Positions 1-41,190 of a stretch of DNA of 41,190 nt are shown here, piece by piece. Each line of letters opens with the position of its first letter. The stretch's first letter is position 1. The notes beneath the pieces were generated by a model. The model ran no database searches and was not told the DNA's origin. It saw only the letters and a list, made by a program, of their open reading frames with translations. The position numbers and the translations under genes are program-made. The DNA is from an uncultured Parvularculaceae bacterium (lineage in GTDB: Bacteria; Pseudomonadota; Alphaproteobacteria; Caulobacterales; Parvularculaceae): NCBI GenBank assembly GCA_913055785.1, contig CAJXLJ010000027.1:1-41190 (forward strand), written 5' to 3'.

Positions 1-657
1 TGCATTCAGTCGCCTGAAGAGGCCGACATGGCGATCGCCGCCGGCGCGCTGGCGGTCGGTCTTGTCGGCGCCATGCCGAACGGCCCTGGTCCAATCGATG
101 ACGAGCGTATTCGCGATGTCTGCGATCATGTTCGCGCGCGCTACGGTGACAAAATCTGGACGACATTGCTGACAAGCCGGACTTGCGGGGATGCAATGGC
201 GGACCATGTTGCGGAAACTGGCTGCAACGTCTTACAGATCGTCGATGCGCCGCAGGAGAATGCCTACGCCACGCTCAGGAAAGCGCATCCCGGCTTGCGG
301 CTAATTCAGGTTATTCATGTTGAAGATGACCGCGCTGTGGAGCAGGCCCAGAGGGCGGCTGCTCAGGTCGATGTCATTCTGCTTGATTCAGGCAAGCCCA
401 GCGCGCCGGAAAGAACGCTCGGGGGGACGGGCGCCACCCATGACTGGTCAATCAGTAAGCGGATTGTTAATGCGGTGTCGACGCCTGTCTTTCTGGCGGG
501 CGGGCTAAATCCTGATAATGTGACCGGCGCGATTGAATCGGTTCGCCCCTTCGGGGTCGATATCTGTTCGGGAATTCGCGATCGGGAGAGGGGCTATGCG
601 CTCAGTGCCGGCAAGTTGCAGGCGTTTGCGGCCCGCCTTGGGGCTGTCCGGCCTTGA
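1..657 (+). CDS. TrpF-like phosphoribosylanthranilate isomerase paralogue, 5' end outside window
   Basis: The open frame runs in from the left edge, so the start is missing; the ATG at 28 is internal because codons 1-9 already read as family sequence (C-I-Q-S-P-E-E-A-D). The C-terminal half has the TrpF barrel signature: an LLDS strand with the aspartate at the general-acid position, GGTG followed by H-D-W, an AGGL phosphate loop, and GVDICSG near the end. The proline/glycine-rich AMPNGPGP segment and the cysteine just before the first visible isoleucine match a TrpF-like side family whose N-terminus reads KICC rather than KICG (from memory of the family). The canonical trpF is at 24133-24804, so this copy is probably not the tryptophan-pathway enzyme; its substrate is unknown. 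rbfA follows after 30 bases. Confidence 0.8.
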   Translation, partial: CIQSPEEADMAIAAGALAVGLVGAMPNGPGPIDDERIRDVCDHVRARYGDKIWTTLLTSRTCGDAMADHVAETGCNVLQIVDAPQENAYATLRKAHPGLRLIQVIHVEDDRAVEQAQRAAAQVDVILLDSGKPSAPERTLGGTGATHDWSISKRIVNAVSTPVFLAGGLNPDNVTGAIESVRPFGVDICSGIRDRERGYALSAGKLQAFAARLGAVRP

Positions 658-687
658 TGCGCGCCGTCAAAAGCCTATTTTGACCTG

Positions 688-1083
688 ATGCCCAAACGCT
701 TTTCAAAATCCAAAGGTCCGACCCAGCGCCAGCTCCGCGCCGGCGAGCTGATCCGCCATTCGCTTGTCGAGATCATGCAGCGCGAAAATTTACGCGATCC
801 GGCGCTCGATGGCGTTTCGGTGACCGTGAGCGAGGTCAGGGTCTCACCGGATCTGAAACAGGCGAGCGTCTTCGCCGCGCCTCTCGGCGGCGAGCATCAA
901 CGCGAGGTTATTGATGCGCTCAACCGCGTGTCGCCTTATTTGCGCGGCCTCCTCGGCAAGAAGATCGATATGAAATTCACGCCCGCCCTCACCTTCAAAA
1001 GTGACGAAACCTTCGCTGAAGCCAGAAAGATTGATGAATTGCTGGCTAGGCCGGAGGTGGCGCGTGATCTGGCGAAGGATTGA
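688..1083 (+). CDS. rbfA: 30S ribosome-binding factor RbfA
   Basis: RbfA binds the maturing 30S subunit, helps 16S rRNA 5'-end processing and is needed for growth in the cold. The 131-residue product has the usual length and the single KH-like fold. The signature stretch D-P-A-L-D-G followed by V-T-V-S-E-V-R-V-S-P-D-L sits at about residues 37-56, then an amphipathic helix and L-R-G-L-L. The N-terminus is basic (PKRFSKSKGPTQRQ), as in alphaproteobacterial RbfA. truB follows after 125 bases in the same direction; rbfA-truB-rpsO-pnp is a widespread order. No clear Shine-Dalgarno is visible before the ATG, but homology starts immediately after it. Confidence 0.95.
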   Translation: MPKRFSKSKGPTQRQLRAGELIRHSLVEIMQRENLRDPALDGVSVTVSEVRVSPDLKQASVFAAPLGGEHQREVIDALNRVSPYLRGLLGKKIDMKFTPALTFKSDETFAEARKIDELLARPEVARDLAKD

Positions 1084-1208
1084 GCGGTAGCAACGCCTTT
1101 CGCAACAACTTGACCAAATGTCCCGGACTTGTTTGAAAGGCCCCTCGCGCGTCACCGTTCGAGCCGGCGCCGCCGCGGTGTTGTAAAAACGAAATCAAGA
1201 GGCGCCCG

Positions 1209-2141
1209 ATGGGCAGACGACGCAAGAAAGGGCGGCCGGTATCCGGCTGGCTGATCCTCGACAAGCCCCATGACATGGGCTCGACCGAAGCGGTCTCGAA
1301 ATGCCGCTGGCTGTTCCAGGCGCAAAAGGCGGGGCATGGCGGCACGCTGGACCCGCTGGCGACAGGCGTTCTGCCCATTGCGTTCGGCGAGGCGACCAAG
1401 ACCGTGCCCTACATCATGGATGCGCAAAAGCGCTATCGCTTCACGGCGAAATGGGGCTCCTCGACAAAGACCGACGACGCCGAAGGCGAGGTGATCGCAA
1501 CTTCCGACATGCGTCCGGCTGTGGCGGACATCGAAACCGTGCTTGAGCGGTTCACCGGTGAGATCGAGCAGATCCCGCCGCAGTTTTCGGCCATCAAGGT
1601 CGGCGGCGAGCGCGCTTACGACATCGCCCGCGACGGCGAAGAGGTGAAACTCGATCCGCGCAGGATCGTTGTCCATGAGCTTGTCATCGTCGATACGCCG
1701 TCTGCGGATGAAACGGTTTTCGAAGCGGCTACCGGCAAGGGCGCCTATGTGCGCGCGCTGGTGCGCGACATGGCGAAGGCGCTCGGCACGGAAGGGCATG
1801 TCTCGTCCCTGCGGCGGCTGGCCGTTGGGCCGTTCCGCGCCGAAGACGGCGTCACGATCGATCAGCTTGAGGGGTTGAGCCTGCTTGAAGACCGCGATGC
1901 GGCGCTGACCCCGATCGCTGAGGCGCTCGTTCACCTGCCGCAGGCGTCAATCGACGGCCCGCAGGCGGAAAAGCTGCGCCGCGGGCAGGCGGCGGTGGTC
2001 GCGCCGCCGGTCGCCAAGGGGGTGCGCGGCGAGCGGGCGGGCGTCATCGAAGACGTCCTCGCTGTCTGCCATGACGAACCGGTGGCCATCTGCGAGCTCG
2101 ACGGGCTGAAGCTCAAACCCGGCCGGGTGTTCAATCTCTGA
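1209..2141 (+). CDS. truB: tRNA pseudouridine(55) synthase TruB
   Basis: TruB converts U55 of the T-loop of most elongator tRNAs to pseudouridine. Near the N-terminus is G-W-L-I-L-D-K-P, then the catalytic motif G-H-G-G-T-L-D-P-L-A-T-G-V-L at residues 42-54 with the nucleophile Asp48. The ribose-binding tyrosine segment follows (K-R-Y-R-F-T), and the C-terminal PUA-like part ends the 310-residue protein, a normal length. AAGAGG lies just upstream of the ATG. The gene is between rbfA and a small CxxC protein gene in the rpsO/pnp neighbourhood. Confidence 0.96.
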   Translation: MGRRRKKGRPVSGWLILDKPHDMGSTEAVSKCRWLFQAQKAGHGGTLDPLATGVLPIAFGEATKTVPYIMDAQKRYRFTAKWGSSTKTDDAEGEVIATSDMRPAVADIETVLERFTGEIEQIPPQFSAIKVGGERAYDIARDGEEVKLDPRRIVVHELVIVDTPSADETVFEAATGKGAYVRALVRDMAKALGTEGHVSSLRRLAVGPFRAEDGVTIDQLEGLSLLEDRDAALTPIAEALVHLPQASIDGPQAEKLRRGQAAVVAPPVAKGVRGERAGVIEDVLAVCHDEPVAICELDGLKLKPGRVFNL

Positions 2142-2200
2142 GGCCGGCCTCTTATTCGCGCCGCATTTTGCTCCTATATGAAACGCCAAGGAGCGGACCG

Positions 2201-2389
2201 ATGGCGCATCACAAGAGAAAAGGGCCGAAATCGACGCGGGCGGGTTGCCTATTGTGCAAGCCGCACAAGCGTCAGGGCGCGCCCAGAAAAGACCGTCAGA
2301 AGTTCAGCGAGACCCGCGCCCTCAAGGCGGCGGAAACAGCCGTTGAGGAAGCGCGGAAAAGCCGGCCGGAGCAAGCCTCGCCGGCCTGA
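2201..2389 (+). CDS. Small basic CxxC protein, function unknown
   Basis: A 62-residue protein. The start is the ATG at 2201, because AAGGAG stands 8 bases upstream and the earlier ATG at 2168 has no ribosome site. The N-terminal third is basic (HHKRKGPKS) and carries G-C-L-L-C-K-P-H-K, a pair of cysteines two residues apart followed by a histidine, which could hold a metal or sit on RNA. The C-terminal half is a charged helix rich in Ala, Glu and Lys. Similar short proteins occur in many bacteria as conserved hypotheticals. Its place between truB and rpsO suggests a translation link, which is inference only. Not recognised as a named family. Confidence 0.7.
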   Translation: MAHHKRKGPKSTRAGCLLCKPHKRQGAPRKDRQKFSETRALKAAETAVEEARKSRPEQASPA

Positions 2390-2439
2390 GCGGCCCGCCT
2401 TGCTTTCTTCCGCCATTTCCCCCATAAGGCCCGCCAATT

Positions 2440-2506
2440 CCCCGACCCCGCTGGACGGCGTCCCGGCGGGGCCGGCATATCAGGAGACGCCGCGGAGCAA
2501 GCATAA
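2440..2506 (+). promoter_or_regulatory. rpsO leader with strong hairpin (candidate S15 autoregulatory site)
   Basis: A 9-bp stem (2446-2454 with 2463-2471, one G-U pair) and an 8-base loop lies 35 bases ahead of the rpsO ATG. No T-run follows, so it is not an intrinsic terminator. S15 represses its own translation through leader RNA structures that differ between phyla, alphaproteobacteria included. This hairpin is the obvious candidate; a single stem is not proof. The probable ribosome site is GGAG at about 2494-2497. Confidence 0.4.
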
Positions 2507-2776
2507 ATGTCCATTACGGCAGGCCGTAAGGCCGAACTCATCAAAAAATTCGCCCAAAAACAAGACGATACCGGTTCTCCGGAAGTGCAGGTCGCGATCC
2601 TCACCGAGCGCATCGCCAACCTCACCGAGCACTTCAAGGAGCACAAGAAAGACAATCACTCGCGCCGGGGCCTGCTTAAAATGGTCTCACAGCGCCGCCG
2701 TCTCCTTGATTATGTGAAGCGCAACAATGAAGGGCGCTACCAGAAGCTGATCGAAGAACTCGGCATCCGTCGCTAG
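2507..2776 (+). CDS. rpsO: 30S ribosomal protein S15
   Basis: S15 is a primary 16S rRNA-binding protein of the 30S platform. The product has 89 residues, the standard length, with the family signature running from D-T-G-S-P-E-V-Q through [11 protein letters not shown] to H-S-R-R-G-L-L and the [10 protein letters not shown] helix. It is followed after only 15 bases by an SDR dehydrogenase gene instead of pnp directly, so the classical rpsO-pnp pair is split here. Confidence 0.98.
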
Positions 2777-2791
2777 GCGAGAAAGCGAAAT

Positions 2792-3553
2792 ATGAAGCTA
2801 TCGGGTACTTCCGCAATTATCACCGGCGGCGCATCAGGTCTGGGCGCCGCCACTGCCGAGGCCCTCTCAAATGAGGGCGTCAAAGTCGCCCTCTGGGACC
2901 TCAACGCTGAAAAAGGCGAAGCGCTGGCGAAAGAGCTCGGCGGCGTCTTCTGCGAAACCAATGTCGCCGATGAGGCGAGCGTTACGGCGTCGCTTGAAAA
3001 AGCCGTCGCCGCCCATGGGGCGCCTTCTATCCTGATCAACTGCGCCGGCATCGCGACTGGCGAGAAGACAGTCGGGAAAAACGGCCCGCACCGGCTCGAC
3101 GCATTCCGGCGAGTCATCGACATCAACCTCATCGGCACGTTCAACTGCATCCGGCTGGTCTCAGCCGAGATGGAAAAGAATGAACCGAAGGCCGACGGCG
3201 AACGCGGCGTGATCGTCAACACCGCTTCTGTCGCGGCGTTCGACGGCCAGATCGGTCAGGCGGCCTATTCCGCTTCCAAAGCCGGCGTCGCCGGCATGAC
3301 CCTGCCGATTGCGCGCGATCTCATGAGCATCGGCGTGCGCATCAACACGATTGCGCCGGGCATTTTCTGGACGCCGATGATGGCGGGCATGGATCAGAAG
3401 ATCCAGGACGCGCTCGCCGCCATGGTGCCGTTCCCGAAACGCCTCGGCGACCCGAAAGAATATGCGTCATTGGCGCTTGAGATTTGCCGCAACAGTTACA
3501 TGAACGGCGAAACCATCAGGCTCGACGGCGCGATCAGAATGCAGCCGAGATAA
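2792..3553 (+). CDS. SDR family NAD-dependent dehydrogenase (HSD17B10 / 3-hydroxyacyl-CoA type II-like)
   Basis: A classical short-chain dehydrogenase of 253 residues. T-G-G-A-S-G-L-G (11-18) binds the dinucleotide, and the acidic residue after beta-2 (Asp36) points to NAD rather than NADP. N-C-A-G is at 83-86, the catalytic serine at about 146, and Tyr159/Lys163 form YSASK. The insert around [10 protein letters not shown] and the end I-R-L-D-G-A-I-R-M resemble the type II 3-hydroxyacyl-CoA dehydrogenases that act on 2-methyl-3-hydroxybutyryl-CoA or short hydroxyacyl-CoAs. The substrate is inferred from resemblance. It lies 15 bases after rpsO and ends in its own terminator before pnp, so it probably rides on the rpsO transcript. 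Confidence 0.88.
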
Positions 3554-3558
3554 GGATC

Positions 3559-3590
3559 AGCGCCGCCGGAAAAGAGGCGGCGCTTTTGTT
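3559..3590 (+). terminator. Intrinsic terminator after the SDR gene
   Basis: A perfect 9-bp GC-rich stem (3559-3567 with 3576-3584), an 8-base loop, and then a T-rich tail (TTTTGTTTT). It separates the rpsO-SDR unit from pnp, so pnp either has its own promoter or depends on read-through. Confidence 0.85.
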
Positions 3591-3653
3591 TTCGGCTTCA
3601 TGCCACCGGCGCCGGCGGATCCGCTGTCGGCGCATTACGAAAGAGAAGAAGAA

Positions 3654-5780
3654 ATGTTCAATATCACCAAAAAATCGATTGAATGGGGCGGTCGCACGCT
3701 GACCCTTGAAACCGGGCGCGTTGCGCGCCAGGCCGACGGCGCCGTGCTCGCCACCTATGGCGAAACAACCGTGCTCGCCGCCGTCACCGCGGCAAAGGAA
3801 CCGAACCCTGCGCTCGATTTCTTTCCGCTGACTGTTCACTATATCGAGAAATTCTACGCGGCCGGCCGCATCCCCGGCGGTTTCTTCAAGCGCGAAGGCC
3901 GCCCGACGGAAAAGGAAACGCTGACCTCGCGCCTGATCGACCGTCCGATCCGTCCGCTGTTCGTCAAAGGCTTCAAGAACGAAGTCAACGTCATCTGCCA
4001 GGTGCTGTCCCACGATCTCGAAAACGATCCGGATATGGTCGCGATGATCGCGGCCTCTGCGGCGCTGACGATTTCCGGCGTTCCCTTCATGGGCCCCATC
4101 GGCGCGGCGCGCGTCGGCTACATCAACGGTGAGTATGTTCTCAATCCGCAGAACGACGAAATGCCGGAAACCCAGCTCGACCTCGTCATGGCCGGTACGG
4201 CCGACGCGGTGATGATGGTGGAATCGGAAGCGAAAGAACTTTCCGAAGAGATCATGCTTGGCGCCGTCAATTTCGGCCACAAGGCGGCGAAAGAGGCGAT
4301 CGACTTCATTATCGGCTTTGCGGAAGAATCCGCGAAAGAGCCTTGGGACTTCACGTCGCCGGACAATTCTGAACTGGAAGACAAGGTCCGCGGCGTTGTC
4401 GGCGAAGACGTCAAGGCCGCCTACAAGATTGTCGTGAAGCAGGACCGTCAGAACGCTTTGGCGGAAGCAAAAGCCAAGGCGGTGGAAGCGCTCTGCGACG
4501 AAGAAGACGAAAACGCGCCGTCAAAATCTGCGGTTGCGGGCGCCTTCAAGTCGATCGAGGCGGACATTGTTCGCGGCGGTATTCTCGACACGGGCGAGCG
4601 CATTGACGGCCGCGACACGAAAACGGTTCGTCCGATCGTTGCGGAAGCCGGCGTCCTGCCGCGCACGCACGGCTCGGCGCTTTTCACCCGCGGTGAAACG
4701 CAGGCGCTGGTCGTTGCAACGCTCGGCACCGGCGAGGACGAGCAGTTCATCGACGCCATCGAAGGGACGTACAAGGAAAGCTTCCTCCTGCATTACAACT
4801 TCCCGCCCTATTCGGTCGGCGAAGTGGGCCGCATGGGCGGCGCCGGGCGCCGCGAAATCGGCCACGGCAAGCTCGCTTGGCGCGCCATGAAGGCGGTCAT
4901 CCCGACACAGGAAGAATTTCCCTATGTCATCCGTCTCGTCTCCGAGATTACCGAGTCCAACGGTTCGTCCTCCATGGCGACGGTTTGCGGTTCTTCGCTG
5001 GCGCTGATGGATGGCGGCGTGCCGATCAAACGCCCGGTGGCGGGCATCGCCATGGGCCTCATCCTTGAAGGCGAGCGTTACGCAGTGCTCTCCGACATTC
5101 TCGGCGATGAGGATCATCTCGGCGACATGGACTTCAAGGTCGCGGGGACGGACGAAGGCGTCACGTCGCTGCAAATGGACATCAAGATCGCCGGCATCAC
5201 CGAGGAGATCATGAAGGTCGCTCTGGCGCAGGCGAAAGACGGCCGCATGCATATTCTCGGCGAGATGGGCAAGGCGCTCGATCACGCCCGCGACGATCTC
5301 GGCGATTACGCGCCGCGCATCGAAACCATGCAGATCGCCAAGGACAAGATCCGCGATGTTATCGGTTCGGGCGGCAAGATCATCCGCCAGATCGTCGAGG
5401 AGACGGGCGCCAAGGTCGATATCAATGATGACGGCCTCATCAAGATCGCTTCGAGCGACAAGGCGAAGATCGAAGCGGCCTATAAATGGATTCACTCCAT
5501 TGTGGCCGAGCCGGAAGTCGGTGAAATCTACAAAGGCAAGGTCGTCAAAACCATGGACTTCGGCGCTTTTGTGAACTTCTTCGGCGCCCGCGACGGGCTT
5601 GTGCATATTTCGCAGCTCGCCCATGGCCGGCCGGAGAAAACCACCGACGTCGTCAAGGAAGGCGATGAAGTTTACGTCAAGCTTCTCGGCTTCGACGATC
5701 GCGGCAAGGTGCGCCTTTCCATGAAGATCGTCGATCAGGAGACCGGCGAGGAAATCAAGAAGGACAAAGAGGAAGAATAA
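3654..5780 (+). CDS. pnp: Polyribonucleotide nucleotidyltransferase (PNPase)
   Basis: A phosphorolytic 3'-to-5' exoribonuclease and degradosome partner. The ATG at 3654 is chosen because AGAAGAAG precedes it and the family N-terminus (MFNITKKS) starts there; an upstream in-frame ATG at 3600 lies next to the terminator and adds no homology. The 708 residues hold two RNase PH-like domains ([12 protein letters not shown] in the first; G-R-R-E-I-G-H-G and the acidic [13 protein letters not shown] motif in the second), a KH domain with the GSGG loop near residue 572, and an S1 domain (about 625-695). All expected catalytic motifs are visible. Confidence 0.97.
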
Positions 5781-5813
5781 GTTTCCGGCTATTTTCCTTT
5801 AATGTGTTTCGAG

Positions 5814-5840
5814 ACGGGCCCTTCGGGGCCCGTTTCTGAT
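5814..5840 (+). terminator. Intrinsic terminator with UUCG tetraloop after pnp
   Basis: A perfect 8-bp stem, ACGGGCCC (5814-5821) with GGGCCCGT (5826-5833), closed by the very stable TTCG tetraloop and followed by a short T-rich run. It lies 34 bases after the pnp stop. Confidence 0.9.
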
Positions 5841-5964
5841 TCTGCGCCAGCTGGGGGTTCGTCACGGATCAGAGGCGGCTCGTCGCAGAACGGTGCAGGC
5901 GCTATCCTTCCTGTGGTCATATAGGCCGGGCGGACTTCGCGTTACAGATTCATAAAGGGACGGC

Positions 5965-6765
5965 ATGCGTATCTTTTCATCCATTCTCGCCGCGGTTTTT
6001 GTTGCAGGGGTTGCAATCTCGGCTCACGCGGCCGAGCAAGCAAGCGCGCAGGACGAGTTCGAGTTTTCAGGCCTCAACGCGAGCGACTACACTCTCGGCG
6101 AGCGGCAATATCTCGTTTATTTCAAGGACAAGGGTTCTGACGCCGCCAAGTGGCTGTCGTTATGGACCCGGTCAACGGCGATTGTTGAGCGAGCCGGTGA
6201 GAAACTTGTTGAAATCAGGCAGATCTGGCGGTCGGACGATCCGCGTTTCCAGCGCGAGCTTTATTCCTTGAACCGAATTGAGGATTTCGCCCCTGTGCTG
6301 CACATAACGAAACGCGGCGAAGAGGGCGTTATCGAGGCCTATCAGTTTTCCGATTCAGAGATAACAGGCGCGCCCGGGGTGGAGGGAAACACTAAGACGG
6401 ATTTCAGTGTTGCGAAAGCGCCGAACACGCTGAACTGGGAGCTGGACATGGAGACTTTTGCGCTGCTGCCGCTAAAAAAAGACGCCGTCTTCAATCTCAA
6501 CTTTTATCATCCGGGCTCCAAGACCGCGCCGCAGGCCTATGAATACAAAATTATCGGCGAAGACGTTTTGACGGACTACGCAGGCCGCAAGGTCAAAACC
6601 TGGATGCTAAAAATAGAGTACGGCGAAACCGATAACGCTATCTTCTGGCTTGATCAGAAAACCGGCGAGATGCTGAAAATGGAAGAAGTTTTTGGCGATA
6701 TGCGACGTTATAAAGTACGGCTCGGCGTGGTTGGCGACGAGCCGGAGATGACGACCCTTCAATAG
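5965..6765 (+). CDS. Exported DUF3108-like protein of unknown function
   Basis: A 266-residue protein with a clean Sec signal peptide (MRIFSSILAAVFVAGVAISAHA, cleavage after A-H-A at about residue 22). AAAGGGA stands before the ATG. The mature part is beta-rich, with the pattern Y-x-V-Y-F, W-x-L-D-M-E-T and a late G-R-K-V-K-T-W-M-L-K-I-E-Y segment followed by F-W-L-D-Q-K-T-G-E-M-L. That end pattern is typical of DUF3108 and related periplasmic beta-sandwich proteins with lipid-carrier-like folds. No catalytic motif is visible. It appears monocistronic, flanked by the pnp terminator and a 280-base gap. Confidence 0.75.
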   Translation: MRIFSSILAAVFVAGVAISAHAAEQASAQDEFEFSGLNASDYTLGERQYLVYFKDKGSDAAKWLSLWTRSTAIVERAGEKLVEIRQIWRSDDPRFQRELYSLNRIEDFAPVLHITKRGEEGVIEAYQFSDSEITGAPGVEGNTKTDFSVAKAPNTLNWELDMETFALLPLKKDAVFNLNFYHPGSKTAPQAYEYKIIGEDVLTDYAGRKVKTWMLKIEYGETDNAIFWLDQKTGEMLKMEEVFGDMRRYKVRLGVVGDEPEMTTLQ

Positions 6766-7045
6766 GCGCCGTTTCCGCGCATTCCATGACGAAATTTTAA
6801 CAGCGCGTTCTTCAGCGCCGCAGGCCTTTCAGGCGTCAGTAAAGGCGCGGGCGGGGAAAACCCGCTTGCGAAGGGGCGCAATCGCCGCCTCAATTAGTTG
6901 AATATCAACCGTAATTCATGTGCGACTCTTGTGTTGTTGCATATCGGCCCCGGCGTGCGGGAATTCGCCCGCCGGGGCTTGGGCGGGGCTCCGCATACGG
7001 GCTAAATTGGACATGGAATCACCGTTCTTTGAAGGGGAAACGTTG
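6766..7045. other. Intergenic region with a strong inverted repeat ahead of the DUF885 gene
   Basis: This 280-base stretch holds no convincing gene. A 9-bp perfect inverted repeat (6947-6955 with 6970-6978) with an inner 3-bp extension lies about 70 bases before the DUF885 start. No T-run follows it, so it may be a leader structure or a protein site. An in-frame upward extension of the DUF885 frame to 6920 runs through this hairpin and looks non-coding. Confidence 0.4.
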
Positions 7046-8944
7046 ATGAGCGCTTTCAATACATCTCTGTTCGCCGGTTTCGCTGCGGCGGCGCTTCTGG
7101 CGGTTGCCGGTTGCGGCGACAAGAAAGCCGCAGAAAAGCCTTCGGTTTCCGCGGCGGAAGAGCCCGAGGCGGTTGCGGCGGAGAGCCCGTCAGACGCCTT
7201 GAATGCGATGGCCGGGCGGCACGCCGCCGAATACCTTCAGGTCGCGCCGGAAGCGGCGACTGTGCTCGGCGTCAGCGAATCCATCGCCGGCGAAGACTAT
7301 AACGCCCGGCTCGGCGCCTACGGTTTCACCGGCAATGAACGACTGCGCCAGATGAACGACCGGTTCCTTCAGGAAATTCGCGGCATCGACCGCAGCGGTC
7401 TCGATGGCCAGGCGCTGATTACCTATGATGTTCTGCGCGACGCTTATGAAACCGGCGCGCGGCGCAACCAGTTTGATTTCGGCGGCTCTGTTTCCTGGGG
7501 CTCGACCGGGCCTTACCGGATCACCCAGCTTTCAGGACCGCATCTTTATCTGCCGCGTCTCCTGCAAACCCAGCAGCCGTTGCGATCGAAAGAAGATGCG
7601 GAACACTACCTTGCGCGGCTTTCCGATTTTGGCCGGGTGTTCGATGAAGTGATTGAAGGGATTGGCGGAGACGCCGCCCTTGGCGTCACGCCGCCCTATT
7701 TCGCCATTGAGGGCGCAGTCAACTCCATGAATGGGTTCACCGCCTCGCCGCCGGCCGAGAACCCGCTCGCCACGACCTTCGCGGAGCGTCTTTCAAAAGT
7801 TGACGGTCTTGGCGAGGAAGAGCGCAGCGCGCTTGTTGCCCGCGCCGCGGAGACGGTCGAGACCGTGGTGTATCCCGCCTATGCGCGCCTTTCGGCCGCC
7901 CTTGAAAACCTGAAAGATCAGGCGGGCCGCGACGCCGGCGTCTGGCGTCTCGGCGAGGAAGGTGAGGCGTTTTATGGGCTTGCGCTTAGCGCTTACGGCG
8001 CCGAGGGCATGACGGGCGAAGAGGTTCACGAACTCGGTCTTGCTGAAGTCGCGCGCATCACCGCCGAAATGGATGCGATCTTTAAAGCGCAAGGCATGGC
8101 CGGCGGGTCCGTCGCCGAACGGTTCGCGGCCATCGGCGCGCGCGAGGACATGCGTTATCCGAATACGGATGAAGGCCGCGCCGCGCTGCTCGGCGATCTC
8201 AACGTCCAGATCGGCGCGATTATGGAAAAGGCGTCGTCCTGGTTCGGCGCCATTCCCTCCCAGAGCGTCGAGGTGAGGCGCATTCCTGTCTATGAACAGG
8301 ATACGTCCTCCGGCGGTTATTATTCTAGCCCGGCGCTCGATGGGTCGCGCGGCGGCATCTACTGGATCAATCTCAAGAACACCGCCGACTGGCCGAAACA
8401 CACGACCAAGACCCTGACTTATCACGAAGCGGTTCCCGGCCATCATTTCCAGCGCTCATTGGAGCGCGCCGCCGGTCTGCCGCTTATTCGCAATATGCTC
8501 GGCTATTCAGAGTTCGCCGAAGGCTGGGCGCTTTACGCCGAACAGGTTGCAGCGGAAATGGGCATGTATGCGGACGATCCCCTGGGCGATCTTGGCCGCC
8601 TGCAGTCGGAGCTGTTCCGGGCGGCGCGGCTGGTTGTCGATTCCGGCCTCCACGCCAAGCGCTGGACCCGGGAACAGGCGATTGACTACATGCAGTCCGT
8701 CACCGGCGACACACGAGACTCCGTGACGCGCGAGATCGAACGTTACGCCGTCTGGCCGGGGCAGGCCTGCTCCTACAAACTCGGCATGATCAAGATCAAC
8801 GAACTGCGAAAGGCGGCGGAGGAAGAACTCGGCGATAAATTCGACTTAAGCGAATTTCACGATGAGGTGCTGTTGACCGGATCGATGCCCCTGCCCGTGC
8901 TGGACCGCAAGATCCGGCGGTGGATCGAGGAGAAGAAAGGATAG
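7046..8944 (+). CDS. DUF885 family lipoprotein (putative metallopeptidase)
   Basis: A large lipoprotein of 632 residues. The ATG at 7046 follows GAAGGGGAA and gives a lipoprotein signal with the box L-A-V-A-G-C (Cys23). Earlier in-frame starts would place 42 odd residues before the signal. The family motif Y-H-E-A-V-P-G-H-H-F-Q lies at about 458-468 and resembles a metal-binding HExxH-type helix; downstream E-G-W-A-L-Y-A-E is also conserved in DUF885 and may supply the third ligand. These proteins are treated as M32-like putative zinc peptidases on the cell surface or in the periplasm, but the substrate is unknown. A DUF5694 lipoprotein gene follows after 107 bases. Confidence 0.88.
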   Translation: MSAFNTSLFAGFAAAALLAVAGCGDKKAAEKPSVSAAEEPEAVAAESPSDALNAMAGRHAAEYLQVAPEAATVLGVSESIAGEDYNARLGAYGFTGNERLRQMNDRFLQEIRGIDRSGLDGQALITYDVLRDAYETGARRNQFDFGGSVSWGSTGPYRITQLSGPHLYLPRLLQTQQPLRSKEDAEHYLARLSDFGRVFDEVIEGIGGDAALGVTPPYFAIEGAVNSMNGFTASPPAENPLATTFAERLSKVDGLGEEERSALVARAAETVETVVYPAYARLSAALENLKDQAGRDAGVWRLGEEGEAFYGLALSAYGAEGMTGEEVHELGLAEVARITAEMDAIFKAQGMAGGSVAERFAAIGAREDMRYPNTDEGRAALLGDLNVQIGAIMEKASSWFGAIPSQSVEVRRIPVYEQDTSSGGYYSSPALDGSRGGIYWINLKNTADWPKHTTKTLTYHEAVPGHHFQRSLERAAGLPLIRNMLGYSEFAEGWALYAEQVAAEMGMYADDPLGDLGRLQSELFRAARLVVDSGLHAKRWTREQAIDYMQSVTGDTRDSVTREIERYAVWPGQACSYKLGMIKINELRKAAEEELGDKFDLSEFHDEVLLTGSMPLPVLDRKIRRWIEEKKG

Positions 8945-9051
8945 GCTGCTTCCCACGATCCGGATAACGCGCCGGGTGAACACTCTGCCGATCACTTGTT
9001 GCTTCACGGCTGATCCGCACGGCATCATCGTGCGAGCCATGGAGGGGTGAA

Positions 9052-9918
9052 ATGATCAGATTGACAGGAATCCTGTTTTTTCTTTTTGCCGTGGGGTGCG
9101 CCTCGACGCCGCCGCATACCGCTCAACTCGATGCGGCGGCGGACGGTCTGCCGCCGGTCAAGGTCATGGTCGTGGGCAGCTATCACATGGCCGGCTCGAA
9201 CCGGAACCTCATCGATATCGAGACGGAAAGCGTGTTGACGCCCGCGCGACAGGCGCAGCTTGCCGCCATAGCGGAGTCGCTGAACGGGTTTCAGCCGACC
9301 GCCGTTGCGGTTGAGCGCATCACGGACGCGCCGGCCTATGTCGATCCAACCTACAAGGAGTATTCCGAGGCAATGCTGGCGGCGAACGCCAGCGAGACCG
9401 TGCAGGTGGCCTATCGGCTCGCCGGTCTTGCGGGCGTTGATCGCGTCTACGGCATCGACGAGCAGCCGTCTGAAGGCGAGCCGGACTATTTTCCGTTCGG
9501 CAAGCTGATGCAGCACGCCGAACGCACAGGTCAGACGGAAGCCGTTGAAGCGCTGATCGCGGAGGGGCGCGCCACAGCTGACGCCTTCGCCGCGTCGCAG
9601 GCTGAAAAAACCATGGCGGAGCTGCTACTTGCATCCAACGGAAAAATGGCTTCCCCGGAGCCCTATTACCGGATGTTCCAGTTCGATCGGGGTGAGGATC
9701 AACCCGCTTCCGAGCTTCAGGCTTACTGGTTCATGCGCAACGCCAAGATTTTCTCAAAGCTCATGCAGGTGACGGAGCCGGGCGACCGGGTCGTCGTGGT
9801 CTACGGCGCGGGCCATAAATTCTGGCTGGAGCATTTCGTCGACCAGACGCCGGGCTTTGAGCGGGTCGATCCCGCGCCCTATCTGCGCGCCGTGATCGCC
9901 GCCGAGTCTGGGGAATAA
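9052..9918 (+). CDS. DUF5694 lipoprotein (TraB/ChaN-like fold suspected)
   Basis: A 288-residue protein with a lipoprotein signal peptide (box F-A-V-G-C, Cys16) and a strong ribosome site (GGAGGGGTGAA) before the ATG. The mature part opens with V-M-V-V-G-S-Y-H-M-A, the hallmark of DUF5694, and ends with V-V-V-V-Y-G-A-G-H near residue 252, the two conserved histidine/glycine strands of a TraB-like fold. The cluster of acidic residues after A-V-A-V-E-R could bind metal. Function is not established for the family. It lies downstream of the DUF885 lipoprotein and could be co-transcribed. Confidence 0.8.
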   Translation: MIRLTGILFFLFAVGCASTPPHTAQLDAAADGLPPVKVMVVGSYHMAGSNRNLIDIETESVLTPARQAQLAAIAESLNGFQPTAVAVERITDAPAYVDPTYKEYSEAMLAANASETVQVAYRLAGLAGVDRVYGIDEQPSEGEPDYFPFGKLMQHAERTGQTEAVEALIAEGRATADAFAASQAEKTMAELLLASNGKMASPEPYYRMFQFDRGEDQPASELQAYWFMRNAKIFSKLMQVTEPGDRVVVVYGAGHKFWLEHFVDQTPGFERVDPAPYLRAVIAAESGE

Positions 9919-10011
9919 GCCGGGGAAAATATCGGGAAAGAATCCTCGGTCCCGGGTCCGAATCGCAGGCACATTTCAGCGGTGTAAATCGCTTTAAAAG
10001 GAATCCCGGCG

Positions 10012-10521
10012 ATGGCGGCGACCGCATTGAAAACCGAAAACGAAGCTGACGGCGCGGCGCGCGAAGACATCGGGTTTGCGCCGGTCGTGAAGATCAAGCG
10101 CCTGCCTCACGGGGAAGGGCTCGACCTGCCGCGTTATGAGACGACGCTCGCCGCCGGTTGCGACGTGCGCGCGGCGGTGGATGCGCCGGTGACCTTAAAG
10201 CCCGGCGAGCGCTTCATGACGCCGACCGGTATCGCCATCGCCCTGCCGCCGGGCTGGGAGGCGCAGATGCGCCCGCGTTCGGGGCTTGCCGCGAAACACG
10301 GCGTTTCCTGCGTCAACGCGCCGGGCACCATCGACGCGGATTATCGCGGCGAATTGAAAGTGATCCTCATCAATCACGGGAACGAAGATTTCACCATCAA
10401 TCGCGGCGACCGTATCGGCCAGATGGTGATCGCGCCGGTCTGGCAGGCGCGCTTCGAAGAAGTCGCAGAACTCGACGACACCGAGCGCGGCGCCGGGGGG
10501 TTTGGGTCGACGGGCGTTTAG
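10012..10521 (+). CDS. dut: dUTP diphosphatase
   Basis: Hydrolyses dUTP to dUMP and pyrophosphate, keeping uracil out of DNA and feeding dTMP synthesis. The 169 residues contain the five dUTPase motifs: [15 protein letters not shown] (phosphate binding), [12 protein letters not shown] (the catalytic Asp/Tyr motif), the R-G-D-R-I-G-Q motif and the C-terminal glycine-rich arm G-A-G-G-F-G-S-T-G. The N-terminus carries about 20 extra polar residues before the core. AAAGGAA precedes the ATG. In many alphaproteobacteria dut follows coaBC; here it stands about 9 kb from coaBC. Confidence 0.96.
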
Positions 10522-10531
10522 GCAGACCTAA

Positions 10532-10732
10532 TTACTTCCCAAACAGCCTGAATATCACCGTCAGCACGATTGAAACGATCACCATCGTCGTGATCGGGAA
10601 ATAGAACGAAAAATTCTCACGGCGGACGATGATGTCGCCGGGCAGGCGACCCAAACCAAGCTTCGAGATCACTGGCCACAAGAGTCCCGTAGCGAGGATG
10701 AGAAGCCCGATAATGATCAGGGTTTTCTGCAT
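10532..10732 (-). CDS. DUF2905 small membrane protein
   Basis: A 66-residue protein with two membrane segments (about 4-24 and 44-63) separated by G-R-L-P-G-D-I, which together identify DUF2905. Its function is unknown. It ends 10 bases from the convergent dut stop. It lies 13 bases downstream of the acetyltransferase gene on the same strand, so the two are probably co-transcribed. Confidence 0.85.
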   Translation of the reverse strand: MQKTLIIIGLLILATGLLWPVISKLGLGRLPGDIIVRRENFSFYFPITTMVIVSIVLTVIFRLFGK

Positions 10733-10745
10733 GAGCGGGATCGTA

Positions 10746-11207
10746 TCAAAGTTTCTTTGTAAAACATATGACCAGCCCTTCCTCGCGAAAGCCGAGCGCT
10801 TGGTGGGCGTTGCGGCTGGTGAGATTGTCTGGGGCGGCGTCGCTCGCGAATTCCGTCATGCCCAATGAGCGGCCCCAGTCTTCAACGGCGCGAACGAGCA
10901 GGGCGCCGACGCCGCGCTTTCGCCACGCTTCGTCGACAAACCAGCCTTCGAGATAAGCGACCGGCGACGTAACACACCCTTCGGCGTAAGGCCTCGCAGT
11001 TGCTTCCGCAAAACCGACAAGCGCGCCGCCCGCGGTTTCGGCGACGAAGACGGCGCTGTGGGCGAAGTTGTCAAACCCGCCGGCCTCAAAGAACGCCTTT
11101 ATTTCCGGCGGGTCGAAATCCGGAAACAGGATGCGCCGCATCCGCGCCCAGCCTTCGCTATCCTCCTCGCGCACCGGCCTCACGAGAATTTCTTCTCCAG
11201 ACACCAT
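10746..11207 (-). CDS. GNAT acetyltransferase resembling AAC(6')-I aminoglycoside acetyltransferases
   Basis: A 153-residue single-domain GNAT protein. It has the acetyl-CoA pyrophosphate loop W-R-K-R-G-V-G-A-L-L (motif A) after the strand Y-L-E-G-W-F-V-D, then E-F-A-S-D-A and the terminal helix H-Q-A-L-G-F-R-E-E. The order of these motifs and the overall length resemble the AAC(6')-I group. Chromosomal homologues of that group are common in environmental bacteria and need not give resistance, so the substrate is open. The gene is divergent from moeB with 48 bases between them. Confidence 0.78.
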   Translation of the reverse strand: MVSGEEILVRPVREEDSEGWARMRRILFPDFDPPEIKAFFEAGGFDNFAHSAVFVAETAGGALVGFAEATARPYAEGCVTSPVAYLEGWFVDEAWRKRGVGALLVRAVEDWGRSLGMTEFASDAAPDNLTSRNAHQALGFREEGLVICFTKKL

Positions 11208-11255
11208 GTTCCTGCTCCCTGTTCAAAGCGACCCTGAACTCATAAATAGGCGCTT

Positions 11256-12023
11256 ATGGATCAAAGCCAACGCGAACGTTACGCCCGTCATATCCTCCTG
11301 CGGGAAGTCGGCGGCCAGGGGCAGCAAAAGCTCATGGGCGCGTGCGTCCTCATTGTGGGCGCCGGTGGGCTGGGCGCGCCGATGCTGCAATATCTCGCCG
11401 CCGCCGGGGTCGGGACGGTCGGACTCGCCGACGATGACAAGGTGGCGCTTTCAAACCTGCAGCGGCAGGTCGTTTTCCATACGGACGATGTGGGGAGAGC
11501 GAAGACGGAAGCCGCGAAAGAGTTCGTCGCGCGCCTCAATCCGCATGTGACGATCAACGACCATCCGGTGCGGATCGATGAAAGCAATGCGGCGGAGATT
11601 ATCGCGGGTTACGACCTTGTCGCCGAAGGCGTCGATAATTTCAAAACCCGTTACGCGCTCAACCGCGCCTGCATCGATCTTGGAAAGCCGCTTGTCTCTG
11701 CTGCGGTGGGCCGTTTCGAGGGTCAGCTCTCTACATTCAAGCCGTTTGAAAAGCCCGGTGTTTATCCCTGTTATCGCTGCCTGGTGCCTGAAGAGCCGCC
11801 CCGCGACGCCCAGGTCAACTGCGCCGAAGAAGGCGTCATGGGCGCCGTCACCGGCGTTATGGGAACGCTGGCGGCGATGGAAGTCATCAAGGAGATTTTA
11901 GGGCTTGGCGACAGTCTGACCGGAAGACTGATGCTCTATGACGGTCTCGCCGCGTCGTTTCGAACGATTGCGTTGCCGGCCGATCCGAATTGCCCGGATT
12001 GTAGTCCTAGTCGTCGAGGGTGA
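11256..12023 (+). CDS. moeB: HesA/MoeB/ThiF-family adenylyltransferase (molybdopterin-synthase type)
   Basis: Activates the C-terminal glycine of a sulfur-carrier protein (MoaD or ThiS) by adenylation. The N-terminus R-Y-A-R-H-I-L-L-R-E-V-G-G-Q-G-Q is typical. The nucleotide loop V-G-A-G-G-L-G-A-P is followed by the D-D-D and N-L-Q-R-Q motifs, the candidate catalytic cysteine sits in V-N-C-A-E-E-G-V, and two CxxC pairs (C-Y-R-C and C-P-D-C) form the zinc site. At 255 residues there is no C-terminal rhodanese domain. No moaD or thiS is nearby, so whether it serves molybdopterin or thiamin cannot be decided from this window. Its 3' end overlaps the convergent DUF2141 gene by 17 bases. Confidence 0.88.
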   Translation: MDQSQRERYARHILLREVGGQGQQKLMGACVLIVGAGGLGAPMLQYLAAAGVGTVGLADDDKVALSNLQRQVVFHTDDVGRAKTEAAKEFVARLNPHVTINDHPVRIDESNAAEIIAGYDLVAEGVDNFKTRYALNRACIDLGKPLVSAAVGRFEGQLSTFKPFEKPGVYPCYRCLVPEEPPRDAQVNCAEEGVMGAVTGVMGTLAAMEVIKEILGLGDSLTGRLMLYDGLAASFRTIALPADPNCPDCSPSRRG

Positions 12024-12486
12024 TGACGATCACGTCGCCCGGCGCGATGTCGACTTTCGTTTCATCAAAGCGCGGTTTGCGAATTTTGATCTTCACGCCG
12101 TTCGAAAAGGCGAGCGGTTCTTTCGGGCGGCCGAGAATTTTTCCGCGCTTCAGCTTGCCGTCGCCGTCTTCGTCGAGATAGGCGGCGAAGGCGTAGACGC
12201 CAGCTTCGAGCCCCTCGAGTGGGAGGACGGCGATGCCGCTCTGATTGACCGTCGCCTCGAACTTGGCGCGCGGCGTTTCGAGGAAGTTTTCCTCGCTGTC
12301 ATAGACCGTAAGCCTGACGGCTTTGCCCGCCTCGACGGCGAAGGCCGTTTCGACGGCGACGACCGGCATGGTCGGGTTGGCATGAACAGAATATAAATTG
12401 ACGGTGTCGGCGGTCTCGGCGTGCGACGCGGCGCCCGCTGAAAAACCCGCCAATAAAATAGCCCCGATCCCCAACAGTTTACGCAC
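12007..12486 (-). CDS. Exported DUF2141 protein
   Basis: A 159-residue secreted protein. The GTG at 12486 is preferred because it opens a clean signal peptide (VRKLLGIGAILLAGFSAGAASHA, cleavage after S-H-A); a longer frame to an ATG at 12570 adds about 28 residues with no signal character. The domain pattern A-V-L-P-L-E-G-L-E-A-G-V-Y-A-F-A-A-Y-L-D-E-D-G-D-G-K-L is diagnostic of DUF2141, an Ig-like beta-sandwich with an acidic, possibly calcium-binding loop. Its function is unknown. It is convergent with moeB. Confidence 0.8.
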   Translation of the reverse strand: MRKLLGIGAILLAGFSAGAASHAETADTVNLYSVHANPTMPVVAVETAFAVEAGKAVRLTVYDSEENFLETPRAKFEATVNQSGIAVLPLEGLEAGVYAFAAYLDEDGDGKLKRGKILGRPKEPLAFSNGVKIKIRKPRFDETKVDIAPGDVIVITLDD

Positions 12487-12669
12487 AGCGCTACACCCTT
12501 GAAACGAACAAAAGGGCGACCGGCGCCGCCCTGAGAGCCCTATTGAAGACGGTGAATGGTTGCAATTCAACTAAAATTTTCAACGGCGCCGGGCTTGTGA
12601 ATGGCGGTTATTGCGGCGCAGCACCGGCGCCAGGGGACTAGTGCTGGTCCGTCCCGGTCGGCGAGAGAT

Positions 12670-13677
12670 TCAGCCGGCTTTCGGCAGCCGGTCCTGATCG
12701 AGACCGAGGATAATGCGGTCGGGGGGCTTATGGCCGTCCGCGAACATCTTGATGTTGATGATCACCCGTTCGCCCATTTCGATCCGGCTTTCGACGGTCG
12801 CCGAGGCCATGTGCGGCAACAGGACGACGTTCGGCGCTTTTAGGAGCTTTTCGTTTGGCGCGCCGCGTTCGTAAACATCGAGACCGGCGCCGGCGATGCG
12901 CCCCTGTTCGATCAGGTTGGCGAGTGCGGTCTCGTCGACGATTTCGCCGCGGGAGATGTTCACCACATAGGCGTGCGGCTGCAGGAGTTCGAGCCGCCGC
13001 TGGGAAAGCAGGTGAAAAGTCGCTGGCGTGTGCGGGCAGTTGACTGAGACGATGTCCACATGAGCGAGCATCTGGTCGAGGCTGTCCCAGTAATTGGCGT
13101 CGAGCTCTTCCTCGATATGCGGGTTGATGCGGTTGCGATTGTGATAGTGGATCGACAGCCCGAAGGCGCGGGCCCGCCGCGCGATCGCCTCGCCGACGCG
13201 GCCGAGGCCGATCACGCCGAGCTTCTTGCCGCGCACCCGATGACCGAGCATCCAGGTCGGCGACCAGCCCTCGAAGCGGCCTTCTTCAAGCGCGCGGACG
13301 CCTTCCACCAACCGCCGGGGCACTGCGAGGATCAGCGCCATCGCCATATCGGCGGCGTCTTCGGCGAGCACGGAAGGGGTGTTGGTGACGGTGATGCCCC
13401 GGGCGTTCGCAGCGGCGATATCGATATGGTCGATGCCGGCGCCGAAATTCGCCACCAGCTTCAGCCGTTCGCCGGCGGCCTCAAAAAACGCGGCGTCAAG
13501 CCTGTCCCCAAGCGTCGGTGCGAGCACGTCGGCGTCCTTCGCCCGTTCGAGCAGGCCGGCGCGCGTGAGCGGGGCGTCGTCATCGTGCAGGACGGTGTCG
13601 AACAGCGTGGAAAGGCGTTCTTCGACCGGCGCCGGCAAGCGCCTGGTCAGGGCGACTTTCAATGAGCGGCCACTCAT
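12670..13677 (-). CDS. D-isomer specific 2-hydroxyacid dehydrogenase (glyoxylate reductase type)
   Basis: NAD(P)-dependent reduction of a 2-oxoacid such as glyoxylate or hydroxypyruvate. The ATG at 13677 is chosen because GGAGGGG precedes it. The 335 residues show F-G-A-G-I-D-H-I-D in the substrate domain, the Rossmann motif G-V-I-G-L-G-R-V-G-E, the catalytic arginine in N-I-S-R-G-E-I-V-D-E, G-L-D-V-Y-E, and the catalytic histidine in L-P-H-M-A-S-A-T. The GxGxxG context does not settle NAD against NADP. It is divergent from the SH3 protein gene across a CtrA-type box. Confidence 0.88.
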   Translation of the reverse strand: MSGRSLKVALTRRLPAPVEERLSTLFDTVLHDDDAPLTRAGLLERAKDADVLAPTLGDRLDAAFFEAAGERLKLVANFGAGIDHIDIAAANARGITVTNTPSVLAEDAADMAMALILAVPRRLVEGVRALEEGRFEGWSPTWMLGHRVRGKKLGVIGLGRVGEAIARRARAFGLSIHYHNRNRINPHIEEELDANYWDSLDQMLAHVDIVSVNCPHTPATFHLLSQRRLELLQPHAYVVNISRGEIVDETALANLIEQGRIAGAGLDVYERGAPNEKLLKAPNVVLLPHMASATVESRIEMGERVIINIKMFADGHKPPDRIILGLDQDRLPKAG

Positions 13678-13723
13678 CGCGCCCCTCCGTCGCTGCGGCC
13701 GCAAATCCGTTTTCGCAAGATGG

Positions 13724-13739
13724 TTAACCTCGAATTAAC
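13724..13739 (+). promoter_or_regulatory. Full CtrA-type binding box
   Basis: TTAA-N7-TTAAC fits the alphaproteobacterial CtrA consensus at every fixed base. It lies between two divergent genes, 47 bases upstream of the hydroxyacid dehydrogenase start and 56 bases upstream of the SH3 protein start. By hand estimate (19% each for A and T) about 0.07 such boxes would be expected by chance in the whole window, yet two are present, both intergenic. Confidence 0.6.
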
Positions 13740-13794
13740 GCCTTTGGATTTGAGTAAAGCTTTATTCATCTTAGTTGAAGTTCTTGCTCTTGTG

Positions 13795-14349
13795 ATGTTC
13801 CAGCACGCCTTGTTCGCAGCCGCAGCGTTTATTCTGGCGGCGTCCGACACTATGGCCGCCCCCGGCGCCTTCCCGCAAGGTCATGACGCTCAGGCCGCAA
13901 AAAGCCCGAAAACGCGCCTCGACACGCCCTCAGGCCTGCCGGTGCCTCGTTTCGTGTCGTTAAAGACCCGCCGCAGCTTCTGCCGGGCCGGCCCGACTTT
14001 CGACCACCCGGTGCGCCTCACCTATATGCGCCAGGGACTGCCGGTCATGGTGGTTGCGGAAACCCTCGATCACTGGCGCAAGATCCGGGACCCGGAAGGG
14101 GATGAATGCTGGATGCACAAGAGCCAGCTTTCCGGCGCGAAAACCGCCATGGTGATCCGGGAAGGGCTGGTTTTGAGAATGCGGCCGGCGGCGGATTCGG
14201 AAGAAAAAGCGCATCTCGGACGCGGACTGATCGCCCGGATCGAGAAGGAGCAGGACGGCTGGCTCAAGGTCTCGGCGGACGGCGTCCGGGGCTGGGCACC
14301 CCGGGACGGGTTCTGGGGCGTTTTCGCGGCGGCTGACGCGGCTAATTGA
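13795..14349 (+). CDS. Exported SH3-like (SH3_4 / DUF1058) protein
   Basis: A 184-residue protein with a signal peptide ([21 protein letters not shown], cleavage near residue 21). An in-frame ATG at 13720 would start inside the CtrA-type box region and bury the signal, so 13795 is chosen, although its ribosome site is poor. Two bacterial SH3 repeats follow. The first runs from [14 protein letters not shown] through G-L-P-V-M-V-V-A-E and W-M-H-K-S-Q-L-S-G; the second is weaker (L-R-M-R-P-A-A-D to W-A-P-R-D-G-F-W-G). Such proteins are periplasmic and often bind peptidoglycan. fabA follows after 55 bases, so the two may share a transcript. Confidence 0.82.
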
Positions 14350-14404
14350 CCGGCGGCGCCCGCGCCTTTACCAAGCGGCCTCAGCTCACTTGCTAGAAGG
14401 CCCA

Positions 14405-14932
14405 ATGGAACAAAAGAACTCTTACACCCGCGAAGAATTGCTGGAGTGCGGCTATCGGGGATTTAGCGGCCCCGGTACGGCGCAGCTGCCGGTGCCCCCG
14501 ATGCTGATGTTCGACCGCGTCACGGAAATCAACAGCGACGGCGGCGAGCATGGGAAAGGGCTCATCCACGCCGAGCTCGATATCAATCCGGACCTGTGGT
14601 TTTTCGATTGCCATTTTCCCGGCGATCCCGTGATGCCCGGCTGTCTCGGGCTTGACGCCTTGTGGCAGCTGATCGGCTTTTACCTGACCTGGACAGGCAT
14701 GCCGGGCAAGGGACGCGCTCTTGGCGCCGGAGAAGTGAAGTTTTCCGGCATGGTCACGCCGGATGTGAAGCTGGTAAGATACGAAATAATGATGCGCCGC
14801 GTCATAAACCGCAGTCTGAAAATGGGCATTGGCGACGGTGTTTTGATCGCCGACGGTCGCACCATATATACGGCCAAGGATCTACGCGTCGGGCTCTTCT
14901 CCGAAGAGCAGCTGCGCGGCGGTATCGCCTGA
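14405..14932 (+). CDS. fabA: 3-hydroxydecanoyl-ACP dehydratase/isomerase FabA
   Basis: Dehydrates 3-hydroxydecanoyl-ACP and isomerises trans-2 to cis-3-decenoyl-ACP, the branch point to unsaturated fatty acids. The 175-residue protein carries catalytic His70 in D-C-H-F-P-G-D-P and Asp84 in G-C-L-G-L-D-A-L-W, matching the numbering of the E. coli enzyme. The ATG at 14405 follows AGAAGG; an ATG at 14390 adds only five residues. It leads the fabA-fabB-fabI order common in alphaproteobacteria. Confidence 0.97.
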
Positions 14933-14972
14933 TATAATTTCGCGTCGACCCTGACTGAAAGGCGGAGTGCAT

Positions 14973-16193
14973 ATGCGACGAGTAGTAATTACCGGCATGG
15001 GCGTCGTTTCATCCATCGGCAATAACGTCGCCGAGACGACGGCGGCGTTGCGGGAAGGCAAGTCAGGGATCACCCATTCGGCGGAGTTCGCCGAGCACGG
15101 TTTCAAATGTCAGGTCTGGGCGCGGCCGACGCTCGACTATGAAGAAGTCCTCGATCGTCGCGCGCGCCGCTTCATGGGCGAAGGCGCCGCCTGGAACTAT
15201 ATCGCGATGCAGGAAGCGATCGCCGAGGCGGGGCTGACCGAAGACGAAATCAGCCACCCGATGACCGGCATCGTCATGGGCTCTGGCGGCCCGTCGACCC
15301 GGGTCATCGTTGAAGCGGCCGACAAGGTGCGCGAAACGGGCGGCACCAAGAAAATCGGTCCGACCGCCGTGCCGAAAGCCATGTCTTCGACGAATTCGGC
15401 GACGCTTTCCGTGCCATTCAAAATTCTCGGCGTGAATTATTCGATCTCATCGGCCTGCACGACCTCGCTGCATTGCATCGGCGCGGCGGCGGAACAGATC
15501 ATGTGGGGCAAGCAGGATGTCGTCTTCGCTGGCGGCGGCGAGGAATGCGACTGGACGCTCGCCGATCTCTTTGACGCCATGGGCGCCATGTCGACGAATT
15601 TCAACGATACGCCGGCGACGGCGAGCCGCGCTTACGATCGCGACCGCGACGGTTTTGTCATCGCGGGCGGCGCCGGCGTCGTCGTGCTTGAAGAATATGA
15701 GCGGGCGAAAAAACGCGGCGCCAACATTCTCGGTGAAATTGTCGGTTATTTCGCGAATTCCGACGGTTTCGACATGGTGCAGCTTTCCGGCGAAGGCGCC
15801 GTGCGCTGCATGAAGGGCGCGCTGCGAGATGTTCGTCAGCCGATCGACTACATCAATCCGCACGGCACCTCGACGCCGGTGGGCGACAAGAAGGAAACCG
15901 GCGCCATCCGCGAAGTGTTCGGCGACGAGATTCCGCCTTTCTCCTCGACGAAGTCATTGACCGGCCATTCGCTGGGCGCCGTCGGCGCGCAGGAGCTGGT
16001 CTACGGCCTTATCATGATGCGCGAGCGCTTCCTCGCGGCGTCCGCGCATATCGAGAACATCGATCCGGAATTCGCCGACCTGCCGATCATCCGCGAGCGG
16101 ATGGATGACGCGAAGGTCGACTGTTTCCTGACAAACAGTTTCGGCTTCGGCGGCACCAATGGCAGCCTCGTCATCTCCCGGGTTGAAGGCTAG
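14973..16193 (+). CDS. fabB: Beta-ketoacyl-ACP synthase I FabB
   Basis: Condenses malonyl-ACP with acyl-ACP and elongates the cis-3-decenoyl product of FabA. The 406 residues hold the thiolase-fold triad Cys162 (S-S-A-C-T-T-S), His297 (N-P-H-G-T-S-T) and His332 (T-G-H-S-L-G), plus Lys327. The ATG at 14973 follows AGGCGGAG with good spacing and gives the usual start MRRVVITGMG; a GTG at 14967 is possible but would sit on the ribosome site. It lies 40 bases downstream of fabA. Confidence 0.97.
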   Translation: MRRVVITGMGVVSSIGNNVAETTAALREGKSGITHSAEFAEHGFKCQVWARPTLDYEEVLDRRARRFMGEGAAWNYIAMQEAIAEAGLTEDEISHPMTGIVMGSGGPSTRVIVEAADKVRETGGTKKIGPTAVPKAMSSTNSATLSVPFKILGVNYSISSACTTSLHCIGAAAEQIMWGKQDVVFAGGGEECDWTLADLFDAMGAMSTNFNDTPATASRAYDRDRDGFVIAGGAGVVVLEEYERAKKRGANILGEIVGYFANSDGFDMVQLSGEGAVRCMKGALRDVRQPIDYINPHGTSTPVGDKKETGAIREVFGDEIPPFSSTKSLTGHSLGAVGAQELVYGLIMMRERFLAASAHIENIDPEFADLPIIRERMDDAKVDCFLTNSFGFGGTNGSLVISRVEG

Positions 16194-16202
16194 CGGGGCG
16201 GC

Positions 16203-16421
16203 GTGAGCGACGCGTCGGCGATTGAGATTGCGCCCTACGCCGCGATCGCCGCAGCGGTCATCGCCAGCGTCGGTCTGTGGTGGTTTCAGCTTATCATGGT
16301 CAGCGTCAGGAAATCGCCCAAGCGAACCCGCTATGCGGTTTACGCAGGCGTCTGGCTCGCCTATTTCGTTCTCGTGATGATCGTTATTCTGCAGAATTAT
16401 CACACCGGACCCGCAACATAA
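16203..16421 (+). CDS. Small two-helix membrane protein inside the fab operon, unknown function
   Basis: A 72-residue product with a GTG start 9 bases after the fabB stop; fabI begins 10 bases after its own stop, so it sits tightly inside the operon. Two hydrophobic stretches (about 11-33 and 44-64) are separated by a basic loop (S-V-R-K-S-P-K-R-T-R), which predicts both termini on the periplasmic side by the positive-inside rule. I do not recognise a family. The tight packing is the best evidence that it is real. Confidence 0.65.
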   Translation: MSDASAIEIAPYAAIAAAVIASVGLWWFQLIMVSVRKSPKRTRYAVYAGVWLAYFVLVMIVILQNYHTGPAT

Positions 16422-16431
16422 GGACATCAGC

Positions 16432-17247
16432 ATGAGCGGTGAAATTCCTTTTCCAAAAGGCGACCTGATGAAGGGCAAGCGCGGCCTCGTCATGGGCGTC
16501 GCCAACAAGAATTCCATCGCCTGGGGCATTGCGCAGCAGCTTGCGGCCCAGGGCGCGGAAATGGCCTTTTCCTATATCCCCGCCATGGAGAGCCGTGTCC
16601 GCGCGCTCGCCGAGACGATCGGCGTTGAGTTTCTTGTTGAAGCCGACGTTATGAGCGACGACGACATGGACAAGGCGTTTGGCGAAATCAGGGACAAATG
16701 GGGAAAGATTGACTTTCTCGTTCACGCCATTGCGTTCACCGACAAGGAGGCGCTTAAAGGCTCCTTCGTTGAAAATACGACGCGCCAGAACTTCAAGGAC
16801 ACGATGGACGTCTCGGCGTTCTCATTTGTCGATGCGGCGCGGCGCTCGGCCGAATTGATGCCGGACGGCGGGTCGATGATCACGCTGACCTATCTCGGGT
16901 CGGAGCGCATCGTGCCCAACTACAACGTCATGGGCGTCGCCAAGGCGGCGCTGGAGGCTTCCATGCGCTATGTGGCGCGCGATCTCGGGCCGAAGGGCAT
17001 CCGCGTGAACGCGATCTCTGCGGGACCGATGAAGACCCTCGCCATGGCGGGCATCACCGGCGGCCGCCAGCTTATGTCGACGGGCAAGGACTGGTCGCTC
17101 CTGAAAGAAGACACCTCGATGGAAGGCGTCGCCGGCGCCGCGCTCTACCTGCTCTCCGATCTCGGCTTTTCCTGCGCCGGAGAAACCTTGCATGTTGACG
17201 CCGGCTTCCACGCTGTCGCCGTCCCCGATATTTCCAGTCTTTCTTGA
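16432..17247 (+). CDS. fabI: Enoyl-ACP reductase FabI (NADH)
   Basis: Catalyses the last reduction of each elongation cycle and is the triclosan target. The 271-residue SDR-type protein has the unusual dinucleotide motif G-V-A-N-K-N-S-I-A-W-G-I-A (22-34). The FabI active-site set follows: Tyr154 (T-Y-L-G-S-E-R), Tyr164 and Lys171 (Y-N-V-M-G-V-A-K). The stop of the preceding small membrane gene runs directly into AAGGA, the ribosome site for this ATG. Its stop codon overlaps the start of the following cupin gene. Confidence 0.96.
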   Translation: MSGEIPFPKGDLMKGKRGLVMGVANKNSIAWGIAQQLAAQGAEMAFSYIPAMESRVRALAETIGVEFLVEADVMSDDDMDKAFGEIRDKWGKIDFLVHAIAFTDKEALKGSFVENTTRQNFKDTMDVSAFSFVDAARRSAELMPDGGSMITLTYLGSERIVPNYNVMGVAKAALEASMRYVARDLGPKGIRVNAISAGPMKTLAMAGITGGRQLMSTGKDWSLLKEDTSMEGVAGAALYLLSDLGFSCAGETLHVDAGFHAVAVPDISSLS

Positions 17248-17666
17248 CGGCTGACGAAATCATCGCCGCGCTCGGACTGAGCGCTCACCCCGAAGGCGGC
17301 TGGTTCCGCGAGACCTGGCGCGCGGAAACCGCGCCCGGCGAGCGCAGCGCCGGCACCGCCATCTATTATCTCCTGAAAGCAGGCGAGCGATCGCACTGGC
17401 ATCGCGTCGACGCCGCCGAGATCTGGCACTATTACGCCGGCGCGCCCTTGCGGCTTTCTCTGTCTACGGACGGAAGGTCACAAGACCGCGTTACGCTTGG
17501 TCCCGATATTGAAAACGGCGAACGGCCGCAGGCGATCGTTCCGCCCGGCTGTTGGCAGGCGGCGGAAAGTCTCGGGGAATGGACGCTGGTCGGCTGCACG
17601 GTGTCGCCGGGTTTTGAGTTTGGCGGGTTCGAGCTTGCGCCGCCGGGTTGGGAGCCTAAGCCCTAG
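17244..17666 (+). CDS. DUF985 cupin-like protein, TTG start overlapping fabI stop
   Basis: A 140-residue DUF985 (cupin_5) protein. It begins H-P-E-G-G-W-F-R-E-T-W-R, then A-I-Y-Y-L-L and S-H-W-H-R-V-D-A-A-E-I-W-H-Y-Y-A-G, which supplies the histidines and glutamate of the cupin metal site. The second cupin half has V-P-P-G-C-W-Q-A-A and V-S-P-G-F-E-F. The TTG start shares bases with the fabI TGA (TTGA), which suggests coupled translation. The family role is unknown, though some members resemble sugar isomerases. The stop is directly abutted by the convergent kinase gene with no base between. Confidence 0.82.
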   Translation: MTADEIIAALGLSAHPEGGWFRETWRAETAPGERSAGTAIYYLLKAGERSHWHRVDAAEIWHYYAGAPLRLSLSTDGRSQDRVTLGPDIENGERPQAIVPPGCWQAAESLGEWTLVGCTVSPGFEFGGFELAPPGWEPKP

Positions 17667-18245
17667 TTAGAAGCCGCCGGCGAAAGCGTCCGCAGCGGCG
17701 ATCGCCTGTTTCGTGCGGTCATCCCAGTCGCTTCCCACAATGATCGTATGGCGCGCGCCCAGCTTCGTTATGCGCGCGACTGCTTCATCGAAGAACCAGC
17801 GCCGGACCTCCTCGCCGCCCGCGTATCGCACGCCGTCGTCGATCCAGGCGACATCGGGCGACAGGATGAGATAATGATCGGCGAGATCGGCGCCGGCGAG
17901 CATTTTCTCCAGCGCAGTTGAGCGCGCGCCGAGCAGGAATTCCGCCCAGATGGCGGTCTGGACGATGTCCGTGTCTTCGATCAGCAGCGGCCCGGCTTCC
18001 GGCGCCATCGCCTCGCGCATCGCGATATGGGTCTTTGCGAGTTTGACGAGGTCGTCTTCGGTCCAGTTCTGTCCCTTCGCGCCGCCGTCAACGCCCTGCT
18101 TGTGATGAATGTCGAAGGCGCGGCCGTATTCGGGCATGACATGGGTGTTGAAATGCGCCGCAAGCGCCTTTGCAAGTTCCGTCTTGCCGGTGCTCTCCGG
18201 CCCCAGAAGGCAAATGCGTTTTTGCAGGCGTCGTCTTTCAGGCAT
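17667..18245 (-). CDS. NadR-type ribosylnicotinamide kinase (AAA family P-loop protein)
   Basis: A P-loop kinase of 192 residues equivalent to the C-terminal kinase domain of NadR, without the regulator or NMN adenylyltransferase parts. The Walker A loop G-P-E-S-T-G-K-T is at 15-22, followed by E-Y-G-R-A-F, the catalytic D-T-D motif in I-E-D-T-D-I-V-Q-T, and a lid region. It is predicted to phosphorylate nicotinamide riboside to NMN. The ATG at 18245 overlaps the pnuC stop by one base (TGATG), and the NR transporter gene directly upstream supports the assignment. Confidence 0.87.
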   Translation of the reverse strand: MPERRRLQKRICLLGPESTGKTELAKALAAHFNTHVMPEYGRAFDIHHKQGVDGGAKGQNWTEDDLVKLAKTHIAMREAMAPEAGPLLIEDTDIVQTAIWAEFLLGARSTALEKMLAGADLADHYLILSPDVAWIDDGVRYAGGEEVRRWFFDEAVARITKLGARHTIIVGSDWDDRTKQAIAAADAFAGGF

Positions 18246-18856
18246 CAGGTCGCCGCCTCGCCGGTTCTGTGTGAGCGTCTCCACGCAAAGTAACCGAGTG
18301 TGGCGAGGATAAGAAAGATGAAATAGAGCGCGGCCGTCGGGTAAAGCGCTTTCGTCCAGTAAAGACCGATCGCAAGTAGATCGACGGCGACCCAGACGAT
18401 CCAGTTCTCAAGCCGGCGCCGCGCCAGCATTATCTGTGCGATGACGCTGAGGACCGCAATTGAGGCGTCCCAATAGGGAAAGGACGCATCCGTGAAACGC
18501 GCCATAAACGTCCCCAGCGCGGCAACGCCGGCGACGCCGACGCCCGCATAGCCGAGCATCTGGTTTCGGTTGAGCGTGCGAACGATCACGCGCCCGTCGC
18601 CGCCCCGGCCCTTCAGCCAGTAATACCAGCCGTAAAATTGCACGACGAAAAAGAAAATCTGCAGGAGCGCGTCGCTATAAAGTTTCGCGCCGTAAAAAAT
18701 CCACGCGTAAAGCGCGACCATGACGATCCCGAACGGGTAGTTCCAGATCGAGCGGCGGATCAGCAGCGTGATATTGGCGAGCCCCAGGAGAGCCGCGATA
18801 ATCTCGACCGGGCGTTCGCCGATCATGGCGTGCAAAAAACCGATGGGGTCAGACAT
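18245..18856 (-). CDS. pnuC: Nicotinamide riboside transporter PnuC
   Basis: An inner-membrane facilitator for nicotinamide riboside, trapped inside the cell by phosphorylation. The 203 residues form about seven helices and carry the PnuC signatures: S-I-W-N-Y-P-F-G-I near residue 36, then Q-I-F-F-F-V-V-Q-F-Y-G-W-Y-Y-W, and the later E-N-W-I-V-W-V-A-V-D. The downstream kinase gene overlaps by one base, forming a minimal NR salvage pair. No NAD-related leader RNA is visible: only 24 bases separate it from the upstream gene, so it relies on read-through. Confidence 0.93.
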   Translation of the reverse strand: MSDPIGFLHAMIGERPVEIIAALLGLANITLLIRRSIWNYPFGIVMVALYAWIFYGAKLYSDALLQIFFFVVQFYGWYYWLKGRGGDGRVIVRTLNRNQMLGYAGVGVAGVAALGTFMARFTDASFPYWDASIAVLSVIAQIMLARRRLENWIVWVAVDLLAIGLYWTKALYPTAALYFIFLILATLGYFAWRRSHRTGEAAT

Positions 18857-18880
18857 TCGCGCGCCGTCCGTGTCCGCCGC

Positions 18881-19249
18881 CTAGACGGTCGGTTCGCGCG
18901 GGGCGAAAAAGTGAAAGACGATGTAAGCGGCGCCGATCAGCCCGGGAAACAATGCCGCAGCCCAATAGGGAAAGCCCATCATGTCGCCGGCGCCGAAATA
19001 TTCAGCGAGGCCCAGCGCAACCGCCAGGCATAACAACAGAACGCCGCGCCGCAGGTCCGCATTGGGTCCGATCGCGTCGTGGGTGATGGCGGCGATCAGC
19101 TTCGGGTCGGCCTCCCCGGTTTTCTCGACGCTCGTCTTGATCGCCTCGTAGATCACACGGCGATTGCGGTGGCGGAAATAAAACGGCGTGGCGATGATCA
19201 GCACGATGCTGGCGAACACGATCAGCGGAACGATAATGGCGACTTCCAT
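18881..19249 (-). CDS. DUF6249-type membrane protein
   Basis: A 122-residue protein with an N-terminal membrane helix (about 4-23), a basic cytoplasmic stretch (R-H-R-N-R-R) followed by a short helical domain (E-A-I-K-T-S-V-E-K-T-G-E), then two more hydrophobic segments (about 69-84 and 93-114). The layout and the R-R-x-x-Y-E-A-I-K motif fit DUF6249, a family of unknown function. The gene sits between the 126-aa protein gene and pnuC with gaps of 17 and 24 bases, so it belongs to the same operon. Confidence 0.72.
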   Translation of the reverse strand: MEVAIIVPLIVFASIVLIIATPFYFRHRNRRVIYEAIKTSVEKTGEADPKLIAAITHDAIGPNADLRRGVLLLCLAVALGLAEYFGAGDMMGFPYWAAALFPGLIGAAYIVFHFFAPREPTV

Positions 19250-19266
19250 GGGGAAGACCTCGATAA

Positions 19267-19647
19267 TTAATCCGAAGGTTTATACTGTTTTATCACTATT
19301 GGTGTTAGGTCAACTTTCAAACGGTTGTTGCGTTCTCGTGCGTCCGCCATCTCTCGCTGTTGTTCTATGAATTCGCCGAGTGGCGCATCCGGAGATTTCT
19401 TCCAATCAGGTTTTTGGAGTGACCGCTTAGTGAGAGTGGATTCAATAATCTCGGCGACATCTTCAGTCGCCGCCGTCAGCGTTTTTTCCAATTCGGTAGA
19501 TTTGCGTCTGTTTTTCCGATGGCTTATCGCTTTCGATTTTGGGATGTTTTTTCGCGAGCCTTTGTCGCTTTCACCATAAACATTCCTGCGGTCCTTTTCT
19601 AAGGACAGGCGTTTTTTTTCCTGCGGTGTTTTGCGGGTTCTCGCCAT
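19267..19647 (-). CDS. Basic charged protein translationally coupled to coaBC, unknown function
   Basis: A 126-residue protein whose ATG shares one base with the coaBC stop (TGATG). The first half is strongly basic (R-K-T-P-Q-E-K-K-R-L-S-L-E-K-D-R-R-N, later S-H-R-K-N-R-R-K-S). The middle is a helical acidic stretch and the end is mixed. There is no signal or membrane segment. It looks like a nucleic-acid or ribosome-associated protein, but I recognise no domain. The DNA is clearly less GC-rich than coaBC or pnuC, with long T-runs, which suggests later acquisition. Confidence 0.68.
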   Translation of the reverse strand: MARTRKTPQEKKRLSLEKDRRNVYGESDKGSRKNIPKSKAISHRKNRRKSTELEKTLTAATEDVAEIIESTLTKRSLQKPDWKKSPDAPLGEFIEQQREMADARERNNRLKVDLTPIVIKQYKPSD

Positions 19648-20876
19648 CACTCCGCCGCTTTCACGAGCGTCGGGCCCGAAAGCGCGCGGGCGATGCGGTC
19701 CGCGAGGCGGCGGGCGACCTCTTCCTTCGGCATTTCGGGCCAGGCCTCGTCGCCCTTGTCGGTGATCAGAATAATTGAGTTCTTGCCGCCGCCCATCGCG
19801 CAATGGGCGCCCGGCGAGACGTCATTGGCGACGATCCAGTCGCAGCCTTTGCGCTTGCGTTTGACTTCCGCATGGCACAACACGTCGTCCGTCTCCGCGG
19901 CGAACCCGACGACCAGTTTCGGCCGGCCGTCTTTCAGCTGCGAAATGGTTTTCAGAATGTCGGGATTTTCCGTCACCGGAATATTGGTGAGGCCGCCGCG
20001 CTCTTTCTTGATCTTGTGTTCGGTTTCAATCGCGGGGCGATAATCGGCGACCGCCGCGCAACAGACGGCGCAATCGGCGGGAAGCGCCTTTTCGCAGGCG
20101 TCCATCATCTGCCGGGCGGTTTCAACGCGAATAAACTCAACCCCCTTGGGGTCGGGGATGGTCGTCGGGCCGGAGACGAGTACGACATCGGCGCCGAGAT
20201 TACGAAGCGCGGCGGCGATGGCGTAGCCCTGTTTGCCGGTCGAGCGATTGGCGATGTAGCGCACAGGGTCGAGCGCCTCGTGGGTCGGCCCGGCGGTGAT
20301 GAGAATGCGCTTGCCGTTGAGCGGCCCGCCTGCGGCGCTGGCGAAATACGCCTCGACGGCGTCTGCGATTTCCATCGGCTCGGCCATGCGCCCGGGGCCG
20401 AACTCGCCGCAGGCCATGTCGCCTTCATTCGGGCCGACCAAAAGCGCGCCGTCGCTTTTGAGCGTTTTCAGATTGCGCTGGGTGGCGGGATGCGCCCACA
20501 TCCGGACATTCATCGCGGGGGCGTAAAGCACCGGCTTGTCGGTGGCGAGCAGCGTCGTCGAGGCGAGATCGTTAGCGAGCCCGTTCGCGGCTTTCGCCAT
20601 CAGGTCGGCGGTCGCCGGGGCGACGACCAGAAGGTCCGCCGAACGCGAGAGTTCGATATGACCCATTTCCGCCTCGTCGGTGAGGTCGAAAAGGTCCGTG
20701 TAGCACTTTTCGCCGGAGAGACTGGCGACGGAAAGCGGCGTGACGAACTCGGCGCCGGCTTTGGTGAGAATGCCGCGCGCCGCGACGCCCCGGCGTTTCA
20801 GTTCGCGGATCAGCTCAAGGCTCTTATAGGCGGCGACGCCGCCGCCGATAATCAGGAGGATCGAAGGATCTGTCAT
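19647..20876 (-). CDS. coaBC: Bifunctional phosphopantothenoylcysteine decarboxylase / phosphopantothenate-cysteine ligase
   Basis: Carries out two steps of coenzyme A synthesis: ligation of cysteine to 4'-phosphopantothenate, then FMN-dependent decarboxylation. The N-terminal CoaC domain (about 1-185) shows G-G-G-V-A-A-Y-K-S, catalytic His73 in G-H-I-E-L, and the P-A-M-N-x-x-M-W motif at 120-127. The CoaB domain begins with I-L-I-T-A-G-P-T-H-E and N-R-S-T-G-K-Q-G and carries A-A-V-A-D-Y-R-P followed by K-I-K-K. The length of 409 is normal. It is the third gene of the ubiE-ubiB-coaBC chain, 10 bases after ubiB. Confidence 0.96.
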   Translation of the reverse strand: MTDPSILLIIGGGVAAYKSLELIRELKRRGVAARGILTKAGAEFVTPLSVASLSGEKCYTDLFDLTDEAEMGHIELSRSADLLVVAPATADLMAKAANGLANDLASTTLLATDKPVLYAPAMNVRMWAHPATQRNLKTLKSDGALLVGPNEGDMACGEFGPGRMAEPMEIADAVEAYFASAAGGPLNGKRILITAGPTHEALDPVRYIANRSTGKQGYAIAAALRNLGADVVLVSGPTTIPDPKGVEFIRVETARQMMDACEKALPADCAVCCAAVADYRPAIETEHKIKKERGGLTNIPVTENPDILKTISQLKDGRPKLVVGFAAETDDVLCHAEVKRKRKGCDWIVANDVSPGAHCAMGGGKNSIILITDKGDEAWPEMPKEEVARRLADRIARALSGPTLVKAAE

Positions 20877-20886
20877 TGCATCCTGT

Positions 20887-22425
20887 CTAGCGCAAAATGA
20901 ACGCCGCTGCGAGGATCAGGGCCGCCGCGCCGGCGAACCACAGGGCCGCCCGGCCAGAGCGGGATTTTTCCGGCCCTCTCACCGCGGCGGCGAACGCCGG
21001 ATCGGCGATCTTTTCCGCCGCCTTGCCGATCTCCTCTACATAATGGGGAAGCCGGGGGGCGATTTCGAGGGCCTTGCGCGTGGCGCTCTTGAGCTTTTCC
21101 GCCTGCGCGGCGGGGCCGATGGCGGTGTTGATATAGGCGCGCACGGTCGGGCCCGCCGCTTCCCACATGTTGATCTCAGGATCGAGCAGGCGCGCAACGC
21201 CTTCGACCGTCACCATGGTGCGCTGCAGAAGCACGAGTTCGGGCCGCAAATGCATGTCGAAAAGCGCCGTGACGTCGAAAAGCTGCTGCAGGACGCGGGA
21301 CATGTCGACCTCATGCGCATTGCGGCCCTGCAAGGGTTCGCCGACGGCCCTCAGCGCCTGAGCGAACGCTTCGACCGAGTGCCCCGCCGGCACATAGCCA
21401 GCCTCGAAATGCACTTCCGCCGTGCGCCGGTAGTTGCGGGTGATGAAGCCGTAGATGATTTCCGCAAATGTATGCCGCGCCTTTTCATCGAGCCGGCCCA
21501 TGATCCCGAAATCGACGAGCGCCAGGCGCACCTCATTGTCGATGATGAGATTGCCCTGATGCATATCGGCGTGAAAAAACCCGGTATGCAGCGCCTGTTT
21601 TAAAAAGCTCGCCATCACAAGCTGCGCGAGCGCCTTGCGGTCGACGCCGCGCTGATCGAGCGCTTTCAGATCGGCGATCGGCGTTCCCTCGATCCATTCA
21701 ATCGTCAGCACGCGGCGCGCGGTCAGCGACCAGATCACCTCCGGCACGCGCACGCGCGGCTCGTCGCGCAAATTCTCCGCCAGCTCCGATGCGGCGCCGG
21801 CTTCAAGGCGAAGATCAAGCTCGATCGCCGCAGTCGCCTTCAACGTGTTGACGAACCTCACGGGCTCGAGGCGTCGCGCGGATTTCGACACCGCCTCTAT
21901 CATGCGCGCCGCTCTTGCGAAGCCGCGGAACTCTTCATTCGCCTTGCGTTCAATCGACGGCCGCAGAATCTTCACCGCGACGGCGCGTCCGTCTTTCATC
22001 TGCGCGCGATGGGCCTGGGCGATGGAGGCGGCGGCGATCGGTTCTGAAAACGCCGCAAAAAGATCATCTGCGGATTTGCCGAACGCCTTCTCGATTTCGC
22101 GGCGCGCGTCTTTCTGCGGGAAAGCGGGCATCTTGTCTTGAAGACGGCCGAGATCGTCCGCCATCTCAAAGCCGATAATATCGGGGCGCGTCGCCATGAA
22201 CTGGCCGAGTTTGACGTAAGCCGGCCCCAGTTTTTCGAAAGCGGCGGCGAGCCGCTCGCCCGGCCTTTTGCCGGCCCCGCGCGCGCCGATCCGCGTTACG
22301 GCGCCGAAGGCTTTCACCGGCGCCGGCGCGAGATGTGCGAATTCCCTGGGAACCAGCGCGTCATGACGCATCAGCGTCCATCCGGCGCGGGCGAGGCGGG
22401 CGTAATCGGTAAGGGCGGTCAGCAT
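20887..22425 (-). CDS. ubiB: Ubiquinone biosynthesis atypical kinase UbiB
   Basis: A member of the ADCK/ABC1 atypical kinase family needed for aerobic ubiquinone synthesis. The 512 residues include the KxGQ motif (Y-V-K-L-G-Q) in the N-terminal part, P-I-A-A-A-S-I-A-Q-A-H, the ELD motif (I-E-L-D-L-R-L-E-A), H-A-D-M-H-Q-G-N and V-D-F-G-I-M-G. One C-terminal membrane helix (A-L-W-F-A-G-A-A-A-L-I-L) anchors it. Its ATG overlaps the ubiE stop by one base. Confidence 0.95.
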   Translation of the reverse strand: MLTALTDYARLARAGWTLMRHDALVPREFAHLAPAPVKAFGAVTRIGARGAGKRPGERLAAAFEKLGPAYVKLGQFMATRPDIIGFEMADDLGRLQDKMPAFPQKDARREIEKAFGKSADDLFAAFSEPIAAASIAQAHRAQMKDGRAVAVKILRPSIERKANEEFRGFARAARMIEAVSKSARRLEPVRFVNTLKATAAIELDLRLEAGAASELAENLRDEPRVRVPEVIWSLTARRVLTIEWIEGTPIADLKALDQRGVDRKALAQLVMASFLKQALHTGFFHADMHQGNLIIDNEVRLALVDFGIMGRLDEKARHTFAEIIYGFITRNYRRTAEVHFEAGYVPAGHSVEAFAQALRAVGEPLQGRNAHEVDMSRVLQQLFDVTALFDMHLRPELVLLQRTMVTVEGVARLLDPEINMWEAAGPTVRAYINTAIGPAAQAEKLKSATRKALEIAPRLPHYVEEIGKAAEKIADPAFAAAVRGPEKSRSGRAALWFAGAAALILAAAFILR

Positions 22426-23204
22426 CAGATCCGCCAGGCCATGTGCAGCGCCGCGACGCCGCCGGTGAGGTTTTCATACGTCACGCGGGAAAATCCGGCC
22501 TTGCGAATGCGCATGGCGAAGGCTTCCTGCCCCGGGAACCGTCGGATCGATTCGACGAGATACTGATACGACTCCTTGTCGCCTGCGACTTTCTCGCCAA
22601 GCCACGGAATGACATTAAAGGAATAGGCGTCGTAAAGTTTTTGAAATCCTTCCGTGGTCGGATGAGAAAACTCAAGACAGATAAACCGCCCGCCCGGTTT
22701 TAAAACCCGCCGCGCTTCGCGCAATGCGGCGGCCATGTCGGTGACATTGCGAATGCCGAAAGCGATTGTGTAGGCGTCGGCGGTCCCGTTAGCGAAGGGA
22801 AGGACTTCCGCATCGCCGCAGACGCGCGTCAGCCGCCCGGCGTGCGCGGCGGCGCGGCCGCGCGTTTCGCCGGCCCTCAGCATCTCGTAATTGATATCGC
22901 AGATGACAGCTCTCGCCTTGGGTTTTTCATCCGCAAGCGGACGGCTTCCGGCTCTTTCCAGAAAGCCGAGCGCGATATCGCCGGTGCCGCCCGCGACGTC
23001 GATCAGCATTTGCCCGGGCTGGGGTGCGAGACGGTCGAGCAGCGTCGCTTTCCAGATCCGGTGTACGCCGCCTGACATCAGGTCGTTCATGAGGTCGTAT
23101 TTCGAGGCGACGCTGTCGAAGACATTGCGCACTAGGTTCGCCTTTTCGCCAGCCTTGACTGTGCGAAAGCCGAAACTCGTTTCATCCTCATTGCGTCGCG
23201 TCAT
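22425..23204 (-). CDS. ubiE: Demethylubiquinone/demethylmenaquinone C-methyltransferase UbiE
   Basis: A SAM-dependent C-methyltransferase of quinone synthesis. The ATG at 23204 gives 259 residues, beginning [16 protein letters not shown] as in alphaproteobacterial UbiE; a frame extending up to 23351 runs through the divergent promoter region and is not used. Motifs are [14 protein letters not shown], the SAM loop D-V-A-G-G-T-G-D, and A-F-G-I-R-N-V-T-D. It leads the minus-strand operon down to the ribosylnicotinamide kinase gene. No second quinone methyltransferase is seen here. Confidence 0.95.
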
Positions 23205-23359
23205 AATTAAGTCCTTACCTTTTGCATCTTTCCGCGAGAAGCGGCTTGACGCCGCAGACCTCCTTTGACAGGTTAAGCGATTGAATTGGCGTATTTTTTC
23301 CATAAAAGGGGTCGCCTGGCCCGCGATGGCGGGGCGCGGCGTGGAGAGCAAGGGAAAAA

Positions 23360-23689
23360 ATGATCAAATCTGAACTGGTGCAAAAGCTCGCCGATGAGAA
23401 CCCGAACCTGTTCCATCGCGACATTGAGCGGATCGTTTCGATCATCTTTGATGAGATTACGGACGCTCTCGCACGGGGCGACCGGGTGGAGCTCAGGGGC
23501 TTCGGCGCGTTCTCCGTCAAGCACAGGCCGGCGCGGGTCGGGCGCAATCCGAGAAGCGGCGAGGCGGTGCATATCGAGGAGAAATGGTCGCCCTTCTTCA
23601 AGGCGGGGAAGGAACTGCGCGACCGGCTCAATCACGAGGGGCGGTTTTCCGCCGCCGCGAAGGGCGCGCATGGGATCGGCGAGGATTAG
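23360..23689 (+). CDS. ihfB: Integration host factor beta subunit
   Basis: A DNA-bending HU/IHF fold protein that pairs with IhfA. The start reads [17 protein letters not shown], and the beta-arm with [11 protein letters not shown], then R-x-G-R-N-P-R-S-G-E, is intact. At 109 residues it carries roughly 12-15 residues beyond the usual end ([15 protein letters not shown]), a common alphaproteobacterial trait. It is divergent from ubiE across 155 bases and followed by lapA and trpF. Confidence 0.94.
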
Positions 23690-23739
23690 CGCGCCCGCAA
23701 GATTGCATAAACGGCGCATGATGTGAGACACTTGCGGCC

Positions 23740-24123
23740 ATGAAAAAGTGGCTTTTCCGTATCCTCTGGATCCCGGTTTTTCTGATCACACTGCTCTTTC
23801 TGGTGGCGAACCGGCAGCTCGTGCCGGTGAGCCTCGACCCCTTCAACGCCACGTCGCCGGCGGTCTCGACGCCCGCGCTGCCCTTATGGTTCTGGCTGGT
23901 TGGCATGCTGTTCGTCGGTTTCGCCGCGGGCGTCGCCGGCATGTGGCTGTCGGCGCGGCCCGGCCGCATGAAGGCGCGGGCGGAGCATCGCGAACTCAAG
24001 ACCATGCGCCGCGAACTGGCGGAAACCCGCGCTCGCCTCGATGCTGCTGAAGAGCGCTTGAAAGAGCCGGAGCCGCCGCTTCTTGAAAGCGCTGGCGTCG
24101 GCGATGTTGAGCAGCAGGCCTAG
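23740..24123 (+). CDS. LapA-domain (DUF1049) membrane protein
   Basis: A 127-residue protein with two membrane helices (about 5-23 and 47-70) and a cytoplasmic coiled-coil tail (R-A-E-H-R-E-L-K-T-M-R-R-E-L-A-E-T-R-A). This is the LapA / lipopolysaccharide assembly protein A domain layout, including N-R-Q-L-V-P-V-S-L-D-P between the helices. In E. coli LapA works with LapB and FtsH to control LpxC; no LapB is seen here, so that role is carried over by family only. The ihfB-lapA-trpF order is common in alphaproteobacteria. Confidence 0.85.
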   Translation: MKKWLFRILWIPVFLITLLFLVANRQLVPVSLDPFNATSPAVSTPALPLWFWLVGMLFVGFAAGVAGMWLSARPGRMKARAEHRELKTMRRELAETRARLDAAEERLKEPEPPLLESAGVGDVEQQA

Positions 24124-24132
24124 GCGGATGCG

Positions 24133-24804
24133 ATGAACGCCCCAACGGTCAAGATTTGCGGGGTCAAGGATATTGAGACGGCGCTCGCCGCCGCCCGCGC
24201 CGGCGCCGGTTTTCTCGGTTTCGTTTTCTTCCGTAAAAGCCCTCGCTTCATAACGCCCGAGGCGGCGGAAGAGCTCATTCTGGAGCTCAAACAGGCGAGT
24301 TTTAACGAAGGCTTCGAGCTGCCGAAACTGGTGGGGCTGTTTGTCGATGCGGGCGAAAAGGAGCTTTCCGAAGTCGCGCCGTTCCTGACGCATTTCCAGT
24401 TCCACGGCCATGAAAGCCCGGAGCGCTGCCGCGACATGGGCGCCGACTTCGCTGTCGACGTCATCAAGGCGGCGTCGGTGACCGGCAAAGAAGATATCGC
24501 CAGCGCTGAGGCTTATCAGGACATGGCGGACATCATCCTGTTCGATGCCAAGCCGCCCCCGGGCGCAGGACGGCCGGGCGGCAATGGCGTTTCCTTCGAC
24601 TGGTCGGCGCTCGCCGCCTATTCAGGCGAAACGCCCTATCTGGTCGCCGGCGGGCTGACGCCGGACACCGTCGCGGCAGCGGTCGCCGCCCAGAAATCTC
24701 CAGCCTTTCTGGGGGTCGACGTCTCTTCCGGGGTCGAAAGCGCGCCGGGCAAGAAGGACGAGGCGCTGATCAAGGCGTTTATTGCAGCGGCGAAGACCGG
24801 GTAA
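24133..24804 (+). CDS. trpF: Phosphoribosylanthranilate isomerase TrpF
   Basis: Catalyses the Amadori rearrangement of N-(5'-phosphoribosyl)anthranilate to CdRP in tryptophan synthesis. The 223-residue barrel has the canonical V-K-I-C-G start with general base Cys9, the F-H-G strand, the general acid aspartate in I-I-L-F-D-A-K, G-G-N-G-V-S-F-D-W, and the phosphate loop A-G-G-L-T-P-D. This is the complete canonical copy, unlike the side-family member at the left edge. A lipoprotein gene separates it from trpB. Confidence 0.96.
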   Translation: MNAPTVKICGVKDIETALAAARAGAGFLGFVFFRKSPRFITPEAAEELILELKQASFNEGFELPKLVGLFVDAGEKELSEVAPFLTHFQFHGHESPERCRDMGADFAVDVIKAASVTGKEDIASAEAYQDMADIILFDAKPPPGAGRPGGNGVSFDWSALAAYSGETPYLVAGGLTPDTVAAAVAAQKSPAFLGVDVSSGVESAPGKKDEALIKAFIAAAKTG

Positions 24805-24894
24805 CGCCCCCCTTGCCCATCTCATTTCGGCTATCGATGGACGCTGATGCGCCAATGGCTTAGGCTCTGCTGAGGTAAAGCGGTGGGGAACATC

Positions 24895-25893
24895 ATGAAC
24901 TTCAATATGGCGGCGCCGGCGCGCCGGATAACGGCGATTTTTGCGCTGGGCCTCTTTGCTGTCTCTTGCGCTTCTGTCCAGAAGAGCAGTGGGACAACCG
25001 TTGCGCCGACGCGCCACGCCGGCGTTTACGGCGCCTCATCCGAGGCTTTGCGTGAGGCGGATGCGCTGCTGCGCGCGAACGGTTATTCCCGCGGCCTCAA
25101 TGTCAGCTATGCAGAAACCAACCGGGTCGAAATTGGTCCGTCGCTGGCGCGCACGACAATCCATGAACAATCGTTTGCGGCGCCCGACACTTCCTATTCG
25201 AAGCTCGATAACTTCGCGTCATCCGCCGTCAGCAAACCGGTCATTCTCGCCGCCGCCACACAGAATGGCGGCTGGGAGGAGGAGGAAAAGGCCTACCGGC
25301 ATACGATCAGCGGCATGACCTGCCCGAAGACGGAACTCATTCTTGCGATCTTTTCCGGCGATACGATCACCGTTTACCCGTTCGCGCTCACGCAGATTCA
25401 ACTCTTCGCCGAGGACGGATCGGACACGGCGTGCCACTATCTGGGTCTGAACGGTGCGGCGGCGTTCACGGTTTACGCCTCTCGCTGGCCGGAAGTGAGC
25501 CTCGACAATCATTTTGCAGGCGCCATGGGCGACATCGCGAAGGTGATGCCAGTGACGGCGGAAATGCCCGTTATTATGCCTGGAGACGACGAGGACGATG
25601 AGGAAGAGCAGAACGAAGGCCCGGCGTTTCCCTCATCAATAGAGGGTCCGACTAAAGCGGCGGCCTTTAAAGTCGAGCCCAGTTCGTCGAAGGCTGTCTT
25701 CAAAACCGTGCTCTGGCTCAACAAGACCGGCGACTGGCACGTGAAGGGCCGGCTGACATTCCCGATTATTGAGAATGCTCTTGATCTGGGCGCTGTCCTT
25801 ACAGAAGCGCTGGCGCATTCCTCCTATGAGGATCGTCTCGCCGAAGTCGATCGCCACATTAACACCGGCGGCCTCACTCAGGTTCGTTACTAG
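24895..25893 (+). CDS. Lipoprotein of unknown function inserted between trpF and trpB
   Basis: A 332-residue protein. The ATG at 24895 follows GGGGAA and opens a lipoprotein signal peptide (box F-A-V-S-C, Cys25). The mature part has no motif I recognise; it includes a hyperacidic run (D-D-E-D-D-E-E-E) in the third quarter and two aromatic/charged stretches near the end. In relatives trpF and trpB are normally adjacent, so this gene interrupts the block. Its GC content looks like its neighbours, so it is not obviously recent. Confidence 0.7.
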   Translation: MNFNMAAPARRITAIFALGLFAVSCASVQKSSGTTVAPTRHAGVYGASSEALREADALLRANGYSRGLNVSYAETNRVEIGPSLARTTIHEQSFAAPDTSYSKLDNFASSAVSKPVILAAATQNGGWEEEEKAYRHTISGMTCPKTELILAIFSGDTITVYPFALTQIQLFAEDGSDTACHYLGLNGAAAFTVYASRWPEVSLDNHFAGAMGDIAKVMPVTAEMPVIMPGDDEDDEEEQNEGPAFPSSIEGPTKAAAFKVEPSSSKAVFKTVLWLNKTGDWHVKGRLTFPIIENALDLGAVLTEALAHSSYEDRLAEVDRHINTGGLTQVRY

Positions 25894-25998
25894 GCCGCCC
25901 TGCGCTGAAAAAAACGAGGCTGGATCATGCTTGGCGCTCAAGCTATGTCTTGACGCGCTTCAAGTTGTATTTGCGCCGCCGAACCAAAGTCCAAATCC

Positions 25999-27228
25999 GT
26001 GACCCAGCCAAATTCTTATCGTAATGGTCCTGACGCCGAAGGGCGTTTCGGCATATTCGGCGGACGCTTCGTCGCCGAAACCCTGATGCCGCTCGTGCTC
26101 GCGCTGGAGAAGGAGTATGACGCGGCGAAGAAGGACCAGGCTTTCAGGTCGGACCTCGAGTATTACCTCAAGCATTATGTCGGCAGGCCTTCGCCGCTCT
26201 ATTTCGCCGAGCGTCTGACCGGACATGTCCGCGGTAGGGCCGGCTCAGGCAAGGGCGCGAAAATCTATTTCAAGCGCGACGAGCTCAACCATACCGGCGC
26301 CCATAAGATCAATAATTGCATGGGTCAGATCCTGCTGGCGCAGCGCATGGGCAAGACCCGCATCATCGCCGAAACCGGCGCCGGCCAGCATGGCGTTGCG
26401 ACGGCGACAGTGTGCGCGCGTTTCGGTCTTCCTTGCGTCGTTTATATGGGCGCTACCGATGTCGAGCGGCAAAAGCCGAATGTTTTTCGCATGAAGCTTC
26501 TCGGCGCCGAGGTCATACCGGTGACGTCGGGCCGCGCGACCCTCAAGGACGCCATGAACGAGGCGCTGCGCGACTGGGTCGCGAATGTGGATTCAACCTT
26601 CTACATCATCGGTACGGCGGCGGGCCCGCATCCTTACCCGGCGATGGTCCGCGACTTTCAGTCGGTGATCGGCGAGGAAGCAAGGGCGCAGATGATGGAG
26701 GCCGAAGGGCGCCTGCCCGATGCGATCATGGCCTGTATCGGCGGCGGTTCGAACGCCATCGGTCTTTTCCATCCGTTTCTGGACGACAAGGACGTGAAGA
26801 TATTTGGCGTTGAGGCGGCGGGGCGGGGCCTTGATACGCCCGATCACGCCGCATCGCTGTCAGGCGGAAGGCCCGGCGTCCTTCACGGCAACCGTACATA
26901 TCTGTTGCAGGATGAGGACGGCCAGATTCTCGAGGGGCACTCGATTTCTGCGGGGCTCGATTATCCAGGCATCGGGCCGGAACACGCCTGGCTTCATGAA
27001 ACGGGCCGCGTTCAGTATCTCTCCGCGACGGACGCCGAGGCGCTGGACGCGTTTCAGCTTTGCGCCCGGCTTGAAGGGATCATCCCGGCGCTCGAGCCCG
27101 CCCACGCGCTCGCCCGCGCCCTCGACCTCGCCGCTTCCATGCGCCGCGAGGAGATCTTGCTCCTCAACATGTGCGGTCGCGGCGACAAGGACATTTTTTC
27201 GGTGATGGACTCGCTAGGGGCGGGGTAA
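25999..27228 (+). CDS. trpB: Tryptophan synthase beta chain TrpB, intact copy
   Basis: Condenses indole with serine using PLP. The 409-residue product starts at GTG (M-T-Q-P-N-S-Y-R) and has [10 protein letters not shown], the PLP lysine in H-T-G-A-H-K-I-N-N (near residue 103), [10 protein letters not shown], the phosphate-binding G-G-G-S-N-A-I-G, and the C-terminal C-G-R-G-D-K-D. A short basic insert (R-A-G-S-G-K-G) sits just before the PLP lysine region. No trpA follows. A 3' fragment of a second trpB lies 1.3 kb downstream, so this copy probably replaced a resident gene or was itself brought in. Confidence 0.96.
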
Positions 27229-27318
27229 GAGCGAACGAAAACAGGACGCGCAGCGTAGAAAGTCGGCAGCAACTAAAACCAATCACCGACATGCTTTTTG
27301 TCATAGGTTGAGTTGCGC

Positions 27319-27348
27319 TTGACCATCCTGCAAAAAGATTCCTATTCG
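27319..27348 (+). promoter_or_regulatory. Candidate promoter of the FAD monooxygenase gene
   Basis: TTGACC (27319-27324) matches the -35 consensus at 5 of 6 bases. An 18-base spacer leads to TATTCG, a weak -10. It lies in the 151-base gap between the intact trpB and the monooxygenase. The weak -10 makes this tentative. Confidence 0.3.
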
Positions 27349-27379
27349 ACTCATGCGAGCCACCCGCAAGGAACATGTG

Positions 27380-28534
27380 ATGCTGGATATTGCTATAGTC
27401 GGCGGAGGGGTCGCAGGTTTAACCACCGCAATTGCTTGTCAGGAAGCTGGACGAAACGCGCATATTTTTGAAAGCGCACCCGCCTTCGAAACGATTGGTG
27501 CGAGCCTTTCAATTTGGCCAAATGCTTTGGCGTGCCTCGGCGATTGGGGACTGGCCAACGAAATTGCCAGTTTGGGACACCCGATCAACTCTGTTGCCTG
27601 GCGACGTGCATCCGGCGAAGCGTACTACGAACTCGGGCTCGAAGAGATTTACTCCAAATTGGGATACTCCGGCATTTGCATTCGCCGAGCTGATTTACAT
27701 GCGCGTCTCGTGAGTGCGGTGCGAGAAAACACATGTCACACTGGTCATCGGCTTGCACAGGTAACGAAGCACGACGCAGCCGTGGAACTGGTTTTCGAGA
27801 ATGGAGAACGCGTCAAGGCCAGACACGTGATCGCAGCGGACGGCATTTGGTCAACCTTGCGCGCATCAGTTGTCAATGACGGTCCGCCAAAATATGCCGG
27901 TTACGGTGCGTGGCTAGGCCTTTCGCCTGCGCCGGCGCCCAGCTTTGCTAACGATGAAGCGGCAGAGTATTTCGGCCCCAATGGGCGCATGGGTATTCTG
28001 GAAACCGGCAATGACACCCGTTATTGGTATGTGATTGCCAACCGAGACATCCCTATTGACCGCGCCGGCAAGGCGAAGCTTTCAGATGTTCTCGTTCATT
28101 TGCAGGATTGGCCTGATTATTTGAAAGATATCGCGTCTCAAAGCCGTGACGAGGGTGTCATTTATGTTTCGTTTTACGAGCGCTCGCTTGCATCAAAGTG
28201 GGGAGACGACCAGATCACACTGGTTGGCGATGCTATACATCCCTTCGCGCCCAACCTTGGGCAGGGCGCGTGTCAGGCGATAGAAGATGGGCATGCGATT
28301 GGCCGGGCCTTGATGGAAAATGTGTCGCTGAACGATTTCAGCGTTTGGATAAAAAACGACCGATCAAAGCGTGTCGAATACATTAATTCGCGTTCCACCC
28401 GGATCGGTCAGTTGATTCAAAAGAACGCCATCCTGTCCACCCTGACGCGAAATATGATGGGATGGGAGCCTGCACGGCAAAATCTGGCTCATGAATTTCG
28501 CAGGCAGTTTACCTTGCCAGATGGTGTCCGCTAA
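27380..28534 (+). CDS. FAD-dependent group A monooxygenase (aromatic hydroxylase type), compositionally foreign
   Basis: A 384-residue flavoprotein hydroxylase of the salicylate / 3-hydroxybenzoate / urate hydroxylase type. Motifs are the GxGxxG of I-V-G-G-G-V-A-G-L at the N-terminus, the DG motif ([10 protein letters not shown], near 153) and the GD motif ([16 protein letters not shown], near 282). AAGGAA precedes the ATG at 27380; GTG at 27377 is an alternative. Three 60-base rows counted by hand give 43-55% GC, well below the roughly 60% or more of the flanking genes. Position between the two trpB copies suggests an aromatic substrate of the indole or anthranilate sort, but that is only association. 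Confidence 0.85.
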
Positions 28535-28556
28535 GGCGCAAAAATCTGCTTATGGA

Positions 28557-28877
28557 ATAACCTGGCTGCTTGACGGCCAGATCACCGATGCCCACTCCAT
28601 TTCCGCCGGACTCGACTATCCGGGCATCGGGCCAGAACACGCCTGGCTTCACGAGACCGGCCGCGTTCAGTATCTCTCGGCGACCGACGCCGAAGCGCTG
28701 GAGATGTTTCAGCTTTGCTCAAGGCTCGAAGGGATCATCCCGGCGCCTGAGCCGGCGCACGCCCTTGCGCGCGCCGTTGACCTGGCTGCGGAAATGCGCC
28801 GCGAAGAAATTCTGCTCATGAATATGTGCGGACGTGGCGACAAGGATATCTTTTCGGTGATGGACGCGCTCGCCTAG
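28557..28877 (+). pseudogene. 3' remnant of a second trpB
   Basis: About the last 101 codons of a tryptophan synthase beta gene, ending in its own TAG at 28875. From D-G-Q-I to the end it matches the intact TrpB at 89 of 101 residues, including [13 protein letters not shown] and [10 protein letters not shown]. The left break is about 28545-28570, where similarity fades into the end of the monooxygenase locus. In the 36 codons from the H-S-I-S motif onward I count 13 synonymous changes and no amino-acid change. The fragment lacks the PLP lysine and cannot be active. Confidence 0.9.
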
Positions 28878-28886
28878 CGCCTCGGC

Positions 28887-29801
28887 TTACGCTGCCGGCG
28901 TGTCGTCGATGAAGTCGTGAATGTCGCTGAAACAGCCGACCATGCGCACGGCGCGGCCCTGGTCGTTGCGCATCGCCTTGCCGCGCGAGCGGAACCAGCG
29001 ATAGTCGCCTTCCACAGTCTTGAGGCGAAATTTGACATTGTAAGGCGTCTGTTCGCCGATGTGCCGATTCAAGGCCTCCTTGTGTCCCTTGAGATCGTCC
29101 GGATGAATGGCGCGTTCGATCTGCTCAAGATCATAAGGGCCGCGACCTTTTTTGTAGCCGAGGATCGTCTGTATCCGTTTTGAAATGGTGGCGCCTCCGG
29201 TGACGATATCCCAGTCCCAGATGCCGTCCGAAGCTTCGTTGGCGGCCCATGAGTAGCGCTCGAGTTGCTGCGTACTCTCAAGGGCGGCGGCTGCGCGTGC
29301 GCTGAAGTGTTCCAGCACCGCCGCCAGCGAGTTCTCGTTGTCCATCGGCGTTCTTGACAGGCCAACGACGAGGCCGAGCGGTACGCCTTCGCTGGATAGC
29401 AAATTGACGCCGACATAACCCTCAATGCCGTTGTCTTCCAGAAAGCGATCTCTCGGAAACAGCTCGGCGACGCCATTAGGATAGGCGCAACAGGCGCTAT
29501 CGATGACGCGCGCGCATGGGGTGCCGTCCAGCCCGTAGGTGAAATTCGGAGCGAGCTCACCATCAACAACATGGCAGATGGAGCGCGTGATGTTCGAGAA
29601 CGGATTGACGAGGCCGATCATGAAAAAGTCGAGTTTGAACGTCTCGGCGGCGGCGAGCGCAAAAGCGCGGAGAAACTGATCGCACGATACATGCGCGAGT
29701 TTCATCGCCATCCTGGCGATCATCGCTTCGGCGCTAGATTGTTCGCGCCCGAAAGCCTGTTCGAGCTGCTCCTGCATCTGCGCTGCGCTGACTTGCGACA
29801 T
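28887..29801 (-). CDS. GAF-PAS sensory protein without output domain
   Basis: A 304-residue cytoplasmic sensor. A GAF domain (about 38-180) shows L-D-G-T-P-C-A-R-V-I and G-Y-V-G-V-N-L-L-S-S-E-G-V-P-L-G, the pattern common in sensor kinases. A PAS domain (about 184-300, PAS_3 type) shows S-D-G-I-W-D-W-D, H-P-D-D-L and Y-R-W-F-R-S-R-G. The chain stops after the PAS domain, with no kinase, GGDEF, EAL or HTH part, so it is a stand-alone input module or adaptor. The ligand is unknown. It lies immediately after the trpB remnant, tail to tail with it, and is divergent from the M20 gene. Confidence 0.8.
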   Translation of the reverse strand: MSQVSAAQMQEQLEQAFGREQSSAEAMIARMAMKLAHVSCDQFLRAFALAAAETFKLDFFMIGLVNPFSNITRSICHVVDGELAPNFTYGLDGTPCARVIDSACCAYPNGVAELFPRDRFLEDNGIEGYVGVNLLSSEGVPLGLVVGLSRTPMDNENSLAAVLEHFSARAAAALESTQQLERYSWAANEASDGIWDWDIVTGGATISKRIQTILGYKKGRGPYDLEQIERAIHPDDLKGHKEALNRHIGEQTPYNVKFRLKTVEGDYRWFRSRGKAMRNDQGRAVRMVGCFSDIHDFIDDTPAA

Positions 29802-29978
29802 GATTTCAAGCCTTTACCGTTATCGCTCACAAATCGTCTTCCGCCCTCGACGGAAGGAGGCCGAATTTCCGGCCTTATTTTGCCGCCGTTTTCTTGATGG
29901 AGCTTTAACCAACGCTCGCCTGACATTTACCGGGCCGTTAATCCTGACTAGATTCCGGCGTCCACACGGGAGAATCCT

Positions 29979-31289
29979 ATGAAACCGCCCCTCGCCGCCG
30001 CGTTCGTTTTCCTTGTCGGATTGCCGTTGAGTCCCGTTTTGGCGCAGTCTGATCTTCGCGCCGCCATCGCGGCCGATTACGACGTCAATCTCAAAGCCCT
30101 TTTTGAACATTTTCATGCAAATCCCGAGTTGTCTTTTCTCGAATTCGAGACTGCGCGAAGGCTCGCCGCAGAGCTGCGGGCGCTCGACTATGAGGTGACG
30201 GAAGGCGTCGGCGGGACCGGGGTCGTGGCGGTTTTTAAAAACGGCGACGGTCCGACAGTGCTGGTTCGCGCCGACATGGACGGTCTGCCGGTCAGGGAGG
30301 ACAACAATCTGCCCTACAGGTCGACGGCGACGCAGGAGGACACCGACGGCGTTGTCAAACCGGTCATGCATGCGTGCGGTCATGACGTGCATGTCACTTC
30401 CCTGATCGGGACCGCCCGGCAAATGGCGGCGCGCAAGGATCAGTGGTCGGGAACGCTGGTCCTGATCGGGCAGCCGGCGGAAGAGCGCATTTCCGGCGCC
30501 CGAAACATGCTTGAAGACGGTCTCTACAGGCGCTTTCCGAAACCGGATTACGCGCTCGCGCTGCATGTCCATGCGGACAAGCCTGCAGGCCGCGTCGACG
30601 TGCCGCTCGGCATTCGCGCCTCCAGCGCCGACAGCGTCGACATCATCGTTCATGGCGTCGGCGCGCATGGCGCCTCTCCCCACAAGGGCGTTGATCCTGT
30701 GCTGGTCGCCGCCCAGATTGTTGTGTCGCTTCAGTCGGTCGTATCGCGGAGCATCAATCCGCAGGAGGCCGGCGTGATTACAGTCGGCGCCATTAATGGC
30801 GGGTCGAAACACAACATCATCGGCGATCGCGTCGAGATGCAGCTCACCGTCCGCTCCAACAATCCGGAGGTCCGAATGCAGCTTCTCGACGCAATCGACC
30901 GGGTGGCGGAAGGGGTTGCGATATCGATGGGCGTTCCGAAAGACCTGATGCCTGAAGTCATCCGCTCAAAGACGGAAACGACGCCGCCGACGATCAATGA
31001 CCGCGCGACGGCGGAGGTTGTCCGCGCCGCGATTACCGCGAAAATGGGCGAGGGGGTTCTGATCGACAAGCCGCGCGAAGGCATGGGCGCGGAGGATTTC
31101 GCCTATTTTGTAACGCCTGAAAGCGGCGTTAAGGGCGTTTACATGAATGTCGGCGGCACGCTCGAGAAAAACCTCGGCAAGGCCGCTTCGCATCATTCGC
31201 CGCTATTCAGAATAGAACCAGAGCCTTCCATCAAGACTGGCGTTGAAGCGATGACGACAGCCGCCATCGCTCTTTTCAACGCGGAATAG
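29979..31289 (+). CDS. Exported M20D amidohydrolase (hippurate hydrolase / aminoacylase-like)
   Basis: A periplasmic zinc-dependent amidase of 436 residues with a signal peptide ending V-L-A-Q (about residue 22). GGGAGAA precedes the ATG. Metal and catalytic motifs are R-A-D-M-D-G-L-P-V, M-H-A-C-G-H-D-V-H (near 130), Q-P-A-E-E, a distal H-V-H-A and G-M-G-A-E-D-F-A-Y-F near the end. This pattern belongs to the M20D N-acyl amino acid / amino acid amide hydrolases; most relatives are cytoplasmic, so the signal peptide is notable. The substrate is unknown. Its stop lies 3 bases from the convergent DUF2807 gene. Confidence 0.9.
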   Translation: MKPPLAAAFVFLVGLPLSPVLAQSDLRAAIAADYDVNLKALFEHFHANPELSFLEFETARRLAAELRALDYEVTEGVGGTGVVAVFKNGDGPTVLVRADMDGLPVREDNNLPYRSTATQEDTDGVVKPVMHACGHDVHVTSLIGTARQMAARKDQWSGTLVLIGQPAEERISGARNMLEDGLYRRFPKPDYALALHVHADKPAGRVDVPLGIRASSADSVDIIVHGVGAHGASPHKGVDPVLVAAQIVVSLQSVVSRSINPQEAGVITVGAINGGSKHNIIGDRVEMQLTVRSNNPEVRMQLLDAIDRVAEGVAISMGVPKDLMPEVIRSKTETTPPTINDRATAEVVRAAITAKMGEGVLIDKPREGMGAEDFAYFVTPESGVKGVYMNVGGTLEKNLGKAASHHSPLFRIEPEPSIKTGVEAMTTAAIALFNAE

Positions 31290-31292
31290 CCC

Positions 31293-32339
31293 TTAATCGT
31301 CGTCGCTGTAGTCAACACCGCTGACGGTGATGTCGCCATGGCCTTGCGTCCGGACCGTTCCCTCATGGTCGCGGACATAAATGCTCCCTGAACCATTCGT
31401 GCTCAGGACAGGGTTGGTGGCGACGCCAAGATGGCTGAAGTCGCCGGAGCCGGCGATCGTGACCCGAAGGTCCCGGGCGACGCCGCCGGCGATCTCGACA
31501 TCGCCGCTGCCGCGGATTGATGCTGCGGTGGGGCCGCCGACGCTGGCGATTTCAATATCGCTGGAACCGTTGACGCTGATGTCGGCGCCGCCGTTAACAG
31601 CGGCTGCAACAACATCGCCGGAGCCATGCGTTGAAACGGCGAAAGCGCCGCCGACGGCGCCGAGTTCGACATCGCCGGAGCCGTGAATGCTGACCGAGGC
31701 GTCGGCGCCGATGTCGTCAAGGATAACGTCGCCTGATCCATGAATGCGGGTCACCATCGTCGCGGCCCGTCCGCCGGTAAAGTCGCCTGAGCCATGAATT
31801 GAAAGGTCGAGGTCGCCGGCGATGTCGCCGACGATGAGATCCGCCGAGCTGTGAATGCTGATCTCGGCGCTGGCGAGATCGCCGACCCGGCCTTCCACAT
31901 AACCCGCATGGGCATGAAAAGCGCCATTAAGATCGCCGCCGCTCACGAGGACGACCGCATCGTCGAAAGACACAGCCGTGCCGGCAGGCACGGTCACGGT
32001 GAATGTCGGATAGGCTTCAAGATAGATTTTGAACGCATTCTCATGGTCGCGTTTCCAGTTGATGCCTTTTTGCCAGTGACGGTCTTCCGGATCGTCTTCG
32101 CCTAGCACCGTCACCGCGCCGTTCGCTGAACCGATTTCGATCGGGTAGGCGACGTTGGTTCCATCGGTCTTGACGACGGAAACCTTGTCGCCGCCGATGC
32201 GGAGGTCGACCGTACCGGTCATACGCTCGAACGAAACGGATTTGACGTTAGAAAAATCGCGCGTTTCGTCGGCCTGAGCGGCCGCCAGGCTGAGCGCCGC
32301 CGCGCTGACCGCCGTGAGTGTTGCATAAACGAGTTTCAT
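31293..32339 (-). CDS. Exported repeat protein, DUF2807 (head GIN domain) type
   Basis: A 348-residue protein with a signal peptide (cleavage near A-Q-A, residue 23). After a capping region it has ten units with a core like H-G-S-G-D-V, at residues 163, 182, 200, 219, 238, 257, 276, 296, 315 and 332, a period of 17-20 residues. This is the DUF2807 / head GIN pattern, expected to fold as a right-handed beta-helix. The coding DNA repeats too. There are no enzymatic residues; a structural, adhesive or binding role outside the cytoplasm is likely. The last unit ends in an acidic tail (S-D-D-D). Confidence 0.85.
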   Translation of the reverse strand: MKLVYATLTAVSAAALSLAAAQADETRDFSNVKSVSFERMTGTVDLRIGGDKVSVVKTDGTNVAYPIEIGSANGAVTVLGEDDPEDRHWQKGINWKRDHENAFKIYLEAYPTFTVTVPAGTAVSFDDAVVLVSGGDLNGAFHAHAGYVEGRVGDLASAEISIHSSADLIVGDIAGDLDLSIHGSGDFTGGRAATMVTRIHGSGDVILDDIGADASVSIHGSGDVELGAVGGAFAVSTHGSGDVVAAAVNGGADISVNGSSDIEIASVGGPTAASIRGSGDVEIAGGVARDLRVTIAGSGDFSHLGVATNPVLSTNGSGSIYVRDHEGTVRTQGHGDITVSGVDYSDDD

Positions 32340-32641
32340 GGCCCCGCCTCCTGTCGCTGAAAAACACGAGCGTTATGCTACGCGTGTAGTATGCTGTCGG
32401 CAATCGCTGGCTGACACAGTCGAGCGCGGCAGAGACCCGGTTCATCGCGCTGACGGCGGCGGGGCGGGCCAAGACGGTGACTCCACGGGGCTTGGAGCGG
32501 TTCATATGTGCATAGAGACGTTCGCCGATATGCGAGCATCCGCGCCTTTTATCTCTAAGCGGAAACAAATAAATGTCGGGGACGCTTCGGTCGCCAGCTG
32601 GCGCGACACTGATTTAGCCTGTTTGAGAGGAACTACTCGCC
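32340..32641. other. Intergenic region with an 18-bp dyad
   Basis: This 302-base stretch between two divergent genes holds no convincing gene. At 32375-32392 is a near-perfect dyad, ATGCTAC-GCGT-GTAGTAT (one mismatch in the arms), 36-53 bases before the DUF2807 start. Its core CTACG-CG-TGTAG is one base from the CTACA-N2-TGTAG shape of BlaI/MecI/CopY-type operators, a resemblance only. The serine hydrolase side has GAGAGGAA as ribosome site and no clear promoter. Confidence 0.4.
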
Positions 32642-33790
32642 ATGAAGGGCCGTTTTCTGCCGATAAAGTTTATATGCGGCCTGGCTGCGGTCGGCGCGGC
32701 GCTGGCGCTGGCGTCATGCGCGTCCACTTCCAGCGCGGCGCCGCTGATCGATTCCGATATTCAAGAAGCAGAGCAAACAGCGCGCGCCTGGATGGCGGAA
32801 CGAGGCTTCAACGGCGTCGTTCTGGTCAATTGGTCGGGAAAAGATCTCATTGCTATCGCCGACGGCGTTGCGGACCCGCAAACCGGCCGCCGGTTGACCA
32901 TGCAAACCCGGTTTGAAACCGGATCGGTTGAAAAATATTTCGTCGCCATTGCGGCGTTCAGGCTGATCGAGAAAGGCATGCTTGATCTCGATGCGCCAAT
33001 TGCGACCTATCTGCCAGACTACAGAGCAGATACCGGCGCGCGCATCACGCTGCGCTCCCTCCTCAGTAATCAGTCCGGGCTGCCGAACGATATTCTCGAT
33101 GCGTTTCGGCGCGCCGCCAATGGCGAGGCCGAGACGATCGATGCTCTCGATGCCGGTGAAGCGGTGCGGGAGTTCACCAGCGGAGATCTGAAATTCGAAC
33201 CGGGCGCGCGCTTCGATTACGTCCTGTCGAACTGGCTGTTAGCGCAGCATTTGCTGGAACAGGTTGCTGGCGAGGACTATGCCGCGCTGCGGGCGAGCGA
33301 CGTCTTCAACGCCGCCGCGATGACGCAAAGCGGCGGCTATGTTCACGATATGCAGGAAACCGATCCGCCGGTCACGGATGTCGCCATCGGTTTTGATCCC
33401 GAAGATGCGAATGGCCGCGGCGATTATTGGACGCCGCGTTTCTTCCGGGGCAGCTATGCGACAGCGGGCGACATGCTGACGTTGGAGCGGGCTCTTTCCG
33501 CCGGCGCCTTGATGGAGCCCGAAACCGTTACCTTGTTTCGCACCGTGCAGGCGCCGGAAGAGAACTACGCCTTCGGCGGGAGATATCGAACGTGGAGAAT
33601 GTGCGGCGAGGCGCATTTGATCTCGACCCAATCCGGCTCTAACGGCGCGACGAATATCGTTTCAGCCTATGATGTGGAGACCGGCCTCGGTGTCGCGCTG
33701 TTCACAAATGTCGATGATAGCCAGGGCGACATGTTCGCGCTGGCCGAGACCCTGATGAATATCGCGATGGGGTGCGCAGGCCCGGCGTGA
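32642..33790 (+). CDS. Beta-lactamase-fold serine hydrolase lipoprotein
   Basis: A 382-residue class C beta-lactamase-like protein anchored by lipobox L-A-S-C (Cys26). The first motif S-V-E-K (Ser95, Lys98) is an intact SxxK. The second, by ungapped alignment of the P-G-A-R-F-D-Y region, is Y-V-L (193-195) instead of Y-S-N, though S-N comes two residues later. The third appears as Q-S-G (330-332) rather than K-T-G or H-x-G. It therefore keeps the nucleophile and lysine but is degenerate elsewhere. More likely an esterase or D-aminopeptidase relative than a true beta-lactamase. GAGAGGAA precedes the ATG. Confidence 0.8.
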   Translation: MKGRFLPIKFICGLAAVGAALALASCASTSSAAPLIDSDIQEAEQTARAWMAERGFNGVVLVNWSGKDLIAIADGVADPQTGRRLTMQTRFETGSVEKYFVAIAAFRLIEKGMLDLDAPIATYLPDYRADTGARITLRSLLSNQSGLPNDILDAFRRAANGEAETIDALDAGEAVREFTSGDLKFEPGARFDYVLSNWLLAQHLLEQVAGEDYAALRASDVFNAAAMTQSGGYVHDMQETDPPVTDVAIGFDPEDANGRGDYWTPRFFRGSYATAGDMLTLERALSAGALMEPETVTLFRTVQAPEENYAFGGRYRTWRMCGEAHLISTQSGSNGATNIVSAYDVETGLGVALFTNVDDSQGDMFALAETLMNIAMGCAGPA

Positions 33791-33931
33791 GCCGGGCACC
33801 GCCGCATTTTCGCCCGGAAATCACCCTGAAATGACCTTGACTGGGCGAGACGGCGTTGGACCGAATGTTGCGTTCAAGGATTGTGAGACGCTCGGCTGTG
33901 GGGCTCGTTCTCATGGAGAAGGAGCAGTAGT

Positions 33932-34348
33932 ATGCGTAAGTTGATTGCCTGTGTGATTGGGGCCGGTTTTATCATGGGCGCGGCGCCAGCGTTCGCCGGC
34001 GAATGGAAACTTAACCCCCGCGCCTGTCCGGATCTTGTCGAAGACCGTTACGACCGGATTGAAGACCGCCGCGATACGCGCTTCACGACCGGGCGCCGGG
34101 ACCGGATCGAGGATCGCCGCGACCGCGCTGAAAACCGGCGTGACGAGGCGGTGACAATCTGCCCGGCGCGCGCATTTTATTATGTTCCGGACCGCTGGGA
34201 AGAAAAGCGCTTTGCAAAGGCGAAATACAACAACGGACGAGGCCGCGCCGATGGTCGACGTAACTTTCGCTCGGCTTTGAAATACGACCGGCGGATGAGA
34301 ATGAACTACATCCGCATCGACGGCCGCAAGATTTTCGTTCGTAGTTAA
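33932..34348 (+). CDS. Exported Arg/Asp repeat protein, unknown function
   Basis: A 138-residue protein with a signal peptide (cleavage after A-F-A, residue 22) and a strong ribosome site (GAGAAGGAG). Between two cysteines (Cys32 and Cys77) lies a heptad-like charged run built of D-R-I-E-D-R-R-D units, occurring twice exactly (residues 41-48 and 57-64) with related E-N-R-R-D and E-D-R-Y-D variants; the DNA at 34052-34075 and 34100-34123 repeats in parallel. The last third is basic with several tyrosines. Probably a charged helix pinned by a disulfide in the periplasm. No family recognised. An intrinsic terminator follows. Confidence 0.72.
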   Translation: MRKLIACVIGAGFIMGAAPAFAGEWKLNPRACPDLVEDRYDRIEDRRDTRFTTGRRDRIEDRRDRAENRRDEAVTICPARAFYYVPDRWEEKRFAKAKYNNGRGRADGRRNFRSALKYDRRMRMNYIRIDGRKIFVRS

Positions 34349-34375
34349 TCCGTAATCTGAAGGTTTTTGCATGAT

Positions 34376-34413
34376 AAAGGAAGCGGGCTGCGTGCAGGGC
34401 CCGCTTCTTTTTT
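34376..34413. terminator. Intrinsic terminator between convergent genes
   Basis: A perfect 9-bp stem (34380-34388 with 34399-34407) and six T's (34408-34413) after it on the + strand. It ends the Arg/Asp-repeat gene. On the other strand the T-run is poorer, so it acts weakly, if at all, for the facing lipoprotein gene, whose stop lies 2 bases away. Confidence 0.88.
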
Positions 34414-34414
34414 G

Positions 34415-34969
34415 TCACCGGCTCTTGGCTGAACATTTCCGGTTGTCCAGCTTTTCTTGCGCCGCCCTGAGGTCGGCCTTGGCGCCGGAGATGGCTTCAG
34501 GAAGCCCATCAGTGCGATAAATGAGCCATTTGCCTTCAGGCGATGTGTGTTCGATCCGCACCGGCTGGGTGCTGAGAAACTCGATAACGGCGGGGCTCAA
34601 GGCCATCTCGGTGACGGCGTAATTGGAATTCAGGGGCGTGTTGAAGAAGCTGCCGTCCGGCAGGACCATTTGAAAAGCGCCATTTTTATAATTGTGCCAG
34701 ATTTGCAGAAACGGTTCCGGGCGCGAGCCGGTGTCGTAGGTGAGGCGCAGGCCGAAATTAGTTGCGTAATTTCGTCTGGCTTCCCATTGCGCGAAGATAG
34801 CCTCGCCGCCGGTTTCCCGTTCCAGTCCGGCGGTGACAATCCAGTCGTTGATCACGCGTGTACTATCGCAGGAAGACAGGGCCCAGGACGCGCCTTCGCG
34901 GTCGCAAGCCGAAACGCCGAAAAAGGCGATGCAAAGAGCGGCTGCAAGCCGCCGGCGGATCACTGTCAT
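34415..34969 (-). CDS. Lipoprotein of unknown function
   Basis: A 184-residue protein with a lipoprotein signal (box G-V-S-A-C, Cys22). The mature part has cysteines near S-S-C-D-S and R-K-C-S at the two ends that could pair. The middle is aromatic-rich (F-L-Q-I-W-H-N-Y-K and W-L-I-Y-R), and a short amphipathic helix closes it. No domain recognised. It is divergent from argG across 154 bases, which contain a short GCCGC-TAAGA-GCGGC hairpin but no strong promoter match. Confidence 0.7.
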   Translation of the reverse strand: MTVIRRRLAAALCIAFFGVSACDREGASWALSSCDSTRVINDWIVTAGLERETGGEAIFAQWEARRNYATNFGLRLTYDTGSRPEPFLQIWHNYKNGAFQMVLPDGSFFNTPLNSNYAVTEMALSPAVIEFLSTQPVRIEHTSPEGKWLIYRTDGLPEAISGAKADLRAAQEKLDNRKCSAKSR

Positions 34970-35123
34970 GACGCCCCCCGTCCTTGAGCTGATAATCCTC
35001 CGGAAACGATGCCGCTAAGAGCGGCGGCGGGCAACCCTGACGCGCGCTCTTTCCCGCGCGCACTGGCGTTCGGGTTTCCGTCGCGGTATATGCCGCGCCG
35101 CAGCATTCGGGAGACTCCAAGCC

Positions 35124-36347
35124 ATGCCCGCCCACAAAGACGTCAACAAAGTCGTTCTCGCCTATTCAGGCGGGCTCGACACATCGGTGATCCTGAAATG
35201 GCTGCAAGTCGAATATGACTGCGAGGTCGTGACCTTCACCGCTGATCTCGGCCAGGGGGAGGAGCTCGAGCCGGCGCGGCGCAAGGCCGAGCGCGCCGGG
35301 ATCAAGGAAATCTATATCGAGGATCTGCGCGAGGAGTTCGTGCGCGACTTCGTCTTCCCGATGTTCCGCGCTAACGCCGTCTATGAGGGGCTCTATCTGC
35401 TCGGCACGTCGATCGCCCGGCCGCTGATCGCAAAGCGACTGGTTGAGATCGCCGCGGAAACCGGCACCGACGCCATCGCCCACGGAGCGACCGGCAAGGG
35501 CAACGATCAGGTGCGCTTTGAGCTTAACGCTTACGCGCTGAACCCGGACATCCGCGTGATCGCGCCCTGGCGGGAATGGGATCTCAATTCCCGCGCCAAG
35601 CTGATCGACTGGGCGGAAAAACACCAGATCGAGATTCCGAAGGACAAGCGCGGCGAGGCGCCGTTTTCGGTCGACGCTAATCTTTTGCATACATCCTCTG
35701 AAGGCAAGGTGCTTGAAGATCCGGCGGATGAAGCGCCTGACTATGTTTATCAGCGTACGGTCGATCCTGAAGACGCGCCCGACAAGGCCGAAACCATCGA
35801 GGTCGGTTTTGAAAAAGGCGACGCGGTTTCCGTCAACGGCGAGGCGCTATCGCCGGCGGCGTTGTTGACGAAGCTCAACGAACTCGGCCGCAAGCACGGG
35901 GTCGGCCGGCTCGATCTAGTTGAGAATCGCTTTGTCGGCATGAAGTCGCGCGGCGTTTACGAGACCCCGGGCGGAACCATCCTGCTCGCCGCCCATCGCG
36001 GCATCGAACAGATCACCCTCGACCGCGGCGCGGCGCATCTGAAAGACGAGCTGATGCCGCGCTATGCAGAACTCATCTATAACGGTTTCTGGTTCGCGCC
36101 GGAGCGCGAGATGCTGCAGGCGGCGATCGACAAGAGCCAGGAGCATGTATCGGGGACCGCGCGTATCAAGCTCTATAAGGGCTCTGCGAATGTCGTCGGC
36201 CGATCATCAGAAAAATCGCTTTATTCGATGGCGCATGTGACTTTTGAAGAGGACGCCGTTTACGACCAGAAAGACGCGGAAGGCTTCATCAAGCTCAACG
36301 CGTTGCGTCTCAAACTCGCCGCCCGGCGTAACGTGAAAGCGAAATAG
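35124..36347 (+). CDS. argG: Argininosuccinate synthase
   Basis: Joins citrulline and aspartate with ATP, the penultimate step of arginine synthesis. The 407-residue protein has the N-type ATP pyrophosphatase loop A-Y-S-G-G-L-D-T-S (13-21), [10 protein letters not shown] for citrulline/aspartate binding, and the conserved [23 protein letters not shown] region. It lacks any extension. ppa begins 2 bases after its stop. Confidence 0.97.
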
Positions 36348-36349
36348 CG

Positions 36350-36883
36350 ATGGACCTTTCAATGATCCCGCCCGGCGTCAATCCGCCGAAGGACGTCAAC
36401 GTCGTCATCGAGGTGCCGCTCGGCGGCGAGCCGATCAAGTATGAGATCGACAAGGCGTCCGGGGCCATGTTCGTCGACCGGTTTCTTTATACGGCGACGC
36501 GTTACCCCTGCAATTACGGGTTCATTCCCGGCACGCTCGCCGACGACGGCGACCCGGTTGATGTCATGGTCTATGGCAATCGTCCGCTGACGCCGGGCGC
36601 GGTGGTCGGCGCGCGGCCGGTCGGCGTTCTGCTGATGGAAGACGAGGCAGGCATGGACGAAAAGATACTCGCCGTGCCGAGCGCGCGCCTCACGCGGTAT
36701 TATTCGAAAATCAACACCTACGAGGACCTGCCCGATATCCTGATCGACCGGATCACCCATTTCTTTGAGCATTATAAGGATCTCGAACCGGACAAATGGG
36801 TCAAGGTCGTTGAATGGCGTGGTCCGGAAGACGCTGAACGATTGATCATGGAAGGGGTCAGGGCTGAAGCAGCCGCCCGCTAG
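36350..36883 (+). CDS. ppa: Inorganic pyrophosphatase (family I)
   Basis: Hydrolyses pyrophosphate, pulling forward reactions such as the ArgG step just upstream. The 177 residues show the family I active site: Y-P-C-N-Y-G-F-I-P, the signature D-D-G-D-P-V-D-V-M-V, and further on a lysine/aspartate-rich metal region. The start is 2 bases after the argG stop, so the two are certainly on one transcript and probably coupled; argG-ppa is functionally sensible because ArgG releases pyrophosphate. Confidence 0.96.
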   Translation: MDLSMIPPGVNPPKDVNVVIEVPLGGEPIKYEIDKASGAMFVDRFLYTATRYPCNYGFIPGTLADDGDPVDVMVYGNRPLTPGAVVGARPVGVLLMEDEAGMDEKILAVPSARLTRYYSKINTYEDLPDILIDRITHFFEHYKDLEPDKWVKVVEWRGPEDAERLIMEGVRAEAAAR

Positions 36884-36902
36884 AGGGTTGAACCCCAGCG
36901 AA

Positions 36903-36924
36903 GCCGCCGTTTTGCGGCCGATTT
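36903..36924 (+). terminator. Weak candidate terminator after ppa
   Basis: A 5-bp stem GCCGC / GCGGC (36903-36907 with 36914-36918), a six-base loop and a short T-run. It is the only hairpin between ppa and the next gene. The stem is short, so read-through is likely. Confidence 0.35.
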
Positions 36925-36937
36925 AACCCTTTTTTAA
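36923..36937 (+). promoter_or_regulatory. Second full CtrA-type binding box
   Basis: TTAA-N7-TTAA with seven intervening bases CCCTTTT. It is fully intergenic, 76 bases before the ATG of a small membrane protein. A TAGACT segment at 36952-36957 could be a -10. Its left TTAA overlaps the T-run of the candidate terminator. Confidence 0.5.
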
Positions 36938-37013
36938 GGGGCTGTTTCGGGCTAGACTGGCCGTCTTGGCGCGGTGATGAGTGGTTTGCGTCCGGATTGA
37001 GCGAGGGGTGGGT

Positions 37014-37409
37014 ATGCGAAATCTGCAAATTGAAGCGCTGTTTGGCGGCGTCCTGGCGATGGTTGTTCTGGGCGTTGCGGTTTACGCCCTGGTCAACAGC
37101 ACGTTCGGCGCTTCCGGCTCCGTCAGCCCCGATCCGTCATCGGCCACGCCCGCCATCTCCGTCAGCGCGCCGAGCGTGTCTCTCGAAGCCGAATCCGGAC
37201 AGGACCTCATCTGCGAATGTTATGATGAAGCGTTTCGCCTCGCGGGGCGCGTCGACGTGCTCTCGCCGGAATACCGCACCGGGTTCGAGCAGTGCCGCGC
37301 GCGCGGCGGCGTTGACGCCGGCGATGCATGGACGGCCGGCTGGAATGCGCGGCTGTCGGGCCGGCCTTATGAAGCGAGTTGCCGCGCTTACAAGCGCCGC
37401 AGCAACTAG
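37014..37409 (+). CDS. Small single-pass membrane protein with cysteine-rich outer domain
   Basis: A 131-residue protein. The ATG at 37014 follows GAGGGGTGGG; an upstream in-frame start at 36981 is less likely. One membrane segment (about 8-28) anchors a Ser/Pro-rich linker (P-D-P-S-S-A-T-P-A-I-S) and a domain with C-E-C-Y-D-E-A, Q-C-R-A and a final S-C-R-A-Y-K, giving four cysteines able to form two disulfides. No family recognised. Its stop overlaps the convergent YciI gene by 4 bases. It sits right behind a CtrA-type box. Confidence 0.72.
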   Translation: MRNLQIEALFGGVLAMVVLGVAVYALVNSTFGASGSVSPDPSSATPAISVSAPSVSLEAESGQDLICECYDEAFRLAGRVDVLSPEYRTGFEQCRARGGVDAGDAWTAGWNARLSGRPYEASCRAYKRRSN

Positions 37410-37705
37410 ACTTCCTTCGCCAGCAGCTTTCCGGTTACGAGCTTGTAGGGCCGAACCTCAACGTCTTCGAATAACGACGCCTTTGCGTATGGATCCGCCT
37501 CGGCGAAAGCGTTGGCGGCGTTGCGGTCTTCTGCGTCGATGATGAGCAGGCTGCCGACCGGTCTTCCATTATCGTCCAGCATTGGCCCGGCGAGTAAAAC
37601 ATTGCCGTCGGCTTTCGCGATGTAGGCGAGATGCGCTTCCCGCGTCGCCATGCGCAGGTCGACGCTGTCCGGTTTGTCACGGCAAAGAAGAAGAAACTGG
37701 GGCAC
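37406..37705 (-). CDS. YciI-like protein
   Basis: A 99-residue protein of the YciI family: a ferredoxin-like fold with an L-L-L-C-R-D start, the conserved histidine in R-E-A-H-L-A-Y-I and the conserved aspartate segment in I-I-D-A-E-D-R-N-A-A. It starts with GTG, whose first base is the last base of the gpsA stop (TAGTG), indicating coupling. The order tsaD-gpsA-yciI is a common alphaproteobacterial block. The biochemical role of most YciI proteins is unknown. Confidence 0.88.
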   Translation of the reverse strand: MPQFLLLCRDKPDSVDLRMATREAHLAYIAKADGNVLLAGPMLDDNGRPVGSLLIIDAEDRNAANAFAEADPYAKASLFEDVEVRPYKLVTGKLLAKEV

Positions 37706-38715
37706 TATTTCGTTTCCGGTTTGAAGGGGCGAGCGAGAAGTTGGGCGATGATGTCGTCGATCGATTGCTCGCCGGAGACAAGCGAAGCGACAGCGGCGCA
37801 GATCGGCATGTCGACATCCGCCTTCTGCGCCAGCGCCATCACCGCCTCGGCGCTCGCGACCCCTTCGCTGACGGATTGCCGTTCGGCGAGGATTTCCTGA
37901 AGTGAGCGGCCTTTGCCGAGCTCCAGCCCGAGGGACATGTTGCGCGACTGGGGGGAGGACGCGGTGAGGATCAGATCGCCGAGCCCTGATAGTCCGGCCA
38001 TGGTTTGCGGCAGTGCGCCGAGCGCAACGCCGAGGCGCTGAAATTCGGCGAAACCTCTGGCGATCAGCGCGGCGCGGGCGCTTTCGCCAAGGCCTCGGCC
38101 CTCGACCGCGCCGGCGGCGATGGCGAGTACGTTTTTGACCGCCCCGCCGAGTTCCGCGCCGATGAGATCGCGGGTGAGGTAGGGGCGGAAATGCGGTGCG
38201 CCGACGGTGGCGACCCAGCGTGCGGCGATCCCGTCATCGGCGCAGGCGAGGGTGACGGCGGTCGGCAGGCCCTTTGCGACGTCCCGTGCGAAGCTCGGCC
38301 CCGAAAGAACCGCAGGGATCGCCCGCGGCCAGACTTCGCTCAGGACTTCGGTCATCAAAAGACCGGCGCCACGCTCAACGCCTTTCGAGCAAAGGGCGAT
38401 CGGCGCCGTTTCCGGCGCAAAGGTTTTGAGTTCGGCGAGGACCGTGCGAGCGAACTGCGCCGGCGCGACAAACACGAACGCTTCGCATTTGCTCGCCGCG
38501 CTGAGATCGCCTGTGGCTTTCAGTTGGGGTGACAGGCGCGCGCCCGGGAGGAAGACCGGGTTCTCGTGATCTGCGTTGATCGCCTGAACGACGTTTTCTT
38601 CGCGCGCCCAGATCAGCGTATCAACGCCGTTCCCGGCGATGAGCGAGCCAAGCGCCGTTCCCCATGCGCCCCCGCCAATGACGGCGATTGTTGAAAAGGG
38701 CGCAGCGTCGTTCAT
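37705..38715 (-). CDS. gpsA: Glycerol-3-phosphate dehydrogenase [NAD(P)+]
   Basis: Makes sn-glycerol-3-phosphate for phospholipid synthesis. The 336 residues hold the Rossmann motif I-G-G-G-A-W-G-T-A-L-G, S-K-G-V-E-R with the catalytic lysine region, G-G-A-V-K-N-V-L-A-I-A-A-G with the second active-site lysine, and G-L-S-G-L-G-D-L-I-L-T-A-S-S-P-Q-S-R-N for substrate phosphate binding. It is usually downstream of tsaD; here three unrelated genes separate the two. Confidence 0.96.
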   Translation of the reverse strand: MNDAAPFSTIAVIGGGAWGTALGSLIAGNGVDTLIWAREENVVQAINADHENPVFLPGARLSPQLKATGDLSAASKCEAFVFVAPAQFARTVLAELKTFAPETAPIALCSKGVERGAGLLMTEVLSEVWPRAIPAVLSGPSFARDVAKGLPTAVTLACADDGIAARWVATVGAPHFRPYLTRDLIGAELGGAVKNVLAIAAGAVEGRGLGESARAALIARGFAEFQRLGVALGALPQTMAGLSGLGDLILTASSPQSRNMSLGLELGKGRSLQEILAERQSVSEGVASAEAVMALAQKADVDMPICAAVASLVSGEQSIDDIIAQLLARPFKPETK

Positions 38716-38764
38716 AGGTCCGTTGGCGAAATCCGGCGCCCGCCTGGCGCCGCCGCCTTATGCT

Positions 38765-39133
38765 TTAAACGCCCGGCCCGTCATAAGGAAGGTTTTCGTA
38801 GATCGTATCGGCGATCTCGAAGATTCGGATGTTCGGGTAATACTGGCACTGCGTGATTATGTAATCGGCGGTGTCATCGAAATCGAGTCCGCTGAGATCC
38901 CGCGCCTGTCCCCCTGCCTGGGCGTTGCGTCCGGAGAAGTAGCCGAATGACCACTGGTGGAGGCCGATCCTGACATCCGCCTGGTCAGCGGCGCCGAGAT
39001 TTCCGAAGGTGCTGTTGAATTGCGAGCATTGCACCGAGCCGATGCCAAGCACGTCGCTGGCCGCCGCAGGCGTTGCGAGAACGAAAAGACCGAACGCCGC
39101 CGCCGCGGTCGCCCCGAAAAACCGGTTATTCAT
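38765..39133 (-). CDS. Exported HdeA/Rap1a-like small protein, function unknown
   Basis: A 122-residue protein with a signal peptide (A-T-P-A-A-A-S, cleavage near residue 25) and a good ribosome site (GAGGGGG). The mature part has the layout of HdeA-like or Rap1a-like periplasmic proteins: a cysteine in V-Q-C-S-Q-F, the motif Q-W-S-F-G-Y-F-S-G-R-N, and a second cysteine in I-T-Q-C-Q that probably pairs with the first. The exact family is uncertain. It is divergent from the TetR gene across 145 bases that contain a regulator dyad. Confidence 0.7.
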   Translation of the reverse strand: MNNRFFGATAAAAFGLFVLATPAAASDVLGIGSVQCSQFNSTFGNLGAADQADVRIGLHQWSFGYFSGRNAQAGGQARDLSGLDFDDTADYIITQCQYYPNIRIFEIADTIYENLPYDGPGV

Positions 39134-39222
39134 GGAACCCCCTCAATATGGTTAACGGGGGCAGCCTATCGCCTGCCGTATTGGGCTGGCAAGCGGCCCG
39201 GCGGCGTAAATATCGGCTCGGC

Positions 39223-39252
39223 TTGCATGCTGAGGAATGAACAGTTTATAAA
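39223..39252 (+). promoter_or_regulatory. Promoter of the TetR gene
   Basis: TTGCAT (39223-39228) and TATAAA (39247-39252) are spaced by 18 bases. The -10 matches 5 of 6 bases; the -35 is weak (3 of 6). The -10 is inside the dyad described at 39236-39261, so regulator binding would block it. Confidence 0.5.
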
Positions 39253-39261
39253 ACGCTCACT
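39236..39261 (+). promoter_or_regulatory. Candidate TetR operator ahead of the TetR gene
   Basis: AATGAACA-N10-CGCTCACT. The first half is identical to, and the spacing equals, the perfect dyad at 40051-40076. The second half matches the ideal inverted repeat at 5 of 8 bases. It covers the -10 region and lies 18 bases before the TetR ATG, the expected layout for autorepression. It also lies 103 bases upstream of the divergent exported-protein gene. Confidence 0.55.
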
Positions 39262-39278
39262 CTTCCAACAAGGCCGTC

Positions 39279-39920
39279 ATGCCGCTTGAACAATTAGACG
39301 AAACCGCAAAGCAGATTCTTTCCGCCGCCAGTCGCCGATTTCTTCATTACGGCTACGGAAAGACGACGATGTCGGAGGTCGCTCAGGACTGCAACATGTC
39401 CACGGGCAACCTCTACCGGTACTTCCCGTCAAAACTCGATATCGCAGAAAAATTCGTCGCCGTCTTGCGGCTTGAGCATATCGAGCGCCTTCGCGGCATT
39501 ATGGAAGCGAAAGGCAAGTCTCCGAAGGAAAAGCTGAGAGAGTTCTTTCTGACGAAATTTCGCCTCGCCTATGAGCGTTTTCACGATCGCCCGAAAGCTT
39601 TTGAGCTGTCGCAGACACTGCTCGCCGAAAGGCCGAAGGTGGCGCTTGAGTGGGAAAACGCAGAAGCTCAGATCCTTGCTGAAATCCTCTCCCATGGTGA
39701 AGCGGAAGGGAGCTTCACTGTGGGAAACCCGCATGAGACGGCGCGGATCCTTCAGGATATCGCTTTTCGCTTCACCAGCCCCGCGGTGTTCCACGAGGGC
39801 GAGGCCGATATCCTGACCAAGGAACTCAATGGCGTTCTCGACCTGGTGCTGGATGCCTTCGCCTGGCGGAATTATCAGCGCGCTGGCGGCCATCGCAGGG
39901 GTGTCCCTGGGGAATTGTAG
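39279..39920 (+). CDS. TetR family transcriptional regulator
   Basis: A 213-residue dimeric repressor type. The N-terminal HTH runs from I-L-S-A-A-S-R-R-F-L-H-Y-G-Y through T-T-M-S-E-V-A-Q-D-C-N-M-S-T-G-N-L-Y-R-Y-F-P-S-K, with the expected Y-R-Y-F-P-S-K end of the recognition helix. The C-terminal ligand-binding part is alpha-helical with no close family I can name; the ligand is unknown. AAGG is the likely ribosome site. A matching dyad sits over its own promoter and another over the promoter of the 39-aa peptide, pointing to control of both. Confidence 0.9.
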   Translation: MPLEQLDETAKQILSAASRRFLHYGYGKTTMSEVAQDCNMSTGNLYRYFPSKLDIAEKFVAVLRLEHIERLRGIMEAKGKSPKEKLREFFLTKFRLAYERFHDRPKAFELSQTLLAERPKVALEWENAEAQILAEILSHGEAEGSFTVGNPHETARILQDIAFRFTSPAVFHEGEADILTKELNGVLDLVLDAFAWRNYQRAGGHRRGVPGEL

Positions 39921-40050
39921 TGCCGTTGCGCATGGTTATGCTAAATTTTTCCCTCTCCCGGCCCGTTCAATCGTGATGGTTATCAATTAGTTATATGTTA
40001 TATAAAGGAAAATCAGCCATTTTGGCAGATGCGCGAAAATTCCAATAAAA

Positions 40051-40076
40051 AATGAACATTTATCATTTTGTTCATT
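40051..40076 (+). promoter_or_regulatory. Perfect 8-bp dyad, candidate TetR operator of the 39-aa gene
   Basis: AATGAACA (40051-40058), a 10-base AT-rich spacer, then TGTTCATT (40069-40076), a perfect inverted repeat. A TATCAT -10-like element (40061-40066) lies inside the spacer, and a consensus TTGACA -35 starts at 40075, touching the right arm. Either promoter would be blocked by a repressor bound here. The same half-site and spacing occur at 39236. Confidence 0.6.
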
Positions 40077-40199
40077 GACAAGCTTTCAGAGAGCTCCTAC
40101 CTAGCAGCCACTGCCGGGGGGATCGCTGCAAATCGGCTCTCCAGGCGGCAACAACAAGAACCGCAAGACGCATAACCAGGATGTGAGAAAGACAAAGCC

Positions 40200-40319
40200 A
40201 TGACCGCTTCATTTCGCAATTTCGCCCTTCAGGCCGCCATCACGCTCGCGCTCGCCAGCATTCTCGGCGCGGCCCTCCTCGGCTTCGCCGACTACGCCAC
40301 AAAGGGCGTCATCGCCTAG
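40200..40319 (+). CDS. 39-residue single-pass membrane peptide
   Basis: An ATG-started frame of 39 residues (starting MTASFRNFALQAAITLALAS), with a hydrophobic core of about 20 residues (roughly 10-29) and a short tail with D-Y-A-T-K. Short charged ends and one membrane helix suggest an inner-membrane micropeptide. It is preceded by a dyad-controlled promoter and followed, 88 bases after its stop, by a strong terminator, so it looks like a monocistronic unit. The ribosome site is weak (GAGAAAG, about 10 bases upstream). Codon third positions are GC-rich, as expected of a real gene here. Confidence 0.55.
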   Translation: MTASFRNFALQAAITLALASILGAALLGFADYATKGVIA

Positions 40320-40407
40320 CTGGGATAAAACGAACCCCTGATTGTTGCGGCCTTTGTCCCCCTCCCCTCAGTAGGACAAACACCTCCCTCAGCCGCAGCA
40401 ATTCTCT

Positions 40408-40443
40408 GGCGCGGAAGCTCCACCCGGCTTCCGCGCCTTTTTT
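40408..40443 (+). terminator. Strong intrinsic terminator after the 39-aa gene
   Basis: A perfect 11-bp stem GGCGCGGAAGC / GCTTCCGCGCC (40408-40418 with 40427-40437), an 8-base loop and six T's. There is no T-run on the opposite side, so it works for the + strand. Between the 39-aa stop and this stem nothing else gene-like is seen. Confidence 0.92.
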
Positions 40444-40470
40444 ATTTTGCGTTTTGCTTTTTGAAGAGGG

Positions 40471-41190
40471 TCAGGCTTTCGGGCCTTTGCGCCCACCGCC
40501 GATTTCCGCGCCTTCTATGGGCGGCGCGAGCGGCCAGCGCGCCCGCGGGGCCATGGCGAGGGTTTCCGCCGGATCGGGAACGAGACCGGCGGCGAGGCGT
40601 TCGGCGCCAGCCCAGGCGATCATTGCGCCATTGTCGGTGCAGTATTTCGCCGGCGGAAAAATCAGCCGCCAGCCTTTGCGTTCGCACAGCGAACCCAGCA
40701 TCGATTTGATCGCGCAATTCGCCGCGACGCCGCCCGCGACAACAAGACGGCCCTTCTCTGCGCCAATCATCTCCATGGCCTTTTCGGTGCGGTGGGCGAG
40801 ATGACGCGCAGCGGCGTGCTGGAACGATGCGGTGATGTCGGCGATGTCCTGACCGGTGGGAGCGGATAGCGCCTCCGCCGTTTCCCGGACCGCGGTCTTG
40901 AGGCCCGAAAAAGAAAAGTCGCATCCGTCCCGTCTGGCGAGCGGTTTCGGGAAGTCATACCGGTCATACCGGCCGCCCGTCGCCGCCGCTTCGATCAGCG
41001 GCCCGCCCGGCTGGCCAAGGCCTAACAGCTTCGCGGTCTTGTCGAACGCCTCTCCTGCGGCGTCGTCGATGGTCGTGCCGAGGCGGCGATACGCGCCGAG
41101 CCCTTCGACCAGGATGAGTTGCGTATGGCCGCCTGAAATCAGCAAAAGGAGATATGGGAAGGGAGCGTTCTCGGTCATACGCGCGGAAAG
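40471..41190 (-). CDS. tsaD: tRNA N6-threonylcarbamoyladenosine synthase subunit TsaD, C-terminal part
   Basis: Transfers threonylcarbamoyl to A37 of ANN-decoding tRNAs. The frame continues past the right edge (residues L-S-A-R precede the internal Met), so the N-terminal third with the HxxxH metal motif is outside. Visible are I-S-G-G-H-T-Q-L, D-D-A-A-G-E-A-F-D-K, F-S-F-S-G-L-K-T, the loop V-V-A-G-G-V-A-A-N, and Y-C-T-D-N-G-A-M-I-A-W-A-G with its metal-binding Asp. The end has an extra glycine-rich basic tail (G-G-G-R-K-G-P-K-A). In relatives gpsA follows directly; here it is about 1.8 kb away. Confidence 0.95.
   Translation of the reverse strand, partial: LSARMTENAPFPYLLLLISGGHTQLILVEGLGAYRRLGTTIDDAAGEAFDKTAKLLGLGQPGGPLIEAAATGGRYDRYDFPKPLARRDGCDFSFSGLKTAVRETAEALSAPTGQDIADITASFQHAAARHLAHRTEKAMEMIGAEKGRLVVAGGVAANCAIKSMLGSLCERKGWRLIFPPAKYCTDNGAMIAWAGAERLAAGLVPDPAETLAMAPRARWPLAPPIEGAEIGGGRKGPKA

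What the first reader, a model, noticed from the sequence alone, without database searches (positions are those of the whole stretch)
26910..28877. A trpB 3' remnant beside an intact trpB points to gene replacement, not decay of a duplicate
The last 101 codons of a second trpB lie 1.3 kb after the intact gene and match it at 89 of 101 residues. In the 36 codons from the H-S-I-S motif onward I count 13 synonymous and no amino-acid differences. A copy decaying since duplication would accumulate replacement changes freely; this pattern means both sequences evolved under selection in separate lineages until recently. So one trpB is a xenologue that displaced the other, leaving only the 3' end behind.
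Basis: partly seen in the sequence, partly recalled or inferred. Interest (0 to 1): 0.72.

Follow-up and report, generated by a model that had tools for sequence, protein, structure and literature searches.

The report
Recombination scar after a tryptophan gene
Behind an intact tryptophan-synthase gene sits a foreign-looking enzyme gene followed by the tail end of a second, related copy of the same gene; this looks like the ordinary footprint of a recent recombination event that brought the enzyme gene in, not a slowly rotting duplicate.

Summary
Codons 307-407 of a second trpB lie at 28572-28877, 1.3 kb after the intact gene, with 89 of 101 residues identical. The selection argument holds too: dN/dS is 0.075, like species pairs in the genus (median 0.0785), and a codon model rejects neutral evolution on the remnant's branch, leaving at most about 5-10% of it for decay. 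Both copies diverged as working genes and the fragment is young. The copies do not branch with different sampled lineages: they are each other's nearest kin (96-97/95 support), though topology tests leave alternatives open. The intact gene stands in its ancestral gene order, so whole-gene displacement is not needed. Between the copies lies a low-GC3 FAD monooxygenase without a close relative in the genomes searched. The simplest reading is a one-ended (single-crossover or homology-facilitated illegitimate) capture of a 'trpB 3' end + monooxygenase' fragment from an unsampled sister lineage. Which copy is native cannot be decided; old paralogy and misassembly remain possible. It is a new example of a known kind of footprint; interest is low.

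The parts
25999..27228 (+). intact trpB (tryptophan synthase beta subunit), 409 aa; its 26917-27215 is the segment repeated downstream
   Evidence: gene order upstream as in relatives
27229..27379 (+). spacer between trpB and the likely start of the monooxygenase; its first 124 bp have GC 0.476; no promoter-like or terminator-like match
27380..28534 (+). FAD monooxygenase gene (ORF opens at 27353; start at 27380 is my choice); foreign-looking gene between the copies
   Evidence: PF01494 68.6 bits; GC3 0.546 against 0.726, sd 0.052, in 33 window ORFs, z -3.5; no match at E <= 1e-60 other than itself in class and phylum samples
28535..28571 (+). 37-bp segment (GC 0.459) holding the presumed non-homologous junction; its last 12 nt may be trpB too
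28572..28877 (+). trpB 3' remnant: codons 307-407 and stop, no stop or frameshift inside

Best explanation
The arrangement trpB - monooxygenase - trpB 3' end is the footprint of a recent one-ended homologous capture. A DNA fragment from an unsampled sister lineage, carrying the 3' end of its trpB followed by the monooxygenase gene, entered the cell and recombined in or upstream of the shared trpB 3' end. Its other end was joined without homology at about codon 307. Either the linear fragment did this itself (homology-facilitated illegitimate recombination), or it had first been ligated into a circle and went in by a single crossover. The result keeps one complete trpB, possibly with a donor 3' end, places the foreign gene behind it in the same direction, and strands a second 3' end that no longer makes an enzyme. 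Shown: the two copies, their selection history, their favoured sister position, and the deviant composition and rarity of the monooxygenase. Inferred: the donor, the crossover position, the order of events, and which copy is native.
For: Direct repeats of 299 nt at 82% flank a single gene. dN/dS 0.075 equals the genus median for species pairs, 0.0785 over 276 pairs of 24 genomes. Omega = 1 on the remnant branch: lnL -3395.61 against -3385.20; with a selected and then a neutral stretch the best neutral fraction is 1.6% (lnL -3384.20, only 1.0 better than none), and the fit has dropped 0.8 units at 5% and 2.7 at 10%. The copies are a sister pair at a depth like that of distinct species: 61 of 276 genus pairs have pS as low or lower. 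The monooxygenase has deviant GC3; in 59 relatives its best match is E = 1.7e-36 at 24% identity. trpF-trpB upstream and the M20, DUF2807, c3 and c4 genes downstream recur in relatives, so the change is confined to the spacer. None of 27 other genus genomes shows a second trpB tail (G010, G020 and G027 gave no match at all; G025 has a second full copy; one 29-nt match in G002 is taken as chance). A ComEC-type gene is present, but also in 10 of 14 control genomes.
Against: No donor and no empty-site sister genome was found; the best genus member is 83.5% identical over the trpB 5' part and 81.6% over the 3' part. HFIR products usually carry a deletion and microhomology (PMC3240628, introduction); here at least 303 bp are duplicated, which the single-crossover variant explains better. 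The same paper finds HFIR in conjugating E. coli perhaps too rare to matter for genome evolution. No mosaic signature: affinities of the intact 5' part correlate equally with the intact 3' part (rho 0.48) and with the remnant (0.49), and no switch point shows along the repeat. 303 nt is little data; the bootstrap had not settled and most AU tests are not significant. That the monooxygenase and the second tail arrived together is not shown.
Confidence: 0.6

Rival explanations
1. Whole-gene xenologous replacement: a complete foreign trpB, with or without the monooxygenase, replaced the native gene, and only the native 3' end was left.
For: dN/dS 0.075 and recent fragmentation; possible if the upstream breakpoint lies in or before trpB.
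Against: The copies are each other's nearest kin; the trpB 5' tree puts the intact gene on an unstarred lone branch inside the genus, giving no sign of a foreign 5' part. It needs more replaced DNA than the anatomy demands.
Confidence: 0.14
2. Old in-lineage duplication: trpB was duplicated long ago, both copies stayed functional, and the second was recently cut down to its 3' end by a deletion that also brought or left the monooxygenase.
For: The sister position of the copies and shared residues L377 and R382 fit paralogs just as well.
Against: Of 27 other genus genomes only G025 has a second full trpB, 98.8% identical to that of G005 and on a 4.5-kb contig, so a genus-wide old duplicate is not seen; a 36-residue 5' piece in G018 lies at a contig end. 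Long maintenance of two copies with one function is unusual (general knowledge).
Confidence: 0.13
3. Site-specific integration into the trpB 3' end, as e14 does in icd: an element supplied the 3' end and the displaced end lies at its far side; the element has since decayed to one gene.
For: Same geometry as e14/icd (passages of PMC6379469).
Against: The monooxygenase is the only ORF of 100 aa or more lying within the insert; the longest identical run between the copies is 20 nt, internal and not at the edge. Other window genes were not scanned for integrases.
Confidence: 0.06
4. Assembly artefact: a chimeric contig joining the same locus of two related genomes.
For: Draft assembly in 85 contigs with 1.72% contamination; both halves are syntenic with relatives.
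Against: A misjoin through shared trpB sequence would fuse within trpB and not leave a second copy after a non-homologous junction; GC3 is similar on both sides.
Confidence: 0.07

Closest known systems
Homology-facilitated illegitimate recombination (HFIR; S. pneumoniae, Acinetobacter baylyi, Pseudomonas stutzeri)
   Same: One homologous anchor, about 1 kb of foreign DNA beside it, non-homologous second junction (introduction of PMC3240628)
   Different: HFIR products generally carry a deletion of similar size and mostly a 3-10 bp microhomology; here at least 303 bp are duplicated and microhomology cannot be tested without the donor
Single-crossover integration of a fragment ligated into a circle (mentioned for E. 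coli in the abstract of PMC3240628)
   Same: One complete gene, then the insert, then a 5'-truncated copy, as direct repeats (the anatomy expected is general knowledge)
   Different: No vector sequence; donor unknown; crossover point not visible
Sequential effector displacement in Vibrio cholerae T6SS clusters
   Same: New module inserted at a conserved anchor, old 3' end shifted downstream (passages of PMC5361080)
   Different: There effector-immunity modules; here a housekeeping biosynthesis gene and a lone monooxygenase
e14 prophage in E. coli icd
   Same: Element supplies the gene's 3' end, and a 163-bp pseudo-copy of it remains (passages of PMC6379469)
   Different: No integrase or phage gene recognised in the insert, which holds one long ORF

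Membership tests
Functional trpB copy (as opposed to remnant) | Complete protein of about 400 residues | tested here: not met
   The remnant holds only residues 307-407; PALP score 22.4 against a cut-off of 35
Decaying duplicate | Neutral evolution (omega near 1) along the remnant branch | tested here: not met
   omega = 1 rejected by 10.4 lnL units; neutral fraction at most about 5-10% (own code, fixed tree)
Xenolog from a different sampled lineage | The two copies branch with different lineages | tested here: not met
   Sister pair 97/95 and 96/95; AU p 0.009-0.206 for 12 alternative groupings, 2 under 0.05, so not firmly excluded
HFIR product | Foreign insert next to a homologous anchor | tested here: met
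   Monooxygenase GC3 z -3.5, no ortholog among 59 relatives, next to trpB
HFIR product | Crossover inside the anchor | tested here: inconclusive
   No affinity switch
HFIR product | Target deletion of similar size | tested here: inconclusive
   At least 303 bp are duplicated; a deletion cannot be judged without the empty site
HFIR product | 3-10 bp microhomology at the illegitimate junction | not testable with these tools
   Donor sequence unknown
Single-crossover integrant | Direct repeats flanking the insert, one complete and one truncated copy | tested here: met
   (299 nt, 82%)
Site-specific integrative element | Identical core at the repeat edge | tested here: not met
   Longest identical runs 20, 19, 17 and 15 nt, all internal
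Site-specific integrative element | Integrase gene | tested here: inconclusive
   The insert's only ORF of 100 aa or more is the monooxygenase; genes elsewhere in the window were only partly scanned

The most novel reading that the evidence does not exclude
The 3' end of trpB is a recurrent entry point for foreign genes in this genus: after trpA was separated from trpB there, the conserved trpB tail served repeatedly as a homology anchor for one-ended gene capture, and this window shows one capture caught before its scar was lost. The genes next after trpB do differ among genus genomes, but no control spot was compared.
Probability: 0.1. Interest if true: 0.45.

Novelty: new member of a known kind. 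Interest (0 to 1): 0.2.

Why it matters
It is a clean footprint of gene capture next to a housekeeping gene: the remnant's divergence was built up under selection, so the event is much younger than the split of the two copies. Such scars can show how accessory genes enter conserved gene runs without a visible mobile element. By itself it changes no established view.

Tried and rejected
Rejected or left open: (1) Decay of a local duplicate. (2) Naming the donor: in the genus the remnant's best DNA matches are the intact copy (82%) and G007 (81%); 24 of 27 other genus genomes matched, G010, G020 and G027 did not; no near kin found. (3) A mosaic breakpoint: rank correlations and nucleotide polarity gave nothing. 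(4) The monooxygenase's origin: weak matches (E <= 1e-3) in 45 of 59 relatives, best 1.7e-36; no plasmid match at 1e-40; at 1e-60 no genome but its own among 385 of the class and 398 of the phylum, own included, samples overlapping. Nearest solved structures: 6-hydroxynicotinate 3-monooxygenase (1.9e-32) and a flavoprotein monooxygenase (6.5e-31); substrate unknown. (5) The PAS gene as a donor passenger: homologs at 39-50% in five genus genomes (G002, G004, G010, G017, G027), far from trpB on the same contig in G002 and G004 and on another contig in the other three. (6) Other second trpB copies: 284 of 385 class genomes match the 101 residues at E <= 1e-15, and 7 of these, this one included, have two matches. 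Of the other 6, five have a long second copy (one, G317, as two overlapping matches) and one (G285) a 57-residue piece on another contig. (7) A first codon-model fit did not move two branch lengths and was replaced. Rows dropped: G018b (5' piece) and G025b (second G025 copy) from the trees; G010, G027 and G031 lack the 3' part; G024 also left out of the rank correlation.

Full report
What is there. The window (contig C27 of a 3.26 Mb draft genome in 85 contigs) carries trpF (24133-24804), an unnamed gene (24883-25893), intact trpB (25999-27228), a monooxygenase gene (ORF 27353-28534), the 3' end of a second trpB (28572-28877), a PAS-domain gene on the minus strand (28887-29801) and an M20-family gene (29979-31289). 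The finding's numbers hold: 12 differences in 101 residues, and 13 synonymous and 0 replacement differences in 36 codons. The trpB contig of one genus genome, G003, has 27699 bases, as has CAMYLZ010000031.1, titled uncultured Parvularculaceae bacterium; I infer that the organism is of that alphaproteobacterial family (lineage).

Selection history. Between the copies pS is 0.545, pN 0.070 and dN/dS 0.075 (Nei-Gojobori, own script). Among 276 pairs of 24 other genus genomes the median dN/dS is 0.0785 (range 0 to 0.211). A two-class codon model of my own on the fixed 26-row tree gives lnL -3385.20 with the background omega on the remnant branch, -3385.06 with a free omega (1.3 times background) and -3395.61 with omega = 1. 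A selected-then-neutral model is best at 1.6% neutral (-3384.20) and falls to -3385.03 at 5% and -3386.85 at 10%. One striking replacement is L365P in the remnant, where 24 of 24 genus genomes have L. Polarity is even: of 53 nucleotide differences 26 favour the intact copy, 25 the remnant, 2 neither. So both copies diverged as working genes and the fragment is young.

Phylogeny. On the shared codons the copies are sisters with starred support, 97/95 in 34 rows (bootstrap not fully settled) and 96/95 in 26 genus rows, at 81.6% nucleotide identity. Residues L377 and R382 are shared by both and seen in none of 24 other genus genomes. AU tests of 12 alternative groupings gave p from 0.009 to 0.206, 2 under 0.05, so the pairing is favoured but not proven. 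The rpoB tree (25 rows, quick method) puts this genome on its own branch (0.097, near the median of 0.094) beside G001, G013, G015 and G023; the trpB 5' tree leaves it on an unstarred lone branch. No near relative is held: the best identity is 83.5% over the 5' part.

Surroundings. Of 37 fetched loci of relatives, 25 show ubiE, lapA, trpF and trpB in this order and 35 show at least trpF and trpB; the rest are mostly cut by contig ends (my count). The name lapA is recalled: no NCBIfam model hit that protein. So the intact gene stands where it should. Downstream, M20 (c1), DUF2807 (c2) and clusters c3 and c4 recur in 10, 9, 8 and 6 genomes, this one included, with variable genes between trpB and them. 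Of 7 family genomes of other genera with sequence after trpB, 5 have cluster c5 within about 5 kb (G028, G029, G032, G033, G034). Its match in this genome is the trpA hit on contig C3, with the matches of c10 and c12 beside it; I take c10 and c12 to be accD and folC (recalled, not searched). No genus genome has c5 in the stretch of up to 9 kb after trpB that was looked at, some stretches being short.

The gene between the copies. The monooxygenase has GC3 0.546 against a mean of 0.726 (sd 0.052) in 33 mechanically called window ORFs of at least 180 codons; z -3.5, lowest other value 0.593. In 59 relatives, 45 have some match at E <= 1e-3, the best at 1.7e-36 and 24% identity. At E <= 1e-60 only its own genome matches among 385 genomes of the class and 398 of the phylum, own included. 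It scores over the Pfam cut-off of FAD_binding_3 and over no NCBIfam cut-off among the 25 of 65 rows shown. No promoter-like or terminator-like match was found in 27000-29000. No other ORF of 100 aa or more lies within the insert.

Mechanism. Complete gene, foreign gene, 5'-truncated second copy as a direct repeat: this is what a single crossover of a circularised fragment, or a one-ended homology-facilitated illegitimate event, would leave. HFIR is described for three naturally competent species, with about 1 kb inserted, about 1 kb deleted and mostly 3-10 bp microhomology (PMC3240628, introduction; abstract); that paper also judges it perhaps too rare in conjugating E. coli to shape the genome. 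A Vibrio study offers it to explain displaced 3' ends (PMC5361080, passages). A study of three species' genomes holds illegitimate recombination responsible for many small variable segments and proposes homology-assisted events for some (PMC2884548, passages). Merodiploid formation in pneumococcus (PMC3784515, abstract and section list) is a looser parallel with duplications of about 100-900 kb. A ComEC-type gene is present, as in 10 of 14 control genomes, so that is weak support.

Literature. 'Parvularculaceae' with 'trpB' gave 0 papers. Trp terms with remnant, horizontal gene transfer and pseudogene (4 of 5 terms) gave 26 papers, 12 listed; judged by titles and starts of abstracts only, none of the 12 describes this arrangement. 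Both searches cover only the open-licence library.

Verdict. Observation confirmed; selection reading confirmed; 'xenologue that displaced the other' only partly supported. The donor was most likely an unsampled sister lineage, the displaced length may be no more than the trpB tail, and capture of the monooxygenase is the likely reason that the scar exists. Old paralogy, whole-gene replacement and misassembly remain possible.

Noticed in passing
G000:C3, L231 7353-10441: trpA, with two genes that I take to be accD and folC, lies on another contig; in 5 of 7 family genomes of other genera that have sequence after trpB the trpA-like cluster lies within about 5 kb of trpB, in no genus genome looked at.
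   Followed up: partly
G020 (same genus): A genome rated 100% complete with 0 contamination has no match to trpB better than E = 2.4e-6, so it may lack trpB.
   Followed up: no
L053 (G025:C2) and L046 (G005:C82): G025 carries a second full trpB on a 4.5-kb contig, identical to that of G005 in 1230 of 1245 columns: contamination or very recent transfer.
   Followed up: partly
window 24883-25893: An unnamed gene between trpF and trpB has homologs at 35-40% identity in the same place in five genus genomes (G010, G019, G022, G025, G026) and no Pfam or NCBIfam match.
   Followed up: no
window 28887-29801 (-): A PAS-domain gene converges on the remnant with 9 bp between them; its homologs in G002 and G004 lie far from trpB, so it may also be a newcomer here.
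   Followed up: partly
G285:C227:6482-6652 (L263): Another alphaproteobacterium has a 57-residue trpB piece (61% identity) on a separate contig, a possible second case of a partial copy.
   Followed up: no
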